Below are positions 1-64,000 of a stretch of DNA of 64,000 nucleotides, piece after piece. The DNA lies in the IMG/VR virus record IMGVR_UViG_3300035670_000008, positions 1 through 64,000 of that record. One strand, given 5' to 3'. Position 1 is the first letter of the stretch. Each line of letters starts with the position of its first letter. The DNA comes from a virus. The notes below the pieces were generated by a model that saw only the letters and a list, made by a program, of their open reading frames with translations, was not told the origin of the DNA and searched no databases. A program made the translations under genes and the position numbers.

Positions 1-193
1 CGTGGAAGACTTCGTCAGTCTCTTCCTCTTCGTCGTTGTCATGGATAAAGCGGACAGGCTCCCGGTCGGGGTGGAGTTCAAACCACTCCTCTTCTGTAAT
101 CTCTACGGTCTGTCCGTCGCGACGGACAAAGATACCGCTAGAGGGGGGTTTGATGATGGGTGTGTCGGAGATTAAATAGACGTCAAGAGACAT
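1..193 (-). CDS. Partial hypothetical phage protein, C-terminus beyond window edge
   Basis: An open frame begins with ATG at 193 and runs off the left edge after 64 codons. The product starts MSLDVYL, a beginning I associate with small phage proteins of unknown function, and has an acidic stretch (DNDEEEETDE) near the edge. The start codon lies only 8 nt after a GC-rich hairpin with a U-tract, with no Shine-Dalgarno sequence between them. Function unknown. Confidence 0.6.
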   Translation of the reverse strand, partial: MSLDVYLISDTPIIKPPSSGIFVRRDGQTVEITEEEWFELHPDREPVRFIHDNDEEEETDEVFH

Positions 194-223
194 AATAAAA
201 GCGGGGGCCTGTACGCCCCCGAT
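192..223 (-). terminator. Intrinsic terminator-like hairpin next to a start codon
   Basis: Arms at 202-208 and 215-221 (CGGGGGC/GCCCCCG) enclose a 6-nt loop. On the minus strand the stem is followed by CTTTTATT, which runs directly into the ATG at 193. It should end the transcript of the gene at 229-831, but it may also act as an attenuator for the next gene. Confidence 0.75.
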
Positions 224-228
224 GTAGG

Positions 229-831
229 TTATACGGTAGTTAGTGCTTGCGCCTGTCGTTTCTCCAGGTAGGTCAGTTTAGCTAGCGCTTGCGCGAGTTG
301 GGCTTTGGTGGCAGCTAGTTCTGCTTGGGTTTGCTCTAGCTGAATTTGGAGCTGGCGCTTGGTGGGTCCTTCGGTATTGTGATTTTCTATTTCACTCCAA
401 TACGTGTCTAGGGTTAATTCTTCTTCAAGGCGCCCTGCCGCAAGTTGCTCTTTATACCATCGAATCACTTTAAGAGTGCGACACAACCGCATACACTTCT
501 TGACAGTCTCAGCGTCGGTGTCGTCCTGCATCCCTAGCTTAAGGACAATGCCCCAATTTTCAGCTAAGTTTATGTAGTCGTTAGCGGTAGTCTTACTCCA
601 GCCGCATTGCCGTAGATAGTCCTCCCAACCAGTGAAGGTGCCCATATCGGTTTCTACAGGGTTGCTTTTTGTAGCTGGCTTTAGTAAGTTGCGAATTTGG
701 ATAAGAGCGTCCCCGCTATCTTTATAGTGTTGGATAGCCCGCATCTTGGTGCGTTGTGCTAATTCGTACTCTTTCTCTGCTTTAGCTTTTGAAGCCATGG
801 CGCTGTCGTGGAGCTGTGTTATACTTAACAT
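229..831 (-). CDS. DUF3102-like putative DNA-binding protein with C-terminal coiled coil
   Basis: The central part reads GDALIQIRNLL followed by GW-DYL and GWSKTTANDYINLA. This resembles the DUF3102 family of plasmid and phage proteins, in which a short helical region is thought to bind DNA. The last 50 residues are Gln- and Ala-rich heptads (QLQIQLEQTQAEL, AATKAQLAQAL) that should form a coiled coil. The start could be GTG at 846 or ATG at 831. I prefer ATG, although the AAAGG before it is only about 4 nt away. The gene stands alone between a sigma70-like promoter with palindrome and a terminator. Specific target unknown. Confidence 0.65.
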   Translation of the reverse strand: MLSITQLHDSAMASKAKAEKEYELAQRTKMRAIQHYKDSGDALIQIRNLLKPATKSNPVETDMGTFTGWEDYLRQCGWSKTTANDYINLAENWGIVLKLGMQDDTDAETVKKCMRLCRTLKVIRWYKEQLAAGRLEEELTLDTYWSEIENHNTEGPTKRQLQIQLEQTQAELAATKAQLAQALAKLTYLEKRQAQALTTV

Positions 832-861
832 ATACCTTTGTGTCACTTAAATGAATAAACT

Positions 862-879
862 TCTGTTGGCTGCTACCAA
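862..879. repeat. Short inverted repeat in leader
   Basis: TGTTGG and CCAACA flank a 6-nt loop. The repeat lies in the leader upstream of the gene at 229-831 and could fold as a weak hairpin or serve as a protein site. No function can be assigned. Confidence 0.35.
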
Positions 880-889
880 CATAAGCCCT

Positions 890-921
890 AAATAAACGTC
901 CGGAATTCCGGACGTTTATTT
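890..921. repeat. Perfect 32-bp palindrome, terminator or operator
   Basis: Both 16-bp arms match exactly around 905/906, with GC-rich cores (ACGTCCGG) and A/T-rich flanks that give T-tracts on either strand. It could be a bidirectional terminator for the leftward genes ending at 987. Because it sits just downstream of a sigma70-like promoter on the same strand, an operator is also possible. Confidence 0.7.
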
Positions 922-927
922 TATTCT

Positions 928-956
928 AGTATAAGTTATATTCCTTAAAGCGACAA
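928..956 (-). promoter_or_regulatory. Sigma70-like promoter for the gene at 229-831
   Basis: On the minus strand TTGTCG (951-956) is followed, after a 17-bp spacer, by TATACT (928-933). This fits host-type -35 and -10 boxes. Transcription would begin just before or inside the 32-bp palindrome, so the palindrome would control or terminate this transcript. Called by eye only. Confidence 0.45.
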
Positions 957-986
957 TATAGGTGTATGCAAAAAAGAACAACAAAT

Positions 987-1247
987 CTATACTTGTTTGT
1001 GTTTCTCTACCTCTAGGGAAATAAGGTTCCAGTCCCACAGGAGATTGTAGATAACCTTGTTGACGGTGCCTATCTTCCCGTAGAGGCAGTCTCCTTCTAT
1101 CTTGGCGGTGCGGGGTATGTACCGTTTGATGTTAGGAACGTTCAGTAGGTTGATAGGGGCAGGTAAGCCTTCCCCTACAGCGTAGATATGTAGGAAGCAG
1201 TAGCCGTAGATAGGTCCGTGCTGTATGGTGCAATTCAGTCTGTACAT
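987..1247 (-). CDS. Hypothetical protein, 86 aa
   Basis: Starting at ATG 1247 rather than a longer frame at 1316 leaves only a 13-nt overlap with the preceding gene, in keeping with the operon. The product (MYRLNCTIQ...) is mixed beta-rich with no membrane segment or recognisable motif. It is the last gene of a leftward operon that begins at the BRO gene near 4821. Function unknown. Confidence 0.6.
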   Translation of the reverse strand: MYRLNCTIQHGPIYGYCFLHIYAVGEGLPAPINLLNVPNIKRYIPRTAKIEGDCLYGKIGTVNKVIYNLLWDWNLISLEVEKHKQV

Positions 1248-1708
1248 TGTGATAACTCCGCTCGGAAGGTGGACATGTGGGAGACTACGGATGTGGGCGC
1301 GTTGTTTCTGGAACATCGACTAGTTACCTCTACCTCAAATTTAGGTTCGTAGGTAAATCGAATCCATCCCCACCACTCTCCACCCCACTTATCAATACAG
1401 TTAGGGTGGTACGTTAGAGTTGCATACTCGATAAACTCCTCTAGTTCTGCGAGGTAGGTTTGCTTTAAGTCGTTACGCTGTGTTTCTCCTACATATATGT
1501 CTACTTTGCTAGAGCACTCTAGTGGGTTAGCGATTAGCTTCAATGCTACAGAAGTGACGCCCTGCTCTACCAACTCGTCGAAGATACGGAGTATCTCGTC
1601 GTGCCGTTTGTAGTAATACTCTGAGGGCTGGTAGAAAACTTTGGATTTGGGTTTGTAGACGTTGGTGAAGTCACGAAACTCCTTGATGTGTCTGATGGAC
1701 TTAAGCAT
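1235..1708 (-). CDS. Hypothetical protein, 157 aa
   Basis: The ATG at 1708 overlaps the stop of the upstream gene by one base (TAATG), typical of translational coupling. The N-terminal half is basic and aromatic. The middle contains WGGEWWGWIRF, a tryptophan cluster suggesting a folded beta domain. Not recognised. Confidence 0.65.
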   Translation of the reverse strand: MLKSIRHIKEFRDFTNVYKPKSKVFYQPSEYYYKRHDEILRIFDELVEQGVTSVALKLIANPLECSSKVDIYVGETQRNDLKQTYLAELEEFIEYATLTYHPNCIDKWGGEWWGWIRFTYEPKFEVEVTSRCSRNNAPTSVVSHMSTFRAELSQCTD

Positions 1709-2031
1709 TACTGTTGACTCAAATCGTCTAGGGTGTTTTTGTATCGCTCTCTAATTTCTTGCACCGCGGCTTCAAACTTCTTTTGTCGCTTAAAGTGCTC
1801 CCGCCTAATCATACCTTCCAGCCGCGTTAGCTCAGGGCAGATGTTAGTGTAGCTCCGCAGCTCCTCTAACAACTGCTCTGCTTCATCAAGCTTCCGCTCG
1901 TCGATAAAGACGTAGCAGTCGTGGATGGCGCGGCGGAAGGAGTCCTTAAAGATTTCGATGTCGAAGTAGTAACCGAAGACCTTGACGTAGATGCAGCGGT
2001 AGTAGCGGTTGCCGTAGTTGCTAATCTTCAT
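1708..2031 (-). CDS. Hypothetical protein, 107 aa, helical C-terminal half
   Basis: The first 30 residues are aromatic and possibly beta-stranded (YRCIYVKVFGYYFDIEIF). The rest is charged and helical, with predicted coiled-coil character (ERKLDEAEQLLEEL). It has tight spacing to both neighbours in a leftward operon. Function unknown. Confidence 0.65.
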   Translation of the reverse strand: MKISNYGNRYYRCIYVKVFGYYFDIEIFKDSFRRAIHDCYVFIDERKLDEAEQLLEELRSYTNICPELTRLEGMIRREHFKRQKKFEAAVQEIRERYKNTLDDLSQQ

Positions 2032-2034
2032 ACT

Positions 2035-2385
2035 TTACCCCCGGTCGTTCTCCACCAACTCGTAGTTGATGATGTGGTAATACTCATCTAACATACGGTC
2101 TTTGCTCTCTACGGCGTCGATAAACTCTTGGTAGCTCAAGTACATATAGACAAAGCCGTCTCGGACTCCGAAGCTATCACCTTCCATGTCTTCGTCGTAG
2201 TCGCCGAAGCTGACGTATAGGTTCATCAAATCGTCTTCTTTACCTACCCCAAGGACTTCCGCGCCGCGGTACCTCGGGACTCTTGCAATTACCTTTCCGC
2301 AGGAGCACATAAGGTCGATGTTATCTTCCATGTTAAGGAAGACAGGGACATGGCCTAGGTGGGCTCTTAATTCTTTGTAGTTCAT
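2035..2385 (-). CDS. Hypothetical acidic protein with CSCG motif, 116 aa
   Basis: Acidic protein with CSCGKV near residue 28, a possible half of a metal site with no second Cys pair visible. Its start overlaps the stop of the upstream gene by 4 nt (ATGA). No known family recognised. Confidence 0.65.
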   Translation of the reverse strand: MNYKELRAHLGHVPVFLNMEDNIDLMCSCGKVIARVPRYRGAEVLGVGKEDDLMNLYVSFGDYDEDMEGDSFGVRDGFVYMYLSYQEFIDAVESKDRMLDEYYHIINYELVENDRG

Positions 2386-2741
2386 AGCTTACTCAGGTCT
2401 AGTAGGTCAGCGTAGCCAAAGCTACCATCCTCAACGGTTATGATATAACGTACTCTTCCATCCCATAGCACTCGGATTGCATCGTAATTAGCTTTGGGCT
2501 TCTCCGTTGCTCTGTAGTAGGGTACCCCTGCTAGGATGAGCAGCTCGGAAAAGAAAACATCTAAGTTTAGGTACGTAATATCTACTGCAGACTTATTACT
2601 CTTTTGTAGGTATTTCCATACGTTGAGGTACAGCTTTACTTTCAAGTCATCCAAATCTGTGAATATTTGGTAGCTTACTTTAGCGGTTTCTTCTGTAGCC
2701 CACGACCAATGCAGCGTTGCTCCTGTTTTTGCGCTGCTCAT
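2382..2741 (-). CDS. Hypothetical protein, 119 aa
   Basis: ATG at 2741 makes an ATGA overlap with the stop of the upstream gene, so I prefer it to the longer frame at 2792. The product begins MSSAKTGATLHW and looks like a small alpha/beta protein. It has no motif I recognise. Confidence 0.65.
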   Translation of the reverse strand: MSSAKTGATLHWSWATEETAKVSYQIFTDLDDLKVKLYLNVWKYLQKSNKSAVDITYLNLDVFFSELLILAGVPYYRATEKPKANYDAIRVLWDGRVRYIITVEDGSFGYADLLDLSKL

Positions 2742-2941
2742 ATCTGCTCCTCGAAGCGTCCGTCTACGAACTCTAAATAGCTTCGTACCCACACCACTCC
2801 GTCTTTCAGCGCGGCGTAGGTAACTAAGATTTCTTTGGTATCGACGTGGGTGCCGGCGGTGATAACTCGATACACTCCGCCGGTGCGGAGGTGCTTAAAG
2901 GTCTTACCGATTAGTTCTCTGGGGCTCATTGTTTTAGTCAT
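2738..2941 (-). CDS. Hypothetical small basic protein, 67 aa
   Basis: I chose ATG at 2941 because GAGGAAG lies a suitable distance upstream; ATG at 2929 is also possible. The sequence (LIGKTFKHLRTGGVYRVI) resembles small SH3-like beta-barrel phage proteins described as DUF1653-like, but the match is only by eye. Function unknown. Confidence 0.55.
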   Translation of the reverse strand: MTKTMSPRELIGKTFKHLRTGGVYRVITAGTHVDTKEILVTYAALKDGVVWVRSYLEFVDGRFEEQI

Positions 2942-3116
2942 CAGTATCGTCTTCCTCAATTAGAACGACGTTTATGTCTGGGGTGTCGACGTATTCAGCG
3001 TGGGGATTAATGTAGCGGTAGATTAGGTCTTCTACTGCTTCTACTGCTTCTTCTTCGCTATCTGCGTCGACTTCGATATTCATTTCTAGGCGGACTTGGG
3101 CGCTGTATTTAGACAT
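2934..3116 (-). CDS. Hypothetical acidic small protein, 60 aa
   Basis: A very acidic protein (EVDADSEEEAVEAVEDL) ending in EEDDTDD. ATG at 3116 is preferred over a TTG at 3170 that would overlap the upstream gene. The pattern of one strand, an acidic helix and a strand is common in small phage proteins and DNA mimics, but no mimic family is recognised. Confidence 0.55.
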   Translation of the reverse strand: MSKYSAQVRLEMNIEVDADSEEEAVEAVEDLIYRYINPHAEYVDTPDINVVLIEEDDTDD

Positions 3117-3144
3117 GGTAATTATGAATGATGGAGTATCGTAG

Positions 3145-3423
3145 TTAAAAGTGACTCCTAACGTATTCAAGCCAGGCGTGAAGAACTGAGTTAGCTAGGT
3201 CTTTGTCGGTCATTGCGCTTAGCTCTTCTTTGTTGTATGAGCCTTCACCGGCCCAGTCGGCTTCCTGCACACACCATTCTCTTTCTTCAGCGGTCATAGG
3301 GCGCAGGATTTCATTAGAGCAGTATCTGTGTAGCATAGCTTCTTTAAAAGTGCATAAGCACCCGTGTTCGGTCTTGTCATAGCCACATGGACACTTGATA
3401 GGGATGTCTTGAAATAGTGCCAT
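3145..3423 (-). CDS. Hypothetical Cys-rich protein, possible zinc site, 92 aa
   Basis: The N-terminus carries CPCGYDKTEHGCLC with two further Cys residues downstream, consistent with a small zinc-binding knuckle. The C-terminal half is helical. It sits in the leftward operon with 4 nt to the upstream gene. Function unknown. Confidence 0.65.
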   Translation of the reverse strand: MALFQDIPIKCPCGYDKTEHGCLCTFKEAMLHRYCSNEILRPMTAEEREWCVQEADWAGEGSYNKEELSAMTDKDLANSVLHAWLEYVRSHF

Positions 3424-3427
3424 ATTC

Positions 3428-3751
3428 TTAGATAAGAGGGTCGCTGTATTGATTCAGTTCTTCTTTATGCTCCCGTAGGTACGTCAAGCACTTCACCAGT
3501 GCCGAACGGGAAAAGTCGGGGCACTCGATGCAGGCCCGGAAGCCTTCGCGGTGGTCACCGTTAAGGATAAAGAAGCACTCCGCGTTGCCTAAGACTAAGG
3601 CAGTGGTATCACAACCGTAGTCCTTACGACTGGAGGGGTGGTTGTTGTAGGAGATATACCAGTGCTTGCTATGGGTATCCACGTCGTCGGTGCGGTTGGG
3701 CACGACCATAGGGATACCGCCCAGCATTTCAAAGTGTCCTGTGTTAGCCAT
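3428..3751 (-). CDS. Hypothetical protein, 107 aa
   Basis: ATG at 3751 (MANTGHFEMLGG) overlaps the upstream gene by 8 nt. A longer frame from 3808 would overlap it by more than 60 nt and is less likely. There are several Cys residues (CDTTA, CFF, CIECPDF) but no clear metal motif. Not recognised. Confidence 0.6.
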   Translation of the reverse strand: MANTGHFEMLGGIPMVVPNRTDDVDTHSKHWYISYNNHPSSRKDYGCDTTALVLGNAECFFILNGDHREGFRACIECPDFSRSALVKCLTYLREHKEELNQYSDPLI

Positions 3752-4013
3752 GGAACACCACCTGGGCGCCGTCGCCAATATCATTGTTAGCCCACACTTC
3801 ATTTCCATTATTGTCGATGGTCTTGAAGAAGATGTAGACAGCGCCGCTGGGCATAGTAACGTACATTAAGTCTTCCTGCACGGCGGCAACTCGTCCTTCT
3901 GACCTGACAGTGCTGCTACCGCAGCCACGCCAGCCGTTAGAAGTGAGTTCCGCGCCGATGTAGTCTACCTCTACGGTGACTTTTTGGTGGAGTAGTTTAG
4001 CTTTGGCTTCCAT
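3744..4013 (-). CDS. Hypothetical beta-rich protein, 89 aa
   Basis: A short beta-rich sequence follows a basic N-terminus. It overlaps the 3' end of the BRO gene upstream by 17 nt, so the two are probably translated from one message. No family recognised. Confidence 0.6.
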   Translation of the reverse strand: MEAKAKLLHQKVTVEVDYIGAELTSNGWRGCGSSTVRSEGRVAAVQEDLMYVTMPSGAVYIFFKTIDNNGNEVWANNDIGDGAQVVFHG

Positions 4014-4821
4014 ATTGGTCTGGGGTAGTAGCGACAGGGGCAGTAATGGTTTCTTCGCCGTATAGCAGCACAGCTAGCGAGTAGAGCTTATCGATAACGC
4101 CGACCTCTTCAGCATAAGACAAGGCTGACTTACGTTGGTTCTTAGCCCGGGTGACTAGGTCAACGTGGTGGCGGTAGCGGTATTCCCGGTACAAGTCTCC
4201 CCACAGTTTTTGGTAGGACTCCCCGGTACGATACGCGTAGCTACGCAGCAGTTCGTTAAGGCTGGAGCGGATGGACTTTTCGGGTACCTCTTCCATAGCA
4301 GCAGGCAGCGCTAGGATTTCCTTATCCACCCGGTCGAAGCGGCCTTCAATCACCTTCAGGCGGGTGTCTTGTTCTAGCAACGCGCGGGCCTGTTCTTGTT
4401 GACGTTGCTCCACGGCGATGATGGCTTCGGCTTGTAGTCTTAACAGCTCGCCGGGGCTTAGAGGTTGTTGGGTGTAGCTTCCGGTCTTACGAATTGCGGG
4501 TAGTACTTCCGAAGTGACCCAGCGTTTAAATGCTTTGGCTTGCGGCTTGTGGCTGCCTAAAACAGCAGAGTAAAGACCGGACTCATTGATGATAGAGAGC
4601 CTGAAAGTATTGCTGCCAAAGGTTTGTCCCAAAATGGGAGAATCCATTCCGTTGGGGTTAATAGTTTGTTTGTCCTCTTCGTCAACATGCTCTAGCAGTT
4701 TTGCAGGGTTTGAATATTCTAGTACAGCGGCTACTTCTTTAGCCACGAACCAAGGTGTGTCGTCAATAGTGATGACGCTAATGGTTTGGGTGTTGAAATC
4801 GAAAGTATTCAGGTTGCTCAT
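3997..4821 (-). CDS. BRO-N domain protein (phage antirepressor type), copy 1
   Basis: Residues 1-110 match the BRO-N fold: VITIDDTPWFVAKEVAAVLEY, then LSIINESGLYSAVL and AFKRWVTSEVLPAIRKTGSY. Such proteins bind DNA and act as antirepressors or regulators in phages and large DNA viruses. A coiled-coil stretch follows, then a C-terminal domain (GESYQKLWGDLYREY, RHHVDLV) that is nearly repeated in the paralogue at 10243-10977. It is the first gene of a leftward operon and is divergent from the island at 4860-6396. Its leader shares TTTCTAAGGA with the leaders of the two BRO-N genes near 11 kb. Confidence 0.85.
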   Translation of the reverse strand: MSNLNTFDFNTQTISVITIDDTPWFVAKEVAAVLEYSNPAKLLEHVDEEDKQTINPNGMDSPILGQTFGSNTFRLSIINESGLYSAVLGSHKPQAKAFKRWVTSEVLPAIRKTGSYTQQPLSPGELLRLQAEAIIAVEQRQQEQARALLEQDTRLKVIEGRFDRVDKEILALPAAMEEVPEKSIRSSLNELLRSYAYRTGESYQKLWGDLYREYRYRHHVDLVTRAKNQRKSALSYAEEVGVIDKLYSLAVLLYGEETITAPVATTPDQYGSQS

Positions 4822-4859
4822 AGTTAGGGTAAAATCCTTAGAAAATTAGGGTGAATAAA
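4822..4859. promoter_or_regulatory. Divergent intergenic region with direct repeats
   Basis: Only about 38 nt separate the start codons of the leftward BRO gene and the rightward gene at 4860. It contains two copies of TTAGGGT about 21 nt apart around a minus-strand Shine-Dalgarno sequence. Promoters for both directions must lie here or inside the flanking genes. The repeats could be a regulator site. Confidence 0.35.
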
Positions 4860-5054
4860 ATGGCAGACCTTTATGAAAAGACCTACCACGCTGCGTTGGA
4901 TTGGGCGAAGCGGCACTACCCCAACGCGAGTAAATACCACGTGGCTGCGTTTGGAGACTCCGTGGTCTACTTGGTGACCGGAGCCTCAACTTCTTTAGGG
5001 GGAGGGCCTTCGATAAGAGAAGTACTTTCTTTCTTATGGCAGGAGGTAGTTTAA
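4860..5054 (+). CDS. Hypothetical protein resembling N-terminal half of neighbour
   Basis: ATG at 4860 (MADLYEKTYHAALDW) is preferred to an in-frame GTG at 4851. Its 64 residues resemble the first half of the protein at 5058-5507: both have YH-A--W at the start followed by a histidine- and alanine-rich helix. First gene of a four-gene rightward island. Function unknown. Confidence 0.6.
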   Translation: MADLYEKTYHAALDWAKRHYPNASKYHVAAFGDSVVYLVTGASTSLGGGPSIREVLSFLWQEVV

Positions 5055-5057
5055 GTT

Positions 5058-5507
5058 ATGGACATCATTAAGATGTATCACCGCGCTCATAAATGGGGAT
5101 TAAATCATCACAGCGCGGCTCATCCTCAACACCACCGCTCCTTTGCTGCAGCAGTAGCTCAGCTATGCTGTGACGACCCAAAGGAGCCACTGAACAAAAG
5201 GGAGACGCTACTCCTAGAACTTTTACAGATTAGCGGCGGTCCGACGTGCCGTGAAGGTGCAGCAATATGGGCAGCCTATGGTAAAGGCGACTCGGTTAAG
5301 TCTAAGCATGAAGGTATGACTATCTTTTATGTAGACCCTAAGGTTAAGCGTCCAGGTACCTGGACGTTCGACGAAGCAGTTGAGCATTGTGAGCCTTACT
5401 GCTACGGCGAGCTAACTAAGTTGCACCTCGAAGTTTCCAGAACTGACCCGTGCTTTGATGACCCGCCGGAAGATTTGTTATCCTTGAAGAAACTATTATC
5501 TTCTTAA
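5058..5507 (+). CDS. Hypothetical protein with two regions shared with flanking genes, 149 aa
   Basis: The first half resembles the gene at 4860. The last 50 residues (GTWTFDEAVEHCEPY, CYGEL, CFDDPPEDL) resemble the product at 6127-6396 (GEWEFDAACGH, CFGEL, CFDDDPADM). It is the only full-length version in the island. It may be the ancestor or partner of two partial copies. Function unknown. Confidence 0.65.
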   Translation: MDIIKMYHRAHKWGLNHHSAAHPQHHRSFAAAVAQLCCDDPKEPLNKRETLLLELLQISGGPTCREGAAIWAAYGKGDSVKSKHEGMTIFYVDPKVKRPGTWTFDEAVEHCEPYCYGELTKLHLEVSRTDPCFDDPPEDLLSLKKLLSS

Positions 5508-5509
5508 GG

Positions 5510-6136
5510 ATGTCTAGAAAAGACTTAACGGGACAAAGGTTTGGGCAACTTATAGCGCTGGAGCCCGCAGAAAAACTTAAAGGAAAAAGCACTTGGCTTT
5601 GTCAGTGTGACTGTGGTGAGATGACTATCGTCCAGACTAAGCGTTTAACTACTGGACATACAAAGTCGTGTGGTTGTCTTCAAAGAACCATAACTTTGAA
5701 GCATGGCTTAGCTAGGTCGAAGACCTACCAGGCATGGCGCAATATGAAGTGTCGTTGTTTGTTGAAAACCAGAAAAAGGTGGAAGGACTACGGAGGTCGG
5801 GGAATAACTGTAGACCCAAGTTGGATGGACTTTGAAAACTTCTTAAGAGACATGGGCGAAGCTCCTCCAGGTATGTCCCTTGAGCGTGTCGATAACGATG
5901 GCAACTACTGTAAAGAGAATTGTATATGGGCAAGCTGGGAAGACCAGTATCGTAATCGTAGGACGAGTATTCTTATAACTTTGGAAGGGGAAACCAAAAC
6001 TATATCGGAGTGGTGTAGGCACTACGGCATCAACAGAAGCGTTTACGTGTCTCGAACTAAAAGAGGGTGGAGCATAGAAGCTGCTTTGACTACTCCGGTG
6101 GATAGTCGTTTTCATCCGAAGAAATATTGTGGCTAG
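5510..6136 (+). CDS. HNH/AP2-type free-standing endonuclease
   Basis: The N-terminal part (DLTGQRFGQL, WLCQCDCG, SCGCL) and the central part (YGGRGITVDPSW, FLRDMGEAPPG, SLERVDNDGNY, ENCIWASWEDQ) match the well-known phage family of HNH-like endonucleases with a Cys knuckle. A C-terminal helix-turn-helix-like segment (KTISEWCRHYGINRS) may give target specificity. These enzymes cut DNA and spread as homing genes. It starts 2 nt after the upstream stop and overlaps the start of a gene resembling part of that upstream gene. Confidence 0.85.
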   Translation: MSRKDLTGQRFGQLIALEPAEKLKGKSTWLCQCDCGEMTIVQTKRLTTGHTKSCGCLQRTITLKHGLARSKTYQAWRNMKCRCLLKTRKRWKDYGGRGITVDPSWMDFENFLRDMGEAPPGMSLERVDNDGNYCKENCIWASWEDQYRNRRTSILITLEGETKTISEWCRHYGINRSVYVSRTKRGWSIEAALTTPVDSRFHPKKYCG

Positions 6137-6396
6137 TAAACGACTTAGTTAGCTGGAGTCTGATGGGGCCTAAGGGTCAGTGGAGTAAAGTCCAAACCGA
6201 CAAGGGGGAGCTGACTGCTCTATTCCCAGATGGGTCGATGACCCCTGCAGGGGAGTGGGAGTTCGATGCTGCCTGCGGTCACGCAGCGGTCATCTGCTTT
6301 GGGGAGCTACCTCCAATAGCAAAGGTCATCTCTCAACAGGAATTCTGCTTTGACGATGACCCTGCAGATATGGATGCGCTAGCGGAGATGGATTAG
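6127..6396 (+). CDS. Hypothetical protein, apparent C-terminal fragment paralogue
   Basis: A TTG start at 6127 lies within the end of the endonuclease gene. The product aligns by eye with only the C-terminal third of the protein at 5058-5507 (GEWEF, CFGEL, CFDDDPAD). It may be a gene truncated at its 5' end by the endonuclease insertion, or a small independent gene. It meets the leftward gene at 6393 tail to tail. Confidence 0.5.
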   Translation: MWLVNDLVSWSLMGPKGQWSKVQTDKGELTALFPDGSMTPAGEWEFDAACGHAAVICFGELPPIAKVISQQEFCFDDDPADMDALAEMD

Positions 6397-6638
6397 AGTA
6401 CGCTTAACTGTACGTCGTCGATTTGAATAAGTTCTATTTGGGTGGGCTCCCCGTCGGTGCCGTAGTGGACAATCACGCCGGGGGCTACTTCTTCGCTTTC
6501 GACGACTTCGCTGTAGCCAATGCTAAAGGTTGCGGCCTTGTCATTAATATTGACCCGTAGGGTACGTAGGATAGCTTTGGTGCGGGGGTCAATTGGGTTC
6601 GGGGTTGTTGACTTGTAGTCTTGTGGTGATGTTGTCAT
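6393..6638 (-). CDS. Hypothetical protein, 81 aa
   Basis: A short beta-rich protein with a polar Thr/Pro-rich N-terminus, last gene of the leftward operon that starts near 8834. No recognised family. Confidence 0.6.
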   Translation of the reverse strand: MTTSPQDYKSTTPNPIDPRTKAILRTLRVNINDKAATFSIGYSEVVESEEVAPGVIVHYGTDGEPTQIELIQIDDVQLSVL

Positions 6639-6650
6639 GTTTGCATGTGC

Positions 6651-6947
6651 TCAAGTTCGCACGTCTAGTAATACGTTTTCAATCTTGTAGCGGCGGACGT
6701 GAAAGCCCTGCTTAGGCAGCTCTTCTACCAGTTTGTACATCCGCTCCAGCAGCGTTTCGTAGTCCTTGTGCCGTCCGGTGATGAAGGAGTCCAGGTTGCT
6801 GGGGATTCCCTTCTGCATAAAGAGCTTAGCTAACCGGAAGTCCTGCGTAGCTATGGTCTGTTTCAATTGGTCTACTTCGGTGGAGTCCAGAACTGGGTCT
6901 ATGGTAATGTGACACTCGAAGTAGTACTCAGTAGTTGGGTTACTCAT
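6651..6947 (-). CDS. Conserved phage/cyanobacterial protein with CHITI motif, 98 aa
   Basis: The pattern EYYFECHITIDPVLD, then RLAKLFMQKG, SFITGRHKDYETLLERM and GFHVRRYKIENVL matches a small conserved family that I remember from phages and cyanobacteria. Its biochemical role I cannot name. The His-x-Thr near residue 13 could be catalytic, by loose analogy with 2H phosphoesterases. It is translationally coupled to its upstream neighbour by a 4-nt overlap. Confidence 0.7.
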   Translation of the reverse strand: MSNPTTEYYFECHITIDPVLDSTEVDQLKQTIATQDFRLAKLFMQKGIPSNLDSFITGRHKDYETLLERMYKLVEELPKQGFHVRRYKIENVLLDVRT

Positions 6948-7255
6948 GCTGTTAGCCAGAATATATCGTCTTCTTCTTCAATCCACTCTGAACCGTCGTA
7001 TTCGCGGATAACGAATCGCTTCCCTATTGATACCCATTCGACCTCTAACGAGTCAGTTCCTCTTAAGTTACTGTACTCGCTGTAGTGTTGTTTACAGTAG
7101 GTATTGATTTCTTCTACTGTAGCGTCGTTGAGAACTAGGGTCGCTAAAGTTGGGTCGAATACTAACCTATCATCACCGTGTCGGGTATACCAACCAACTA
7201 TAGACATAGGAGTATACAACACGGCTACTTTTCCATCTTTGACTAATTTATTCAC
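6944..7255 (-). CDS. Hypothetical protein, 103 aa
   Basis: Mixed alpha/beta product with an acidic C-terminal stretch (WIEEEDDIFW). Member of a leftward operon of small genes. Not recognised. Confidence 0.65.
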   Translation of the reverse strand: MNKLVKDGKVAVLYTPMSIVGWYTRHGDDRLVFDPTLATLVLNDATVEEINTYCKQHYSEYSNLRGTDSLEVEWVSIGKRFVIREYDGSEWIEEEDDIFWLTA

Positions 7256-7263
7256 TTTGGCTC

Positions 7264-7560
7264 CTAGTAAAAATGTTGTTCGTCGTAATCATCTTCGTAG
7301 GTAACACCATTGAACTCCGCAAGGTCGGGCAGTGCGGGTTTTAGTGCTGCTGCAATAGCGTCATGCAGCTTGGACAGGACTTCTTTCTGTGGGAAGGCTA
7401 CATAGTTCTCGGTGTAGTAGCCGGGGTCTTCGGGAGACTTACTAAGGTCTACTTTCTCCAACCACAGAACTTCTTCAAATCCTTCGTCTTCGTCAAGCCC
7501 GTCGATACGGTAGAAGTGGGTTGGGTATTCCGTTTCGCGAATGATGATTTCAATACTCAT
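7264..7560 (-). CDS. Hypothetical acidic protein, 98 aa
   Basis: Starts MSIEIIIRETEYPTHFYR, is rich in Asp and Glu, and ends YEDDYDEQHFY. Located 8 nt after the gap that follows the upstream gene. Function unknown. Confidence 0.65.
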   Translation of the reverse strand: MSIEIIIRETEYPTHFYRIDGLDEDEGFEEVLWLEKVDLSKSPEDPGYYTENYVAFPQKEVLSKLHDAIAAALKPALPDLAEFNGVTYEDDYDEQHFY

Positions 7561-7570
7561 TGTCTATTAC

Positions 7571-8032
7571 CTAAAAGAAGGCTACCCAAGATGCATGGCT
7601 GACATTGCCGGCGTCAATTTGTTTTCTTCCGGGCAGTGTTACGGTGGTGACGCCGCTTACTAGATACACCAGTCCATTGATGTCATCGTAGGAGCTGCCG
7701 TTGGAGTTGCTGTCATGGTAGTAAAGCTCTAGGTTTAGCTTGGTCTTGTAGTAGAAGTCTTTGCAGACTCTTTCCCACGCAGCTACGAGTTCTTTTATTT
7801 TCTCTTTGATTAACTTGTCCAACTTATCATCGGTGAGTTGTTCGTCATCAAGATCACCTACTAGCGCTTCTGCTAGGCTCTCTTCGTCGCCATATTCAAG
7901 CGCGATATAAAGAGTTTCTTCATCGTGATTCGCTAGGTATTTCTGTATGGTATCCCAGCCGTCTAACTGTAGGGACTCCAGCCACTTAGCCTCTGCTACC
8001 CAGCCGGAGCTGGCTCCGTATCCCATTCCCAT
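7571..8032 (-). CDS. Hypothetical protein, 153 aa
   Basis: The ATG at 8032 forms a TAATG overlap with the upstream stop, which is more convincing than a frame opening at 8104. The middle is an acidic helical stretch (DDEQLTDDKLDKLIK) and the end is beta-rich. No family recognised. Confidence 0.65.
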   Translation of the reverse strand: MGMGYGASSGWVAEAKWLESLQLDGWDTIQKYLANHDEETLYIALEYGDEESLAEALVGDLDDEQLTDDKLDKLIKEKIKELVAAWERVCKDFYYKTKLNLELYYHDSNSNGSSYDDINGLVYLVSGVTTVTLPGRKQIDAGNVSHASWVAFF

Positions 8033-8316
8033 TAATCTTCCTCCATTACTAAGCTTAATCGAATGTCGTCGGCTCCGTGGAGCTCGTCTGCTTTGACTGA
8101 CCACTCCTTCATCCCGTTGGGGGACTGGTGGAGATAGAAGGTGAAGCGGCGGGGGTCTTCTCCGTGTTCTTCGACAGTAACTTTACCGTTACTGAAGTCA
8201 ACTACGCGGGCGGGGATGGAAAAGATGCTTTCGTAGCCACCGCTGACGTAATCCCAGTCGGCGTAGATTAGGTGAACGGTGGCATGTAGATTATTCAAGT
8301 TGACTGTAGTTACCAT
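8032..8316 (-). CDS. Hypothetical beta-rich protein, 94 aa
   Basis: A short beta-rich sequence with no motif. Its start lies 32 nt downstream of one copy of the 29-nt motif (8348-8376), which is embedded in the gene before it, so it may be separately transcribed or regulated. Function unknown. Confidence 0.65.
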   Translation of the reverse strand: MVTTVNLNNLHATVHLIYADWDYVSGGYESIFSIPARVVDFSNGKVTVEEHGEDPRRFTFYLHQSPNGMKEWSVKADELHGADDIRLSLVMEED

Positions 8317-8319
8317 GGT

Positions 8320-8679
8320 TTAAAAGTCTTGTAAAGGTTCTTCTTCTGCTTGCTCTTTGCTTTTTTCTGTCGCTTCGCCGCAAAGGAAGTCTAATACTCC
8401 GTCTGAGAAGCCCACTTTAGTTAGCTGGAAGTATTGTTCTAAGAGCCTCCTCATAGAGGCTTTATCCTTTTCTTCTAACGGGTCAGTTAGAACATTAATG
8501 ATTTCTTCTGAGCCTACCTGCGCTACGGCAGCTTCAATCTCTTCTTTGCTATGGCCTAAGGCTTTGATAAGACACATCAGCTGGGCGCTCAGCACCATAT
8601 TCAGCAGCGCATCTTCGTAATAAGCAGTCTCCACCTGTTTCTGGCGGTGGCTAGCAGCGGTTAGGGTTTGTTTCTTCAC
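8320..8679 (-). CDS. Hypothetical helical protein, 119 aa
   Basis: The GTG at 8679 overlaps the TGA of the small gene at 8676-8834. The product is helical (LLNMVLSAQLMCLIKALG, EEIEAAVAQVG) and ends in an acidic tail. The codons for TEKSKEQA coincide with a 29-nt motif found elsewhere in non-coding DNA. Function unknown. Confidence 0.65.
   Translation of the reverse strand: MKKQTLTAASHRQKQVETAYYEDALLNMVLSAQLMCLIKALGHSKEEIEAAVAQVGSEEIINVLTDPLEEKDKASMRRLLEQYFQLTKVGFSDGVLDFLCGEATEKSKEQAEEEPLQDF
8348..8376 (-). promoter_or_regulatory. 29-nt conserved motif, copy 1
   Basis: Minus-strand form GAA-N6-GAAAAAAGC-N5-GCAAGC, with one mismatch in the last block. Twenty-six of 29 positions match the intergenic copy at 11687. 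It lies inside coding sequence, 32 nt before the start at 8316. Candidate phage promoter or RNA element. Confidence 0.45.
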
Positions 8680-8834
8680 TGTGAGTTTGACTCCTTTAAT
8701 AACCGAATGATTTCATCTAGCTTGTCCGCGCAAGCATCTACGTCGCTACGCAGCCGTCCAAGTTCTTCATGGATGTCTTGGTGGTGGAAGCGTAGCGGCA
8801 CCTGCAGGAGCTTTTTAAGTAGCTTCTTCTTCAT
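8676..8834 (-). CDS. Small hypothetical helical protein, 52 aa
   Basis: ATG at 8834 opens a 52-codon frame that ends in TGA overlapping the GTG of the next gene. The product begins MKKKLLKKLLQVPLRF, a strongly basic amphipathic segment, followed by a regular heptad-like helix (ELGRLRSDVDACADKL). It is the first gene of a leftward operon and divergent from the gene at 8871. Function unknown. Confidence 0.6.
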   Translation of the reverse strand: MKKKLLKKLLQVPLRFHHQDIHEELGRLRSDVDACADKLDEIIRLLKESNSQ

Positions 8835-8870
8835 TGTTATACTGGGATTGTACTTTCATTGGTTTTTAAC

Positions 8871-9167
8871 ATGGGTCACAAGGTTAAAGTAAGTGCGGTT
8901 CCTCTTGAAGGCTCGGAGATTGCCCAAGGGTTTGATGTTCATTTGTTTGTGGATGACCAGCCGTTTGAAGCTACAAAGCTGACGATTGTAGCTGAAGCAG
9001 GCCGAGCAGTGGTGAAAGCTATTGTAGAGTTTGGGATTAGCGAACTTGAGTTTGACGGCTACCCGGAGACTGCTTTCTTAGCGTTGGGCAGCGAGTCTAA
9101 GTTGACTGCTGAGGAGTATAAGAAAGCTGTGGAAGACCTCCGCCGAGCTGCTTTGGGTTTAGAGTAG
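8871..9167 (+). CDS. Hypothetical protein, 98 aa, single rightward gene
   Basis: ATG at 8871 (MGHKVKVSAVPLEG) is preferred to the in-frame TTG at 8859. An isolated rightward gene between leftward operons. The product is a small alpha/beta protein with an acidic C-terminal helix (TAEEYKKAVEDLRRAALGLE). About 36 nt separate it from the divergent gene at 8834, so promoters for both must be there. Confidence 0.6.
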   Translation: MGHKVKVSAVPLEGSEIAQGFDVHLFVDDQPFEATKLTIVAEAGRAVVKAIVEFGISELEFDGYPETAFLALGSESKLTAEEYKKAVEDLRRAALGLE

Positions 9168-9204
9168 AGCAACTTGAAGTTTTTGCGCATTGCGGCTTCT
9201 CTAT

Positions 9205-9501
9205 CTATTCCCATCGTTTCTGTCTCCATACATCTGTAATCGTTTGCTGGTGGTACCACTCCCAGATTGGTCGGCTGAAGTAGTAATTCCAGTCCAACTC
9301 AAAGCAGTAGCGGTCGTTCCGAATGGTTAGTGCTAAGTAAGATGGGTAGTCCAACCAACTATCAGACCAGCTGACCTTAAAGCAGACCCAACCAATCCAT
9401 AGCTGCGTCCAGGTGTAGCCATTGATAAAGGTCAGAGGGCCTAACTTCAAGGCGATACGGCCATCGCTACTTACTTTTAGAACGTTTTTAGCTTTACCCA
9501 T
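9205..9501 (-). CDS. Hypothetical Trp-rich protein, 98 aa
   Basis: ATG at 9501 (MGKAKNVLKVSSDG) overlaps the upstream gene by 8 nt. The protein is rich in Trp and Tyr (YTWTQLWIGWVCF, FELDWNYYF) and probably beta. Not recognised. Confidence 0.6.
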   Translation of the reverse strand: MGKAKNVLKVSSDGRIALKLGPLTFINGYTWTQLWIGWVCFKVSWSDSWLDYPSYLALTIRNDRYCFELDWNYYFSRPIWEWYHQQTITDVWRQKRWE

Positions 9502-9817
9502 TGCCGTACTCCCGGGCGCTGCCTTCGCAGTAATCCCATTCGTCTTTATACCCGTCATGCCCAAAGTTTTTGGGCTCTGGTCTGTACCGAGCTACCACGT
9601 ATTCCCCAGACTCCGTCCTGAATAGGACTTCGTTTTCAGTGCGGCTGCCGCGGGCATACTCTTCTAAGTCTGCTTCTGCCAGTAGGGTGACGACGTTGTA
9701 AGCAGTCTTTCCTAAGAATTCCCCCCGCAGTAACCAGCTGTAGGGTTTGGAGGAGCCGGGCAGCCCATTGGGGAAGTGGATAAGTTGTTTACCGTTGGCT
9801 AAGTTAATCGTTTCCAT
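9494..9817 (-). CDS. Hypothetical protein, 107 aa
   Basis: A small protein starting METINLANGKQLIHF. It overlaps its upstream neighbour by 14 nt, in keeping with the operon. No motif recognised. Confidence 0.65.
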   Translation of the reverse strand: METINLANGKQLIHFPNGLPGSSKPYSWLLRGEFLGKTAYNVVTLLAEADLEEYARGSRTENEVLFRTESGEYVVARYRPEPKNFGHDGYKDEWDYCEGSAREYGNG

Positions 9818-10238
9818 GTTCGTGTTCCTCCAGTTTCTGTAGTAGGTCTTTTACGTTACCTAAGGCTGCCCAAATCTCTTCGTCGCTGTACTTTAGGTGT
9901 ATAACAATTTGAAGGTCACCGTCATCATAGACCTTTAGTGCGGAGCTGCCAATTCGGTACTCTGGCTCGAAGTTCGTTAAAGGCGGGAGTTGATCTTCTT
10001 TCTCTTTGTAGTCTGCATCTTCATCTATGGCCAGTAGCTCCCAACTGACTCCGTATAAGTCTTCGGCCTTGAAGTACTGGACTTCTTTTAAGAACTTGCT
10101 GACTCTTAAGGCTTTTTCTAATGTTGCCCTGGGTAAGTCACACTCAATGTAATCGGGGGTAGAACCCCACTCGATGTTGCTGTAGGTGACGGCTGTAACG
10201 ACGACAGTGTTAATTTTGAATTTGTAGAATTGTTCCAT
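9804..10238 (-). CDS. Hypothetical protein, 144 aa
   Basis: ATG at 10238 (MEQFYKFKIN) leaves a 4-nt gap after the BRO gene, while the longer frame from 10268 would overlap it. Acidic alpha/beta protein ending in EEHEHGND. Function unknown. Confidence 0.65.
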   Translation of the reverse strand: MEQFYKFKINTVVVTAVTYSNIEWGSTPDYIECDLPRATLEKALRVSKFLKEVQYFKAEDLYGVSWELLAIDEDADYKEKEDQLPPLTNFEPEYRIGSSALKVYDDGDLQIVIHLKYSDEEIWAALGNVKDLLQKLEEHEHGND

Positions 10239-10242
10239 AACT

Positions 10243-10977
10243 TTACATTTCAACAATTGAAGCGTCACTGTAGATAATCAAGGCGATGGCATAGAGCTTG
10301 TCAATCACCCCAACCTCTTCAGCGTATTCGCAGACGGTCTTGCCTTGGTTCTTGGCGCGGGCTACCAAATCAACGTGGTGCCGGTAGCGGTACTCTTTAT
10401 ACAGATTTCGCCATAGGTTTTGATAAGACTCGCCGGTGCGGTAAGCGTAGCCACGGATAACTTCGTTTAAGCAGGAGCGAATGGATTTTTCAGGAACTTC
10501 TTCCGTAGCCGGGGGTAACTGTTTGAGTTCTTCATCGACCTTGGCAAAGCGCTGCTCGATGATGGCTAACTTCATGCTGTGTTCGGTCAACCGCTTTTCG
10601 TGGTCTACCAATACCTGTGCTGACTGAAGCACTACTTCTGCTGTTGACAGTGGTTGAATTTGGTAGCTTCCAGTTTTACGGATGGAAGGCAGCACCTCTT
10701 GTACTACCCAGTCTTGAAAAGGCCCAGCTTGGGGTTTGCGTGAAGTAAGGACAAGTCGGTAAAGCCCAGACTCTGAAATGTAGACGGTGTCAGGGTTATC
10801 GACACCCTCGGTATTACCGATGGTCTTTTCGTAATCTTTTAGGCGGCTGTAGGCGTCACTATAATTCTTGATTTCCAGTACACGACAAACGTCTGCTCCT
10901 AGAAACCAAGGCTCGCCGTCAATAGTGATAACGCGTACTTCTTGGGTGTTGAATTGGAAAGTTGTTAGATTTGTCAT
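10243..10977 (-). CDS. BRO-N domain protein (phage antirepressor type), copy 2
   Basis: Clear paralogue of the gene at 3997-4821. Residues 1-105 form the BRO-N domain (VITIDGEPWFLGADVCRVLE, VYISESGLYRLVL, FQDWVVQEVLPSIRKTGSYQ), a coiled coil follows, and the C-terminal domain is almost the same (GESYQNLWRNLYKEY, RHHVDLVARAKNQ). Likely a DNA-binding regulator. It follows the BRO-N/nuclease fusion gene in one operon, and both share a leader segment (AACCATTAAACC). The duplication supports recent spread within this genome. Confidence 0.85.
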   Translation of the reverse strand: MTNLTTFQFNTQEVRVITIDGEPWFLGADVCRVLEIKNYSDAYSRLKDYEKTIGNTEGVDNPDTVYISESGLYRLVLTSRKPQAGPFQDWVVQEVLPSIRKTGSYQIQPLSTAEVVLQSAQVLVDHEKRLTEHSMKLAIIEQRFAKVDEELKQLPPATEEVPEKSIRSCLNEVIRGYAYRTGESYQNLWRNLYKEYRYRHHVDLVARAKNQGKTVCEYAEEVGVIDKLYAIALIIYSDASIVEM

Positions 10978-11005
10978 AGGATTCCTTAGAAAGGTTTAAT
11001 GGTTC

Positions 11006-11611
11006 TTACGCATAAATTTTTTCAATCAATTGGTTGATTACAGCGCCAATACAGAAACCTTTTTCTTGGGGCTCATACCGAATCCAAGAGCAGCCAAGAA
11101 TACTCGTAATACAATCCTGACGCTCAATGTCTTTTTTGGTTCGATAGCTATGATACGGCTCATCGCACTCAACGGCGATACGGTGCTGAGGGAAGTAAAG
11201 GTCAATTCGATAGCCTGAAACGAAAAACTGTTCAATTGGGTTTAAGTGTTGAAAAGCAGACTTAATAATTCGGAGTGTGTCGGCTTCAATAGAAGAACGA
11301 TGTATGTTTAGGTTTATACCTAGCTGCTCTGCTACCAAACGAGCCTTTGGTTTTCGTGACTTTTGTAGTAATTGTTTTACGCCCGGTTCCCAAATCACAG
11401 TTATAAGTTGGGGTCCACCAAGGGTCTCCACTAACTGGAGACCCTTCCACTCTTCATCAATACTTCGTGCTAGCCGCGATCCATCGCTCTCTGCTTCTAG
11501 TACAGTGGCTAAGTCAGTAGCTACCACACCAAAATCAAATGTGCCCTCTGGGTGTTTAACGAATCGAACTTCTTGTTGGTCAAAGTGTTGAGCGATTAAT
11601 TCAATTGTCAT
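11006..11611 (-). CDS. BRO-N-like protein fused to PD-(D/E)XK nuclease-like domain
   Basis: The N-terminal 95 residues look like a divergent BRO-N domain (FDFGVVATDLATVLEA, then a helix with KQLLQKSRKPKA). From residue about 130, RIDLYFPQHRIAVECDEPYH, an IERQ segment and LGCSWIRYEP match a PD-(D/E)XK fold seen in viral MSV199/DUF559-like proteins. D137 and E148 with D150/E151 are the likely metal ligands. A DNA-cutting regulator or mobile endonuclease is plausible. The gene begins 76 nt after an intergenic copy of the 29-nt motif. Confidence 0.65.
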   Translation of the reverse strand: MTIELIAQHFDQQEVRFVKHPEGTFDFGVVATDLATVLEAESDGSRLARSIDEEWKGLQLVETLGGPQLITVIWEPGVKQLLQKSRKPKARLVAEQLGINLNIHRSSIEADTLRIIKSAFQHLNPIEQFFVSGYRIDLYFPQHRIAVECDEPYHSYRTKKDIERQDCITSILGCSWIRYEPQEKGFCIGAVINQLIEKIYA

Positions 11612-11686
11612 TGAATACCTCCGAAAGGTTTAATGGTTTTCTTCTCTTCAAAGGGTGTCCACATTATGGACGTCCTTAGCTAGTTT

Positions 11687-11715
11687 GCTTTCTTTTTGCT
11701 TTTTTCAGTCGCTTC
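11687..11715 (-). promoter_or_regulatory. 29-nt conserved motif, copy 2 (intergenic)
   Basis: On the minus strand GAAGCGACT, then GAAAAAAGC, then 5 nt and GAAAGC. It lies directly after the terminator at 11721-11748 and before the start at 11611, the position expected for a promoter. The GAAAAAAGC-to-GAAAGC part is identical to the copy at 32738. Confidence 0.6.
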
Positions 11716-11720
11716 AATAG

Positions 11721-11748
11721 AAAAAGCTGCCCACCGAAGCGGGCAGCT
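11721..11748 (-). terminator. Intrinsic terminator
   Basis: Arms AGCTGCCC (11725-11732) and GGGCAGCT (11741-11748) with an 8-nt loop are followed on the minus strand by a U-tract (TTTTTC). It ends the operon whose last gene is 11802-12407. Confidence 0.85.
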
Positions 11749-11801
11749 ACCATACATACACAATTACCCACCGATATGAGGCCTCGGACGCGGGCCAGCG
11801 A

Positions 11802-12407
11802 TTAGGCTAAGTGCAGCTTGCGAGTCAACCACTTATACGCGGCGAATAGTCGGTAGCCAACTCGGAACTTCGCCGTTTCAGCTTCTATAAGCATGGTTGT
11901 AGCTAACTTCTGCTTGAAGATATCTGTGTACCGATAGACCTTGATGGGGTCTTTGCCACTGTCGTGGGCTGTGGCAGCTTCAGCAAAGGTATCAAACTTC
12001 TGCCGGTGCGTAGCTACACCGTAGATTAACTCCAGCGCGTTGTAGATTCCATAGTCAACTGCGAAGTGTGGTTTTTCACCAGGCCAGTTGAGCCCTTCGT
12101 AGCCCCGCTGCCACAACGGACGGACGCCCAGCTTCTTATTGGTCAACGAAGCCAGCACCCAGTCGAGCAGCACGATATTGGTGTCGGGCCAGTAGTAGCA
12201 GGTGCCTCCGTAGACTTCTGAGTACCACCAGAACCACCGCCCGATCCATAGTTTCTGTAACCACTGTGGCATCCCACCTACGATGTCGGGGTCGTAGATT
12301 AGGGGGCTGACGCTGGCATAAAGGTCGTCTTCAATCTTAACGATGTAGCCTGGGTACTCTGGTTCAATCTTCCCGCAGCACACGACGATTTCTGCTTTAG
12401 TTTCCAT
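11802..12407 (-). CDS. Hypothetical Trp-rich protein, 201 aa
   Basis: The N-terminal part is beta-like with CCGK. The middle has WIGRWFWWYSEVYGG and many Trp and Tyr residues. The end is a basic helix (LFAAYKWLTRKLHLA). Last gene of a leftward operon and directly followed by a strong terminator. Not recognised. Confidence 0.65.
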   Translation of the reverse strand: METKAEIVVCCGKIEPEYPGYIVKIEDDLYASVSPLIYDPDIVGGMPQWLQKLWIGRWFWWYSEVYGGTCYYWPDTNIVLLDWVLASLTNKKLGVRPLWQRGYEGLNWPGEKPHFAVDYGIYNALELIYGVATHRQKFDTFAEAATAHDSGKDPIKVYRYTDIFKQKLATTMLIEAETAKFRVGYRLFAAYKWLTRKLHLA

Positions 12408-12816
12408 CTTTTGTTTCCTCCTGGATGCTTTTCTTGCTGTAGCTGCGCAGGCGCTGCTTCAGGGATTTATCCCAGTCGCCTATCTGCTGTTGCTTGTTGT
12501 TGATGATTCTGTTCAGGTGACGTTCGATTGGCTTAGCAACGTTCTCAAAGAACCACTGGCGCATGACCTCAGCAGGTAACAAAGGCGACTTAGCTAATAA
12601 ATCTACTGTCACTGGCTGCAGCCGGATAAAGACTTCTTCATCCAGCTGTAGGTACAGCACGCCGGGATAGACATTGGTAAAGGCAATCTTGCCGCAGACT
12701 TTTTCGTAATCGGCTCCTAAGGCTTCTCTATATTGTTCAAGAAACCTTTTTAGGTATAGCTCCGCTACCTCGGTGAGTTGGCGCTGCTCGATTTCATAAT
12801 CAAATATATCTAGCAT
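12397..12816 (-). CDS. Hypothetical helical protein, 139 aa
   Basis: Helical, charged product that overlaps both neighbours by 1-11 nt in the operon. The C-terminus is strongly charged (KSIQEETKDGN). No domain recognised. Confidence 0.65.
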   Translation of the reverse strand: MLDIFDYEIEQRQLTEVAELYLKRFLEQYREALGADYEKVCGKIAFTNVYPGVLYLQLDEEVFIRLQPVTVDLLAKSPLLPAEVMRQWFFENVAKPIERHLNRIINNKQQQIGDWDKSLKQRLRSYSKKSIQEETKDGN

Positions 12817-13040
12817 CAGCTTGCTTTCTGTGATTGGTTTTCATAGACGTAGCGGGCGGCGTACTTGATTTCCAACGCGCCCAAGAAGGGATAGTCGTCC
12901 AACAACGTGCCGAAGCTTTCACCTCGAAGGAGTAGACTGCCAATATGGTGGACGGTAACGCGCGTGTTAGGGAATGTTACCGCCCCGCCCATTACGTCTG
13001 GGTCGGAGCTAAGTGTATCTAACCAGCTGTAGTAGCTCAA
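12816..13040 (-). CDS. DUF433 family protein (antitoxin-like)
   Basis: Residues after LSYYSWL read LSSDPDVMGGAVTF, NTRVTVHHIGSLLLRGES and LLDDYPFLGALEIKYAARY. This is the DUF433 pattern (DP-MGG, TR, DYP-L, A--Y) known from small VapB-like antitoxins of bacteria, often in cyanobacteria. A TTG start at 13040 gives a TTGA overlap with the upstream stop. ATG at 13079 is the alternative. No toxin partner with a PIN domain is visible next to it. Confidence 0.65.
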   Translation of the reverse strand: MSYYSWLDTLSSDPDVMGGAVTFPNTRVTVHHIGSLLLRGESFGTLLDDYPFLGALEIKYAARYVYENQSQKAS

Positions 13041-13222
13041 TCTTTCCGTTCCTTTAGGTATTGTATTTGTTCTAACCATTGCCTTAGCAGTTCTTCTTTC
13101 CACTCCAGGTCGTTTATCCTGTCTTCTAGACTGTCGATGTGGCATATCAGCTTGAGTAGCACTGCGCCTACGAGTATGACCAGATACAGAAAGATGATGG
13201 TTAGTCTTACTTCAACGGTCAT
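13037..13222 (-). CDS. Small membrane protein with coiled coil (spanin-like shape), 61 aa
   Basis: ATG at 13222 overlaps the upstream stop as ATGA. One hydrophobic segment (LTIIFLYLVILVGAVLL, residues about 7-23) is followed by a charged coiled coil (SLEDRINDLEWKEELL). This topology fits an inner-membrane anchor such as an Rz-type spanin, but there is no lysis gene nearby, so the role is open. Confidence 0.55.
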   Translation of the reverse strand: MTVEVRLTIIFLYLVILVGAVLLKLICHIDSLEDRINDLEWKEELLRQWLEQIQYLKERKD

Positions 13223-13491
13223 TGCCACCCGCCAAATCTATCTTCTAGGTAGCTTACTAGCCGACGGATAAAGTCTTCGTCGAATTGCTTTGTCCAACTG
13301 AATTCGTTGGCTTTAGCAGTTAGGTCATAAGCAGTGATGGAGCTGTTAATCTCTTGTTGTTCCTCTTCGGTGACGTTGCAGCATTCAATATACTTATCCA
13401 CCTTGACGGATAGAATAATCACCAAGTACAGCAGCGAGTAGAGTTCTTCTTCTAGTTCTTCGGTAGTGGTTTTGTCTAGAGCAATAATCAT
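13219..13491 (-). CDS. Hypothetical protein, 90 aa
   Basis: Helical product with a mildly hydrophobic stretch (LYSLLYLVIILSVKV), perhaps one membrane helix, followed by a polar part. Its neighbour at 13222 is also membrane-anchored, so the pair could act together. Not recognised. Confidence 0.6.
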   Translation of the reverse strand: MIIALDKTTTEELEEELYSLLYLVIILSVKVDKYIECCNVTEEEQQEINSSITAYDLTAKANEFSWTKQFDEDFIRRLVSYLEDRFGGWQ

Positions 13492-13493
13492 AG

Positions 13494-13883
13494 TTAATAA
13501 AGCTGGACAGTCTTCCAGTTGATAGCTTCCATTTCTTCAAATATATCGCGTAGCTGCCGCGCCCATTCTTCTTTAGTGATGTCCCGGCAGGCACCATCGA
13601 ACCAGTCCATAAACCAGTATTCAATCTTACCGTTAGGGAAGAAGCGGATTTGGTCGCTAGGGCCGCCGTAGCTCAGCATATAACTGTAGTAGCCGCACTC
13701 TTGCCATTCAAAGGTTCCAGGTTCGATATACTCAAAGTCCAAACCGTATTCGTGAAAGGGCGGCAGATTGTGTTCCTGGCTCCCTTCCGTTAAGACATCG
13801 ATGTCGTTTAGATACAACTCGATGTCAGCTTTTACTTTGGCTAGTTCATCGTCAATTCTCTGCTCGCAAGTTCGTTCTGACAT
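13494..13883 (-). CDS. Hypothetical protein, 129 aa
   Basis: Starts MSERTCEQRIDDEL with a helical N-terminus, then an aromatic acidic middle (FHEYGLDFEYIEPGTFEW). It overlaps the phosphoesterase gene by 43 nt. No known family seen. Confidence 0.65.
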   Translation of the reverse strand: MSERTCEQRIDDELAKVKADIELYLNDIDVLTEGSQEHNLPPFHEYGLDFEYIEPGTFEWQECGYYSYMLSYGGPSDQIRFFPNGKIEYWFMDWFDGACRDITKEEWARQLRDIFEEMEAINWKTVQLY

Positions 13884-14455
13884 AATTCATCTTCGATGCG
13901 GGTGCGTAGTTTTACTTTCTTCTGTAGGGCTAGCCGGACGATATCGTCTAGCTTAGATACGACCTTACCGGTGGCGTCCACACCTACGTCCACCGCTCGG
14001 TATTCATCTAGGGGACTTCTACGTCCATGAAGGTGCCCGAAAAGATGGACTGAGCCATCCATCATGCCATACCAATCTAGGATAGGGTAGTGCATCATGA
14101 CCAGCCGGGTGGGCGGCAGGCCTTCTTTCTTGTAAGTGAACGTATGGTAGTCCACGATATTAACGAAGCAGGCTTTGAACTTGCCCCTGTCTCTAAAGCT
14201 TCGGTCATGGTTGCCAGCCACTAGAAACTTACTGCCGTTGAGGGCGTTCAGGATTTCTACCGTCCTTGGTAGGTTATAGAAGGAAACGTCCCCTAGGATA
14301 TAAACGAAGTCTTCCGGCTGGACGGTAGAGTTCCACTCGGCAATCATACCTACCGTCATACCATCAACGGTGAGGTACTTGCCTCGGGTGTGGGCACAGT
14401 AGTTAAGGATGCTCCGCTGCCCAAAGTGGAGGTCGGAGGTGATGTAGGTTTGCAT
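13841..14455 (-). CDS. Calcineurin-like metallophosphoesterase, 204 aa
   Basis: All core motifs of the family are in order: TSDLHFG (D8, H10), ILGDVSF, GNHDRSF, MMHYPILDW and LFGHLHGR. These coordinate two metal ions that hydrolyse phosphoesters. The natural substrate in phages is usually unknown (nucleotides, DNA ends or second messengers). It is the first gene after the DNA-binding protein at 14459 in a leftward operon. A second, unrelated-length phosphoesterase is at 60920. Confidence 0.9.
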   Translation of the reverse strand: MQTYITSDLHFGQRSILNYCAHTRGKYLTVDGMTVGMIAEWNSTVQPEDFVYILGDVSFYNLPRTVEILNALNGSKFLVAGNHDRSFRDRGKFKACFVNIVDYHTFTYKKEGLPPTRLVMMHYPILDWYGMMDGSVHLFGHLHGRRSPLDEYRAVDVGVDATGKVVSKLDDIVRLALQKKVKLRTRIEDELCQNELASRELTMN

Positions 14456-14458
14456 AAC

Positions 14459-15196
14459 TTAGCGGAAGTAAGAGTGAATAACTTCGTCTAGCTGCTCATT
14501 AACAGCGTAATGCTTAACATCATACTTGCCAATTCTCTCTTTGAATGCTGGCTCCAAGTAACGAGACACGTATCGTCCTAAAGCACTTCCAGTCCCTATC
14601 CTTTCTACACTGTAACCAAGTTCCTTAGCCCGTACTTTTACAATGGTGTACTCGATCTTCTGCCCACCTAATAGCTTTTGATTTCGCATCAACTCTAGGT
14701 CGTCAGTTAAGGCATCCTCCAACAGAAGTTTAAGGTGCGGTTTAACTTGTAAGGTTGGGATTACGGCGGCGGCATTAATGTAGTCGATTATATCCCGCTG
14801 GGGCAATGCAGGTGGTTGTGCGTCTTCCGGCTTTGTCTTCAGTTTGTTTAGAATCTGCTCTAAACCAAAGGCACCAAAGGTACGCATTAAGGCTTTCGCA
14901 CCAGGGGCTTTGGCTTTTGACTCGTAGGCAAAGTATTCGAGCACTAAGATTGCAGCTACTGGAGTGAAGCCGTTTTCGGATAAGTCTGCGGCTTCAAACC
15001 CATGCTGTACAAGCCTTTCAGCTAATTTTTGTGAGCTAAAGTCTGCACCTCGAATGATAGACATATCATTCACATCAGCCATACGAGCTACGCCACGAAT
15101 GGATAAGTTTCCATTCGGCATAGCTTCATTAGAGATTAGACTGAACAACGCGGCGGGGGTATTAATTAAGCCGAAGCTAGGTAATGAATTAGTCAT
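14459..15196 (-). CDS. Cyanobacterial/phage DNA-binding regulator-like protein, 245 aa
   Basis: The segment SIRGVARMADVNDMSIIRG looks like a helix-turn-helix. GFEAADLSENGFTPVAAILVLEYFAYESK and ALMRTFGAFGLEQIL resemble proteins common in filamentous cyanobacteria and their phages, which I recall as antirepressor-like. The C-terminal part (ELGYSVERIGTGSALGRYVSR) is probably a second DNA-binding or winged-helix domain. It follows a strong terminator. Host assignment to cyanobacteria leans partly on this gene. Confidence 0.65.
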   Translation of the reverse strand: MTNSLPSFGLINTPAALFSLISNEAMPNGNLSIRGVARMADVNDMSIIRGADFSSQKLAERLVQHGFEAADLSENGFTPVAAILVLEYFAYESKAKAPGAKALMRTFGAFGLEQILNKLKTKPEDAQPPALPQRDIIDYINAAAVIPTLQVKPHLKLLLEDALTDDLELMRNQKLLGGQKIEYTIVKVRAKELGYSVERIGTGSALGRYVSRYLEPAFKERIGKYDVKHYAVNEQLDEVIHSYFR

Positions 15197-15218
15197 ACTG
15201 ATTTAGTTGATGGGTAAA

Positions 15219-15247
15219 CAAAAAAAAGCGGTGGTTAAGACCGCTTT
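15219..15247 (-). terminator. Intrinsic terminator
   Basis: Arms AAAGCGGT (15225-15232) and ACCGCTTT (15240-15247) with a 7-nt loop. On the minus strand they are followed by nine T residues. It terminates leftward transcription before the gene starting at 15196. Confidence 0.9.
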
Positions 15248-15289
15248 ATACTAACGTTCGATAAATGGGTGTAAGCATTACTTACATCC

Positions 15290-15385
15290 TTATTCTTCTT
15301 CTTCTCGGGTGCTTAGAGTTAACTTAAAGGGAACGTATATTACCCGTACCCTAGTTAAAGCTTTCTTACCTATGGGGACAAGCAT
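15290..15385 (-). CDS. Possible 31-aa small protein
   Basis: ATG at 15385 opens a short frame with product MLVPIGKKALTRVRV..., ending in four Glu. GGGGACA upstream could be a ribosome binding site. That site and the ATG lie in the left arm and loop of a 27-nt hairpin, so translation might be controlled by folding. Only the coding look and position support it. Confidence 0.3.
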   Translation of the reverse strand: MLVPIGKKALTRVRVIYVPFKLTLSTREEEE

Positions 15386-15397
15386 TGTTTGTCCCCA
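15372..15397 (-). other. Hairpin without U-tract
   Basis: Arms ATGGGGACAA and TTTGTCCCCAT around a short loop lie in the 223-nt gap between the genes at 15196 and 15420. There is no T-run after it on the minus strand. It may sequester the start of the 31-aa frame or be part of an untranslated leader. Confidence 0.5.
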
Positions 15398-15419
15398 TGT
15401 CGGTCGTTTATAGCTAGGT

Positions 15420-15629
15420 TCATTGTTCTGCTGCGTCTTCTATTGTCTCAGTGTCGTAGAATTCCAAGCTGAAGTGTCCAGCATCGACGATGCTCTTCAC
15501 TAGGCTTTTGGCTTCTTTCAGCAATGCGTCTAGTTCTTCTTCAGTTTCCGCGGCGTTGTCGCTATGCACGGGGAAGTTAAGACTAAAGTAGTGCACATAC
15601 TTTGGTACGTAGTTAGGTGCGTTTTTCAT
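15420..15629 (-). CDS. Hypothetical protein, 69 aa
   Basis: Small alpha/beta product (KYVHYFSLNFPVHSDN then an acidic helix EEELDALLKEAKSL). It directly follows the secreted RlpA-like gene with 2 nt between them. Function unknown. Confidence 0.6.
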   Translation of the reverse strand: MKNAPNYVPKYVHYFSLNFPVHSDNAAETEEELDALLKEAKSLVKSIVDAGHFSLEFYDTETIEDAAEQ

Positions 15630-15631
15630 GA

Positions 15632-15982
15632 TTAGATTTTACTTACTCGCACAGGGATGCGACCTTTCTTCAGCGGGGCTAAGCGGCGAAAGGCAGCTTT
15701 ACTTAAGTCCAGGCTGCAGTGGCAGCGGTCGGTAACTGTAACTACCACGCTTCGGTTCTTGTAGCGGACGCGGAGCCGCGTGCCCAGGCGGTAGGTTGGG
15801 TGTGCAGCTACCATAGCGGACTGGCTGAAGCGGCGTCCGTTGGCCATGCGCCGTCCATTGTAGTAGTTGCTGTAGTAGGTAGCACTAGCACGAACGGTTC
15901 GTGCGTCCACAGGGGCCTCAGGAATAAGGCAGATACCAGTTAGGGTACATAGCGCAATGGCTAGGGTTTTCTTTAAGCTCAT
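15632..15982 (-). CDS. Secreted RlpA-like double-psi beta-barrel protein
   Basis: The 116-aa product from ATG 15982 has a signal peptide (KK, then LAIALCTLTGICLI, likely cut after A27). It continues with an RlpA-type barrel: ATYYSNYYNGRRMANGRRF, VAAHPTYRLGTRLRV, VVVTVTDRCH and LDLSKAAFRRL. RlpA proteins bind or cleave peptidoglycan. Here the acidic residue after MANG is Arg, so catalysis is uncertain. A longer frame from 16267 is unlikely. It may help the phage alter or degrade the host wall. Start and hairpin are 8 nt apart. Confidence 0.75.
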   Translation of the reverse strand: MSLKKTLAIALCTLTGICLIPEAPVDARTVRASATYYSNYYNGRRMANGRRFSQSAMVAAHPTYRLGTRLRVRYKNRSVVVTVTDRCHCSLDLSKAAFRRLAPLKKGRIPVRVSKI

Positions 15983-15987
15983 GAATG

Positions 15988-16009
15988 AAAAGCCCGCCGG
16001 AAGCGGGTT
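15988..16009 (-). terminator. Terminator-like hairpin next to a start codon
   Basis: Arms AGCCCGC (15991-15997) and GCGGGTT (16003-16009), with one G-T pair, are followed on the minus strand by TTTTC and then ATG at 15982. It should end the transcript of 16053-16280, or attenuate the RlpA-like gene. Confidence 0.6.
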
Positions 16010-16052
16010 GTAAGGGTTAATCGTAGCTAAGATCAATCGATTGACTCTAATC

Positions 16053-16280
16053 TTAGGTGTTGTTCTTGACGCTATAGGTAAGGTCAGTAATTTTGTCCTC
16101 CAACCTTTTGATATACTCCAACATAGCGTCGCACTGAGTGTAGAGCCGTTTGATGTGCCCTTCGTAGTCATCAGTTGACCAATTGGCATACTTAGTGTGA
16201 CCGTTGTAGCTATAGGGATAGTATTCCGGCTTACCAAGTGGGCGCGGAGGAGTAGGGTGCTCGTCAAATCTTAAAGGCAT
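16053..16280 (-). CDS. Hypothetical protein, 75 aa
   Basis: ATG at 16280 (MPLRFDEHPTPPRPLG) begins 5 nt after the stop of the small gene upstream, which argues against ATG at 16301. A Pro-rich start is followed by a helical charged part (IKRLYTQCDAMLEYIKRLEDK). Function unknown. Confidence 0.6.
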   Translation of the reverse strand: MPLRFDEHPTPPRPLGKPEYYPYSYNGHTKYANWSTDDYEGHIKRLYTQCDAMLEYIKRLEDKITDLTYSVKNNT

Positions 16281-16285
16281 TAGCT

Positions 16286-16465
16286 CTACTCTCCCAACCA
16301 TAGATAAGCGTTTAGGCTAAACTCATCTGGCTTTCCCTCTGCTTTTTTCTCTGCCTTCGTGTCTACAGCAGTGATATTAGGGTCAGTTGTTTCGTCAATA
16401 GCTTTTACGTAGGCAGCCTTTAGAGCGGAGTAGTTCCAGCTGTATTTTGATTGGTTTGGTAGCAT
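16286..16465 (-). CDS. Small hypothetical protein, 59 aa
   Basis: ATG at 16465 opens a 59-codon frame (MLPNQSKYSWNYSALKAAYVKA...). It fills what would otherwise be a 170-nt gap, fits the operon spacing on both sides and ends just before the ATG at 16280. It contains a copy of the 29-nt motif in a different reading frame from that at 8348. Function unknown. Confidence 0.6.
   Translation of the reverse strand: MLPNQSKYSWNYSALKAAYVKAIDETTDPNITAVDTKAEKKAEGKPDEFSLNAYLWLGE
16330..16358 (-). promoter_or_regulatory. 29-nt conserved motif, copy 3
   Basis: GAA-N6-GAAAAAAGC-N5-GAAAGC on the minus strand, within the 59-aa gene and 50 nt before the start at 16280. The reading frame through the motif differs from the copy at 8348, so the conservation is at the nucleic-acid level. 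Confidence 0.45.
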
Positions 16466-16471
16466 AATTCT

Positions 16472-16762
16472 TTAGCGTTGGGGTGGGATGGACTTTTTAA
16501 GTAGTTCGGTTAGCTTCCACTTTAGGTAGCTGTAGTATAGGTAGCTAACAACCATGCCGGGCAGTAAACAGATACGTTCAATGTGCTCCATGAACGTTAG
16601 CTTCCTGTCCGGCTCAAACAACTCCCGGCGGTCGAAGGAGTTGTGGACGACTATTAATGACCCATCTATAGATATCTGTACCTTGGGCCGGCACGGGCAT
16701 AAAACGCTTTCGACATGCTCGTAGTAATCATCCACAGGGACTACATGTAAGGTGGGCTTCAC
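16472..16762 (-). CDS. Hypothetical protein with hydrophobic segment, 96 aa
   Basis: Has CPCRP near residue 22 and a hydrophobic aromatic stretch (ICLLPGMVVSYLYYSYL, about residues 65-81) that could be a membrane helix, then a basic tail. Coupled to its upstream gene by a 4-nt overlap. Not recognised. Confidence 0.6.
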   Translation of the reverse strand: MKPTLHVVPVDDYYEHVESVLCPCRPKVQISIDGSLIVVHNSFDRRELFEPDRKLTFMEHIERICLLPGMVVSYLYYSYLKWKLTELLKKSIPPQR

Positions 16763-16992
16763 TCCGTAGCCTCCTTTTCTATCAACTGTTTCTTGCTAGC
16801 TTTAAGTTGCTTCCACAGAGCCTTAATTTGTTTGTAGGCTTCGGCTGACTCAAGCTTGCCCCCGCTCTCCAAACTAACGATAATCGATACCCGATTCTGG
16901 AATTCCTGGAGGTTCGCATCAAAAGCTAGGTTCTGGGGAGTGAACCGACCGTAGTAGCGGGACTGGGGATACAGGAAGCTGTCTTTATCCAT
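16759..16992 (-). CDS. Hypothetical helical protein, 77 aa
   Basis: Polar N-terminus (MDKDSFLYPQSRYYGRF) then helices with coiled-coil tendency (LKASKKQLIEKEATE). Member of a run of small genes with 3-16 nt spacing. Function unknown. Confidence 0.6.
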   Translation of the reverse strand: MDKDSFLYPQSRYYGRFTPQNLAFDANLQEFQNRVSIIVSLESGGKLESAEAYKQIKALWKQLKASKKQLIEKEATE

Positions 16993-16995
16993 TTG

Positions 16996-17265
16996 TTAAA
17001 GCCTCATTAATACTAAAGGACGAATTTCTACTGTGTCGCCGCCGTCTTGGTGCTTCACAAATAACCTGCCATACTCGATGAAGTACTCGTCTGTAGGTGT
17101 GCAGTAGACTACAGTGCAGTTGTTGTACTCGTCGCAATTTACATACCCTAAGCCTAGCTTGCCAGGTTCACTGACTAACTTAGCTACGATATAGCCGTTG
17201 ACGCCGATACACTCAGCTTTGTCTAGGATTCTTAAAAAGTCGTCGTAGCTAAGGGGTGACTTCAT
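16996..17265 (-). CDS. Hypothetical protein, 89 aa
   Basis: Alpha/beta sequence (YDDFLRILDKAECIGVNGYIVAKL) with no clear motif. Overlaps the upstream gene by 17 nt. Function unknown. Confidence 0.6.
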   Translation of the reverse strand: MKSPLSYDDFLRILDKAECIGVNGYIVAKLVSEPGKLGLGYVNCDEYNNCTVVYCTPTDEYFIEYGRLFVKHQDGGDTVEIRPLVLMRL

Positions 17266-17548
17266 TGTTAACCCCCGCTCTTTCCAAAACTAAGTTAGCT
17301 AACTCCACCGCTTTCTCTTTGGTTAGGATAGTTTCCCCGTAAGGGCGGGTTAACTTATCCCCAAAGATATAGCGGAGTCCAATCCGTAGCCGCTGCAGAA
17401 AGCCGCCGTGATTTAGGTGGACTCCAAAGACAATCTCTTCGATGTCCTCTTCATTAGCAGTGAAAGGGCTATCCCAAGTAAACTGACTGACGACGATGTG
17501 GTGTTCAGCGGTGCCACATTCACAAACAAAGAAGTCGTGTCTGATCAT
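17249..17548 (-). CDS. Hypothetical protein with CECGTAEHH motif, 99 aa
   Basis: The N-terminus reads FFVCECGTAEHHIVV, with Cys and His spacing that could bind a metal, followed by beta strands. It overlaps the MazG-like gene by 4 nt (ATGA). Small phage proteins with this N-terminus recur in my memory but without a function. Confidence 0.65.
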   Translation of the reverse strand: MIRHDFFVCECGTAEHHIVVSQFTWDSPFTANEEDIEEIVFGVHLNHGGFLQRLRIGLRYIFGDKLTRPYGETILTKEKAVELANLVLERAGVNNEVTP

Positions 17549-18153
17549 AGGGTTTCCTCCAATACAGCGCGTTCTTTACCTAAGTCACGGTTGACTGCCC
17601 GTTCGCTAGAGAATTTATCACCATAGCGGGTATACAGTTTCACCAGGTTCTTTCTGAACACTGGGGAAAGTCCGCTGTTATTGTCGGAAACGATCCAGGG
17701 GATGTGCATATACCAGGTCAAATCGCCCAATTCTTCAATAATGTTAATCCCGTCGAGTTCTTCTTTTTCAACGATAGCTCGGTAAAGAGCGTTGACCAGC
17801 TCGGCAGCTTCCGTGGCTACACCTAAGATGGAGTGAATCAACCGGCGGTCGATTAGCACGTCGTCCCAGCTATCTACTGTTATGTAAGGGTTACCATACT
17901 CACTCCTGTGGTGGTCGGCTTGTTCTTCGACAGTGGTGTATTTGTTATCCCCGTAGAACAAACTCTTCTTCAATTCGTCCAAGCCGTCGCTAATCTCTAG
18001 GAACTGCTCCATAATAGCCATGGCCGTAGCTATGGGGTAGCGGTCGCCATGCCAAGAGTTCGACAAAGTGCAGCTAGCCCCTTCACAGTACTCTTGCCAA
18101 GTGATGTCTTCGCCATTAAGGCACTTTTCAATTACTGGGTGCATGTCTTTCAA
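17545..18153 (-). CDS. MazG-like nucleoside triphosphate pyrophosphohydrolase
   Basis: The pattern GVATEAAELVNAL and IIEELGDLTWYMHI gives E115-x2-E118 and E141-x2-D144, the metal-binding helices of the all-alpha NTP pyrophosphohydrolase superfamily. These enzymes cleave dNTPs or alarmone-related nucleotides, and phage versions are thought to tune the host nucleotide pool. The roughly 100-residue N-terminal extension is not recognised. It lies upstream of the RNR genes in map order but is transcribed after them. Confidence 0.8.
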   Translation of the reverse strand: MKDMHPVIEKCLNGEDITWQEYCEGASCTLSNSWHGDRYPIATAMAIMEQFLEISDGLDELKKSLFYGDNKYTTVEEQADHHRSEYGNPYITVDSWDDVLIDRRLIHSILGVATEAAELVNALYRAIVEKEELDGINIIEELGDLTWYMHIPWIVSDNNSGLSPVFRKNLVKLYTRYGDKFSSERAVNRDLGKERAVLEETL

Positions 18154-18168
18154 GTAGTGGTTATTGGT

Positions 18169-18663
18169 CTATGGTACTTCGCAAACGAATCGGTAGACTG
18201 TTTGCAATAAACTTTGGGGGTACAAGTTGGCGTGGAGGTCTTTGTCAAAGTAGACATCTAGCAGACAGCCTAGGATTTGCTCCTGCAGTTCTTTGACTAA
18301 GAAGTCTGAGAACTGTAGCGCCCGCTTCCAAATGGCTCCCTTCTTATCTTTCTTGCCGAGGAAATACAGCCGTGCGCCGATAGTAAAGAGTTCTTTGGCT
18401 GGGGAGCTAGTTAACTCATATTGCTGTTTGTTGACAACGAAGCGTCGGCTACGCATAGCAGCCCGGACTTGTTTCGTTAACACCTTGTTCAATTCGGTAG
18501 GTTGAGGCTTCCAAGATAACCCGGAGTTCAACAGAGACTGAAGGGCGTTGCTTAGCTCAATGGTCTTGAACATTGCTAGTGCTTTCTTTTCTTCGGGGGA
18601 CATTAGCTCTAGAAGTGTAGTGATGTAATGTCTATCAAAATCGATTGCCTGTATTGTCTGCAT
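18169..18663 (-). CDS. Hypothetical helical protein, 164 aa
   Basis: Mainly helical (YITTLLELMSPEEKKALAMF; LVKELQEQILGCLLDVYF) with a basic middle. First well-sized gene before MazG in the leftward operon. Not recognised. Confidence 0.65.
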   Translation of the reverse strand: MQTIQAIDFDRHYITTLLELMSPEEKKALAMFKTIELSNALQSLLNSGLSWKPQPTELNKVLTKQVRAAMRSRRFVVNKQQYELTSSPAKELFTIGARLYFLGKKDKKGAIWKRALQFSDFLVKELQEQILGCLLDVYFDKDLHANLYPQSLLQTVYRFVCEVP

Positions 18664-18665
18664 AA

Positions 18666-18884
18666 TTAGCTTTCTACATGTGGGTGCTCAAACATAATGA
18701 TTTCTCCTAGCGGCGGGATGCCGTTAAAACCAACAACAACGTAGTGTCGGTCGTTGTAGCTATACCGGTCTCCGCGCGTAGGTTTGTCGAAATGTGCCCA
18801 GTCATGAAAGATAGGAACACTCTGATTAGTATCTCGTAAGAAAATACCGTACACTCCGCTTAACATAGGTTTGTTTGCTGCCAT
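18666..18884 (-). CDS. Hypothetical protein, 72 aa
   Basis: Short beta-rich sequence (GVYGIFLRDTN, YSYNDRHYVVVGFNG) resembling small beta-barrel phage proteins. Two nt from the gene downstream. Function unknown. Confidence 0.6.
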   Translation of the reverse strand: MAANKPMLSGVYGIFLRDTNQSVPIFHDWAHFDKPTRGDRYSYNDRHYVVVGFNGIPPLGEIIMFEHPHVES

Positions 18885-18915
18885 AGCTTGTACATGGTTG
18901 ACGTCTCGCTTTAAT

Positions 18916-19479
18916 CTAGCTTTCTTTGGTATAGGTTACACCAGCTGGGCTTACTACAATGCCGGTTGTTTCATAATCTGTTACAACTTCTAGTAGTCGG
19001 TTTTGTCTTACTAGAAGTTGGTCTAGTAGACAGGCTAGGTAATAATTGAACTCTAGGCGTGGATTATCCCTGATTAAGATTGAGATGGCTTCTCGCTCGT
19101 TGTAGCCACGTAGCACTAGATACCCCAACGCGTAGGTGTTAGCTACGTCTTCATTATCTACAAAGATAAAATGAGGGGTAAGTTGTTTCTTTAGGCAATA
19201 GGCTACAAAGTCTAAGTAAACACTAAAGCTTTCTAATGCTTGTGACCAGAAGGCTTCCTCTGACTCATCGTCGAAGTCATCCGGCTTAGAGGTCTGCCAG
19301 ACGTTTGCGACATAAGCATTCTCTAGTTTAGACAGCCTTGCTTCCATTCCTGGTGGGTTTATAAGGAATATGGCTAGCCCGTCGGTGGCTACGTCATGCA
19401 GTCTGAGGTGCAGACCAAATAACGCCACGTTCTCTACTTTGACTTTACCTTTGGCGTCAACCTCGGCGGTGGTAAACAT
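18916..19479 (-). CDS. Hypothetical protein, weak dual-specificity-phosphatase resemblance, 187 aa
   Basis: The stretch HFIFVDNEDVANTY, GYLVLRGYNEREAIS and NYYLACLLDQLL has the spacing of the phosphatase signature loop and following helices. The catalytic Cys-x5-Arg is absent (VDNEDVANT), so if related it would be a pseudo-phosphatase. This rests on my reading alone. It begins a leftward operon after the terminator following nrdA. Confidence 0.6.
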   Translation of the reverse strand: MFTTAEVDAKGKVKVENVALFGLHLRLHDVATDGLAIFLINPPGMEARLSKLENAYVANVWQTSKPDDFDDESEEAFWSQALESFSVYLDFVAYCLKKQLTPHFIFVDNEDVANTYALGYLVLRGYNEREAISILIRDNPRLEFNYYLACLLDQLLVRQNRLLEVVTDYETTGIVVSPAGVTYTKES

Positions 19480-19532
19480 ATAGGCAATAAATGAGTTTCT
19501 AGTATTCTACTGGTCATCTTCATTTAAAGAAA

Positions 19533-19559
19533 GAGCTCGTCCTATTAAATAGAACGAGC
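19533..19559 (-). terminator. Intrinsic terminator after nrdA
   Basis: GCTCGT (19535-19540) pairs with ACGAGC (19554-19559), and the inner CTATT/AATAG pairs too. A U-rich stretch (TCTTTCTTT) follows on the minus strand. It lies right after the stop of nrdA at 19582. Confidence 0.7.
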
Positions 19560-19581
19560 ATCTCCCAACTACGCTATTGCT

Positions 19582-22425
19582 TTATCCGTGACAAGCGAGG
19601 CACTCCTCAGCACCACCTTCCTTTAGCTTACCAATACTTGCCTGAGTTCGGCTAGGTAAATCAGCTTGGCTAGCGGATTCACTGCGGCAGTAGTAGAGGG
19701 TCTTTAGACCTTTCTTCCAGGCTTGGTAATGGACGCGGGTGTAATAGGTTTCATCTACATCCTTGGTAAAGAATAGATTGACGGACTGGGCCTGCCCTTG
19801 CCGGTGCTTGTCCATTAGTTTCTGCCGGTCAGCCGCCTGGTTGATAATCTCCATTTGGTTGATTTCCCGGGCGGTTAAGAAGACTTCTTTCTCTTCGTCG
19901 GTTAGGAAGTCCAGGTGCTGCACACTACCCTTAGCAGCGACGATAGTATCCCAAACCTCTGGGGTGTCTTTGCCACGGTTAGCCAGTAGCTGCTTGAAGA
20001 TAGGGTTGTAGTAAAGGATAACTCCCTTAGCACCCCGCTTCTCAAAGCAGTTAGCTGCTAGTGGCTCGATGCCTGCGGAGACATGACCACAGATTAGAGA
20101 GTTAGATACCGTAGGCGCGCAGGTTAACGTATGAGTATGACGTAACCCTGTGCCTTTACACCACTCCGGCTCGCCATAGATTTTAGCTAAGTCTTTGCTG
20201 GCTAGGTTAGTCTCATCAGCGAGTTTGTTGAAGATGACTTTATTCAGCAGCCGGGCTTGGTAAGACTCGAAGGGAATCATCTTCTGCTGCAGCAGGGTAT
20301 GATAACCCAGTACCCCTAGACCTAACATCCGACTCTTCTCCGCAAAGCGGACAGCATTCTCGAAGCCAACCATTCGGCTAGCCTTATCAATATACTCTTG
20401 AATAACACCTTCCAAGAACCAGATGGCGTAGTAGATAGCCTTGGTATCTTTCCACTCTTCCCAGCGGGCTAGGTTCATGGAAGACAAACAGCAAACAAAG
20501 GTATGAAGCTCGTCAGTGTAGGCGGTTATCTCGCTGCAATTGCCTGTCATACGGCCATCAGCCAAAGCAAACTTATGAGTGCTAGGAACCTCCGTGCAGT
20601 AAGTTGGAACTGGGTCTACGTCTATGATTTCAACTTTTTGTACTTTTCCGTAGGTAGGTTTAGTGTTATAAGCACCTCGTTTCGTTGGACGCTCGAACTT
20701 CGGTAGTCTTGAGAAGCAGCATACGTCAGCTAGTTTATAGGCGCTGGAATTGGAGACAGTCAGACGGTAGCAGGCCGCTGTGCTGTACTCTCCGTAACCA
20801 TCATTAAAATCCGTTTTACCGGCTGCACGCATACAATTAAGGCTGCTATAAATGCCGAGGCTTTTTAGAAGCAGCTGTATTTGTTCTAGAAAACCTTTGT
20901 GGATGCTTGCTAGTTGGTAACAGCGGGCATCCCGACTGTTTACAACTGTTCCATCCCCGTCAAACAATCCTGCTAGGAATTCTACCTTACTAGTAAACGT
21001 CCAATCTAAGTATTCTTCTGGTAGCTGCTTTTTGTATTCCTTGCACCAAGGATAGAGAGATGCTTTTCGCGCTGTTAGCCCTAGAACGTTAACTCGGTTT
21101 TCACCAGCCATCTTAACATTAGCTTCTGTTATGCACGCGTCGTTGCAGTTTTCGTCGATCGATAAGGAGTTTACACCAGAAAGAATCCGCTCCTGGCACA
21201 TATACTTTGTGTCGTATAGCCACAGAATCGGTTTTCCATTGTAGCTAGTTCCATCGGCGGCTAAGAAACCTTTAAGGTAGGCGGCTTCGAGCTCCACGTT
21301 TCCGTTGTATTGGACTGCGTGTGTTTCCACAGTCATACTGTGCTTGAGGTCCTTAGCTTCCACAAAACCAAAGGCTTCGGTAGGAAAGCGGTGGTTTAAA
21401 GTAACACGGGTTTTACTTCCGTCTCGGAATGTAACTTCTACGAGTTGGTTAGTATGCCCCTTATACTCAAAGGAATTGTTTTGTACCCACTGCTCCCCAT
21501 CCCAGATGGTCACAGTTTTTCCTACGAGGTCTTTTATCTGTTTGGGGCCTTCTGATGTAGCCACCAGCTCTTCACCTAACAGACAGATATTACTAGCTGT
21601 TACCTTTAGATTATTGTTTAAGTAACCAAGCGGAAGGATATCGGGGTTGTTGACGTTGTCTGTGAAGAATAGATAAGGCTCGCCTGTCTCCTTCCGAGTC
21701 TTTAGAATTTCGGTATAAAGTTCGACTGCTTCTGGGTCGCCGCTCTCGATAGCGTGCATATCAGCGTCACTAATACACACCGCATGGTGGAGATTCATGC
21801 AGCGTTGGTTCTCATCCCCTTGGGGACGGCGCATCCGCAGGAACTCCCGAATGTCCTTGTGGTTAAAAGGCAGATACATTGCTGTAGCCCCGCGGCGAGT
21901 CTGCCCTTGGGAAGTAGCTATGGTTGCTGAATCAAAGACCTTACACCAAGGGATGACTCCTTCTGAATAGCCCCCACTGTGAATAGGCTCACCTCGGCCT
22001 CGTACATTCCCGATATATACACCTACACCTGCCCCTTTACTAGATAGATGAGACAGCTCTTTAACCGAGCTAAAGATTCCATGCAAAGAGTCAGATACGC
22101 TAATGGTATTGCATGAGATGGGCAACCCACGGTCGGTACCCATATTACTCAACACAGGTGTAGCTGGGCCTAGCCAGCCGTGCCACATCATTGAAAAGAA
22201 GATGGGGGCTAGCTCGGGTTTACTAAGCCTGGCTGCCACGGCGTTAGCCACACGCTTATACATATCCCAAGGGGTTTCCCCTTCTAGTAGATACCCATGT
22301 TTAAGGGTGTGTAGACCCTCTGGAGTCATCCAGTAAGGCTGCTCGTTGACGGGCTTGTGACGAATGAGTGGAATACCGTGAACTTCTTGAGTGGCGGCGG
22401 CAGGGGGGATAGGAAAGATGAACAT
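19582..22425 (-). CDS. nrdA: Ribonucleotide reductase class I alpha subunit with in-frame intein
   Basis: NrdA makes dNDPs from NDPs with NrdB. The 947-aa precursor has extein features of the family: LPISCNT (C105, redox Cys), C630-SE at the active site after SN, FVCCLSS (redox Cys), LKTLYYC near the C-terminus (radical-transfer Tyr pair) and a final ECLACHG. Residues C281-N629 are an intein of 349 aa placed just before the thiyl-radical Cys630. Spliced length is about 598 aa, short compared with the 761 of E. coli because no N-terminal ATP cone is visible. Shine-Dalgarno AGGAA precedes the ATG. Confidence 0.95.
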   Translation of the reverse strand: MFIFPIPPAAATQEVHGIPLIRHKPVNEQPYWMTPEGLHTLKHGYLLEGETPWDMYKRVANAVAARLSKPELAPIFFSMMWHGWLGPATPVLSNMGTDRGLPISCNTISVSDSLHGIFSSVKELSHLSSKGAGVGVYIGNVRGRGEPIHSGGYSEGVIPWCKVFDSATIATSQGQTRRGATAMYLPFNHKDIREFLRMRRPQGDENQRCMNLHHAVCISDADMHAIESGDPEAVELYTEILKTRKETGEPYLFFTDNVNNPDILPLGYLNNNLKVTASNICLLGEELVATSEGPKQIKDLVGKTVTIWDGEQWVQNNSFEYKGHTNQLVEVTFRDGSKTRVTLNHRFPTEAFGFVEAKDLKHSMTVETHAVQYNGNVELEAAYLKGFLAADGTSYNGKPILWLYDTKYMCQERILSGVNSLSIDENCNDACITEANVKMAGENRVNVLGLTARKASLYPWCKEYKKQLPEEYLDWTFTSKVEFLAGLFDGDGTVVNSRDARCYQLASIHKGFLEQIQLLLKSLGIYSSLNCMRAAGKTDFNDGYGEYSTAACYRLTVSNSSAYKLADVCCFSRLPKFERPTKRGAYNTKPTYGKVQKVEIIDVDPVPTYCTEVPSTHKFALADGRMTGNCSEITAYTDELHTFVCCLSSMNLARWEEWKDTKAIYYAIWFLEGVIQEYIDKASRMVGFENAVRFAEKSRMLGLGVLGYHTLLQQKMIPFESYQARLLNKVIFNKLADETNLASKDLAKIYGEPEWCKGTGLRHTHTLTCAPTVSNSLICGHVSAGIEPLAANCFEKRGAKGVILYYNPIFKQLLANRGKDTPEVWDTIVAAKGSVQHLDFLTDEEKEVFLTAREINQMEIINQAADRQKLMDKHRQGQAQSVNLFFTKDVDETYYTRVHYQAWKKGLKTLYYCRSESASQADLPSRTQASIGKLKEGGAEECLACHG
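20536..21585 (-). mobile_element. Intein with LAGLIDADG homing endonuclease in NrdA
   Basis: Residues 281-629 of the NrdA frame (C281 to N629). Block A is CLLGEELVATSEGPK, block B is VTLNHRF with T342-x2-H345, and the end is C610-TEVPSTHKFAL then MTGN629 followed by C630. The penultimate residue is Gly instead of the usual His. Two LAGLIDADG motifs are GFLAADG (D391) and LAGLFDGDG (D489, D491), so an active homing enzyme is plausible. It interrupts the codons between N and C of the NrdA active-site signature SN-x-C-x-E. Confidence 0.9.
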
Positions 22426-22480
22426 ATCTTATTCCTGATTAAAACTAAGGTGGATAAATTTAAGGAGTGCAGCGTAGAGA

Positions 22481-23464
22481 TTAAACTTCAGCCAAGACGG
22501 CGTTCCAGTTGATTAGGTCAGGGTTGAAGTTACCTTTGGCATAGTTAGTGACGCGGGCGGCGAAGAAGTCAGTGGATTGCTCACCAGCGGTCATTAGATA
22601 GAACCAGTCAGCTACACTACGGACGACTTGGTCATCGACTTCATACAGAGCGCTTAGACCTAAGTCAGATAGCTTCAAGTTGGCGCGGTGCTTAATGAAC
22701 TCTTTGACCTGCTCAGCGTTCAACCCCTCCATCTTGTGTTGGTTGAACACCATGTCGATGAAGTTGAACTCTAGCTCTACGGTTAGCTTAGCAGCTTCGA
22801 TAATCTGGTCGTAGAGGTCAGTTTCCTTAGCTAGGTAAGGGTACTCTTCCATCAAAGTACGGAACAGCCAGCAGCCGGCTTCAGTATGTATCAACTCGTC
22901 CCGAACCGAAAAAGTAATGATTTCCCCTACCCCTTTGAGTAAGTTACGGGTAGAGAAGTGAAGTAGGATAGCAAAACTGCTGTAGAGACTAACACCTTCG
23001 CCGAAGCCAGAATAAACAGCTAAAGATAGTGCTTTGTCGTACATAGTGTCATCTGTATGATGAACAAGGTTATCGATCTTAGCCGCGGCGGTTGGCTCTT
23101 GAAGGAAAGCGTCGTATTCCTCTAATCCTAAAGTCTCATTAAGGTAGTTATAGCTCTTAGCGTGAATACCTTCCCACGCTGCAAATGTAGCTGCCATCAT
23201 TCTGACTTCCGGCTTTGGAAACCACTTACTTACCTTTTGCGCCCAGTAGCTACCGATATAGATTTCAACCTGGGTAAAACCTAGTAGCACTCCAGCAATG
23301 ATTTTCTTTTCTTCTTCGGTTAGCTTATGCTCCCAATCGTCTACACAACTGGCCATAGCAATTTCGCTCCACAGCCAATGAGATTGTTGCTGCTTCAACC
23401 AATAGTCGTAGGCAGCATCGTACTCAAAAGGCTGATAAGCACGTCGTTCTTCAATTAACGTCAT
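22481..23464 (-). CDS. nrdB: Ribonucleotide reductase class I beta subunit
   Basis: NrdB carries the di-iron tyrosyl radical needed by NrdA. The 327-aa product has E67, then WEGIHAKSY giving E98, H101 and radical Y105, then FGEGVSL (E156) and VRDELIHTE (E190, H193). These match the metal ligands and radical Tyr of E. coli NrdB (E115, H118, Y122, E204, E238, H241). The first ligand is probably D42 or D43 in VDDW. The gene begins after a strong terminator and precedes nrdA by 55 nt. Confidence 0.95.
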   Translation of the reverse strand: MTLIEERRAYQPFEYDAAYDYWLKQQQSHWLWSEIAMASCVDDWEHKLTEEEKKIIAGVLLGFTQVEIYIGSYWAQKVSKWFPKPEVRMMAATFAAWEGIHAKSYNYLNETLGLEEYDAFLQEPTAAAKIDNLVHHTDDTMYDKALSLAVYSGFGEGVSLYSSFAILLHFSTRNLLKGVGEIITFSVRDELIHTEAGCWLFRTLMEEYPYLAKETDLYDQIIEAAKLTVELEFNFIDMVFNQHKMEGLNAEQVKEFIKHRANLKLSDLGLSALYEVDDQVVRSVADWFYLMTAGEQSTDFFAARVTNYAKGNFNPDLINWNAVLAEV

Positions 23465-23565
23465 GTGACCGTCCTTACGTCTTCAGGTTTTATTACAGTA
23501 GCTTGTTTTCTAATGTATGACCACCGTCTCTTTAACTTTGTTTTTGGGCTATGCCAAGCACATAG

Positions 23566-23594
23566 AAAAAGGATGACGAACCGTTCGTCATCCT
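23566..23594 (-). terminator. Strong intrinsic terminator upstream of nrdB
   Basis: An 11-bp stem, AGGATGACGAA paired with its complement around a 3-nt CCG loop, is followed on the minus strand by TTTTTC. It ends the transcript of the gene at 23621-24343, so nrdB probably has its own promoter in the next 100 nt. Confidence 0.9.
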
Positions 23595-23620
23595 CGACAG
23601 TAGTGGCTGTACTTTATCTA

Positions 23621-24343
23621 TTACTTCAGCTTTAAGCCTGTTGGGGCGAGCGCTCTCCCTAAGCCAACTTCGTTGAACCGCTGCATGATTAGATGTGCCT
23701 TCTCAGGTAGAACATCCAGTAGAATCTCTTTGTTGATATGGATAATTTGTTCTATCTTTTGCTGAGCTGTCTGTTTGTTCTGGAATTTCTCCACAACTAC
23801 TGATAGCTGCCGTAGCTCCGAGATGTACTTGACATGATTCTCTGGGTCGTTCTCTAGTCTGGCTAGCATTCGGTAAATCATCGCCCCTAGGTCTTCCCAG
23901 GTACGCTCGTAGTCTAGCGGGGTGGTAGAGCGTACCTTCGCTTGCTCCAGCGGCTTAGATTTGTCATACAGTTCACAGAAGTTCTTAACGGTACTGGCAC
24001 TCAGCTGAAAGCGGGTAGCGATGTCTTTGTAGGACATCTTTGCCTCTCCCCGTAGCCGAATGATTTCTGCCCCAATGCCAAGCTTCTCAATCTTGCTGTG
24101 CCCGATTTGAGTAATCTTAGCAGTCTCCTCTGTGATGCAAAGGACATCATCTTCAGACTCATTTAGGACTTTCAGCAAGGCGTCTGCCCTGGCGCTGATG
24201 GCGGCTACGTCGGCTTTGTTACTTAGAGAGACAATTCCCTCTAAGTCGTGTAGCTGCGAGCAGATAACGTCTAACTGCTCAATAATAGACAGAGCATTGT
24301 TGGCTTTCTGTAAGGCGCCGGCGTCTACATCGTAACTATACAT
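23621..24343 (-). CDS. Helix-turn-helix DNA-binding protein, 240 aa
   Basis: Residues about 92-125 (IGAEIIRLRGEAKMSYKDIA, then FQLSASTVKNFCELYDK) form a helix-turn-helix of the sigma-region-4/terminase-small-subunit type. The N-terminal 80 residues are helical, and a helical C-terminus follows. It could be a transcription regulator or a small terminase. There is no large terminase in this window to support the latter. Last gene before the nrd terminator. Confidence 0.7.
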   Translation of the reverse strand: MYSYDVDAGALQKANNALSIIEQLDVICSQLHDLEGIVSLSNKADVAAISARADALLKVLNESEDDVLCITEETAKITQIGHSKIEKLGIGAEIIRLRGEAKMSYKDIATRFQLSASTVKNFCELYDKSKPLEQAKVRSTTPLDYERTWEDLGAMIYRMLARLENDPENHVKYISELRQLSVVVEKFQNKQTAQQKIEQIIHINKEILLDVLPEKAHLIMQRFNEVGLGRALAPTGLKLK

Positions 24344-24347
24344 AAGG

Positions 24348-24962
24348 TTATGGTTGATTCATAGCGTTAATTTGGTCTTGCAGGTTAGCTATATCCTGCC
24401 GCAAGTCTAGTATTTGCAGGTCTATGTTACTAAGACTACTCTGCGTGGCAGACGTCCCGCCTTGTAGGCTTGAGATACTATTTAAAGCGCCGTTTAACGA
24501 GCCTTGCAACGACTGCATGTTATTTTGTGTAGACGTTACGTTGTCTTGTAAAGAGCCGATGTTGTTGTTAGCTGTCTCCAAAGCAATCTCTAAGTTTGAG
24601 ATGAGCTGCTGGGCCTCATAGATAAGGTTATCAAGCCCGTCCATTCGGTTGTAGCCATAGATAATAGCTTCCCATAGCTCGTAGATTTCGTACTTGAACA
24701 CATCGATAGCCTGGTTCAGCCGGTCTCTGTTCTCTACTACAGCCGCCGCTAGAGCAGCTAACAGCCCTTCTAACATGCCTACGTTTGAGACAATATATCC
24801 GAACAGATTACCGATGTCTAATGCTTGTCTTCCCTCAATAGAGGCGTAATGCTCCGCGATTCGTGCGTTGGACTGGTCGGTTAACTCTTTAGACCTGGCA
24901 GTTCCACCAAAGTTAACGGGCGGTAACTGTTCTAATTCATGTAGCCTGCTGTAGTGTGTCAT
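24348..24962 (-). CDS. Coiled-coil protein, 204 aa
   Basis: The last 90 residues are long heptad repeats rich in Asn, Gln and Ser (NNNIGSLQDNV, STQNNMQSLQGSL, LDLRQDIANLQDQ), typical of fibrous phage parts or structural filaments. The first half is helical and partly hydrophobic. Its position among replication genes is odd for a structural protein. A scaffold or filament role is possible. Confidence 0.65.
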   Translation of the reverse strand: MTHYSRLHELEQLPPVNFGGTARSKELTDQSNARIAEHYASIEGRQALDIGNLFGYIVSNVGMLEGLLAALAAAVVENRDRLNQAIDVFKYEIYELWEAIIYGYNRMDGLDNLIYEAQQLISNLEIALETANNNIGSLQDNVTSTQNNMQSLQGSLNGALNSISSLQGGTSATQSSLSNIDLQILDLRQDIANLQDQINAMNQP

Positions 24963-25642
24963 TTAATAAGGACGCTAAACTCGCTGGGATGTAAGTCTTT
25001 GTGTTTCATAATGAATATTATAGTATCAATAGCTCGCTCCCACTTTGCTCTAAGGGAATACCCGTTCAGACGTAGTTGGTTGGCTATCTCTACGCGGTTA
25101 CCTAAGGACGCCCAAACACTCCAGAGAGTTAGGTACTCTCGCTCGGAGGCTAACGACCGATAGACCTTTACTGCATTCATTACCTCTTGGTTGGAGAACT
25201 TATCCCAAGTAACAGGGTTTCTCCAGTCTCCACCGTAGGGGAACTCCTGCTGTAGATATTTTAAGAAGGATAATCTAATACGATTTATCTCATGCGTGGC
25301 TACAGCGCTTATATCGACTTCTTCGACCGTAGGCTGTGTTTTCTTATCGGCTAATATCTTATAGACTCGGTTCTTGATGTGGCTATTTGTTGTCGGTTTA
25401 CCAGTTGACTTAGCCACCTCGTCCAAGTATTCATAGACTTCTGGGCTAGGTAGGAACTTTACCCTACGCCGCTTACCTACCTCTAAGTTGAAGGAACCCA
25501 GACCTCGTATCGTCAGCCGTCTTGTGTTGGCTAAGGTGAGCACGATATACTCCCTTAGCGCAATCACTATGCTCCCAGTCACTGAGCGAGGTAGGTTAAG
25601 CCGCTCTTCTAAATACTCAGAGAGGCTACCTAAGTTAAGCAT
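24959..25642 (-). CDS. HU/IHF-like DNA-binding protein with extra C-terminal domain
   Basis: N-terminal residues 1-70 (LRSVTGSIVIALREYIVLT-like helices, then LTIRGLGSFNLEVGKRRRVKFLPSPEV) follow the HU pattern of two helices then a beta arm (GLGSF corresponds to G-G-F). The remaining 150 residues are helical and not recognised. HU proteins bend DNA, so this may pack or bend phage DNA or support recombination. It overlaps the nuclease gene by 8 nt. Confidence 0.6.
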   Translation of the reverse strand: MLNLGSLSEYLEERLNLPRSVTGSIVIALREYIVLTLANTRRLTIRGLGSFNLEVGKRRRVKFLPSPEVYEYLDEVAKSTGKPTTNSHIKNRVYKILADKKTQPTVEEVDISAVATHEINRIRLSFLKYLQQEFPYGGDWRNPVTWDKFSNQEVMNAVKVYRSLASEREYLTLWSVWASLGNRVEIANQLRLNGYSLRAKWERAIDTIIFIMKHKDLHPSEFSVLIK

Positions 25643-26777
25643 CGACTACGTTTGAAGGCACATTTAGGCTTAAGAAGTCAGCTAGCTCTGGTTTTACATA
25701 ATCAACGTAGCGTGGGTGGCACAGCGTTATGTAAGGGCAAACCTGCTTAACTTCTTTGGTCTTCCAATCCCGCTTAACACAGGGGGAGTTGTAATCGGTC
25801 GGCTGCCGTTTAGTGAAGTTATCCTGCTCGGTACTGGAGTTAATCGATTTCTGGACTTCCTCGAAGTGTTTAACAACAGCTAACGCAATTGCTGGGTCGG
25901 TCTTAGCGATTACAATGTCGCCGCTAGGTAAATGGTTAATTGCTAGGTAGTCCGGCCAATCTCCAGTCGCCTCGTACTCTAAGTAAGCATAGAGGTTGAG
26001 CTGGGGGTGAAAGGCTACATCTAATCCTTCTGGCTTGCTGGAGCCTGTCTTGTGATCGCTGATGACCTTAGCTCCCTCTGTAGTGGTGTATTTCAAGTCA
26101 ATGAACCACGCCCACTCTTGGCTACCGTCATTCCAAGGTAGCTTCTCTTCGGAGGTATACTCAATGCCAGTGACTTCTTTAACCCAGTCGGGCAGCTCAA
26201 AGTTATAGAAGCATAATGCAGCTGCAGCGGCGGTGTTAGCTAAACTAATCCGTTTGAACTGAGCATTTAGGAGACAGGCGGTATTATCGATTGTCAGTTT
26301 GAACTCAGCTAGCCCGTAGGCTTGATACATGTCGCTTAGCTCTTTGGGTGGGTAACCGATCGGGTCTTTGGGGATTGAGCCATCTCGGTTACGAATGGCG
26401 TCATTACCTGTATAGTTAGCTGAGCACCGCCGTAGCAGCTTAGCGTAACGAGTTGCATAGGTGACCACTAGGCTAGCGTCTATCCCAACTCCTCTTTGCT
26501 CTTCGTCTAAGTCTCTGGCGACCGGGATAAGACAGTTATCTTGAATCCACTGGGGGATAACCACCTCTAAGATTGATTCCTTTGGAGAGCCTTTTAGGAA
26601 CTCCTCGACGCACCGGTGAGCTAACGTCCCTTTCAGGAAGTAGTCTTCTAGTGGAATTTGTATTCCTTCTGGCTTTACGATGTAGCGGTATTTGAACTTG
26701 CTAGGACATTCTTGGTAACAGCTAAGCCGAGTAAACGAGGTTATCGGCTTCTCTTTTGAGCATGTTGGGGTAGTCAT
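25635..26777 (-). CDS. RecB/Cas4-type PD-(D/E)XK nuclease with Fe-S cysteines
   Basis: SFTRLSCYQECPSKFKYRY opens like Cas4/RecB nuclease domains, followed by LKGTLAHRCVEEF. Catalytic signature: WFIDLKYT then VISDHKTGSSKP (D-x-K) and QLNLYAYL. A C-terminal C-x12-C-x5-C pattern (CVKRDW, CPYITLCHP) with the early Cys could hold a 4Fe-4S cluster. Such enzymes are DNA exonucleases used in recombination or end processing. Located between a RuvC-type resolvase and an HU-like gene. Confidence 0.85.
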   Translation of the reverse strand: MTTPTCSKEKPITSFTRLSCYQECPSKFKYRYIVKPEGIQIPLEDYFLKGTLAHRCVEEFLKGSPKESILEVVIPQWIQDNCLIPVARDLDEEQRGVGIDASLVVTYATRYAKLLRRCSANYTGNDAIRNRDGSIPKDPIGYPPKELSDMYQAYGLAEFKLTIDNTACLLNAQFKRISLANTAAAAALCFYNFELPDWVKEVTGIEYTSEEKLPWNDGSQEWAWFIDLKYTTTEGAKVISDHKTGSSKPEGLDVAFHPQLNLYAYLEYEATGDWPDYLAINHLPSGDIVIAKTDPAIALAVVKHFEEVQKSINSSTEQDNFTKRQPTDYNSPCVKRDWKTKEVKQVCPYITLCHPRYVDYVKPELADFLSLNVPSNVVDA

Positions 26778-27306
26778 TAAATCTGTGGTGTACTATTGGC
26801 AACTTGAAAATGCAGCTTACGTCATCTATTATATCATCTTTAACTAAGCCACCAAATAGTACTCCCAGAGCGTCTAGCTCATGTTCGCTTATTACTTTGG
26901 GTAGCGTTTGACCGTTCTCTAAAAGCCAGAGTCGGACACTGTCCTTTGTGTTTCTAACACCTATCTTTCGTGGCCAACTATCCGCTTGGGTATGATTCGG
27001 GGACATTGTTTCATAAGGGTAGCCGACCCGGAATAAATAGTTGTGAATGGTTGTTTCCACCTTTAGCAGGGCGGTGAAGGCTCGTATTAGCCTCGCTCTG
27101 GAGTAGATTGCTTCGGTATATACTTTGGCTGGCTCTACGGCTTCACAGCAGCTACGGATGAAGTCTTCTATCAGCATCAGCTTCTCTGGCATGCTCAGCT
27201 TAGCTTTTATAATCAAATTTGAAGTTAGAATGACTCGTCCGTTCGTAGCTGCGATACCTGTGTTACTAGAGGATTGGTCTAGTCCTATATACCACTTGTT
27301 AAGCAT
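26722..27306 (-). CDS. RuvC-like Holliday junction resolvase
   Basis: The ribonuclease H-like fold of RuvC: YIGLDQSSSNTGIA with D10, KVYTEAIYSR with E65 and a C-terminal SEHELDALGVLFG with D145 and one of E141/E143. These would bind two metal ions and cut four-way junctions in recombination or replication. It overlaps the nuclease gene by 56 nt, unusually long, in a different frame. Its start precedes an in-frame Lys-rich N-terminus (MLNKWYIG). Confidence 0.8.
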   Translation of the reverse strand: MLNKWYIGLDQSSSNTGIAATNGRVILTSNLIIKAKLSMPEKLMLIEDFIRSCCEAVEPAKVYTEAIYSRARLIRAFTALLKVETTIHNYLFRVGYPYETMSPNHTQADSWPRKIGVRNTKDSVRLWLLENGQTLPKVISEHELDALGVLFGGLVKDDIIDDVSCIFKLPIVHHRFNDYPNMLKREADNLVYSA

Positions 27307-27673
27307 GTTCTTTTAATAAGCTAACTAGTTTGTCCAATAGTAACAGACGGTTAGTGATATAGTCGCAGGTCTTAGAATAAATGACCTCCGGGGGGTCAGC
27401 GGGCAGCTTACCTAAAGTAACTAGAATCCAGCAGTTGTGGTATAGCACAGTTGCTTTAAAGCTGGGCTCTAGTGTTATCTTAGGCAGCGCGTTACTATAC
27501 AGACTGTTAAAGACGGCGGATTGGAAGATGAAGGGGGTTAAATCGTAACTAGCCGGGCTTAAACAGACTTTCTTCTTATAGAAGTGGCAGTTGTGCTCGT
27601 CCAGCCAGATGATATCCCCTAACGTGCTGGACTGAGTCTCTTCTATACGTTCATATAATTGTTCTACTAGCAT
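27299..27673 (-). CDS. Hypothetical protein, 124 aa
   Basis: Alpha/beta protein (MLVEQLYERIEETQSS...) with a helical C-terminus. Overlaps both neighbours by 8 and 23 nt in the replication operon. No motif recognised. Confidence 0.65.
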   Translation of the reverse strand: MLVEQLYERIEETQSSTLGDIIWLDEHNCHFYKKKVCLSPASYDLTPFIFQSAVFNSLYSNALPKITLEPSFKATVLYHNCWILVTLGKLPADPPEVIYSKTCDYITNRLLLLDKLVSLLKEHA

Positions 27674-28418
27674 AAGTTTCCTCCAGGAAGTTTACTGGAC
27701 GTTCGCTGGCTGCATGGAAGTACCGCTGACGTTCTGCGTCACTTAAAGCGTCTAAGAACGTATCTCCGAAGATAACATCCCACCAGTGGTTACGCTGGTT
27801 TAGTAAGTCTTTGGAGACGATTGCTTGGGGATGATTCGTCTCTAAAGCGGCTATCCAAAGCTTGGGGGCTAGTCGTAGCGTGCTCTTGATGCAGTACTTC
27901 AGACTGAACGTGCTGTCCAGTAGCAGAGCGGCGGAGTCTTTGTTTAGCCGCCCAAGGTTTTTATCTAACGCTAGGTCTGGTAGTAAATAGCGGTAGTGTT
28001 TAGTGATTAACCATACTCGTTTCTTCTCACTGATGGCCTCTAGCGCAAATCTAGCCGGGCTTTTGTCGTCGTGGGCGCATCTAATCTCTTTGATATAGGG
28101 GATGTTAACTGAACATAGCGTGAGTGATGGGTTAATCAGCTTCTGCTCATACTCTAACCTTGCGGCGCCGTGGTTAATCTTACGTCTAGCTAACTCGGTG
28201 TAGCCGACCGAGTTTATGTCTTCTGGGTAAAGTACATAGTCCAGGCAAACCACGCCGCTTTCGTCTAGGGTTCTTATATAAGCTTCAAGCCCGCCAACGG
28301 TGCAGTCCCTCAGCTTCTCTGCTGGAGGCGTAGGTATGCCATTAGGAAAGTAAGCAACGGTTACAAAGACCGCTCCAGCGAAGATGAAATCAATGTAGGG
28401 AGCAAAGGCGTAAATCAC
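27651..28418 (-). CDS. Hypothetical protein next to primase, 255 aa
   Basis: Coupled to the primase gene by an ATGA overlap, which suggests a joint role in replication. The N-terminal segment is hydrophobic (IYAFAPYIDFIFAGAVFVTV). The rest is mixed, with LWIAALETNHPQ. No known fold recognised. Confidence 0.65.
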   Translation of the reverse strand: MIYAFAPYIDFIFAGAVFVTVAYFPNGIPTPPAEKLRDCTVGGLEAYIRTLDESGVVCLDYVLYPEDINSVGYTELARRKINHGAARLEYEQKLINPSLTLCSVNIPYIKEIRCAHDDKSPARFALEAISEKKRVWLITKHYRYLLPDLALDKNLGRLNKDSAALLLDSTFSLKYCIKSTLRLAPKLWIAALETNHPQAIVSKDLLNQRNHWWDVIFGDTFLDALSDAERQRYFHAASERPVNFLEETYASRTII

Positions 28419-29605
28419 AGCAACGTTTTGAGGTAGCTAGTCCAACTAGGGTAGGCAGCATCGACGAACTGCTTTAGCATTAGCTCCAGCTCTAGATTGT
28501 ACTTAGCTAGCCGCCAGAGCTGGTCGTGCTGTTTAATGTCATTCTTATATAGGTCGAAGGCAAACTTCTCCAAAGGAATACAGTTGTTGGCTAGGTGACG
28601 CCGGTATTCCTTAGGGTCGTATTCGATAGTGATTAGGTAATCGTTAACGTCTTTGACTCCTGACCAGTCCGGCACCATACAACAGAAGATAGGTATCTGT
28701 AGCTCTAGCGAGAGGTTAATTAACCCAGGCATGATATTAGACCAGCTCTTGTACTGGCCAAACTTCTCGGTTCCTAAGGCATACTTATCCCGGTCGAAGA
28801 TAGCGACTAGGTGGGTGATATGCTTTAAAGCCCAAGCGTAATGCACCATGGGGTTGTGAACGCCGAAGCAAGCGACGGCTGGCTCCCCTATCTCTAGGAG
28901 AGATAAGCAATCAGTCACACCTTCAGTAACAACGACATAGTCCTTGTCTTTAGGAATCTGGTCAAGGTTATATAGATAGTTATTGATAGGTGGTTTATGT
29001 TGGGAGTGCATCCACCGCGGCTCGACGGTTGGGTCTACTGCCCGGCTAGTGAAGTGGACGATTGACCCGTTGCAATCTCTTACAGGGAATATCAGCCGGT
29101 CTTGGAAAAAAGGACGACTTGGCTTAGCCTCATACCAAAGGTTGTATCTAACTAGTAGAGCCCTGATATGGTCAGGTACGTCGTTGCCAGGAGGGGCGTA
29201 GCCGACATCCTTCAGCACAGCTAGGCTATAGCCCCTGCTGGTTGCGAAGTCTTTCAGGATATTAGGATTCTTTCTAGCTTGTTCGAGGAAGTATTCATGA
29301 ACATCTGCTAAGCCGGTTGCCTTTTCTCTGTAGATATGTTCACCTGGGGCGGCTAGTTGAGCTAACTCTCGGAAGGCTTCTTGGTTGGTCTTGCAAATCT
29401 CATAGTCAACCAGGAGGTTGAGAATATCTCCCCGCTTACCACACTTGAAACAAACGTAGTGCTCGTTGCGGGTGGTCTTGAAAGCCGTGTGGCTAGAACA
29501 AAAAGGGCAAGGCTGGCGCCCGTCCCCTTTCGTTAGCGGGATGTTAAATTTCTCAGCTACCGTTGTTAGTGTTAGCTGGGCTTTTAGCTGCTGAATAGAG
29601 GTCAT
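28415..29605 (-). CDS. DnaG-type DNA primase
   Basis: Makes RNA primers for DNA synthesis. A CHC2-like zinc finger is present at C33-x2-C36 ... C52-x2-C55 (CPFCSSHTAFK, YVCFKCGKRGD). The primase core has FFQDRLIFPVRD, then a TOPRIM domain with VVTEGVTDCLSL (E228) and VAIFDRDKYAL (D271, D273), the metal-binding acids. There is no C-terminal helicase domain, so priming must work with the separate helicase. It overlaps the small gene at 29553 by 53 nt. Confidence 0.93.
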   Translation of the reverse strand: MTSIQQLKAQLTLTTVAEKFNIPLTKGDGRQPCPFCSSHTAFKTTRNEHYVCFKCGKRGDILNLLVDYEICKTNQEAFRELAQLAAPGEHIYREKATGLADVHEYFLEQARKNPNILKDFATSRGYSLAVLKDVGYAPPGNDVPDHIRALLVRYNLWYEAKPSRPFFQDRLIFPVRDCNGSIVHFTSRAVDPTVEPRWMHSQHKPPINNYLYNLDQIPKDKDYVVVTEGVTDCLSLLEIGEPAVACFGVHNPMVHYAWALKHITHLVAIFDRDKYALGTEKFGQYKSWSNIMPGLINLSLELQIPIFCCMVPDWSGVKDVNDYLITIEYDPKEYRRHLANNCIPLEKFAFDLYKNDIKQHDQLWRLAKYNLELELMLKQFVDAAYPSWTSYLKTLL

Positions 29606-29807
29606 ATACGGACTCTAACTCTTTAACGACGTCGTTTAGGTTGCTTAAGTCGTCTTTAAGCTCTAGCTGTTTACATAATTCTAGTAGGGCTAGTTGCTTA
29701 ACGGTGAGTTTGAGCAGTACCTGACCCCCTAAGTCTAGGTTTGCTAGCGCTTCTTTTGCCTCGAATCTAGTAGGGTTAGGTAGCTTCGTCACAGTTGAAG
29801 TAGTCAT
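29553..29807 (-). CDS. Hypothetical small protein between primase and helicase, 84 aa
   Basis: A helical sequence with coiled-coil tendency (VKELESVYDLYSAAK). It overlaps both neighbours, 53 nt into primase and 32 nt into the helicase, so it may be a coupled replication accessory protein. Function unknown. Confidence 0.55.
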   Translation of the reverse strand: MTTSTVTKLPNPTRFEAKEALANLDLGGQVLLKLTVKQLALLELCKQLELKDDLSNLNDVVKELESVYDLYSAAKSPANTNNGS

Positions 29808-31281
29808 ATACCTCCTCTAAAGTGCAGATGTGAGCAGCGTCTTCGTACCGTTTATTTAGGATGTGCATCCGTTTTCTGGAGTGGGTCTCCAGGTAATGCT
29901 CCTCTACGTCGTAGAAGTCCACGATGATGGAGCGCTTCTTCGTACCTGAGCGGTCGATGCGGAGGACTCTTCCATCCCGCTGAGTATTAATCCGCTCGTT
30001 AGACCGTCCAGCGCAGTTAATAACCAACTCCAGCTTCGGCAGGTCTTCCCCTTCGTTCAGGATGCTAGAGGCAATTAAGCAATCCAAGTCTCCACTACGG
30101 AAGGCATCGAGGATTTCCATCCGTTTCTTACCTTTGGTGCTGCCGTCGATAAACTGGATATCTAACCCTCGCTTCTCAGCCAACTCCTTAAGAATCAGGC
30201 CGTGTTCGATGCGCTCAATAATAACGAGAGCATTTCCGCCCCGCCCCTTACTATTCAAGAAGTTCACTAACACATCGATAGCTAACTTATTGCGGGTAGC
30301 ATTTCTGACGACGGCTTCCATGTAAACCTCGTCCGGGTCTGGCTTGCAGTTGGGTAGGTAAGGGTAGCTAATAAACCGACCGCCGAAGTCGTCTTTGTTG
30401 ACGAAGTGACCATTGTAGAGCTTCTCATCATGTCTAAGACTAATGAAGAAAGCTTTAGGCGCGTGGATGACGTTGAGGTCAACCATAACGGATTCTGGGA
30501 TAGTTAACACCTTCGGTCCGGTTACGCCTTCCAATACCAAGTCGGCCCCATCGGTACGCCAATTTGTAGCGCTAAGTCCTAGTCGATAGCCAGTATTAGG
30601 ACAGGCGTCGCTAATGGTTTGATAACTTTTGCTCGCCCCGGCGTGGGACTCGTCAATGATTAGTACCTGCTGGGCGTCTAACTCTCCTTTAAACTTACCT
30701 TCGGCATGTCTAGCTAGAGAGTTAATAATCCCGACGGTGACCCGTTCCCACTTAGATTTCCCATCTCCGATCTGCCCAATAGATTCTTCTAAGGTCTTCT
30801 CTAAGGTACGTGTCATGTTAGCCAGCAGATTTAGGCTAGGCACGGTAATTAGAATCCGCTCGTTAGGGAACTGTTGAACGAAGAAGGCTGCCGCCCAGCT
30901 CTTTCCCGACGCTGTAGGAGATTGGATTAGACATCTATGGTATGAGAGTGCTGTCTCGACAATCTCTCTCTGGTGTTTAAAGGCCCAGTCAGGTAGCTCC
31001 CAGAGCGTAGGCTTAACGACGTCGTATAGACATTCGTAGTCGAACTCTACTTTATAGGAGTCCAGCAGGTCTACGACTCTAGGTAACAAGCCGGTAGGGA
31101 ACTTGTCTTCGTAAACGTTATAGCAGCAGCGGGTATCGTCTAACCAGGACATACCTCGTTGTTTAATTAGGTAGCTAACGCTTTTGTCCTTCCAGGTCAG
31201 TTCTTGTTTAATAACGTTGCGTAGGTTATTGTCAGCCCCTTCTATCTTCGTCTGAGCTGCGTCGAATATTAGCTTAAGCAT
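29776..31281 (-). CDS. SF2 DNA/RNA helicase (UvsW/XPB-like)
   Basis: Walker A SPTASGKS (121-128), DESH (210-213), LSAT (motif III) and QRDGRVLR (motif VI) define a superfamily 2 helicase, most like phage UvsW or XPB-type enzymes acting in recombination and repair. About 500 aa, the usual length. The start ATG lies 10 nt after a terminator-like hairpin with no Shine-Dalgarno sequence. It could be the replicative helicase or a branch-migration enzyme. Confidence 0.9.
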   Translation of the reverse strand: MLKLIFDAAQTKIEGADNNLRNVIKQELTWKDKSVSYLIKQRGMSWLDDTRCCYNVYEDKFPTGLLPRVVDLLDSYKVEFDYECLYDVVKPTLWELPDWAFKHQREIVETALSYHRCLIQSPTASGKSWAAAFFVQQFPNERILITVPSLNLLANMTRTLEKTLEESIGQIGDGKSKWERVTVGIINSLARHAEGKFKGELDAQQVLIIDESHAGASKSYQTISDACPNTGYRLGLSATNWRTDGADLVLEGVTGPKVLTIPESVMVDLNVIHAPKAFFISLRHDEKLYNGHFVNKDDFGGRFISYPYLPNCKPDPDEVYMEAVVRNATRNKLAIDVLVNFLNSKGRGGNALVIIERIEHGLILKELAEKRGLDIQFIDGSTKGKKRMEILDAFRSGDLDCLIASSILNEGEDLPKLELVINCAGRSNERINTQRDGRVLRIDRSGTKKRSIIVDFYDVEEHYLETHSRKRMHILNKRYEDAAHICTLEEVYDYFNCDEAT

Positions 31282-31282
31282 A

Positions 31283-31311
31283 AAAGAAAAAGCCGGGTAG
31301 TTAACCCGGCT
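31283..31311 (-). terminator. Terminator-like hairpin immediately before helicase start
   Basis: Arms AGCCGGGT (31291-31298) and ACCCGGCT (31304-31311) are followed on the minus strand by TTTTTCTTTT and the ATG at 31281. It should terminate the gene at 31318-32712, or act as a regulated attenuator of the helicase gene. Confidence 0.8.
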
Positions 31312-31317
31312 AGTAGT

Positions 31318-32712
31318 TTATTCTTCAGGCGGCATCAGAGCAGAGAACTTCCGTTTAGCTAAGTTGCTCTTCTGCTCCGTGGGTGTAGGTTCTTCAGCTA
31401 CTTCCACCTCAGCTTCTGCCTGCTTCAAAACAGGCGGGTTAGGAGGCGTAGCCACGGCGCTTACGGCAGGGGTTCCGACTGAGCGGCTTTTGCCTTTCGT
31501 GTCGGCAACTTCCTGTTGGTAAGTACCTAAAGCAGCTTTCAGCCAATCCAAGGGGGTAGCGCCCCGACCAGCGGCGATAACTTCGGGGTCCCGCACTGGC
31601 GCAAAGACCGGCATGTGCAGGGTGTTGAACTCCTTCCGAGAGAGTTGACCAACGTACACTTCCGTAACCACGGGGTAGACGGTGTTACCACCCAGGTTGG
31701 CGCGGCGGACGTCGCCGGGGGCAGTGCGCTTGGCGTGGAGGTACTTGCTGAAGTAGTCGCCCCAGCTGTAGATTTCCGGCGGTAGGTAGCAGTGTTTACC
31801 CGCGCGGATAACCGGGCGTTCAAAGTCCCCGTTGCCGATGGGCCAGTGCTGCACTTTGGACATGCCCCGGATTTTAAGGATGAAGGGCTCGGTCATGGGT
31901 TCGAGCTTGCCGGGCTCTACTTCCGTCATGAGTTGGGCATCAGCAATGTCCACCCACTTGACTTTGGAGTTACCTCCGGTTAGCACCGCGCTGTTGTCCA
32001 AGACACCAAGCTGGAAGACCGCGAACAGGACGTAGCCGTCGAGCCGGCAGCTGGGGACTTGGGAGTTCGGGTCAAGGAACTGCTCCAGAGTGCCTTCGTA
32101 GTGCTCCCCGGCTTCAACGCAGCTGCGGCAGGTGCGCCGTTCGCTGGTCTTCACATCGGGGTCAGTACCCACGGGCGGGCGGCTGCCGTAGAGTTCCAGG
32201 TAAGGACGGTCAGCCAACCAACCAGTAAGTTCGTGGGGAGCTTTCTTGCTCTTGTGAATCTGGTTGATAGGCACTTCCAAGCAGTACCGGTCTTTGGTTT
32301 CCAGGGGCGGGTCGTAGGATTTATCGACCAGGCAGGTGGTGCCGCACAGCACTTTGCCTTCGGAGTTCTTCATCTGGAAGCTGTACTTCGGACCGATAAC
32401 GATACCCCGCAAGCCGACGAAGGTGTGCTCTACCGCGCGGGTAACTTCTTCGTAGATTTCAATCTTACTTTCCGTAAGTTCTTCAATCTCTTTCTTGGTC
32501 TTGGGCCAGCTCCAAACGATGCGTTCGCCGTTGATAGTCGTAGCTCGGTGGGCTTTCCAACTCGCGTCGTATTCTTCAACGCCCATCTCCCGCATTGCCA
32601 GGGACTCGGGGGCGTCCTGGGAGTCGGCTAGTAGCTGCTCCAGGTTATCAAGATTGATAGAAGTTAGGTCAGTAGGCGTGGCAGGATTAGTTTTAGCTAA
32701 GTAAGAAGTCAT
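31318..32712 (-). CDS. Conserved protein, candidate ssDNA-binding protein, 464 aa
   Basis: Starts at ATG 32712 (MTSYLAKTNPATP). An upstream in-frame ATG at 32775 would place the 29-nt motif inside the protein and is rejected. The core carries CRSC with further Cys residues, which might hold a zinc ion. The C-terminus is Pro- and Glu-rich and ends MPPEE, like acidic tails of SSB proteins. Location between clamp loader and helicase and the length suggest a role in DNA binding. No homology to gp32 or SSB is established. Confidence 0.6.
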   Translation of the reverse strand: MTSYLAKTNPATPTDLTSINLDNLEQLLADSQDAPESLAMREMGVEEYDASWKAHRATTINGERIVWSWPKTKKEIEELTESKIEIYEEVTRAVEHTFVGLRGIVIGPKYSFQMKNSEGKVLCGTTCLVDKSYDPPLETKDRYCLEVPINQIHKSKKAPHELTGWLADRPYLELYGSRPPVGTDPDVKTSERRTCRSCVEAGEHYEGTLEQFLDPNSQVPSCRLDGYVLFAVFQLGVLDNSAVLTGGNSKVKWVDIADAQLMTEVEPGKLEPMTEPFILKIRGMSKVQHWPIGNGDFERPVIRAGKHCYLPPEIYSWGDYFSKYLHAKRTAPGDVRRANLGGNTVYPVVTEVYVGQLSRKEFNTLHMPVFAPVRDPEVIAAGRGATPLDWLKAALGTYQQEVADTKGKSRSVGTPAVSAVATPPNPPVLKQAEAEVEVAEEPTPTEQKSNLAKRKFSALMPPEE

Positions 32713-32737
32713 ACAAATGTAACCAATTGAGTGATTA

Positions 32738-32766
32738 GCTTTCTTTTTGCTTTTTTCTTCGTGTTC
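32738..32766 (-). promoter_or_regulatory. 29-nt conserved motif, copy 4 (intergenic)
   Basis: GAACACGAA, GAAAAAAGC, 5 nt and GAAAGC on the minus strand, 26 nt upstream of the start at 32712. It lies in the 74-nt gap after the gene at 32787-33770 and matches the copy at 11687 exactly from GAAAAAAGC to GAAAGC. Confidence 0.6.
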
Positions 32767-32786
32767 GGGTTTCAACCCCTTATCTT

Positions 32787-33770
32787 CTATTTTAGCTCGG
32801 GGGCTAGGCGGTTTGAGGGTATGTCAAATATACTACTATAGGCAAGTTTGGCTTGGACAGAGGGTTTCAGAACCCAGTACTGTTTCTTCCCTTTTCGTAG
32901 GTAGAACCCTTCTGTACCCGGCGTAGCCAACACAGCCGTCGACAACCATATCCAATGGGCGAACATCCCTAGTAGTTTACCTAAGGACTCACCACGCTCA
33001 ATCCTCTCTAGAACTGGCTTTAGATACAGATTCAAGCAATAAGCGCCTGCTCCTATCAGTAGGATAGGGTATTCCCCGTTGGCATATTGCTTTGTCGGGC
33101 GGATTAGTCGGTAATACAGAGCGGGTTTTATAGACCCCCACACCTTTGTACCTTCTACAGTCGTTAAGGTATTGACTAAATCAAAGCACTCCCGGCTGGT
33201 TATATGCTTAGTCTCGAACGGGTTGTCTTCTTTTTTGTCCTTAAAGGTCATGATGTAGTTAATCCGCCGCATGGAAGTGTAAGGGTATAGCTGGTTAACT
33301 ACCCCAGGGAAGTTATACTCCTCATGCGGCTCAATAAACTCTACCCCGCGTAGGTCTAACTCTCGGTATAGACCACCCTCCAAGGATTTGATAGCAGCGG
33401 ACGGCTTCTTGTCTTCTAGCTCTAGTAGACAGATGAATACATAGGTGTTCTCATCGACGTTGAGCATCTGGTCGTTAGGCAGCAGGTTATTACTATCAGT
33501 TTTGACGCTACCATAGTTAACCGATTTGGGCTTAACGATAATCTCGCCTGTCCCTTTGGTTTCAGCGGGGATAATAATAACCGCCGTTGCCTCCGGGGTG
33601 AAGCGAGTGTCTAACGCTCGCCTGACCTCTTGGGTGGTAGGTTCAATTAACAGCTCTGGGGTCAGCTCTAACAAAGAGCAGATGAACTTGACCTGTTGGA
33701 TAGTTCCTACGGTTAGATAAATAACGCCAGGCTGTAGCTGTGTGACTAGGTCAATTACTTTACGTGACAC
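32787..33770 (-). CDS. Hypothetical protein adjacent to clamp loader, 327 aa
   Basis: Starts MSRKVIDLVTQLQPGVIYL and overlaps the clamp-loader gene by 11 nt. This arrangement fits a second clamp-loader subunit (delta-like), but I see no sequence signature. The C-terminal half is rich in Trp and Leu. Function unknown, with a replisome partner as the best guess. Confidence 0.6.
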   Translation of the reverse strand: MSRKVIDLVTQLQPGVIYLTVGTIQQVKFICSLLELTPELLIEPTTQEVRRALDTRFTPEATAVIIIPAETKGTGEIIVKPKSVNYGSVKTDSNNLLPNDQMLNVDENTYVFICLLELEDKKPSAAIKSLEGGLYRELDLRGVEFIEPHEEYNFPGVVNQLYPYTSMRRINYIMTFKDKKEDNPFETKHITSRECFDLVNTLTTVEGTKVWGSIKPALYYRLIRPTKQYANGEYPILLIGAGAYCLNLYLKPVLERIERGESLGKLLGMFAHWIWLSTAVLATPGTEGFYLRKGKKQYWVLKPSVQAKLAYSSIFDIPSNRLAPELK

Positions 33771-34878
33771 CTAAGTCTAAGCCTCCAAGTTGTAAGAGAT
33801 AGTCCTTTAGGTCAACCCGGTACTGTAAGTCTATAGACTCATAGAGCCGTCTGAGCGCGAAGAGTTGGTGGTCGTGGTTACCCCGTCGCTCGCGCATAGC
33901 ATTACCGATGTCCTTGGTTAAATCCAGGACAAAGTCCTTAACATTCCGAGGGCCATAGACAGACATGATTCGCTGGATGAGCTCTTCTACCTCGTAATAC
34001 TTACCCCGTTGAAGCGCTTTCCAGATGTCAATTCGGTCTTCCGCATCGGTATACCTTAGAAAGTACTTAACGGTTTCAGGTTGGATGTAGTCGCAGTACG
34101 GGTCATGTACGCCGAGCTGTTGATACTTACAACAAGCCGCCCGAATGGAACCGTGGCTAGCCCGCGCTATCTGGGCGGCGATCTCCTCTGTCAGAAGCGG
34201 ATAACCGCTGTTGGGCGCAATGGTTAGTAAGTAGTCTTTAATAGTCTCGTCTGGGATGTTTCGTAGCTCAATCGGAAAGCCACGCTCTTCGATAGCCCAG
34301 AGTTCCTGCTCAGGGATTTTCTCTGGTTGCATTGTCAACATTATATAAACCGTTAATTGGTCATTCTCCAACTCGGCTTTCAACAACACTTTCTGACGCT
34401 CGTTACTAGGGAATAGTTGCCACTCATCGAAGATGACAAAGCGGAAGTAGGGGCGTCCATAACCCAGGTCTACCGGTGGCTTAGAGCCAAACTCTAACCC
34501 GCGTTTTACCAGCTTACCGGTAGACTCTTCCTCGGTTCCGTAAGCACCAGGCTGCAGGTGCAGAATATTGGTGTATTCGCTGCCTTGTTGTCTAAAGTCG
34601 ATGACCTGCCGGCAGAGCTCACATTCACCACAGGGGTTAACCCCTCGGTAGGTAATGCCGTTGCGCGTATAGTCTTGTGGGTTACTGCAGTTTAAAGACC
34701 GAATTAGTAAGTTAATTAAGGAAGTCTTCCCGGAGCCGGTAGACCCATATATTGTGATAGACCTAGGCATAGTCGTAACGCCGTTGGAAATACAGTTCAA
34801 CAACTGGCGTAGCTCCATGTCATGTCCCCAAAACTCCTCCCAACGGAGCGGAGTTAGTTCTTGTGGTAAATTCAGCAT
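33760..34878 (-). CDS. Clamp loader AAA+ ATPase (DnaX-like)
   Basis: Loads the sliding clamp using ATP. Walker A GSTGSGKT (45-52), Walker B VIFDEWQLF (DEWQ at 151-154) and a zinc finger with C83, C86, C89 and probably C64 (PCGECELC) match the gamma/tau subunit, with a typical length of 372 aa. A helical C-terminal part follows. First gene of a leftward operon, 20 nt after a copy of the 29-nt motif and divergent from the tail genes. The Shine-Dalgarno is AGAGG. Confidence 0.85.
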   Translation of the reverse strand: MLNLPQELTPLRWEEFWGHDMELRQLLNCISNGVTTMPRSITIYGSTGSGKTSLINLLIRSLNCSNPQDYTRNGITYRGVNPCGECELCRQVIDFRQQGSEYTNILHLQPGAYGTEEESTGKLVKRGLEFGSKPPVDLGYGRPYFRFVIFDEWQLFPSNERQKVLLKAELENDQLTVYIMLTMQPEKIPEQELWAIEERGFPIELRNIPDETIKDYLLTIAPNSGYPLLTEEIAAQIARASHGSIRAACCKYQQLGVHDPYCDYIQPETVKYFLRYTDAEDRIDIWKALQRGKYYEVEELIQRIMSVYGPRNVKDFVLDLTKDIGNAMRERRGNHDHQLFALRRLYESIDLQYRVDLKDYLLQLGGLDLGVT

Positions 34879-34897
34879 TTCTTGGACCTCTTGATAG

Positions 34898-34926
34898 GCT
34901 TTCTTTTCGCTTTTTTCACCGTTTTC
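34898..34926 (-). promoter_or_regulatory. 29-nt conserved motif, copy 5 (divergent intergenic)
   Basis: GAAAACGGT, GAAAAAAGC, 5 nt and GAAAGC on the minus strand, 20 nt before the clamp-loader start and in the 85-nt gap from the tail-gene start. This is the best-placed copy for a promoter of the leftward replication operon. Confidence 0.6.
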
Positions 34927-34963
34927 ACGGACTAGAGTGAAGAATATAGAGCTTTACTTATTT

Positions 34964-36670
34964 ATGTCTAATGATACTAATCGCTCGCTCCGTGCTCTCC
35001 GTCAAGCTAAGGTAATTAATACCTCAGCTGAGGTAGCTGGAGTCAGCCAGTCAGCAGTGACGGCGGTTAGGAATCCGAACAGGCAGAAGCCTCCTAGAGA
35101 GACTAATTATATTAACGAGGCTGCTCAGACGGAACCTTTAGTCAACACGAACTTGGTTCGTTTGGCCAGACCTATTCAGTCAGTCGGTGCCGAGCTTAAC
35201 AGTAATGAATCTCCTAACTCGAAGGCCACGCTGTCTGCATCCCAACGTGAGTTTAGCCGACGGGTAGCTGAGCCAGAGCTCCCTTCTACTCCACCATTAA
35301 TACCAGACTTAGCAGTTGCTTTTGTCCCACGCCTGCTGCGGCAGCCTCTAACTATCGAGCCTACTTCAGAGACGGCAAGTTCTGACCTAGGTACCTCGAC
35401 TAGCTATAGTCTACTTAGAGACGAGCCAGTAGTTGTTTTAGATTCTTATACAGATGAAGTTGTCTTTAAAGCGGCTGAGCCTCCAACGGATTGGGAGTTA
35501 TATCAAAGGGAGTTTGGTTACACTGCGCCGCATGTCTACTTAGGGCAGGGGCTTACCTTTGACCCCCAAACTGGGAGTCTTAAGGTCACCTACGACCCAC
35601 CAACTCAGGAAGGTGGAGTTTCTAGCGTTGTAGGAGTTACCGGAGACGTCACAGTAGAAGACATCATAAATGCTCTACTAGATGTACCTGATTTAGAGTT
35701 AGGTAGCGCGGTTGATAGCGTCGTAGGGTTAGAGGGCGACATCACCGCTAGTCAGATTGCTGCGGCGTTGAATCTACTGACAGGTGAAGAAAGACTTAGC
35801 TACCTCAGCCTTAAAGACACTCCGGTTATCCCTGTATTACCAACGACCGTCGAGCTAGCCACAGCTCTTAATTCTTTAACTGGCGCCAGCCGGATTAGCT
35901 ACCTCAGCCTTAAAGACACTCCTACCATTCCGGTGCTGCCGACAGCGGCGGAGTTAGCGGCGTCTCTTAACGCCCTAACCGGTACCGACCGGATTAGTTA
36001 CTTAAGTCTTAAAGATACTCCTACTATTCCAGTTATTCCGGCATCGTTACCGCCAAGCGGGCCTGCTGGTGGAGACCTAACTGGAACCTACCCCGACCCT
36101 ACGTTAGCTACGGTAGGTGTAGCAGCAGGCACGTACACTAACGCAACGATTACCGTTGATGCTAAGGGCCGGGTGTTAAGCGCAGCTAGCAATGTCATTG
36201 ATATTCCTACTAGTGGAATTTTAGCTAGGACAGGTTCAACTGCTGCCTTAGCGCCTAACGCCTCAGCGGAGCTGTCTTTCGACTGCGGGACTAACGGGGT
36301 CATTTTTAAAGTCACTACTAACGTTAACTGTTTGATTAGGCTTTACTCAAATCCTACCGCTAGGGCGGCAGACAGCCGGGCTCTAGGGGTGTTGCCTACG
36401 GTTTACGTGGCTGGGCTAGTACTAGAGGTAGAAACGCAGAGTGATTCTCCAGTGTGGTTGGGGGCCCAACCGTTTGTTAATACACAAACGCCCCAACTTA
36501 CTTATTTATATGCCACAGTATTTAACCTTTCTGGTATGACTAATTCTTTAAGTATTGAACTACAGACAATGTCCAGCGTCCTGGCCCCTGACTTTACAGA
36601 CTACGACCTAGACGACGATGGCTATATTGACGAAGACTTTTTACCTGATGCTGATGGAGGTAGCTTCTAA
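34964..36670 (+). CDS. Tail fibre protein with triple repeat, 568 aa
   Basis: The first of the rightward tail genes. ATG at 34964 ([12 protein letters not shown]) is preferred to a GTG at 34937. After an N-terminal polar region comes a tandem of three roughly 38-aa units of the form [14 protein letters not shown] with ELAxxLNxLTG. Then comes [19 protein letters not shown], a motif common in phage fibres and hyaluronidase-like proteins. A jelly-roll-like C-terminal domain, also found at the start of the spike at 46415, follows. It ends in an Asp-rich stretch. Role: host attachment or fibre shaft. Confidence 0.8.
35785..36045 (+). repeat. Tandem repeat of 38-aa fibre units
   Basis: Three in-frame units in the gene at 34964. 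Units two and three share nearly all codons ([13 protein letters not shown]). They look like recent duplications that would lengthen a fibre shaft. Confidence 0.75.
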
Positions 36671-37746
36671 TGGCTAACACAATACGAATTAAACGCCGGG
36701 TAACTGGCAACGCGGGCGCTCCAACTGGACTATCCAATGCAGAGCTAGCCTATAACGAGGTAGATGATGTCCTTTACTATGGTAAGGGCCTGTCTGGAGT
36801 TGGGGTTGAAGCAGCGGCAGTGGTTCCGATCGCAGGGCCGGGTCATGCGGTTACTTTAAACACAACTCAAACGATTTCAGGTAACAAGACCTTCAGCGGC
36901 ACGGTTGTGTTAGGCTCTAACGCAACTGCTACCACGCCGGCTACGAATGATAACTCGACCGCAGTAGCCACAACCGCCTGGGTGAAGCTCCAGGGTTACG
37001 GCTCTGGTTCTGGTAGTCTGACTAGCGTTGGGTTAGCCCTTAGTACCGAAGCGAACGCTTTCTTAGCTGTCAGTGATACTCCATTAATTGCCAACGGCAA
37101 CATTACACTTGACTTAGATTCGCAAACTGCGAACCATGTCTTCGCTGCTCCAAACGGGTCTGCTGGCAAGCCTGGCTTCCGTGCATTGGTTGCTGATGAC
37201 ATCCCTAGTTTAAGCACACTCTATCTGCCACTGTCCGGGGGGACGTTAACCGGGGGCTTAACTGTCGGCGGTGACTTGGTTGTTAACGGTACTACTACCA
37301 CCATTAACAGCACCACGTTGGATGTAGACGACATTAACATCACGTTGGGTACAGTTGGCAGCCCCACAGATAGCACCGCCAACACTGGTGGGATTACGCT
37401 TAAGGGGGCCTCTGATAAACTCTTCCGTTGGCTTAGCTCGACGGCGGCTTGGACTAGCTCAGAGCATATTGACTTAGCAACTGGTAAGGCTTACTACATT
37501 AACGGGACTTCGGCGCTGTCTGCTACTGCACTGGGTTCTGCGGTTACCTCCAGCTCGTTGACTTCCGTAGGTACGCTTACGACAGGTACTTGGAACGCCA
37601 CAACCATCGGCGTGGCTTACGGTGGTACTGGTGTTACTACTTTGACTGGTATAGTAAAAGGGAACGGCACTGGTGCGTTTAGCGCAGCTGTCGCTGGTAG
37701 CGATTATTTGAATAACGACAGCGTCATTGACTGCGGAACTTTCTAG
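36670..37746 (+). CDS. Tail fibre protein with attachment N-domain, 358 aa
   Basis: N-terminus TIRIKRRVTGNAGAP, SNAELAYNEVDDVLYYG is a common baseplate-binding or tail-attachment domain of phage fibres. The rest is Gly-, Thr- and Ser-rich with SGGTLTGGL and a repeat-like TTGTWNATTIGVAYGGTG near the C-terminus, typical of trimeric fibre shafts. Start overlaps the previous stop (TAATG). Confidence 0.8.
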   Translation: MANTIRIKRRVTGNAGAPTGLSNAELAYNEVDDVLYYGKGLSGVGVEAAAVVPIAGPGHAVTLNTTQTISGNKTFSGTVVLGSNATATTPATNDNSTAVATTAWVKLQGYGSGSGSLTSVGLALSTEANAFLAVSDTPLIANGNITLDLDSQTANHVFAAPNGSAGKPGFRALVADDIPSLSTLYLPLSGGTLTGGLTVGGDLVVNGTTTTINSTTLDVDDINITLGTVGSPTDSTANTGGITLKGASDKLFRWLSSTAAWTSSEHIDLATGKAYYINGTSALSATALGSAVTSSSLTSVGTLTTGTWNATTIGVAYGGTGVTTLTGIVKGNGTGAFSAAVAGSDYLNNDSVIDCGTF

Positions 37747-37766
37747 TATTATACCTGTAACATCTA

Positions 37767-39533
37767 ATGCCTAACAAAGTAAAGCTAAAACGGTCGGCTA
37801 CTCCTAGCTCAGCACCTACTACAGGTCAGCTGGAACTAGGGGAGCTCGCCATGAATACCTATGACGGTAAGCTTTTCTTTAAAAAAGATGACGGGGCAGA
37901 GTCTATTGTTACGATTGCTCCAGCTTCCGGGACTTTTACTGCTCAAACAACTGCACCGTCTAATGCAGCCACAGGGGACCGGTGGCTAGAAACCAGCACC
38001 GGAGTCCTATACACTTATTTTGATGGCGCTTGGATTGAGTTCGGAGCTAAAGGGCTAGACGACCTACAGACCGTATTCAGTGACCCGGTGGTCACGCGAG
38101 TAGGGACAGCTACTGGAGATACTTCAGCCACGTTACCTGCTCATCAAGCTGGAGATATTATTATTGGTTGGGCGTTTAGGGATGGTTCGACCACTAATCC
38201 TACATTGCCGGCGGGTTGGATAAGTTTAACCTCCAGGGACGGGACAAGCTGTTCTGCTCGGATGGGTTATAAGATTGCTGCTTCCGCTGCTGAGACCACA
38301 GGGACTTGGACGAACGCCAGCGTCGTGGCATTTGCGGTTTATCGTGGCGCTCGTTCCGATGGCGCTGTTGACCCTGTAGCCGACTGGGCATTTGATACTG
38401 GGACAAGCAGCACGGTCAACTACGACGGGAACAATATAACGCTCAACTCAGACCGTACATGGGTTGCCGCATTTGTCGGGCATCGTTCTACCGACACGAC
38501 AATTGAAACCGCGCCGTCAAATCTGACTAATGTTACTAGCTACGCGAATGCGACTGCTGAAGTAGCAATACATGATACTAACGGCGGGGTAAGCTCTTTT
38601 GTTGACGATTCAGTCTCCATCACGGGGACGAACAGTGGATGGATCACTGAGACCGTGACTATTGAGCCGCTGCTCAACCCTTCGACGTATCTGGACTTTC
38701 CATCTAGCCCTAGCGTTGATGATACTTATAGCTACTCTAATCTGACCTGGAAGTGGAACGGGGTTGGTTGGAGATTGCAATCAGCACGTGATGTTCAAAC
38801 GTTTAGCTCTAGCGGAACTTGGATAAAACCAACCCCAGTTCCCTCTGAAGCGTTCGTACTCGTCGAGTTATGGGGAGCTGGAGGCGGGGGTGGTTCCGGT
38901 GGACTAAGCACAGCAAGCGTAGTGTATGGAGGAGGAGCAGGTGGAGGGGGCGAGTATATAAAAATTCTTATACCAGCTAGTGACTTGCCTAATTCTGTTT
39001 CTGTAACGATTGGAGCTGGTGGTACTGGAGGGGCCAATAGTGATGTTAATGCTGGTTCATCCGGGGGAAGCACTTCATTTGGATTTTTGGTCGCCAACGG
39101 TGGAGCAGGAGGCCCTAGTAGCACAAGTGGTACATTATTGCAGGGCAACGGAGGGTCATCATCAATTTCCTTTGAGCCGGGCGCAGACGGGAATGGAAGT
39201 ACAGTGTTATCCGGAGCTGGGGGAGGCCCTGGTGGATCTTATGCCTTTCAAGTCGGTTACGACGGAGGCGAGTGCGCATCCAAAAGCACTGGCGCGGCCG
39301 CAGGAGGCAGTGGCGTTGGCGTAAATGGGAGCAACGCAACAACGTTTGGTAACGGCGGTGGTGGTGGTTGGACTGCCGTGGCTGACAACACAAATGCAAC
39401 CAATGGTGGAAATGGAGCAACCGCCGGAGGGGGAGGGGGAGGAGGTAGTGTCAAGTATACTACAACTGCTGGTACTAGAGGAGCTGGCGGTAACGGCGGA
39501 AATGGTTACGCAATAATCACAAGTTACTTTTAA
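37767..39533 (+). CDS. Tail fibre/adhesin with glycine-rich tip domain, 588 aa
   Basis: N-terminus KVKLKRSATPSSAPT, GELAMNTYDGKLFFKK resembles the preceding fibre's attachment domain. The middle is beta-rich. The C-terminal 230 residues are full of Gly runs (GGGGGSGG, GGAGGGGEY, GNGGNGY), like the polyglycine-sandwich receptor-binding tips of T4-like adhesins. This is likely a receptor-binding protein. Confidence 0.78.
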   Translation: MPNKVKLKRSATPSSAPTTGQLELGELAMNTYDGKLFFKKDDGAESIVTIAPASGTFTAQTTAPSNAATGDRWLETSTGVLYTYFDGAWIEFGAKGLDDLQTVFSDPVVTRVGTATGDTSATLPAHQAGDIIIGWAFRDGSTTNPTLPAGWISLTSRDGTSCSARMGYKIAASAAETTGTWTNASVVAFAVYRGARSDGAVDPVADWAFDTGTSSTVNYDGNNITLNSDRTWVAAFVGHRSTDTTIETAPSNLTNVTSYANATAEVAIHDTNGGVSSFVDDSVSITGTNSGWITETVTIEPLLNPSTYLDFPSSPSVDDTYSYSNLTWKWNGVGWRLQSARDVQTFSSSGTWIKPTPVPSEAFVLVELWGAGGGGGSGGLSTASVVYGGGAGGGGEYIKILIPASDLPNSVSVTIGAGGTGGANSDVNAGSSGGSTSFGFLVANGGAGGPSSTSGTLLQGNGGSSSISFEPGADGNGSTVLSGAGGGPGGSYAFQVGYDGGECASKSTGAAAGGSGVGVNGSNATTFGNGGGGGWTAVADNTNATNGGNGATAGGGGGGGSVKYTTTAGTRGAGGNGGNGYAIITSYF

Positions 39534-39537
39534 CCTT

Positions 39538-39984
39538 ATGAGATACGCAGTTATTAAGAATGGTGTGGTGGACAATATCATCGTTGCCGAAGAGACTATC
39601 TTGGCAGCACTCTTTCCAGAGGGGAATTATGCGATTTGTCCTGATGGTGTGAACATCGGCTACAGCTATAGCAACGGAGAGTTTACAAGTTCTCCCATCC
39701 AAGAGTTTCCTCCCGACTGGCCAGGCTTCAACATGGCTATTGCACTGGACACCAATATGATTCAGTACGAAGTGGTAGCTAACCAAGCCCATCCATCTAT
39801 TGTTACAAAGAAAGACTTAGCCTACTCCATTATTACGGATAAAGGGTTAGACAACTTTGCCGCTATCTTCCCAATGTTCTGTCAGTTGGCTGGGGTTTCG
39901 CCGGAGCACCGGGAAGAGTGGGCAACGATGGCAGAGTCATTCCACTTGCCGGCGGACTTCGTAAGTATCGTCAGAGGCAGCTAA
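39538..39984 (+). CDS. Putative tail fibre assembly or tip-associated protein, 148 aa
   Basis: Begins [19 protein letters not shown] and has [10 protein letters not shown], a pattern seen in small fibre-associated proteins and assembly factors. It lies directly between two fibre genes. Role inferred from context. Confidence 0.6.
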
Positions 39985-39985
39985 T

Positions 39986-42900
39986 GTGGTTAAGCAGAAC
40001 TACCCCGGTGTAATTGATAACGCAGCGACGACAGCAGTCACTTATCTAAGTGAATTGCTGGACGTTTCTGTCGACTACAACACAATTACACCTGGGCAAG
40101 TTCTAACCTACGACAGCGTCCTCCAGAAGTGGAAACCGGCTACCTTCAGTGCGGTGGTATCCGTTAACGGACTGACAGGCGTAGTTAGTTTAAGCACCAC
40201 CAACATCGGGGAAGGATCTAACCTTTACTTCACCAACAGCCGAGTAGACAGTCGGGTGGCTCAACTCCCGTTGAACCAACTGTCGGATGTCAATACTCTT
40301 GGGCAGGCTATTAACGACGTTCTAACCTACAACGGCTCGGCGTGGGTACCAGCTCCCGTAGCTACGGTACTAACTGTCCGGCTCGATGATTTAACCGATG
40401 TTACTATCTCTAATCCTGCTAACGGACAGGTCTTAACTTACAACTCAACTACTCAGCAGTGGGGGCCTGGAGCAGCGGTTACGTTAACTAACACAGACCA
40501 GCTACCAGAGGGCTCTAGTAATCTCTACTACACGACTGGGAGGGTTGACACACGCATCGGCCAGACGTCTATCAACGCGTTGTCTGATGTTAATACCAGT
40601 GGGAGTGTCAACGGGCAAGTCCTAGTTAAACAGTCTGGAATATGGCAGGGCGCTGATTTAGTTCTACCTACGACAACGGATGACCTACCGCAAGGGTCAA
40701 CCAATCTGTATTACAGCGACAGTCTGTTTGATACCCGGCTGGGTCAATCATCTCTTAACGCGTTGTCGGACGTAAACACCGTCGGTAGCGTTAACGGACA
40801 GGTACTGGTCAAGCAGTCTGATGTTTGGCAGGGGGCAGATTTAGTCTTACCGACGACAACGGACGATTTACCCCAAGGCACAACTAACAAGTATTATTCC
40901 AACTCCTTAGTAGACGCCCGGCTGGGACAGGTGTCTATAGATGCCTTTGTTGATGTCAGTCTAGCTGGTATTACTACCGGTCAGGTGTTGGCTTGGAACG
41001 GTAGTTTGCTCTCGCCTGTTACGGTATTAACGACGGCGAGCACGACAGACTCTATCAACCAAGGGACTAACCCAGACCGGCGGTATCTTAGTAATAGCAA
41101 CCTAACCACAGCGTTGGGCGTTCAGAGTATCAACGCGCTGTCGGACGTTACAATTGCTTCTCCGAAGGCTGGTCAGGCCCTAATCTATAACTCTTCGATT
41201 GGACAGTGGCAGGCTGGAGACGTTACCACGCTGTCTTATTCCTTTACCTGGCAGTCTAACGGAGACACTAGGGGCGTCCTTTACTGGTTAGGTACGGAGG
41301 CTTTAAAGGTTCCCCATACTAGCCCAGCGCTTAAATCTCAACCTTACGGATTGACAGTAACGTTATCGTCTAACCTCCCAGGCACGCCTACGTCTTATGC
41401 AGCAGACCGCAACGTTAATACCTTGGTTAGCACGGCTAGCGAACCAGGGGCTTGGATTATGTTCGACTTTGGGTCGAATAAACTTCTTAGCCCGAAGGAA
41501 TACACCATCCGGGGTCGTAATGACTCTGATACTAGGCACCTTCGTAACTGGAAGATACAGGTTAGTCAGGACGGGCTTAGCAACTGGATTGATGTTGACA
41601 CCCAAACGAATAATCCTAGTATCATTCAGGGTGGTTATTTCTATGGAGCTACTACAGCTGTAGATTCTTACCGCTACGTCCGTGTGCTGCAGACTGGGTT
41701 GGACTCTGACGGAACGGAGTATCTAACCTTATCAGAGGTTGAGTTCTACGGTGACTTAGTGATGTCTGGGGTCAGCGCCCCAACGACGACGGATGACTTA
41801 CCAGAAGGCACGACGAACCTCTACTACACCAACACCCGGGTTTCTAGCTATCTATCCTCCGCTACTAACTACGTCGGCACAAATGCGTTAACGAACAACG
41901 CTGTCACGTTCTCTAAGATTCAGCAGGTAGCCACCAACTCGTTGCTAGGTCGCTATACCGCCGGTACTGGGGTCGTAGAGGTAATTACTCTAGGGCCGGG
42001 GTTGGTACTTAACCAAGGGATTCTGTCTGCCCCAGGGAATAACCTAGTCACCTCCGTCGTGGGGGCGGTAGGGGATGTTACTGCTACTCAAGTTTCTACA
42101 GCGCTTAACGCTTTAACCGGCGCTAATCGAGTTAACTACAACTCCCTACAGAACACACCGACTGCGCTGCCTCCAAGCGGAGCTGCCAGCGGGGACTTAA
42201 CTGGAACCTACCCCAATCCAACGTTGGGTGCTAACGTAGTAACCTTCTCGAAGTTCCAGCAAATTAGCGCAAGCAAACTTCTAGGACGGTCTACAGCTGG
42301 CACCGGGAATGTCGAAGAACTTAGCTTAGGTACCGGCTTTACTTTAGTAGATGGAACGCTATCTGCAGTAGGAGAAAGCTCCCCACTGGAAGTCAAATAC
42401 AATGGTGTTGCCCAAGGCTACGCCTATACGGTGGATTTAATTGGGCTGCCTGATGGGTTAGTTTATGACGCAGGTACGAATACCTCTACTGTTTACTTAG
42501 CCCCGGTTACAGCAGCACAGCGGACGTTGAGCTTGTTAACCAACGCTGGTTTTGAGAGTCCAGCGGTTAGCAACTGGCAGAGCGTCACGGCTCCTGGCTG
42601 GGGTTCTATCTTACTGGGTAATAACGGGAATGCCTATGGGAACCCTAACGCCCCAGAAGGTACGCAGGTTTGGATTGGTCAAGTAACGATAGCAGGCGAT
42701 ACCCGCACGATTAGCCAAACAGTAACTATACCTGCGGGCTGTTACTCCCTGCGGGTTAGTCTTTGGTTGGCTAGTAGAAATGCTTCCAACAACATCACCG
42801 TCGAGATTCTTTTCAACGGTTCGGTGGTGTGGACGAAGACCCCAGTTACCCATACCAGTTGGCAGCAATATACAACTAGCTGGATTAGCGTAGTTGGTGG

Positions 42901-44581
42901 GTCTTCTTTGACCTTTGCTATCCGGCTTACTCAAGCGGTCAGCTCTGACCAAACTACGTTTGTAGACGGCATCACCTTTGAAGGCAAGCTCGCCGAGCTG
43001 CTGGCGTCTAACGTAGCCTTCACTCCATCAGGGACAATTGCAGCGTCTAGTGTACAGGCCGCTATCGCCGAGTTAGACACCGAAGTCAACTCGTCTTTGA
43101 CGACGATTAACACGGCTATCAATACGACGCTTCCTGGTTTAATTAACGCTAAAGAGCCTACGATTACTGCTGGTACACCCTTACAGTATTGGCGTGGCGA
43201 CAAGTCTTGGCAGACGTTACCCACGTCGTTACCCCCAGAGGGAGCTGCAGGTGGTGACTTAGCGGGCCAGTATCCTAACCCCAGTCTGGCTTCTACTGGT
43301 GTGCTGGCTGGCACCTACAGTAACCCAACTCTTACTGTTGACGCTAAAGGACGTATCACTTCTGCGGCAAATGGCGTAGGCGGCGGTGGTGGAGGAGTTT
43401 CCTTTACTAGTAACGTAGAAAGTCTACTGGCGACCAAGGAGCTAACCTCTGAAGACGCTTACTTCCAGTTCCTAACGCCTAGCGGGGCTAACCGCTCGGT
43501 CGTACTGACCCCTGGTTGGACAGGGCAAATCATTAACGACAGCGACGGCACTTATAGCATTGACATCAAAGAGACCGCTCTAGGGGATGTTGTCTATAGT
43601 CTGAATGCAGCTACGAACGTTCAGAGCGTGTTGGCTTGGTATAACGGCAGTGAATATGTTCTGCAAGAGACTGGGGTCTATATCCCCGATCCAGATAGCC
43701 TAAACGACCCTATCTATAACCGGGAGGCTATTTCAGCTACCAAGACGTTGACCTTACAGAGTCCTAAAGTCCAGCTGCTTACTCCAGTGGGAGTTGACCG
43801 GAACGTGGTGCTGGCAGTCGGCTGGCGTGGGTATGTCGTTAACTTAAGCGAAGGCGCTTATGGACTTCAACTACAAGAGACTGCCGGCGGACCAGTTGTT
43901 TATACACTTAGCGCTGTAACAAACACCCAAGCTGTCGAAGTGTGGCACGACGGTGTTGAGTTCTGGATTCGGGAAGTTGGGGTCTTTGAAGACTTAGGCA
44001 CGGTCATTGACTACAACACTCTAGCTAACAAGCCAACTATCCCTACAACTCTACCCCCTAACGGGGCTGCGGGTGGGTCTTTAGCTGGAACTTATCCTAA
44101 TCCAACGTTGGCGGCTACAGCGGTGACTCCAGGGTCGTACACCAACGCGAATATTACTGTTGGGGCAGACGGGCGTATTACTGCAGCTGCTAATGGTACC
44201 GGTGGTGGCGGAGGTTCTGTTAACTTTACCTGTAACCTTGAGACATTGGCAGGAACCAAAACTCTAGCGGCTGACAGCCCCTACTTCCAACTGCTTAACC
44301 CCAACGGGGCAGCCCGTAGCGTTGAGCTGCACATCGGTTGGACGGGTCAGATTATTAATGACAGTGATGGTACCTACCCAATTAACTTAACCAGCGGGGC
44401 TACCCAGATTGCGGAGCTGTCGGCGGCTACGAATCTAAAGAGCGTCCTCGTTTGGTACGCCGGGACAGAGTATGTTGTACAGCAGACCGGTATATTTCAG
44501 CAGGAGTCTAACTACTCCGCCGGTGGGCTGACTAACACACAGCAAACCATGCTTAAGCTAGCACTACGGAGGGGGTTGTAG
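39986..44581 (+). CDS. Giant modular tail fibre with discoidin and carbohydrate-binding domains, 1531 aa
   Basis: A GTG start at 39986 follows the previous stop. The first 420 residues have repeats of [23 protein letters not shown] and GQVLVKQS, making a fibre shaft. Residues about 430-590 match an F5/8-type C (discoidin) domain ([29 protein letters not shown]). Another stretch of [19 protein letters not shown] follows. A jelly-roll region (residues about 845-1000, [12 protein letters not shown]) resembles carbohydrate-binding modules. Three later units have [26 protein letters not shown]. The modular design suggests glycan binding on the host surface. Confidence 0.85.
40510..41000 (+). repeat. 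In-gene repeats in giant fibre
   Basis: Repeat units of about 65 aa run from [11 protein letters not shown] to GQVL and recur at least three times ([23 protein letters not shown]). They are about half to two thirds identical to one another and probably form stacked shaft segments. Confidence 0.7.
43380..44500 (+). repeat. Repeated late module in giant fibre
   Basis: Three units of about 95 aa carry [18 protein letters not shown] or EAISATKTL, then RS/RNVV-L--GW-G-I-N-S-G-Y and [12 protein letters not shown]-like ends. They are tandem copies of one domain, alternating with [20 protein letters not shown] linkers. Confidence 0.7.
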
Positions 44582-44584
44582 AGT

Positions 44585-45328
44585 ATGCCTACTGAGCTTA
44601 AATACCCATTCTCTAAAACTGTCTTAAGGGCTGACCCTTACGCTAAGAATGTAATACTTTATTTAAAAGGAGACGGGGTTGATAACAGCACTTCTATTTT
44701 AGACAGCTCTCTAGTTTATCCAAAGACTCCTAGCTCAAATACCGGTGTAGTAACAAGTACTTCAGAAGCTAAATATGGCAGCTCCAGTCTTTACTTTGCT
44801 GGCTCGAATAATAGTAGGTTACTGTATGCCGACCAGTCTGATTGGGATTTTGATGCAGGTGATTATACAATAGAATGGTGGGGAAAGAGTATAACTGCGG
44901 CTAATGCTGGTGCTACATACACCGCTGTGTTAGGTAATGCTCCAGATGTGGGTGCCTCTCAGGCTGGTTGGATAATCACGCATACCCCTAGTATCAACGC
45001 TATTGGTTTACATGTTAGTACTGGCGGCGGCTCTTGGAATGTTGTTAATCATTCCGCTAACACTGGAGCACCTGTTTCAGGGTGGGTGCATTATGCTTTT
45101 GTAAGAGAAGGTAATAATAGTCTTGTTTTTATTGGCGGCACTTTAATGAGCACAACACCATTTTTATCTAGTAACATGCCTTATTCTTCTCTTTCTTTTT
45201 GGGTTGGTAGAACTTCCAGCGGTTATTTTAACTTGACGGGCTATTTAGACTCCATTCGTATAACAAAACGAGTGGCCCGCTACACTTCCAACTTTAACCC
45301 AGAGAGTGATACCTATCTTGCTTACTAA
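44585..45328 (+). CDS. LamG/concanavalin-like fold tail protein, 247 aa
   Basis: YGSSSLYFAGSNNSRL, FDAGDYTIEWWGK, GWVHYAFVREGNN and GYLDSIRITKRVARYTSNF match the laminin-G/concanavalin-like jelly-roll found in many phage tail proteins. It probably binds glycans. The base composition is more AT-rich than the neighbouring fibre genes, hinting at separate acquisition. Confidence 0.8.
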   Translation: MPTELKYPFSKTVLRADPYAKNVILYLKGDGVDNSTSILDSSLVYPKTPSSNTGVVTSTSEAKYGSSSLYFAGSNNSRLLYADQSDWDFDAGDYTIEWWGKSITAANAGATYTAVLGNAPDVGASQAGWIITHTPSINAIGLHVSTGGGSWNVVNHSANTGAPVSGWVHYAFVREGNNSLVFIGGTLMSTTPFLSSNMPYSSLSFWVGRTSSGYFNLTGYLDSIRITKRVARYTSNFNPESDTYLAY

Positions 45329-45333
45329 CTGCT

Positions 45334-45762
45334 ATGGCTAAATCAGACGTTCTTTACATTCCCAAGCAATACCAAGCCTTTGGCAACTCCTTTGCCAGTG
45401 CTGACGGCACGAACCTCAAGACGTTATACACCGCGCCGACGGACGATGCTAACCTTATCTTGCTCAGCATTACTAGCTCTGATACAGCGGCAACGGACGT
45501 GTTGCTGTACCTAACCATCGGCGGCACCGACCGGCTGATTGGTCACATCGACGTACCCATCGGCGCTGGCACCAATGGCACAGCCAACGCTGTTGACGGG
45601 CTAAATGCTACTAATCTCCCCTTTATCTTGGTCGATGACACAGGGATTAATCACTTTTTACCTCTGAAGGGTGGGGTGATTCTGAAAGCTGGTATGCGCG
45701 CGGCTGTGACCTCTGGTTGCACCGTTACAATTACTGGTATCGTAGCTGACTACACAGCTTAG
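45334..45762 (+). CDS. Phage structural-type small protein, 142 aa
   Basis: Starts MAKSDVLYIPKQYQAF. Contains LLYLTIGGTDRLIGH, GAGTNGTANAVDGL and LPLKGGVILKAGM, a small beta-sandwich pattern. The gene at 47638 is its paralogue (GSGTNGTQDSVEA, LQAGTMLTM). A minor tail or decoration role is likely but not proven. Confidence 0.65.
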   Translation: MAKSDVLYIPKQYQAFGNSFASADGTNLKTLYTAPTDDANLILLSITSSDTAATDVLLYLTIGGTDRLIGHIDVPIGAGTNGTANAVDGLNATNLPFILVDDTGINHFLPLKGGVILKAGMRAAVTSGCTVTITGIVADYTA

Positions 45763-45770
45763 GGGGAGTT

Positions 45771-46412
45771 ATGTTGAAGGGTGGTGTAGGGCGTAGTGGT
45801 TTAACATTACCTGCAAAAAGCGGCTCTAGTAATGTAGTCACTAGAATCGTCAATATACCTTTTGTTAACAACAATTTGTATGAAGGTGTTTTTTATTATA
45901 TTGGCACTAAATTTGGCACTCAACCTTATACCAACGCCGCTCTTATATCTGATGAAAATTATAGAGTTAAATTTCATCATGGGCAGTTATATCAAGACTC
46001 TGCGGGCTTAGGCCCTTTTTTACTTCTAAATAGACCTGCCAGTCTCACTCAAGCTAGGGCTCCTTTCCACACAGCCCAATATGCTGACTACGCTCTTATT
46101 GTTATACTCCCACCAAGGCTTAAACTAAAGCTAACAGGTTTTTCTATTCAAGGTAGAACTGATTATGAAGGGGGATACGTAACTCAACTACGGGTGACCG
46201 GTTGTAAAAACACACCAGTCTTAGCCCCTATGTTTCAAGACTTCGGCACTTTTAACACAAATATAACAACGCAAGGGGTGATGTATACACAGTCAAACCT
46301 TGTTTCTAATGACTACTACACTTCGTTTAACTTTACCCGCTTGGCTGACGGATACAATGGTTACTTTATATGCCCCTTCTTAGAGATATATGGCGAGTTA
46401 TCTATAGGTTAG
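45771..46412 (+). CDS. Hypothetical tail protein, 213 aa
   Basis: Good Shine-Dalgarno (AGGGGGAG) 5 nt before ATG 45771. The sequence is AT-rich and beta-rich, with FSIQGRTDYEGGYVT and a final FLEIYGEL reminiscent of discoidin-like domain ends. Tail-fibre context. Function not established. Confidence 0.6.
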   Translation: MLKGGVGRSGLTLPAKSGSSNVVTRIVNIPFVNNNLYEGVFYYIGTKFGTQPYTNAALISDENYRVKFHHGQLYQDSAGLGPFLLLNRPASLTQARAPFHTAQYADYALIVILPPRLKLKLTGFSIQGRTDYEGGYVTQLRVTGCKNTPVLAPMFQDFGTFNTNITTQGVMYTQSNLVSNDYYTSFNFTRLADGYNGYFICPFLEIYGELSIG

Positions 46413-46414
46413 TT

Positions 46415-47629
46415 ATGACCAAGTTTATTTACTCTGCTAAGAACCCTGGCGCTACCGCTGCTGTTGCAGCTACAGTTGCTACCTTTACCGCTACTACTTC
46501 TTCCCTAGCGACCAATGCCAGCGAGGATATTAACTATGCTGTTGCTGAGTCAGGTATCTTAGTAAGCTTCACTGCTAACCGAGCCTGTCTAGTCCGAGTC
46601 TATGACTCTGCTACCACCCGCGCAGCAGATACTCGTACCTACAATCAAGCAGTCCCGGCGGCGGGCGTGACCGGACTTATCGTAGAGCTAGAGATTGACC
46701 CAGCTATTGCAGCTAACTTAGATGTCAACGTTATCTTTGCTAACGACGATGCACCGCAGAGTGAGTCGTTATACGTTAGGGTGTTTAACTTAGATGTACC
46801 GGCGGCTATTACTTTAACTCTGAAAGCTGTCAGGTTTGTTGAAGTTGTTCCTGCATTATCCAGAGAGGTCTTGACTGCTAACCGTACTTACTACGTTAAC
46901 ACCACCACAGGGTCTAATAGCAACGACGGACTGAGCCTAGAAAGTCCTTTTCTGTCTGCAACTTATGCAAGCCAGCTCATAAGTAAAAGCTTAGATTGCA
47001 GCCTTTTTGACGTCACTATTGAACAGGTGGGTAACGAGACGGCAGGCGTAGTATTAACGCCTATTTTTGGTAGCGGCAAGCTTCTGTTTAAAGGTAGTGT
47101 TCCCGGCACCCAAATAGATAATGTAGGCGGGCTTAGTGCAGTAGAAATATGGGGTAACGGTGGGGGTGTATTTGAGTTACAAAATCTGGTGCTTGGAAAT
47201 ACCTGTGACCAATGCCTTAGTCTTAATAACGGGGCCACTATTAACACATTGGATAATATTGAATACAAAAATGGTAAGTTTGGGATTTTGTGTTTGACAG
47301 GCTGCCGTTTGTCCGCCAAAAAGAACTTTTCTTTTTCTGGAAACCGCTGGATATACCCGGTCTACTGTATTGATGCTGACATTACTTTTCACACCATTAA
47401 CCCGGCTCCAGGGGCTATAACCCTAGCTTCAGGTAGTGCTTGGAGCGGTTACTATTTTATCTACTGCGAGCGTGGATATGTACGTCTGTACAACTCAGCT
47501 TATGTAACCTTTTCTGGTAGTGGTACCGGAGGTCGTATTCGATGTGATTATGATGGAAAGGTTATTAGAGGGAACGTGGCTGTTCCAGGCAGCGGAGACT
47601 TGCTGCAAAATGGTGGTGCTGTTTATTAA
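46415..47629 (+). CDS. Putative tail spike with right-handed beta-helix, 404 aa
   Basis: ATG at 46415 (MTKFIYSAKNPG) lies right after the previous stop, and an upstream ATG at 46370 is rejected. The N-terminal domain (VRVYDSATTRAADTRTY) resembles the end of the fibre at 34964. From residue about 140, ANRTYYVNTTTGSNSNDGLS introduces a pectin-lyase-like beta-helix with repeated short turns, typical of polysaccharide-degrading spikes. No catalytic triad can be assigned. Confidence 0.7.
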   Translation: MTKFIYSAKNPGATAAVAATVATFTATTSSLATNASEDINYAVAESGILVSFTANRACLVRVYDSATTRAADTRTYNQAVPAAGVTGLIVELEIDPAIAANLDVNVIFANDDAPQSESLYVRVFNLDVPAAITLTLKAVRFVEVVPALSREVLTANRTYYVNTTTGSNSNDGLSLESPFLSATYASQLISKSLDCSLFDVTIEQVGNETAGVVLTPIFGSGKLLFKGSVPGTQIDNVGGLSAVEIWGNGGGVFELQNLVLGNTCDQCLSLNNGATINTLDNIEYKNGKFGILCLTGCRLSAKKNFSFSGNRWIYPVYCIDADITFHTINPAPGAITLASGSAWSGYYFIYCERGYVRLYNSAYVTFSGSGTGGRIRCDYDGKVIRGNVAVPGSGDLLQNGGAVY

Positions 47630-47637
47630 TTAAACTT

Positions 47638-48006
47638 ATGTCCCAAGTCATCTATTCTTCTCATTACCCTGGACACAATACACCTTTGGCGGTGGTTGTT
47701 AGCGAATACTCTCGTCTAACCAATACCTTAGACGACACATTAGGGAACAAGCTGTTCTTTGCTATCCGTAAAGACGGCGTCGACTACCCTATTTCCTGGG
47801 TGGCTTTACCAGTTGGGTCGGGAACAAACGGTACGCAAGACTCTGTAGAGGCAATCATAGCTACGACCTTTTTACACCGGCAGATAGATAATAATGCCAA
47901 TCCTTACTTTGAGCTCCAAGCTGGAACTATGTTAACTATGAAGCCGGAGAACCCTGCTTCTCCAAATAAAACAATTTGGGTTCTTACCACACAAGAGGAT
48001 TACTAA
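47638..48006 (+). CDS. Paralogue of the 45334 structural-type protein, 122 aa
   Basis: ISWVALPVGSGTNGTQDSVEAI and ELQAGTMLTMKPE match segments of the 142-aa protein at 45334. It probably has the same fold and may sit at the same joint of the tail. Gene spacing is 8 nt. Confidence 0.6.
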   Translation: MSQVIYSSHYPGHNTPLAVVVSEYSRLTNTLDDTLGNKLFFAIRKDGVDYPISWVALPVGSGTNGTQDSVEAIIATTFLHRQIDNNANPYFELQAGTMLTMKPENPASPNKTIWVLTTQEDY

Positions 48007-48009
48007 GCC

Positions 48010-48282
48010 GTGACTCAAATTATTAAGCTGCGGAACATCCCCACCCCGGTCGTTGATGTTGTCTACGTCAACGTTAACTACCCTGGGATGCTGCTCTACG
48101 GTGATGTTACCCAGGTCGTACCTAACTACTATGCTTATAATAACCCGCTGTTGTTGCTTACCGAACTAGAGCGGGACACGGGGGAGATTATCTACGCGCC
48201 AACTAGTTTCCAAACGACTGGTAGCGCAGAGTATGCAGCTCCGGCGCTGGGGTCGCTGACGGTTAACGCAAGGGGGTTCTAA
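48010..48282 (+). CDS. Hypothetical small tail-region protein, 90 aa
   Basis: GTG start at 48010 just after the previous stop. Beta-rich (VDVVYVNVNYPGMLLYG). Ends one base before the first of four tandem paralogues. Perhaps a connector or chaperone. Function unknown. Confidence 0.6.
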   Translation: MTQIIKLRNIPTPVVDVVYVNVNYPGMLLYGDVTQVVPNYYAYNNPLLLLTELERDTGEIIYAPTSFQTTGSAEYAAPALGSLTVNARGF

Positions 48283-49200
48283 GTGCCACTTATCTTTCTT
48301 AACGGCGGGGCACCCGACTACATGGGGTATGTCTTTACGACTACCTCTGACTTGATTAACACAATAGAGAATACCCTTCAGACAGCAGGCTGGCAGACGG
48401 TAGAGAAAGCCGGCGACGGGCTGACCTTATTCATGAAGGGTATTACCAGTCAGAACTCCCATGAGTGCTTCATGGAGTTTAAGGTATCCGCTAATGGGAG
48501 TGTTACCAACGGCTTTTTCTTAGACCAACGTGGCTTTCATGATGCTGCTCGCAGTGCTGGTTCTCCAGCAAATATCCTACGACATAGCTACGTGGTCGGG
48601 CACCCCAACCGGCTGTGGCTGACTGCTGATAACGACTCAGGCTGTATGGCTATTCTGGATGCGACTAATACAATGCGCGGCTCTCATTTCGGCTATCTAA
48701 ACCGGGTGGACACCACCGACCAATGGGCTTGGATGATAGGTTGGATACATCCTCTAGGTTACGCATACGCTTACACAGCTAAGTCCAAGTTTAATAACAC
48801 TAACTGGCGGCTGTTGAGTGATGATTACAATTCTTATGCAAACCGAGCCCAAAGTACTAATCCTACTATCCCGACGTCTACATTTGACTTCATGCAACGA
48901 GGGTTTGGTTTGTATAATTTTTATGCTTATGGCCACGTTAACAATCCATTCTACAACGGTCATTACGGTCGGTTGAATTACACAGGTCGTCCAGTTATAG
49001 ACCCGTACTGCTATCAGGAAGGCCGTGGCTCGACGACTGCTTATGGGGGTTATCAACTACTTTACTTCCGGGGTTATGTTAAACACGCTTACTGCGGGGT
49101 AGCGACGTTACCTGCAGCAGCTCAAGTTGTGGACACAACGGGCTACCGGATATTATCTGCGGGTGCGGCTGGTAACTGGCAAGGAATGAGGATAGCATAA
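48283..49200 (+). CDS. Tandem tail-protein paralogue 1, 305 aa
   Basis: Starts with GTG (MPLIFLNGGAPDYMGYVF). The shared family pattern is NG-APDY-G-F at the start, NRLWLTAD--SG, HFGYLNRVDTTDQWAWMIG, a variable middle, GRGSTTAY, YFRGYVKHAYCGVA and a final WQGMRIA. Likely a receptor-facing tail protein. First of four copies with stop/start overlaps. Confidence 0.75.
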   Translation: MPLIFLNGGAPDYMGYVFTTTSDLINTIENTLQTAGWQTVEKAGDGLTLFMKGITSQNSHECFMEFKVSANGSVTNGFFLDQRGFHDAARSAGSPANILRHSYVVGHPNRLWLTADNDSGCMAILDATNTMRGSHFGYLNRVDTTDQWAWMIGWIHPLGYAYAYTAKSKFNNTNWRLLSDDYNSYANRAQSTNPTIPTSTFDFMQRGFGLYNFYAYGHVNNPFYNGHYGRLNYTGRPVIDPYCYQEGRGSTTAYGGYQLLYFRGYVKHAYCGVATLPAAAQVVDTTGYRILSAGAAGNWQGMRIA

Positions 49201-50135
49201 TGCCTTTAGTATTTGTAAACGGGCAAGCACCGGACTACAGCGGGTTTATCTTTACGACATCCACTGGGGTTATTGATAAAGTCCAAGAGACGTTGGTTGC
49301 CGCGGGCTGGACGACTTATTACAAAGCTCCAGACGGGCTGTCGCTAACGATGGTGGGTACGACGGCGGCGGGGGTCCATACCTGCAGCATGGAGTTTAAC
49401 GTCGGAACCTACGGGTCGGTAACCAATGGGAAGTACTTAAACCTCCGGGCTTGGCATGAACCTACTAAAGTTACCGGAAGTCCTATTAATATCCACCGAT
49501 TGATTTTTGTTGAAGGTAAAATCAATCGGCTGTGGCTGACGGCTGACCAAGACTCAGGTTGTATTTCTATCTGGGGGGCTGAAGGCAGCATGACCGGCTG
49601 GCACTTTGGGTTTCTAGATCGGATAGATACTACCGACCAATGGGCTTGGATGATCGGACAGTTGGCTACTAGTAGCTATCCAACGGCTTACGTCGCTAAG
49701 TCTAAGCACGCCAATACCAACTGGTATCGATTAAGCAATGACTTTGGGTCTGGCACCAGTGCCAACAGCGCCGAGTTTAACTCGGACTATGCTACCTACC
49801 CGCAGACGACGTTAGACTTTACGATGCGGGGGCAGTGGTATGAAAATTCTTTAACTTATGGTGACACCCGTAATGCTTTCTTCAACCCCTGGCAGGGGCG
49901 GTTGAATTACAACGGACAAGCCATTATAGACCCATACTGTTACATGGAAGGTCGAGGGTCTATGGCTGCTTATACGGTCGGTAGTTATCTGCCATTGTAT
50001 TACCGAGGCTACGTCAAGAATGCTTACTGCGGGGTGGCTAGTTTACCGGCGGCTGCCCAGTTAGTAGACGCAGCTACAGGCTACCGGATTCTGTCGGTTG
50101 GTGGTGCTTGGTGGCAAGGAATGAGGATTTTGTGA
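49200..50135 (+). CDS. Tandem tail-protein paralogue 2, 311 aa
   Basis: Overlaps the previous stop (TAATG). Same framework as copy 1: MPLVFVNGQAPDYSGF, HFGFLDRIDTTDQWAWMIG, YRGYVKNAYCGVAS, ends WWQGMRIL. The segment after TDQWAW and around residues 160-230 differs most from its neighbours, pointing to variable surface regions. Confidence 0.75.
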   Translation: MPLVFVNGQAPDYSGFIFTTSTGVIDKVQETLVAAGWTTYYKAPDGLSLTMVGTTAAGVHTCSMEFNVGTYGSVTNGKYLNLRAWHEPTKVTGSPINIHRLIFVEGKINRLWLTADQDSGCISIWGAEGSMTGWHFGFLDRIDTTDQWAWMIGQLATSSYPTAYVAKSKHANTNWYRLSNDFGSGTSANSAEFNSDYATYPQTTLDFTMRGQWYENSLTYGDTRNAFFNPWQGRLNYNGQAIIDPYCYMEGRGSMAAYTVGSYLPLYYRGYVKNAYCGVASLPAAAQLVDAATGYRILSVGGAWWQGMRIL

Positions 50136-50136
50136 T

Positions 50137-51051
50137 ATGCCTTTAACTTTTATTAACGGCGGCGGGCCTGCTTACCGAGGGGATATCTTTACTACTGGGG
50201 CGGAGTTAATCGACAAGCTAGATACTTATCTAACTACGGCTGGTTGGACGACTATTACTAAAGTCGCAGGTACAAGTCTGTTGGTGCAAGGCAATAGTCT
50301 GAACGATCATAAGTGTTACGTCCAGTTTGTCATTAAAGTGAACAGTGGGGTAGCCGACGGACGGTTTTTAGTCGTGCGGGGATTTCACGCTCAGGATTTA
50401 GTCACCGGCTCCCCAGATGACTACCACCGGGTTACCTTTCGGGAAAACGGTATTAATCGGATGTGGTTGACAGCGGATGAAGACTCTGGCTGTTTGTGTA
50501 TTTGGGGGTCTACTGCTTCCTGTGCAGGTATGCACTTTGGATTTCTAGACCGAATCGAACCAACTGACCAATGGGCTTGGATGGTAGGTTGGATTCACTC
50601 CTTAGGTATTCTCTACTCATTTGTAGCTAAGTCCAAACACGGCGGCACGGACTGGCATAATATTAAGTCGGTCTATGACTATACAGCTAGTGACAACCCT
50701 TGGAGCCGATATTCCGTTCTACCCACTTCTACTTTTGACGCCGTTGCTAGAGGGAAGCCTTATAACGGCTACTCTGATGGAACCAACCTAAACGCCTTTT
50801 ACGCTCCAAACGAAGGTAAAAATAACTACACTGGCAACCCTTTAATTGACAGGTATCACTACTTAGAGGGCCGGGCTTCCACAACGGATTACGCAGCTGC
50901 CCAAGCAACTTTATACTTCCGGGGCTACGTCAAGAATGCTTACTGCGGGGTGTCTCAACATGCGGCCACCCGGATAACGACTAATCCACTTAACAACGAA
51001 GTTATTTTGTCAGTAGGTGGGGCTAGCTGGCAGGGGATGAGGATAGTATAA
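50137..51051 (+). CDS. Tandem tail-protein paralogue 3, 304 aa
   Basis: Framework MPLTFINGGGPAYRG, HFGFLDRIEPTDQWAWMVG, YFRGYVKNAYCGVS, ends WQGMRIV. It has its own middle region. ATG lies 1 nt after the previous stop. Confidence 0.75.
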   Translation: MPLTFINGGGPAYRGDIFTTGAELIDKLDTYLTTAGWTTITKVAGTSLLVQGNSLNDHKCYVQFVIKVNSGVADGRFLVVRGFHAQDLVTGSPDDYHRVTFRENGINRMWLTADEDSGCLCIWGSTASCAGMHFGFLDRIEPTDQWAWMVGWIHSLGILYSFVAKSKHGGTDWHNIKSVYDYTASDNPWSRYSVLPTSTFDAVARGKPYNGYSDGTNLNAFYAPNEGKNNYTGNPLIDRYHYLEGRASTTDYAAAQATLYFRGYVKNAYCGVSQHAATRITTNPLNNEVILSVGGASWQGMRIV

Positions 51052-51971
51052 TGCCTTTAGTGTTTTTAAATGGGGCATCGCCGGACTACACTGGCTTCAC
51101 TTTTACAGATGGGGCGGTGCTGTTAAATACCATTCGGGATACCTTGGTATCGGCGGGTTGGACAATGTTAACAGAGACCGCTGGCTCTACGGTGTATCTA
51201 CAAGGAACTAGTGTCACGAATAGTCACCCGTGTTACATGCAGTTCTCGGTGAAGACTAACGGCGGCAAGACCAACGGGCGATACTTAGTTATCCGGGGCT
51301 GGCAGACTTACAACGCTCCTACTACGTTTACTACGGCGTCGCCAGACGATACCCTCCGGTTAGAGTTTATCCAGACGGGTACGAATCGGCTGTGGCTGAC
51401 TGCTGACCAAGAAGCTGGGGCAGTGTGTATCTTTGCTAGTGATGGTACGTCCGGCGGGATGCACTTTGGTTTCTTAGACCGGATTAGTCAGACTGACCAG
51501 TGGGCTTGGATGGTAGGCTTTATCCATGCCCGTGGCTACGAGTGGGCTTACGTTGCTAAGTCTGGTTTTAACTCAACCAACTGGCGGCTGCTGGTTAGTG
51601 ATTACAATGTGGGCACTAACTATAGTGATTACTTAATGTCCTTACCCGTCAGCACCTTTGATTTAACGATGCGGGGTAAGCCTAGAGACCACTACAACGA
51701 TACAACTAATACCAACGCGTTCAGGAGTGCCCCCAACGGAAGGCTTAACTACGACGGCAAAGCAGTCGTTGACCCCTACTATTACTTAGAGGGCCGGGGC
51801 TCCACAACGGCTTACGCTATTCTATCGGCTCTTTACTTCCGTGGGTTAGTTAAGTTTGCTTATTGTGGCCTGGCGTCCCAGAACGCTTGTCTGTTCTGCA
51901 CTGACCCAACGACGAACTACCGAATTCTGTCCGTCGGGGGCTTGCAGTGGCAGGGTATGCGCATTCTCTAA
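51051..51971 (+). CDS. Tandem tail-protein paralogue 4, 306 aa
   Basis: Framework MPLVFLNGASPDYTGF, HFGFLDRISQTDQWAWMVG, FRGLVKFAYCGLAS, ends WQGMRIL. Last rightward gene, ending 1 nt before the leftward Dps gene. No terminator was seen at the convergent junction. Confidence 0.75.
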   Translation: MPLVFLNGASPDYTGFTFTDGAVLLNTIRDTLVSAGWTMLTETAGSTVYLQGTSVTNSHPCYMQFSVKTNGGKTNGRYLVIRGWQTYNAPTTFTTASPDDTLRLEFIQTGTNRLWLTADQEAGAVCIFASDGTSGGMHFGFLDRISQTDQWAWMVGFIHARGYEWAYVAKSGFNSTNWRLLVSDYNVGTNYSDYLMSLPVSTFDLTMRGKPRDHYNDTTNTNAFRSAPNGRLNYDGKAVVDPYYYLEGRGSTTAYAILSALYFRGLVKFAYCGLASQNACLFCTDPTTNYRILSVGGLQWQGMRIL

Positions 51972-51972
51972 C

Positions 51973-52449
51973 CTACTGAAGTAAATGGCTCTCCAGGAAG
52001 TAGATATATTTGTTGACCTTCGCTTGCGCAGTCATCAAATCGTTCTGGGTGGTCAAGTCTAGCGTAGCCGTCTGACCGATGGCTTCAATCAGATAGGCGC
52101 TGACCGCAGCTAACCGTTTAACGACCTCCGTAATTAATCCCTTCGGTTCCGTTTGGTCTAACGGGAACAACGGCAGCCGGCTTTCCTGAGCAGCGTACTC
52201 TACTGTACCGTAGGCTTGCCCGCCAAGACTAATAACAGCTTCCGCGAAGGCATCAGTCAGTTCACTGGCTAGGTCGTAGACTTCATCAAACAGCCGATGG
52301 ACAGAGATGAACTCTGCGCCTTTGACATTCCAGTGGGCTTGTTTAGCTGCGTAGGTCAGGCTGATACAGTCGGCAACCAATTGGTTTAGGATAACTACTA
52401 TCTGTCGGCGGTCACCTTCAGGTAGGGGGTTGAAGGTTGGGTGCATCAT
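51973..52449 (-). CDS. dps: Dps-family ferritin-like DNA-protection protein
   Basis: A Dps protein stores iron, detoxifies peroxide with Fe(II) and may coat DNA. All five ferroxidase residues fit E. coli Dps spacing: H39 in QAHWNVKG, H51, D55, D66 and E70 (HRLFDEVYDLASELTDAFAE). Length 158 aa, normal for Dps. The N-terminus is short and weakly basic, so DNA binding is uncertain. It is the last gene of a leftward operon, next to the tail module. Confidence 0.92.
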   Translation of the reverse strand: MMHPTFNPLPEGDRRQIVVILNQLVADCISLTYAAKQAHWNVKGAEFISVHRLFDEVYDLASELTDAFAEAVISLGGQAYGTVEYAAQESRLPLFPLDQTEPKGLITEVVKRLAAVSAYLIEAIGQTATLDLTTQNDLMTAQAKVNKYIYFLESHLLQ

Positions 52450-52451
52450 CT

Positions 52452-53066
52452 CTAATCTTCTCCGCGGTAAAATTCTTCTTCATCAGCTTCGCTGTCAGGC
52501 CCCCCGTCGAGCATCTCTACTAGCTCTTCTTCGTGTTGGCTATACAGCCGTTGGATTTTATCCAATAGATTAGTTTTAGTCTCTAGCTGTAGCTTCTCTA
52601 GTAGCTGCTGAGTATACCCGGCAGTTAGTTTTGACCAAGTAAACGGGATTGTAATCTCGATGACTTCGGTGTTGTCGCTGATAGCGGAGATAGTAGCGGA
52701 ACCCATGCCGCAGTTCTCATTTAGTAAGGAACAAAGTTCCGAGGCAGCTACGCCGCTGGGCATACCTGGGTGGGTCATTGTAGTTAATGTCCCAACAGGG
52801 ATAAACATCAGTAGAAACTCACCGTAGCTACGAATACAGAACATATACTCGTCTTCAAAATACACGCTTAGGTTGTATTTCCCACTGGAGTCCTCTACTT
52901 TGCAGCTTATAGCACCGTCGATATTAAACTTCGACACCATGAACTGTAGGAAATTCTGACTGCTCTCGATTTCCCGCTTGAAGAAATAGACCCGAAGCTG
53001 CTTATAGATGTCGTTGGCGAGCTCTAACATAACATTTGCCTGTTTTATCCTTAATGTAGTTCTCAA
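52452..53066 (-). CDS. Hypothetical protein with acidic tail, 204 aa
   Basis: Helical N-terminus (QANVMLELANDIYKQL), beta middle (YNLSVYFEDEYMFCIRSYG) and a very acidic C-terminal 30 residues (DSEADEEEF). Its start overlaps the upstream stop by 4 nt. Not recognised. Confidence 0.65.
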   Translation of the reverse strand: MRTTLRIKQANVMLELANDIYKQLRVYFFKREIESSQNFLQFMVSKFNIDGAISCKVEDSSGKYNLSVYFEDEYMFCIRSYGEFLLMFIPVGTLTTMTHPGMPSGVAASELCSLLNENCGMGSATISAISDNTEVIEITIPFTWSKLTAGYTQQLLEKLQLETKTNLLDKIQRLYSQHEEELVEMLDGGPDSEADEEEFYRGED

Positions 53067-53374
53067 GAGCCATACTTGCGAAATAGTTCTTTAATTGGCA
53101 GACGATAATAGTCTAACTCACTATTGCGCTCGATTTTATCGATGACGTCTGCCCAGACAACAGTGCCATCTTTTCGCCTTGCTTTAAAGATTTTCCCCTC
53201 AAGTTGTAGACGGGCAATATGCTTTGTCAGCCTCAAGCGGACGTTATCTAGCTGTTTGTTAGAAAGAGCTGAGACATCGTGCCTAACAGCGAGAATCTCC
53301 TCCAAGCTAAGGGGCTGCTCAGACTCTTTCAATATGGTGTTAATACTAATTGGCTTCTTGTTGTCGATATTCAT
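53063..53374 (-). CDS. Winged-helix-like protein, 103 aa
   Basis: Pattern SLEEILAVRHDVSALSNKQLDNVRLRLTKHIARLQLEGKIFKARR looks like a winged helix: helix, turn, recognition helix, then a wing with basic residues. A small DNA-binding regulator is likely. It lies between the Dps-linked gene and a short gene at 53346. Confidence 0.6.
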   Translation of the reverse strand: MNIDNKKPISINTILKESEQPLSLEEILAVRHDVSALSNKQLDNVRLRLTKHIARLQLEGKIFKARRKDGTVVWADVIDKIERNSELDYYRLPIKELFRKYGS

Positions 53375-53537
53375 TTGTAGACAGGGCCTTCTCTAGTATT
53401 TTCTTAGCTCGGAAAATCGTCCAAGGGTGACGCAGGAGACTATCGATGTCACTCTTGGTGTAGCTTTGGACTCTTTGAAAAATCTCATCGTCCGTTAACC
53501 GCAGAAGCGTGTGCTGCTCGTACAGTACATTAAACAT
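53346..53537 (-). CDS. Hypothetical helical protein, 63 aa
   Basis: A small helical protein with a basic-hydrophobic middle (HPWTIFRAKKILEKAL). It lies right after the Snf2 gene with 4 nt spacing and may belong to it functionally. Not recognised. Confidence 0.6.
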   Translation of the reverse strand: MFNVLYEQHTLLRLTDDEIFQRVQSYTKSDIDSLLRHPWTIFRAKKILEKALSTNEYRQQEAN

Positions 53538-53541
53538 GTGG

Positions 53542-55206
53542 TTATCCTGCTAGTAGTTTCTTGATGGCTTCGGCGGGGCTTAGGTCTTGGATTGAGGCTT
53601 CAGTCACATCGTCTCCTAGGTCATAATCCATAAGTAGTCGGCTGCCTTTAATCTTTTCCGTAGCTAACATGACTTGGTGTTGGTCAATTAAGCCACTGGT
53701 ATAAATATAGTGGGTGTTTACTATTTCGTTCTTATTGCCCGGGCGGACGGCTCGGCTTAGCGATTGTTGAATCTTAATGCTGCTCCAGGGGATGCAGTAG
53801 TAGATAACATCAGAGGCCGCAGTTAGGTCAATCGACTCTGCAGTTAAGTTAATACTGAATACCCCGACCTTAACGGTAGGGTCGTGCTGGAAGCGGGCGA
53901 TTAAATCAACCCTAGCGTCTTGACTTAAAACCGCCGGTGTCTCTTCTGGGTCTTGAGCATACAACCGAATAACCCGTTCAGCGCCGATGGTCTGTTGGAG
54001 CTTTCTAGCTGCGATACGGGCTGACAATACATAGGAGCAGAACACAATAACCTTACCGGATGCCTTCTGTACAAGGTCGACCAGTTTGTTTAGCTTGTTC
54101 GAGCCATGGGTAGGACAGTTAGCTACTTGAATGAGCGGTACTAGGAGTCTTAATGCTTCAGCATTCCGGCGGTCTGCGCTAAGCCGAAGAGCGTTCCGGT
54201 GTGCGTCTAGATAGGCGGTGTGTAGCTCTAACTGCTCTGGTGTGGGTGGGACGCCCACTAGGTTCAACTCGTTCTTAGGGATTGTAATACAGCTAACGAC
54301 TTCTGGGTCGTCAATCCGAACTCGGTGGACGAACCGCCGCATTAGCTCGTAGTACTCAGGTGCCTTCATTGGGTCTAGCTTCTGAATGTACCGCTCCGGG
54401 GCATTCTCTCCAGTCTGTCCGGTATAGTTAGTGTATAGCTTAGTTTTAGTGCTGTATCGCTTGGAGAATACACCAAGGTCTCTGAACGGGAAGTACTTGC
54501 CGTAAATCAACCGGCATAGGTGAAAGACATGGGGTAGCTCGGTTAACGTTCCAGTCAGAGCTACTCGCCGTTTAGCCCGGCTGATGACGTAACGTAGGTG
54601 CTCCATCCGGCTGCTGCCTTGCTGAAGATTATGAGCCTCATCGATGACGATGTAAGAGGGTTTGAATCGCTTAACTAACAATCTACTGATGAAGTTCCTG
54701 CTGCCGGTTAGACTTCTAGCCCGCCGTTTCGGGAAGTCGTGGTTGTAGATGATGATGCCAGCTCCTGGCGGTAGCCCAAGTAGTTCCTTTTCGGTGCCGA
54801 CGACGGCGTAGGATAAACGAACATCTTCGACCCGGTTTAGCCGTTCAATCTCTTCTACCCATCGCTGAGCAGAGAGAATGTTAGGCACGATGATATGTAC
54901 CTGAGCTCGACGTTGTAGCTGTCGACCATAGATAGCTACCATCGCTAGCAGCGCCGTGTTAGTCTTTCCAGAACCTAGTGCGTGGGTGAGAATGTGCCGG
55001 CGCCGCACACACACCGCCGCGGCGTTCTTAGCTTGATAAGGTCGGTAGGTCAGCTCCGGGTAGATTTGGGAGACTAAGTCCGTATAAATAGTGTCAACCT
55101 TATAAAAATAATGCTTGAAGGACTCCGTTTGGGTCAGAAGGCTATCTTCTACCAGCTCGTAGTTGAGGAGGCTCAAAGGGTCATTAATAATGATTTGGTC
55201 AGTCAT
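53542..55206 (-). CDS. Snf2-family SF2 helicase/translocase
   Basis: ATG at 55206 overlaps the UDG stop as ATGA, so it is preferred to ATG at 55230. Motifs: ALGSGKT (Walker A), IDEAHNL (DEAH), LTGTLTEL (motif III), VFSINLTAESIDLT and QSLSRAVRPGN (motif VI). The family remodels or translocates along DNA. The 554-aa product has no extra nuclease domain. It may be involved in recombination or repair with UDG. Confidence 0.88.
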   Translation of the reverse strand: MTDQIIINDPLSLLNYELVEDSLLTQTESFKHYFYKVDTIYTDLVSQIYPELTYRPYQAKNAAAVCVRRRHILTHALGSGKTNTALLAMVAIYGRQLQRRAQVHIIVPNILSAQRWVEEIERLNRVEDVRLSYAVVGTEKELLGLPPGAGIIIYNHDFPKRRARSLTGSRNFISRLLVKRFKPSYIVIDEAHNLQQGSSRMEHLRYVISRAKRRVALTGTLTELPHVFHLCRLIYGKYFPFRDLGVFSKRYSTKTKLYTNYTGQTGENAPERYIQKLDPMKAPEYYELMRRFVHRVRIDDPEVVSCITIPKNELNLVGVPPTPEQLELHTAYLDAHRNALRLSADRRNAEALRLLVPLIQVANCPTHGSNKLNKLVDLVQKASGKVIVFCSYVLSARIAARKLQQTIGAERVIRLYAQDPEETPAVLSQDARVDLIARFQHDPTVKVGVFSINLTAESIDLTAASDVIYYCIPWSSIKIQQSLSRAVRPGNKNEIVNTHYIYTSGLIDQHQVMLATEKIKGSRLLMDYDLGDDVTEASIQDLSPAEAIKKLLAG

Positions 55207-56009
55207 CGTTTCATGAATCTCGCTAAGCATTTAATATCTTCGATATAGCTATACAAGGGGGAGCCTGGTAGCGGCGGATATAGCCAGTCGTTACTAGTAA
55301 CGTGTATACGTCCTTTCCTGAACTTGTATCCGGTTTCGATTCTGGGCTCGCATCTTGCAGCTCGGCTCGGGTTCAAGGTAAAGATTGCTGGGTGGTTAGC
55401 CAACGTTAAGTCTTTACGTCTCCGACAACCATTGAGTTTTAGTTCTTTCAGCATGGGGCCTTCTTCCGGGAATAGCAGGCAGACGGCATCAAAGGCAGTC
55501 GAGCCCGCCACTAGAACAGGCACCTGGGGAACGTAGTTATCTAGGACGCTAAACTCGTTGCACAGCCAACGTAGGGCGCACTTTTTCACTTGAGTATTGA
55601 ACAGTGGTTTGTTTTTACCAGGGTTGCACTTCAAGGCGTTGGTCATCCACACCTCGTTGTAAGTGTCCAGGTTATACATGGCTTCTAGTATCATGCGGAG
55701 GAAGCCGCCCGCGTTATTCGGACGCAGCAGTCCACTCTTTTGATACTCTCCCTGTTCCTCCCTGGTAGAGACGAAAGGGTAACCATTAGTGGCTTCATAC
55801 GGACCGCAGAAGTCACTTATCACAATCAGACGTACCTTAGATAGGTCATCCGGGCCTGCTCCACCGACAGCAGTTTCTTTTGGGTCTTTCTCTTCTTTCT
55901 TGGCGTTATGATACTCTCGTCTATCTCCAACATCGCAGGCTCGGCAGGTTGGGTCGAAGGGGATTAGTGGGTGGGGGCTTCTTAGATAAGAAGGAGGTCG
56001 TTCAGCCAT
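55203..56009 (-). CDS. Family 4-type Fe-S uracil-DNA glycosylase
   Basis: UDG removes uracil from DNA. The four cluster Cys are in place: C22-x2-C25 (TCRACDVGD) and a pair 16 residues apart in TNALKCNPGKNK ... KKC. A later segment VLVAGSTAFDAV and NHPAIFTLNPSRA matches the glycosylase fold. The usual GEAPG active-site segment is altered to SDFCGPYEA, so activity may differ. Length 268 aa. Next to the Snf2 gene. Confidence 0.8.
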   Translation of the reverse strand: MAERPPSYLRSPHPLIPFDPTCRACDVGDRREYHNAKKEEKDPKETAVGGAGPDDLSKVRLIVISDFCGPYEATNGYPFVSTREEQGEYQKSGLLRPNNAGGFLRMILEAMYNLDTYNEVWMTNALKCNPGKNKPLFNTQVKKCALRWLCNEFSVLDNYVPQVPVLVAGSTAFDAVCLLFPEEGPMLKELKLNGCRRRKDLTLANHPAIFTLNPSRAARCEPRIETGYKFRKGRIHVTSNDWLYPPLPGSPLYSYIEDIKCLARFMKR

Positions 56010-56193
56010 CGATGGCCTCCAATAAAAGGCGTGGGTTTTCTCCTTGGATGGGGGAGCGTATAATCTGCTTAACCAAGTAGAGGCGACCTGTTTTATCTTT
56101 AACAGTCGCCCCTTCTTTTAAGACATGAATACGCCTCCCCCAGCTTAAGTGATGTGGGTACTTAAGCTGGTAGCGGGAAGGCTCTTTAGACAT
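56002..56193 (-). CDS. Hypothetical protein, 63 aa
   Basis: Small basic protein with KEGATVKDKTGRLYLVKQIIR, resembling an SH3-like barrel. It overlaps the UDG gene by 8 nt and follows the possible clamp gene by 2 nt. Function unknown. Confidence 0.6.
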   Translation of the reverse strand: MSKEPSRYQLKYPHHLSWGRRIHVLKEGATVKDKTGRLYLVKQIIRSPIQGENPRLLLEAIDG

Positions 56194-56195
56194 TG

Positions 56196-57542
56196 TTACT
56201 CGCCGGTTAACCGGTCGGATACATCTTTAGGTATCTTAGCAGCTACGAAGGTGCGGCACTGCTGGGAATAAGGCACAGGGTCAATAAATAAACACCAGCG
56301 CCGGTCTAGGGTTGAGTAGGCTTGGGTTAACGTCACCAGTGACTTGGGAGCGTCCTTAGACGGCAGTGCCCACTCATCTTCCAAATCATCCTCGTAGTCA
56401 TCGGACTCGTAAATACTCTGAGCTTCGCTGTCTTTGCTATGCTTGAGCATCGTGGACAGGGCCTGCTTTAAGTATTGATAGTTGACGACGATAGGCTGCC
56501 AAGGATCGTCTAAACCGTCCGGGGCTGCGTAGGTACTGAACGACCGCTCGCGCCCCAATATATCAGCCTGTTTGGTAATCAACAGCCGGGTGTTATCCAT
56601 ATCTTTCAGAAGGAGGTCTTCTGAGTTAGCCTTCTTCTTAGGCGTCTGGATGATGATTGCTTCGTAGAGCTGCTTTAGGTCAAAGACCCGTGTCGCTTCG
56701 TTCTCTAAAGGCGGGCTAGCTAGGATAACCGGAGCTACTTTGCTGACAGCTGGGTAGATATAGGACTCCATGACTGGGAGCGTAATCCCTCCGAGGTCTC
56801 CCTGAAAACGGATTTGAGTTGGCTGCTCTAAGTCGTTTACTAATATCACAACTGTGGGGTCGTCCTTGAATACTGAAGATACCCGAGGCAGATGACGGGC
56901 ACTAATCCCTAGGTTAATCTCTACGTCCTCTGGATGTAGCCGAGGTACCATCCCTTTGATATAGCTAATGCCGCTCTTACCAGTGAACTCAGTGCAGTAT
57001 AAGCTTAACGAATCATAGGTCTCGTCTTTTAACCAGACGGCTCGGTCGCTGGTGTCACCCTTACATTTGGAGAAGGTGTTGATGTAGTTGCAAGCCTTAC
57101 GGAATGCCCAGCCGTCAGTAAGCGCGCTTAACTTAACCCAATCGTATGTAGGCTCCTCGAAGGTTTCGATGTCTCCGCTATAAGTGTTGGACTCCAGGTT
57201 CGGCGGGTTGGCTGTATCCGTCATACATTGAACGGAGATAACATTCCGATTTGTACCTTTAAGCCGCAGACCGTGACGCTTCCACACATCATTAGAAAGT
57301 CGGCTCTTTAGGTCGTCTCCGTCTAATAAGAACTTAGTGCCGACCACACCGAATCCAGTGATGTAGCGGCTATACCAAGCCCCACCGATTAAATAGCTGG
57401 TGAGTTTACACCGCTCCGAATCGACCTGTTCTAGTAAGATATAGCGAAGGATATTACCCGGCTCTCGAGTCGTGTCCGGGTCGTACAGATAACTTAGCGC
57501 GGTGATTAACTCTTGCGCGTTACCGAAATCAATATAATTCAT
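56196..57542 (-). CDS. Hypothetical protein, candidate sliding clamp, 448 aa
   Basis: Repeated beta-alpha patterns and the C-terminal VNYQYLKQALSTML followed by WCLFIDPVPY resemble the ring-clamp pattern in DnaN (NPRYL--AL ... VMPVRL). A DnaX-like loader is encoded at 33760, so a clamp is expected. At 448 aa it is longer than the usual 370. A copy of the 29-nt motif lies 21 nt upstream. The match is weak and untested. Confidence 0.5.
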   Translation of the reverse strand: MNYIDFGNAQELITALSYLYDPDTTREPGNILRYILLEQVDSERCKLTSYLIGGAWYSRYITGFGVVGTKFLLDGDDLKSRLSNDVWKRHGLRLKGTNRNVISVQCMTDTANPPNLESNTYSGDIETFEEPTYDWVKLSALTDGWAFRKACNYINTFSKCKGDTSDRAVWLKDETYDSLSLYCTEFTGKSGISYIKGMVPRLHPEDVEINLGISARHLPRVSSVFKDDPTVVILVNDLEQPTQIRFQGDLGGITLPVMESYIYPAVSKVAPVILASPPLENEATRVFDLKQLYEAIIIQTPKKKANSEDLLLKDMDNTRLLITKQADILGRERSFSTYAAPDGLDDPWQPIVVNYQYLKQALSTMLKHSKDSEAQSIYESDDYEDDLEDEWALPSKDAPKSLVTLTQAYSTLDRRWCLFIDPVPYSQQCRTFVAAKIPKDVSDRLTGE

Positions 57543-57562
57543 TTTGTTTAATAGGGTTTTGA

Positions 57563-57591
57563 GCTTTCTATCGGCTCTTTTCTTCGTCTTC
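57563..57591 (-). promoter_or_regulatory. 29-nt conserved motif, copy 6
   Basis: GAAGACGAA, GAAAAGAGC, 5 nt and GAAAGC on the minus strand, with one mismatch (G for A). It lies across the stop codon of the gene at 57568-57996 and 21 nt before the start at 57542. Confidence 0.5.
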
Positions 57592-57996
57592 TAGTTCTCT
57601 GCTGAGTTTTTCTATTAAATTCTGGAGCCGGCAGCTGTCATCCCCCGGGACTCTAGGGAGTGGCAGCTCGGTATTAGGCCATAGGTAGATATCCCCGCAG
57701 ATGCAATGCAGCTCCGTTAAGCCGGCTATCTTAACAGCGGAGGGCATTCGACAGTTAGCACAATGCTTAATCTCCCATTCCTCAGCTTCCAATTCCCCAA
57801 TGGAGCAGTCAGTCAGCGATAGATACACAAACCACCGCTGTTCCCAGATAGACTCCCAGAACTGGTTAAACTCGGTAGAATAACCGTTTAACCCTCGGAC
57901 GGCAGGTGTGTCTAATAACTTACCACCGGACTCCAGACGCTTACCGGCCTGTAGCCACAACCCAACGTAGTGTTTTAACTCTTGTTTGGTAGCCAT
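57568..57996 (-). CDS. Zinc-ribbon-like hypothetical protein, 142 aa
   Basis: The C-terminal half has CANCRMPS followed by HCICG, a plausible zinc ribbon. The N-terminal half is helical (ELKHYVGLWLQAGKRLESGG). Located between the endolysin and the candidate clamp. Function unknown. Confidence 0.65.
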   Translation of the reverse strand: MATKQELKHYVGLWLQAGKRLESGGKLLDTPAVRGLNGYSTEFNQFWESIWEQRWFVYLSLTDCSIGELEAEEWEIKHCANCRMPSAVKIAGLTELHCICGDIYLWPNTELPLPRVPGDDSCRLQNLIEKLSRELEDEEKSR

Positions 57997-57999
57997 AGT

Positions 58000-58665
58000 C
58001 TAGTAGTTCCAACGGATGCGACCAGGTCTAAGATCCAAATGGCAAAAGCCTTTTTTAGCTCCATACCCTAATGCTTTATCCCACTTGCCGTCCAACCACT
58101 TCTGGAATTGATAGATGTCCTTTCCGACTGGGTAGATGTCAGCAGCACTGCCGTTGATGTGCTGGCTGTTGGACACACCACCAACGGCTCGGTTGACTGC
58201 AGGCGGGCGGTACCAGCTAGTTACGCCAATAGGGCCTCCCCAAGCTTCACGAACTTCGTCCAATTCCTTAGCTAACCGTAGGATGTTGTTAATTACATTT
58301 GCATCTCTGGGTATCCGGCGAGGGTCACCTTTGGTCACGTCGTTGACGGTGAAGTATTTGCAAATCCGTTGAGCAGGATTCTTCCAATTGATTTCATCTG
58401 CGCTAGGTATTTTACCAACCTGCTCAGCTAAGTCTATCAGCAGCTTTGCGGAGCCGGGGCCTAGTAATTTAGGCTCGCCTTGGTTCGTAGCCAGCTTAAA
58501 GCGAATGAACGCTGCCTTTGTTTTAGGCCCGCAGACCCCATCTACGTGGTCTAGGTAACCTGCTTTAGTAAGGGCCGCTTGGAAGTCCTTACAGAGCTCC
58601 TCGTCAGCATTTAATTCATCTAGGGAGATGACTTTTTTACCATTGGCGAAGGTAGCTAACTTCAT
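58000..58665 (-). CDS. Endolysin: peptidoglycan-binding domain plus M15A peptidase
   Basis: Residues 24-57 (FQAALTKAGYLDHVDG, GPKTKAAFIRFK) are a peptidoglycan-binding-like domain. The catalytic part has SWYRPPAVNRAVGGVSNSQH (H169), GSAADIYP (D176) and CHLDLR (H209), the zinc site of M15A D-Ala-D-Ala carboxypeptidases, in a form common in cyanobacteria and their phages. It cuts the cell wall at the end of infection. It overlaps a small membrane gene by 4 nt. Confidence 0.88.
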   Translation of the reverse strand: MKLATFANGKKVISLDELNADEELCKDFQAALTKAGYLDHVDGVCGPKTKAAFIRFKLATNQGEPKLLGPGSAKLLIDLAEQVGKIPSADEINWKNPAQRICKYFTVNDVTKGDPRRIPRDANVINNILRLAKELDEVREAWGGPIGVTSWYRPPAVNRAVGGVSNSQHINGSAADIYPVGKDIYQFQKWLDGKWDKALGYGAKKGFCHLDLRPGRIRWNY

Positions 58666-58868
58666 GGTTGAGGGCCTTTAGTAGGAGGTTTACGTTGAGT
58701 TCTGTTAACAGCTCTTAAGTCAGGGCTTAAGACGGCTAAGCCTGAAGACATAAAGGTATAGAAGGCGTTGTTCCACACATCCTTTACTCGGTCGGGCACG
58801 TAGATTGAGGATACTAACAATGCTATAGATACTCCTAGCAGGCTAGCCCCCAGGGCAGTTTGGTTCAA
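58662..58868 (-). CDS. Single-pass membrane protein, holin candidate, 68 aa
   Basis: TTG start at 58868. One hydrophobic segment (LGASLLGVSIALLVSSIYV, residues about 6-24) is followed by a polar, basic tail (RAVNRTQRKPPTKG). It overlaps the endolysin gene by 4 nt, and this gene order is typical of lysis cassettes. A hairpin abuts its start codon. Holin is inferred from size and position. Confidence 0.6.
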   Translation of the reverse strand: MNQTALGASLLGVSIALLVSSIYVPDRVKDVWNNAFYTFMSSGLAVLSPDLRAVNRTQRKPPTKGPQP

Positions 58869-58895
58869 TGGTGTAGCTCCGAAGCTCTACACCAT
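58868..58895 (-). other. Hairpin abutting holin-candidate start
   Basis: Arms ATGGTGTAG and CTACACCAT are 9 bp and enclose 10 nt that include a CTTCGG loop on the minus strand. The TTG start codon of the membrane gene sits at the 3' foot. It may control its translation, since lysis timing is often regulated this way. No T-run follows. Confidence 0.5.
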
Positions 58896-58903
58896 CAACC
58901 TAG

Positions 58904-59122
58904 TTAATACTGGGCGATTTCTAGTAGGTGCTTGGCTTCCTCTACGGATCGGTACATCATATCGTAGACGTTCTCACAAGGCGTGCCTGCTTGGATGTGG
59001 GCGCAGTAAATCCTTAGGGAAGCGTCCTCTAATTTATTCAGCGGGGCATCGGGGTCTAGTGAATACCCGTAAACTCTAGCCCCACTGCGTTGGGCGAATA
59101 GGTCTCTCGTCAAAGCATCCAT
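58904..59122 (-). CDS. Hypothetical protein, 72 aa
   Basis: Helical protein (LEDASLRIYCAHIQAGTP; SVEEAKHLLEIAQ). Located upstream of the lysis cassette, 2 nt after the gene at 59125. Function unknown. Confidence 0.6.
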   Translation of the reverse strand: MDALTRDLFAQRSGARVYGYSLDPDAPLNKLEDASLRIYCAHIQAGTPCENVYDMMYRSVEEAKHLLEIAQY

Positions 59123-59124
59123 AT

Positions 59125-59307
59125 TTAGTCATTGTGATAAGGGATAGCCCCGATATCTACTTCGTGGGTGTCTAAGAGCTCTACAGGCTCTTCAGGCAAC
59201 AACTTTTCCTGAGCTACTATGTCGATAGCTTCCTGGAGGTTGCTCGCCTTGATTTTAACGATACCGGCGCATTCGTAGATAACGGGGATTTTGAAGACTC
59301 GCTTCAT
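59125..59307 (-). CDS. Hypothetical protein, 60 aa
   Basis: The pattern KRVFKIPVIYECAGIVKIKASNLQEAIDIV is a beta-alpha sequence typical of small phage proteins, ending with an acidic tail. Follows the polymerase gene by about 33 nt. Function unknown. Confidence 0.6.
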   Translation of the reverse strand: MKRVFKIPVIYECAGIVKIKASNLQEAIDIVAQEKLLPEEPVELLDTHEVDIGAIPYHND

Positions 59308-59340
59308 AGGTGAAATGGCTACACTATACTATTCTTTAGC

Positions 59341-60348
59341 TTAGTGTGCCCAGACAGGGGCGATAGCGAACTCGGCTTTGCCTTTAATCTCAGAGCCCAT
59401 TCGTTGGAACATCTTCGTCTGAGTATCTTCCATGACTTGTTTGCACAGCTTCGCCCAATGTAAAGCCTCTTCGTCGTAGCCAAACTTAATCTTGGTGACG
59501 ACGCCGTCCTCGATTTTGCATCCATCCCAATCAACCCAGACTTTGCCGGGGGCTTGAATGAGTACTTCATCGTGACATTGACCTATTAGGGCAGGCGGGG
59601 TTTCTAGGTGGGCGTATGGCTCGAAAGTTTCATCCAACGTAATCATTGATTCTTTTGTTTGTATGCTTGAGAGTCCCTGCACTTGGAAATTAACGGCAGC
59701 TCGTTCTGCGGATTCACCCTCTTTTCCGCCTGCTCTTTCTTCTGCTACCCAGCGATTTACGTTATAACCATAAGGTAGAACGGCGTAGCCGCGGGCTGCT
59801 GCAATCCGACCTACCTCCTCCGCCCACTCATAGTAGCCAGTGTAGGTATTACGGTGGTTCTTAACCCATCCTTCCGCAATCTCTAACTTAACATGGTTTC
59901 GTTCGCTAATAGATTGAACGGTTGATAGGTATAGCATCGCAAAATTCAAAGTTTTTGCTGTGTCTCTGGGGCATCTCTTATCTCCAAAGAGAAAAGCGCG
60001 GGCGATGGCTTCCCACTCGTCTTCAGTTTTACCTACGAATCTTTCAGGAGCTATACAGTTAACGGCTGTTAACGTGTGGTAGTCAGAACGAGGGTTGTTA
60101 TATACTTTCCCTTCAGGAGTAGTTAGTTTTTCTGGAACTAGGAAAGACTCACACATAATTGGGTCTTTCGAGACGACCGCAGCCACACGGATTTCCTGGC
60201 TAGCAAAATCACAGCTAATGATGACCCCACGTTGTGTGCAGAAGCCGTTGCGGGGGTTACTGACAAACTCTAGCTGCTCTACAGTAGGTGCCTGGGCTAC
60301 GCCGGCTGTGGTGCCATTAGATTTAGGTCTGGTTAGTAGTTTACGCAT
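59341..60348 (-). CDS. DNA polymerase family A, C-terminal (fingers/palm) half
   Basis: ATG at 60348 overlaps the stop of the gene at 60348-60548 as TAATG, favouring it over 60399. The 335-aa product has motif A CDFASQEIRV (D47), motif B RDTAKTLNFAMLY (R128, K132, F136, Y140), the QGL/NF segment and motif C QCHDEV (H259, D260, E261). These match Pol I palm and fingers in full. The exonuclease and thumb are in a separate gene at 62148. It must associate with that half to act as a complete polymerase. Confidence 0.92.
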   Translation of the reverse strand: MRKLLTRPKSNGTTAGVAQAPTVEQLEFVSNPRNGFCTQRGVIISCDFASQEIRVAAVVSKDPIMCESFLVPEKLTTPEGKVYNNPRSDYHTLTAVNCIAPERFVGKTEDEWEAIARAFLFGDKRCPRDTAKTLNFAMLYLSTVQSISERNHVKLEIAEGWVKNHRNTYTGYYEWAEEVGRIAAARGYAVLPYGYNVNRWVAEERAGGKEGESAERAAVNFQVQGLSSIQTKESMITLDETFEPYAHLETPPALIGQCHDEVLIQAPGKVWVDWDGCKIEDGVVTKIKFGYDEEALHWAKLCKQVMEDTQTKMFQRMGSEIKGKAEFAIAPVWAH

Positions 60349-60548
60349 TAAACAAAGATATATCGGTGGTCTGGGATTTGACGGATGAGCTCCACGCATT
60401 CGTGGGCAGCTTCCTCGTCTACAAAGATTTTAGCCTTTGAGCGGTCGAATGTTAGCACTGGGCTGATGAACCCACGATTCTTCACAGCACCAATGATAAA
60501 CGCGGCGGCTCCCTGATAAAAAAACGATGGACGAAAATATTTGAACAT
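60348..60548 (-). CDS. Hypothetical small protein upstream of polymerase half, 66 aa
   Basis: TAATG coupled to the polymerase C-half. Sequence MFKYFRPSFFYQGAAAFIIGAVKNRG then a helical end (AAHECVELIRQIPDH). No intein, endonuclease or known accessory motif. It could help bring the polymerase halves together, which is only a suggestion. Confidence 0.55.
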   Translation of the reverse strand: MFKYFRPSFFYQGAAAFIIGAVKNRGFISPVLTFDRSKAKIFVDEEAAHECVELIRQIPDHRYIFV

Positions 60549-60587
60549 AGGCTAGCTTGGGTAATAGAACAGTTTTCTAAGTTTGCT

Positions 60588-60920
60588 ATGGTTTCTTTTT
60601 TCTCTTTTCTTTTAGGTATAGGGGTTTCACTTTTAGTACTAGGTCTTACTGAAGCAGTTATTAAACCACTTGCGACAAAGACGACTAAATACTATATCAA
60701 GGCTTATGTGCCTAAATTATTAGACTATTTAGATGAGTTCTTGCCGGTATGGTTTGGTAACCTGTCGGAGGAAGAAATTAGACAAGAACTTATCCGATTC
60801 CTTTGGACAGAGGCTACAGAACAAGGCGAGCGTATTGAAGAAACTCAAGTAGAGGAGATAATCAACACTGCAGAATCAACTTACTCTTTCTTTAAGAACG
60901 CGTCTAAACTATTAAGCTAA
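60588..60920 (+). CDS. Membrane-anchored protein, possible holin, 110 aa
   Basis: N-terminal hydrophobic helix (VSFFSFLLGIGVSLLVLGL, residues 2-20) is followed by a helical and then acidic C-terminal half (SEEEIRQELIRFL). This resembles LLH-type holins or membrane adaptors. It overlaps the phosphoesterase by one nt on the plus strand, opposite to the polymerase genes. Confidence 0.6.
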   Translation: MVSFFSFLLGIGVSLLVLGLTEAVIKPLATKTTKYYIKAYVPKLLDYLDEFLPVWFGNLSEEEIRQELIRFLWTEATEQGERIEETQVEEIINTAESTYSFFKNASKLLS

Positions 60921-61984
60921 TGTACGAACAACTATCTTTATCTTTGGAAGAAGTCGACCTCGATATTATATTAGACGATGCCGCCCTCCAGAAGGAAAAA
61001 GAAAAGTATAACTTACTCCAACGTAAATATAAGACTGCTTTACGGGAGTTAAGCGATACAAAGCAGAGTCTAGAGATTGCTTTAAGCCTTAAAGCCCAAA
61101 GAGAAAAACTGTCGGTGTGCGCCATTCAAACTAGCGCCTCCGAGACCGAATTACCAGAAGCTATTCCCATCATTATGTGGAGCGACTGGCACGTCGGTGA
61201 GCGGGTAGCCCCCGAGACCGTCGAGCACGTTAACTACTATAGTCCAGAGGTGTGTAGCCGTCGAGCAGACATCCTTTTTGAGAACACCGTCAATACGTTG
61301 CTGATGCTTAAGCATAGCTATACCATCCGTAACGTTATCATCTGGCTTGGCGGGGACTTTATCTCGGGGCATATCCACGAAGAGCTAATGGAGTCTAATT
61401 ATCTATCTCCTCCACAGGAGATACTCTACGTAGCTAACATCCTCAAGCGGGGTATTAACAAGGTCTGTGAGCAAGCTGGAATAGAGGTGGTTCACATCCC
61501 TTGTAACTTTGGTAATCACGGGCGGTTGACCCATAAGACGAGAGCTAGCACAGGGCATATTAACAACCTTGAGTGGATGATGTACTCTTTTCTAGCTCAA
61601 GATTTTGAGGATAACCCAAAGGTCACGTTTATGATTGCTGATGGGCCGATGATTCACTATGAAGTGTTTGACAAGCGCCTACGGTTTACCCATGGAGATG
61701 CAGTTAGCTACAGCGGTAGTGGGATGGGCGGGCCTTCTAATTCCATTCTCCGCTGGATCAACAAGCAGGACGCTAGTTCAATCGACTTTAAAGCCGACAT
61801 GACCTTTCTAGGGCATTTTCATACGACTATATTCGACCGCCGCTTTACTGTAAATAACTGTTTAATTGGAGCTACGCCGTACTCTATCCGGTGCGGCTTC
61901 CCGATTGAGCCAGCAGACCAGGCATTGGTACTTCTAGAGAAAGCTAAGGGGTTTACTTTACGTTATACTGTTGCTGCGGAGTGA
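60920..61984 (+). CDS. Calcineurin-like phosphoesterase with N-terminal coiled coil, 354 aa
   Basis: Motifs: IMWSDWHVGE (D, H), WLGGDFISG, NFGNHGR, FTHGD and LGHFHTT, the metal-binding core of calcineurin-like phosphoesterases seen in many tailed phages. The first 70 residues are a charged coiled coil. In phages these enzymes are often Mre11/SbcD-like or of unknown substrate. No SbcC partner is seen. It sits with a membrane gene between the two halves of DNA polymerase. Confidence 0.88.
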   Translation: MYEQLSLSLEEVDLDIILDDAALQKEKEKYNLLQRKYKTALRELSDTKQSLEIALSLKAQREKLSVCAIQTSASETELPEAIPIIMWSDWHVGERVAPETVEHVNYYSPEVCSRRADILFENTVNTLLMLKHSYTIRNVIIWLGGDFISGHIHEELMESNYLSPPQEILYVANILKRGINKVCEQAGIEVVHIPCNFGNHGRLTHKTRASTGHINNLEWMMYSFLAQDFEDNPKVTFMIADGPMIHYEVFDKRLRFTHGDAVSYSGSGMGGPSNSILRWINKQDASSIDFKADMTFLGHFHTTIFDRRFTVNNCLIGATPYSIRCGFPIEPADQALVLLEKAKGFTLRYTVAAE

Positions 61985-62185
61985 GTTCAAAGCCTGTCTC
62001 CCTTTTTTGGTTAGTTTATACGGGGCCTTACCGAAAATAAGGCCCTTGTTTTTTAGGGTTATAAGGGCCTGAGCGATGTCCGAGCTATCCGTTAGGCAAT
62101 CGACTGGATAGGCAATGCTATCATTTACGCCGAAAGCCAAGAGGACTTCAGTCTCCGCCGGGTTGAGTTGGTTGAATGACTTCAC
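61958..62185 (-). CDS. Winged-helix protein, 75 aa
   Basis: NPAETEVLLAFG, SSDIAQALITLKNKGLIFGKAPYKLTKKGR is the pattern of a winged-helix DNA-binding domain. It overlaps the polymerase N-half by 38 nt and the convergent phosphoesterase by 27 nt. A plus-strand terminator lies within its coding region. A local regulator is likely. Confidence 0.65.
   Translation of the reverse strand: MKSFNQLNPAETEVLLAFGVNDSIAYPVDCLTDSSDIAQALITLKNKGLIFGKAPYKLTKKGRQALNSLRSNSIT
62023..62055 (+). terminator. Rho-independent terminator for the plus-strand pair
   Basis: Arms GGGCCTTA (62023-62030) and TAAGGCCC (62038-62045) with a 7-nt loop are followed by TTGTTTTTT. It ends the transcript of 60588-61984. It lies in the coding region of the opposite-strand winged-helix gene. 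A rival hairpin is formed by 62040-62047 and 62063-62070. Confidence 0.85.
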
Positions 62186-63530
62186 TAGGGAAAAACTCTT
62201 CTTTAGGCATGGTTATCTTACAAGTAGTTCTGCCAGATTGTTGCTGCATGTTGGGAGTTGCGGCCGACATCCGTGACGTAGCGGCGCCCAGCTGGTCATA
62301 AGAGCAATGGATTCGCCCCGTTGCTACGTTGATATACTTCCGTAAGTCCATACCATCCTGTTTAGTGAGCTTTTTGAACTTTAAGATGGCTTTTACTACC
62401 GGGGTTAGTTGTAGCAAGGCGGATTCTTCCAACTCCAGGAACTCGCTGTAGAGTTCAGCCTCTTCTACGTCGACGAATACCTCCTGAGCCGTCTGCTGTC
62501 GGTTCTCGGAGGCGGCGAAGATATCTAAGAGTTCGCAGGCTCGGCGTAGACCCTCTGCCTGGGTGGAGTCAAACTTTTCAAGTTTCAACCCAACGTTAAT
62601 GAGTTTTAGCAGCTCGGTGCTAGACCGAAGGGTGCTAAGCGCTCGACGTGTGGGTTGTTCTTTACCGTTACCTAAATCAATCGGCTGGTCGAGGTTGAAC
62701 TCGTAGCTAAGATAGACTGCGACTTCCTCCATCTCTTGTCTAATTCCTTCCTGGAAGTAACCCATCATCTTCCGGTCGGCTGGCATACCAATGTATTCCA
62801 TTTTGGCGATGACGGAGACTAGGCGCATCTCTCTATCTAAGGACTCCTGCATCCCTAGACCCCAATCGTCGCTGTGGTTACCAGTTTGATTCAGGTCGGT
62901 ATGCGGCATGGGAGTAACTAACGTCTTAGTTTGTATCTCCCGGATGGGAAACAAATACTGTACGTCGTTAGCCGCGTAGGTTAACTTACCCAACCAGTAT
63001 TCGTTCTCCAGGTTTCTACCGCTTAAGTCTAGCGCCCAGCTACTGACTCGCTCTTCTTTCTTCCCGGTGATACGGACGTTGAGTAGCTCTCGACAGATGT
63101 CAGCGTAGCCGTGACCTAACTGTCTAGCGACTTTAGAACCAGTAGCATTACCGATAAGCTTACTAGCCACAACAACATCAAAGACATTCTTGAACCATAC
63201 TCCAAACTCGTTATATAAGAACTTGAGGTCGAATCTCAGGTTTGCTCCCAGGATTCGGTCGGTCTTTAGTAGTAAATCTCGTAGCGGGGCTCTATCGTAA
63301 TCTAGAGCCCGTAGCCACGCTAAGTCAAAAATAAGGGGCTGCCCTTCCGCCCGCTTGAGGATTAGAAGGCTAATCTCAGCTGTATGGGCGTCTAAAGCAG
63401 ACCCTACGGTTTTATACGTCCCGCGAACGGAAGTCTCTACGTCGAGGGCCAGTGCCGCTGTGGAGCTGCTGAGCATTTCAACAGCGGCTTGGTAGTCCTC
63501 TAGGGTGGTGATGTATTTAAAGGAACTCAT
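62148..63530 (-). CDS. DNA polymerase family A, N-terminal (exonuclease/thumb) half
   Basis: The 460-aa product has the 3'-5' proofreading domain ALDVET (D30, E32), NLRFD (D101), and YAANDV (Y185, D189), the DEDDy set. It then continues as the thumb to GRIHCSYDQLGAATSRM and TPNMQQ (405-430), the family A motif just before motif A. It stops there, with a non-matching 30-residue tail. The remaining catalytic part is the gene at 59341-60348. No 5'-3' exonuclease domain is present. Confidence 0.9.
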   Translation of the reverse strand: MSSFKYITTLEDYQAAVEMLSSSTAALALDVETSVRGTYKTVGSALDAHTAEISLLILKRAEGQPLIFDLAWLRALDYDRAPLRDLLLKTDRILGANLRFDLKFLYNEFGVWFKNVFDVVVASKLIGNATGSKVARQLGHGYADICRELLNVRITGKKEERVSSWALDLSGRNLENEYWLGKLTYAANDVQYLFPIREIQTKTLVTPMPHTDLNQTGNHSDDWGLGMQESLDREMRLVSVIAKMEYIGMPADRKMMGYFQEGIRQEMEEVAVYLSYEFNLDQPIDLGNGKEQPTRRALSTLRSSTELLKLINVGLKLEKFDSTQAEGLRRACELLDIFAASENRQQTAQEVFVDVEEAELYSEFLELEESALLQLTPVVKAILKFKKLTKQDGMDLRKYINVATGRIHCSYDQLGAATSRMSAATPNMQQQSGRTTCKITMPKEEFFPSEVIQPTQPGGD

Positions 63531-64000
63531 CGAGCTCAGGGATAGGGTACAGTTGGGAAGAAGCCCGCCCGAGGGTTTTGTAGGGTTTCTTCTTCAGGAA
63601 TTTGTCGAGAGCCCACATAGACCGTAGATACAAATCTTGGCTGGTGGCGAACTCACGGTGATGGCGGCGGTTAAGAATATGCCCACGGAGCAGGATAGCA
63701 ACGGACTCTTCGTCTCCCGAGTATAACCCAGTATCAACGACTTCCATGAAGCGAGCTAGGACAGCTTTATCCTCTCCTAATACTAGAGCCCGAACGATAA
63801 TCGAACGGTAGGGGGCATAGGAGATATTAGACGTCCCGAAGCGCTGTGCTGCAAAAGCAATCTCTTCGCTGTATTTCTCGTAGGTCTCGATGATTTTAAC
63901 CCGGCTGACCTTCTTCATATCCCGGATGTTACTGCCGTAGGTGAAGTACAGGTACTTAGCAATGGACAGCTGGTGTTTATTGGTCTCCACCCCGATAATC
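63517..64000 (-). CDS. Partial hypothetical protein, N-terminus beyond the edge
   Basis: The frame is open to the right edge, so the start may lie beyond it, although GTG 63990 is possible. Helical, basic sequence (KYLYFTYGSNIRDMKKVSRVKIIETYEKY) ending KKKPYKTLGRASSQLYPIPELDEFL. It overlaps the polymerase N-half start by 14 nt and is probably co-transcribed with it. Not recognised. Confidence 0.6.
   Translation of the reverse strand, partial: IIGVETNKHQLSIAKYLYFTYGSNIRDMKKVSRVKIIETYEKYSEEIAFAAQRFGTSNISYAPYRSIIVRALVLGEDKAVLARFMEVVDTGLYSGDEESVAILLRGHILNRRHHREFATSQDLYLRSMWALDKFLKKKPYKTLGRASSQLYPIPELDEFL

Follow-up and report, generated by a model that had tools for sequence, protein, structure and literature searches.

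Two minus-strand genes of the window (the whole 64-kb stretch analysed here, taken from the start of a linear viral record, G000, of 216,563 bp without end repeats) encode the two halves of a family A DNA polymerase. The N half (62148-63530, minus strand; 460 aa) comprises a 3'-5' exonuclease, the thumb and the first palm strands up to PNMQQ; the C half (59341-60348, minus strand; 335 aa) comprises the fingers and the palm and contains motifs A, B and C. Both ORFs lie exactly where the initial annotation had placed them, with two corrections: the N half, said to end just after TPNMQQ, extends past QQ by a 30-aa tail, and the gap, given as about 1.6 kb, is 1.8 kb. What is one polypeptide in a family A enzyme is here two ORFs, separated by that distance and with plus-strand genes between them.

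The N half matches PF01612 (3'-5' exonuclease; E 4.6e-17) and positions 62-148 of PF00476 (DNA_pol_A; E 2e-10), and the C half matches positions 140-343 of PF00476 (E 1.2e-20). Nothing else in the whole 216,563-bp record matches PF00476; the halves are therefore complementary, nearly without overlap. Among PHROGs, the N half matches an exo-only family (phrog_31382) and the C half matches pol-only families (phrog_35406 and phrog_2573). The catalytic residues of both halves had been judged intact, and indeed all the core motifs can be located: in the N half, the exonuclease motifs (DxE, Nx3D, Yx3D) at D30/E32 (exo I), N97/D101 (exo II) and Y185/D189 (exo III), R420 in ATSRMS, and PNMQQ at 426-430; in the C half, aligned to Taq with phmmer, motif A (CDFASQE, with D47), motif B or the O helix (RDTAKTLNFAMLY, with R128/K132/F136/Y140), N220/Q224, and motif C (CHDEV, with H258/D259). 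The correct start of the pol gene is the ATG at 60348, which gives a basic head, MRKLLTRP..., that aligns with the MKRKRRITTRP... of relatives. Profile searches of the 216,563-bp linear record found no complete PolA, PolB or PolC (a technical note: in the PF03175 search of G000 for a protein-primed PolB, control sequences gave no match either).

Next to the exonuclease gene, and overlapping it, is a gene with a GTG start (61958-62185, minus strand) for a 75-aa winged-helix-like protein (wHTH; weak Pfam matches), which is 36-44% identical to the products of wHTH genes immediately preceding pol in the relatives L098, L032, L099 and L101. The initial annotation had counted this gene in the opposite-strand cassette; its position before pol in those four relatives marks it as a member of the polymerase operon. 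(An 88-aa ORF of L100 was also considered as a wHTH homologue; the assignment is unsupported.) The cassette proper consists of two plus-strand genes. One encodes a calcineurin-like metallophosphoesterase (60920-61984; an SbcD-like "exonuclease", phrog_284, E 3.7e-34) that is 34-36% identical to proteins of cyanophages KBS-S-2A and S-CBS1 and lacks close homologues in eight relatives with a split polymerase. The other encodes a 110-aa membrane protein (60588-60920) with a single hydrophobic N-terminal segment and weak similarity (E 0.002 in one comparison) to the product of an L032 membrane gene that follows the lysin gene. Last comes a 66-aa ORF (60348-60548, minus strand), whose stop codon shares bases with the start codon of pol; a search for its relatives turned up none, and on comparison it bears no resemblance to gp179 of phage Ma-LMM01 (see below).

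For the likely major capsid protein of G000, matches (at 27-30% identity) are confined to Microcystis phages of the Ma-LMM01 group and the Microcoleus phage My-WqHQDG; G000 is therefore a large phage of Ma-LMM01 kinship, and its host is likely to be a cyanobacterium. A nucleotide search against phages gave zero matches, IMG/VR scans using single sequences returned no relatives, and none was seen in a scan of bacterial and archaeal genomes; the IMG/VR relatives discussed here were recovered through alignment queries. (Another feature of G000 is a 6,943-aa ORF at 178373-199204, together with further ORFs of 4,239 and 5,112 aa; these giant ORFs are partially conserved in G001.)

The split polymerase is found in many of these relatives. 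Ma-LMM01 (Fukuivirus) encodes gp180 ("3'-5' exonuclease"), the 51-aa gp179 and gp178 ("DNA polymerase"), an arrangement that is also present in MaMV-DC and MaMV-DH01 and is common to many IMG/VR contigs. Its polymerase is homologous to that of the window and has the same break between QQ and motif A, and in both phages a small ORF separates the halves; on the other hand, identity is only 26-30%, all the Ma-LMM01 genes lie on one strand, and gp179 stands where the window has the wHTH gene, the cassette and the 66-aa ORF. L021, L026 and L023 have the same split (the pol half of L023 is fragmented). In L099 and L101, UvsX, a small gene, exo, wHTH and pol form one overlapping operon, with neither a plus-strand cassette nor a 66-aa ORF; in L100, the halves are 3.6 kb apart and the interval holds IS200/IS605 TnpA and TnpB genes. 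On the L098 contig, wHTH-pol occupies ~40-43 kb and UvsX-exo occupies ~88-92 kb, placing the halves ~45 kb apart; the L098 exo half ends "...NLQQQSGRLQIPVTMPRHLLLT", resembling "...NMQQQSGRTTCKITMPKEEFF..." of the window's N half. L032/G001 is similar to L098. On G001 (205 kb), the exo half was not found; as the neighbouring UvsX gene is missing as well, an assembly gap is the suggested cause, and genuine loss of the exo half was not accepted. When eight records were searched with both profiles, seven proved to have both halves, and a PF00476 scan of the split-form records gave no matches outside the split polymerase. The window's N half is 46% identical to those of L099/L101 and 53% to that of L098, and its C half is 42-67% identical, by segment, to those of L098, L032, L099 and L101. 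Each half shares ~45-55% of its residues with the counterpart from independent phages, so chance is no explanation for the split arrangement.

Searching relatives for the intact gene and for the cassette, as the initial annotation had advised, located the intact gene in My-WqHQDG and L028, the nearest one-chain relatives, and the cassette at this locus in none. Its absence there, together with the place of wHTH directly before pol in the four relatives already named, puts the arrival of the plus-strand pair later than the split: the membrane and metallophosphoesterase genes entered an already divided exo-wHTH-pol operon, between wHTH and pol. The earlier proposal that the cassette, or a mobile gene once inside it, caused the split is contradicted by L099/L101, which have the same split without a cassette, and by Ma-LMM01, whose split accommodates only the 51-aa ORF.

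Where is the chain broken? In phmmer alignments, the break falls between Taq residues ~588 and ~595, past the RxS..PNxQQ strand but ahead of motif A, in the loop that joins NLQNIP to the strand preceding motif A in Taq or Klenow. Alignment and HMM coverage, along with the comparison with Ma-LMM01, agree in placing it between the PNxQQ strand and motif A, with both halves intact. The exonuclease and the thumb come with the N half, as does the Arg that contacts the primer, and the C half supplies both catalytic Asp residues and the O helix; judging from Pol I structures, either half alone should be poor at polymerising. Structures were predicted for single chains, each half separately. The N-half model matches the folds of Klenow and the apicoplast Pol, and the C-half model (pLDDT 84) matches KlenTaq/Bst Pol I in Foldseek. 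In these isolated models, disorder or low confidence affects C-half residues 1-27 and the N half where it meets the junction; the low N-half values there (pLDDT 33-57) could reflect the absent partner or merely a shallow alignment.

Selection on the two genes was gauged by Nei-Gojobori codon comparison of close split pairs. For L099/L101, dN/dS is 0.065 for exo (with synonymous sites near saturation) and 0.11-0.12 for the pol exons; for Ma-LMM01 versus L014/L017, it is 0.085-0.127 for exo and 0.048-0.133 for pol. Both halves are under purifying selection, that is, they are functional genes while split. In the IQ-TREE phylogeny, the split forms (the Ma-LMM01 polymerase included) and two intact ones constitute a clade at 100/100 support. 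The window groups with L098, then L099/L101, then L100; Ma-LMM01, L021, L026 and L023 make up another split group, and the intact pair, L005/L028, falls inside the split clade, nested beside that second group. A single clade of the split rows is rejected (p-AU 0.0009, tested after the tree was seen), which leaves two histories: either the gene split once and was later re-fused in the My-WqHQDG lineage, or it split twice at this loop. The two are equally parsimonious. The N-half tails of the two split groups resemble one another (p ~0.001), and one of these groups also resembles intact L005/L028 there (p ~0.006-0.02), both values being post hoc and from related sequences; these likenesses do no more than suggest one origin, with that between the two split groups leaning towards a single split. 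Taken together, these comparisons show a split that is old and ancestral to the phage lineage. Rather than a broken gene, the group would have a stable enzyme in two parts.

We therefore consider it very probable that a two-polypeptide family A polymerase replicates this phage, with an ancestral split and a later cassette; that the chains bind one another, are active and serve as the replicase is what we infer. Proofreading, by the exonuclease, would fall to the larger chain, which also brings the thumb and the R...PNxQQ strand that contacts the primer; the smaller would contribute the fingers and the catalytic palm. With the chain interrupted in what is predicted to be a surface loop ahead of motif A, the two parts would probably reassemble non-covalently and generate a composite active site, and the opposite-strand membrane and metallophosphoesterase genes were inserted later into an existing exo-wHTH-pol operon. 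The initial annotation had already thought a two-chain enzyme likely, and its case is strengthened: the split is real and under selection, and the ~45-kb separation of the L098 halves makes read-through, frameshifting or cis-splicing into one chain implausible there. A more ambitious version, in which the large-cyanophage clade possesses an obligate multi-subunit polymerase, with the frequently neighbouring wHTH protein perhaps its third part, and in which the gene split once, its halves moved up to ~45 kb apart and were re-fused in the My-WqHQDG lineage, is put forward tentatively and is rather less likely to be right than wrong.

Might the halves work independently, as a free-standing exonuclease and a small polymerase without proofreading? 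The genes of the Ma-LMM01 type have been annotated by their authors as two separate enzymes, and across the split forms the spacing of the two genes ranges from overlap to ~45 kb. Against this, the C half has no thumb, and family A enzymes need the thumb for gripping DNA; a plain exonuclease would have no evident need for the thumb and the conserved Arg/PNxQQ strand that the N half carries; and the two halves occur together in all but one of the records searched with both profiles. Independence is accordingly judged unlikely.

That an intron or split intein interrupts the gene and that splicing restores a single chain is less likely still, in spite of the company that this gene keeps. Group I introns are frequent in it among the relatives: L032:7896-9930 has four inside ~1 kb of pol-half coding sequence, which is unusually dense; L098, L101 and L099 have two, two and one, respectively, several of them below the curated score (in L099 and L101 these intron-like elements are in the pol half); and LMM01-like L018 has one at motif A, also below the curated score. 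In the polA gene of an unrelated phage (L078:7110-7942), a group I intron lies between the exo and pol halves, near the clade's split loop. Inteins occur too: L021:9296-11659 has a full-size one exactly at motif A of its pol half (WAS|CLAADS...VHN|CDFSAQE), and the L098 exo half (L158, G002:88675-90423, minus strand) has a complete ~128-aa mini-intein just ahead of the PNLQQ strand. The window itself looks different. An Rfam scan of its 56-64 kb region up to E 0.5 detected no group I intron, and four ORFs on both strands occupy the interval. The initial annotation saw no split-intein ends at the junction, and its reading holds: by inspection, the tail QSGRTTCKITMPKEEFF... and the head MRKLLTRP... 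are without intein blocks, and Pfam, PHROG and NCBIfam results include no intein family. Post-junction tail and head are, moreover, conserved among split forms and do not look like intein ends, and the exo half of L098, remote from its partner, continues past a complete cis mini-intein to a tail of its own. Finally, that the split gene is decaying, the phage relying on its host's or another polymerase, is barely credible: G000 is incomplete and could harbour an unseen polymerase, and a foreign cassette does lie between the halves, but in close pairs of relatives both halves show strong purifying selection, motifs are intact in the window, and the identity retained across lineages is substantial (~45-55%).

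Split polymerases of this general kind are already known. The arrangement itself is in GenBank (Ma-LMM01 gp178/gp180); both genes belong to the middle expression phase of Ma-LMM01 (PMC5780444), and the Ma-LMM01 and MaMV-DH01 papers present them as separate enzymes (PMC5780444, PMC9927357). Split family A polymerases have been published for the OM43 phages MEP401 and MEP402, as PF01612 plus N-terminal PF00476 and C-terminal PF00476 with a small ORF of unknown function between them, and their authors suspect an intron (PMC10580990). Like the window, these phages have a family A polymerase in two ORFs; unlike it, they are Zobellviridae-like phages of 43 kb, and their polymerase forms a distinct lineage. 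Phage MIJ3 also divides a replicative polymerase between two genes, but its enzyme is of family B and is associated with an intein (PMC6892783). The nearest one-chain relative, DNA polymerase A of My-WqHQDG (OR578706), nested within the split clade, differs in being a single 699-aa ORF with a longer loop at the split point. What is new is the comparative evidence that the clade's two-gene polymerase is old and stable. Two separately annotated Microcystis phage genes become one testable two-chain replicase; a textbook one-chain enzyme would have been retained in two pieces across deeply diverged phages; and a natural split site in family A polymerases is named, which is useful for the design of split or inducible polymerases.

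The split is located in a gene repeatedly invaded by introns and inteins, and because such invasions are so frequent, a mobile intron is plausible as its original cause. Two minor observations concern the surroundings of the gene. Upstream of the polymerase in L032 (1497-3767) is a 756-aa ligase-like ORF with an apparent intein, and in L006, integrase-like and transposase-like genes (3251-4393 and 8895-10103) lie in the replication region, close to UvsX and thymidylate synthase.
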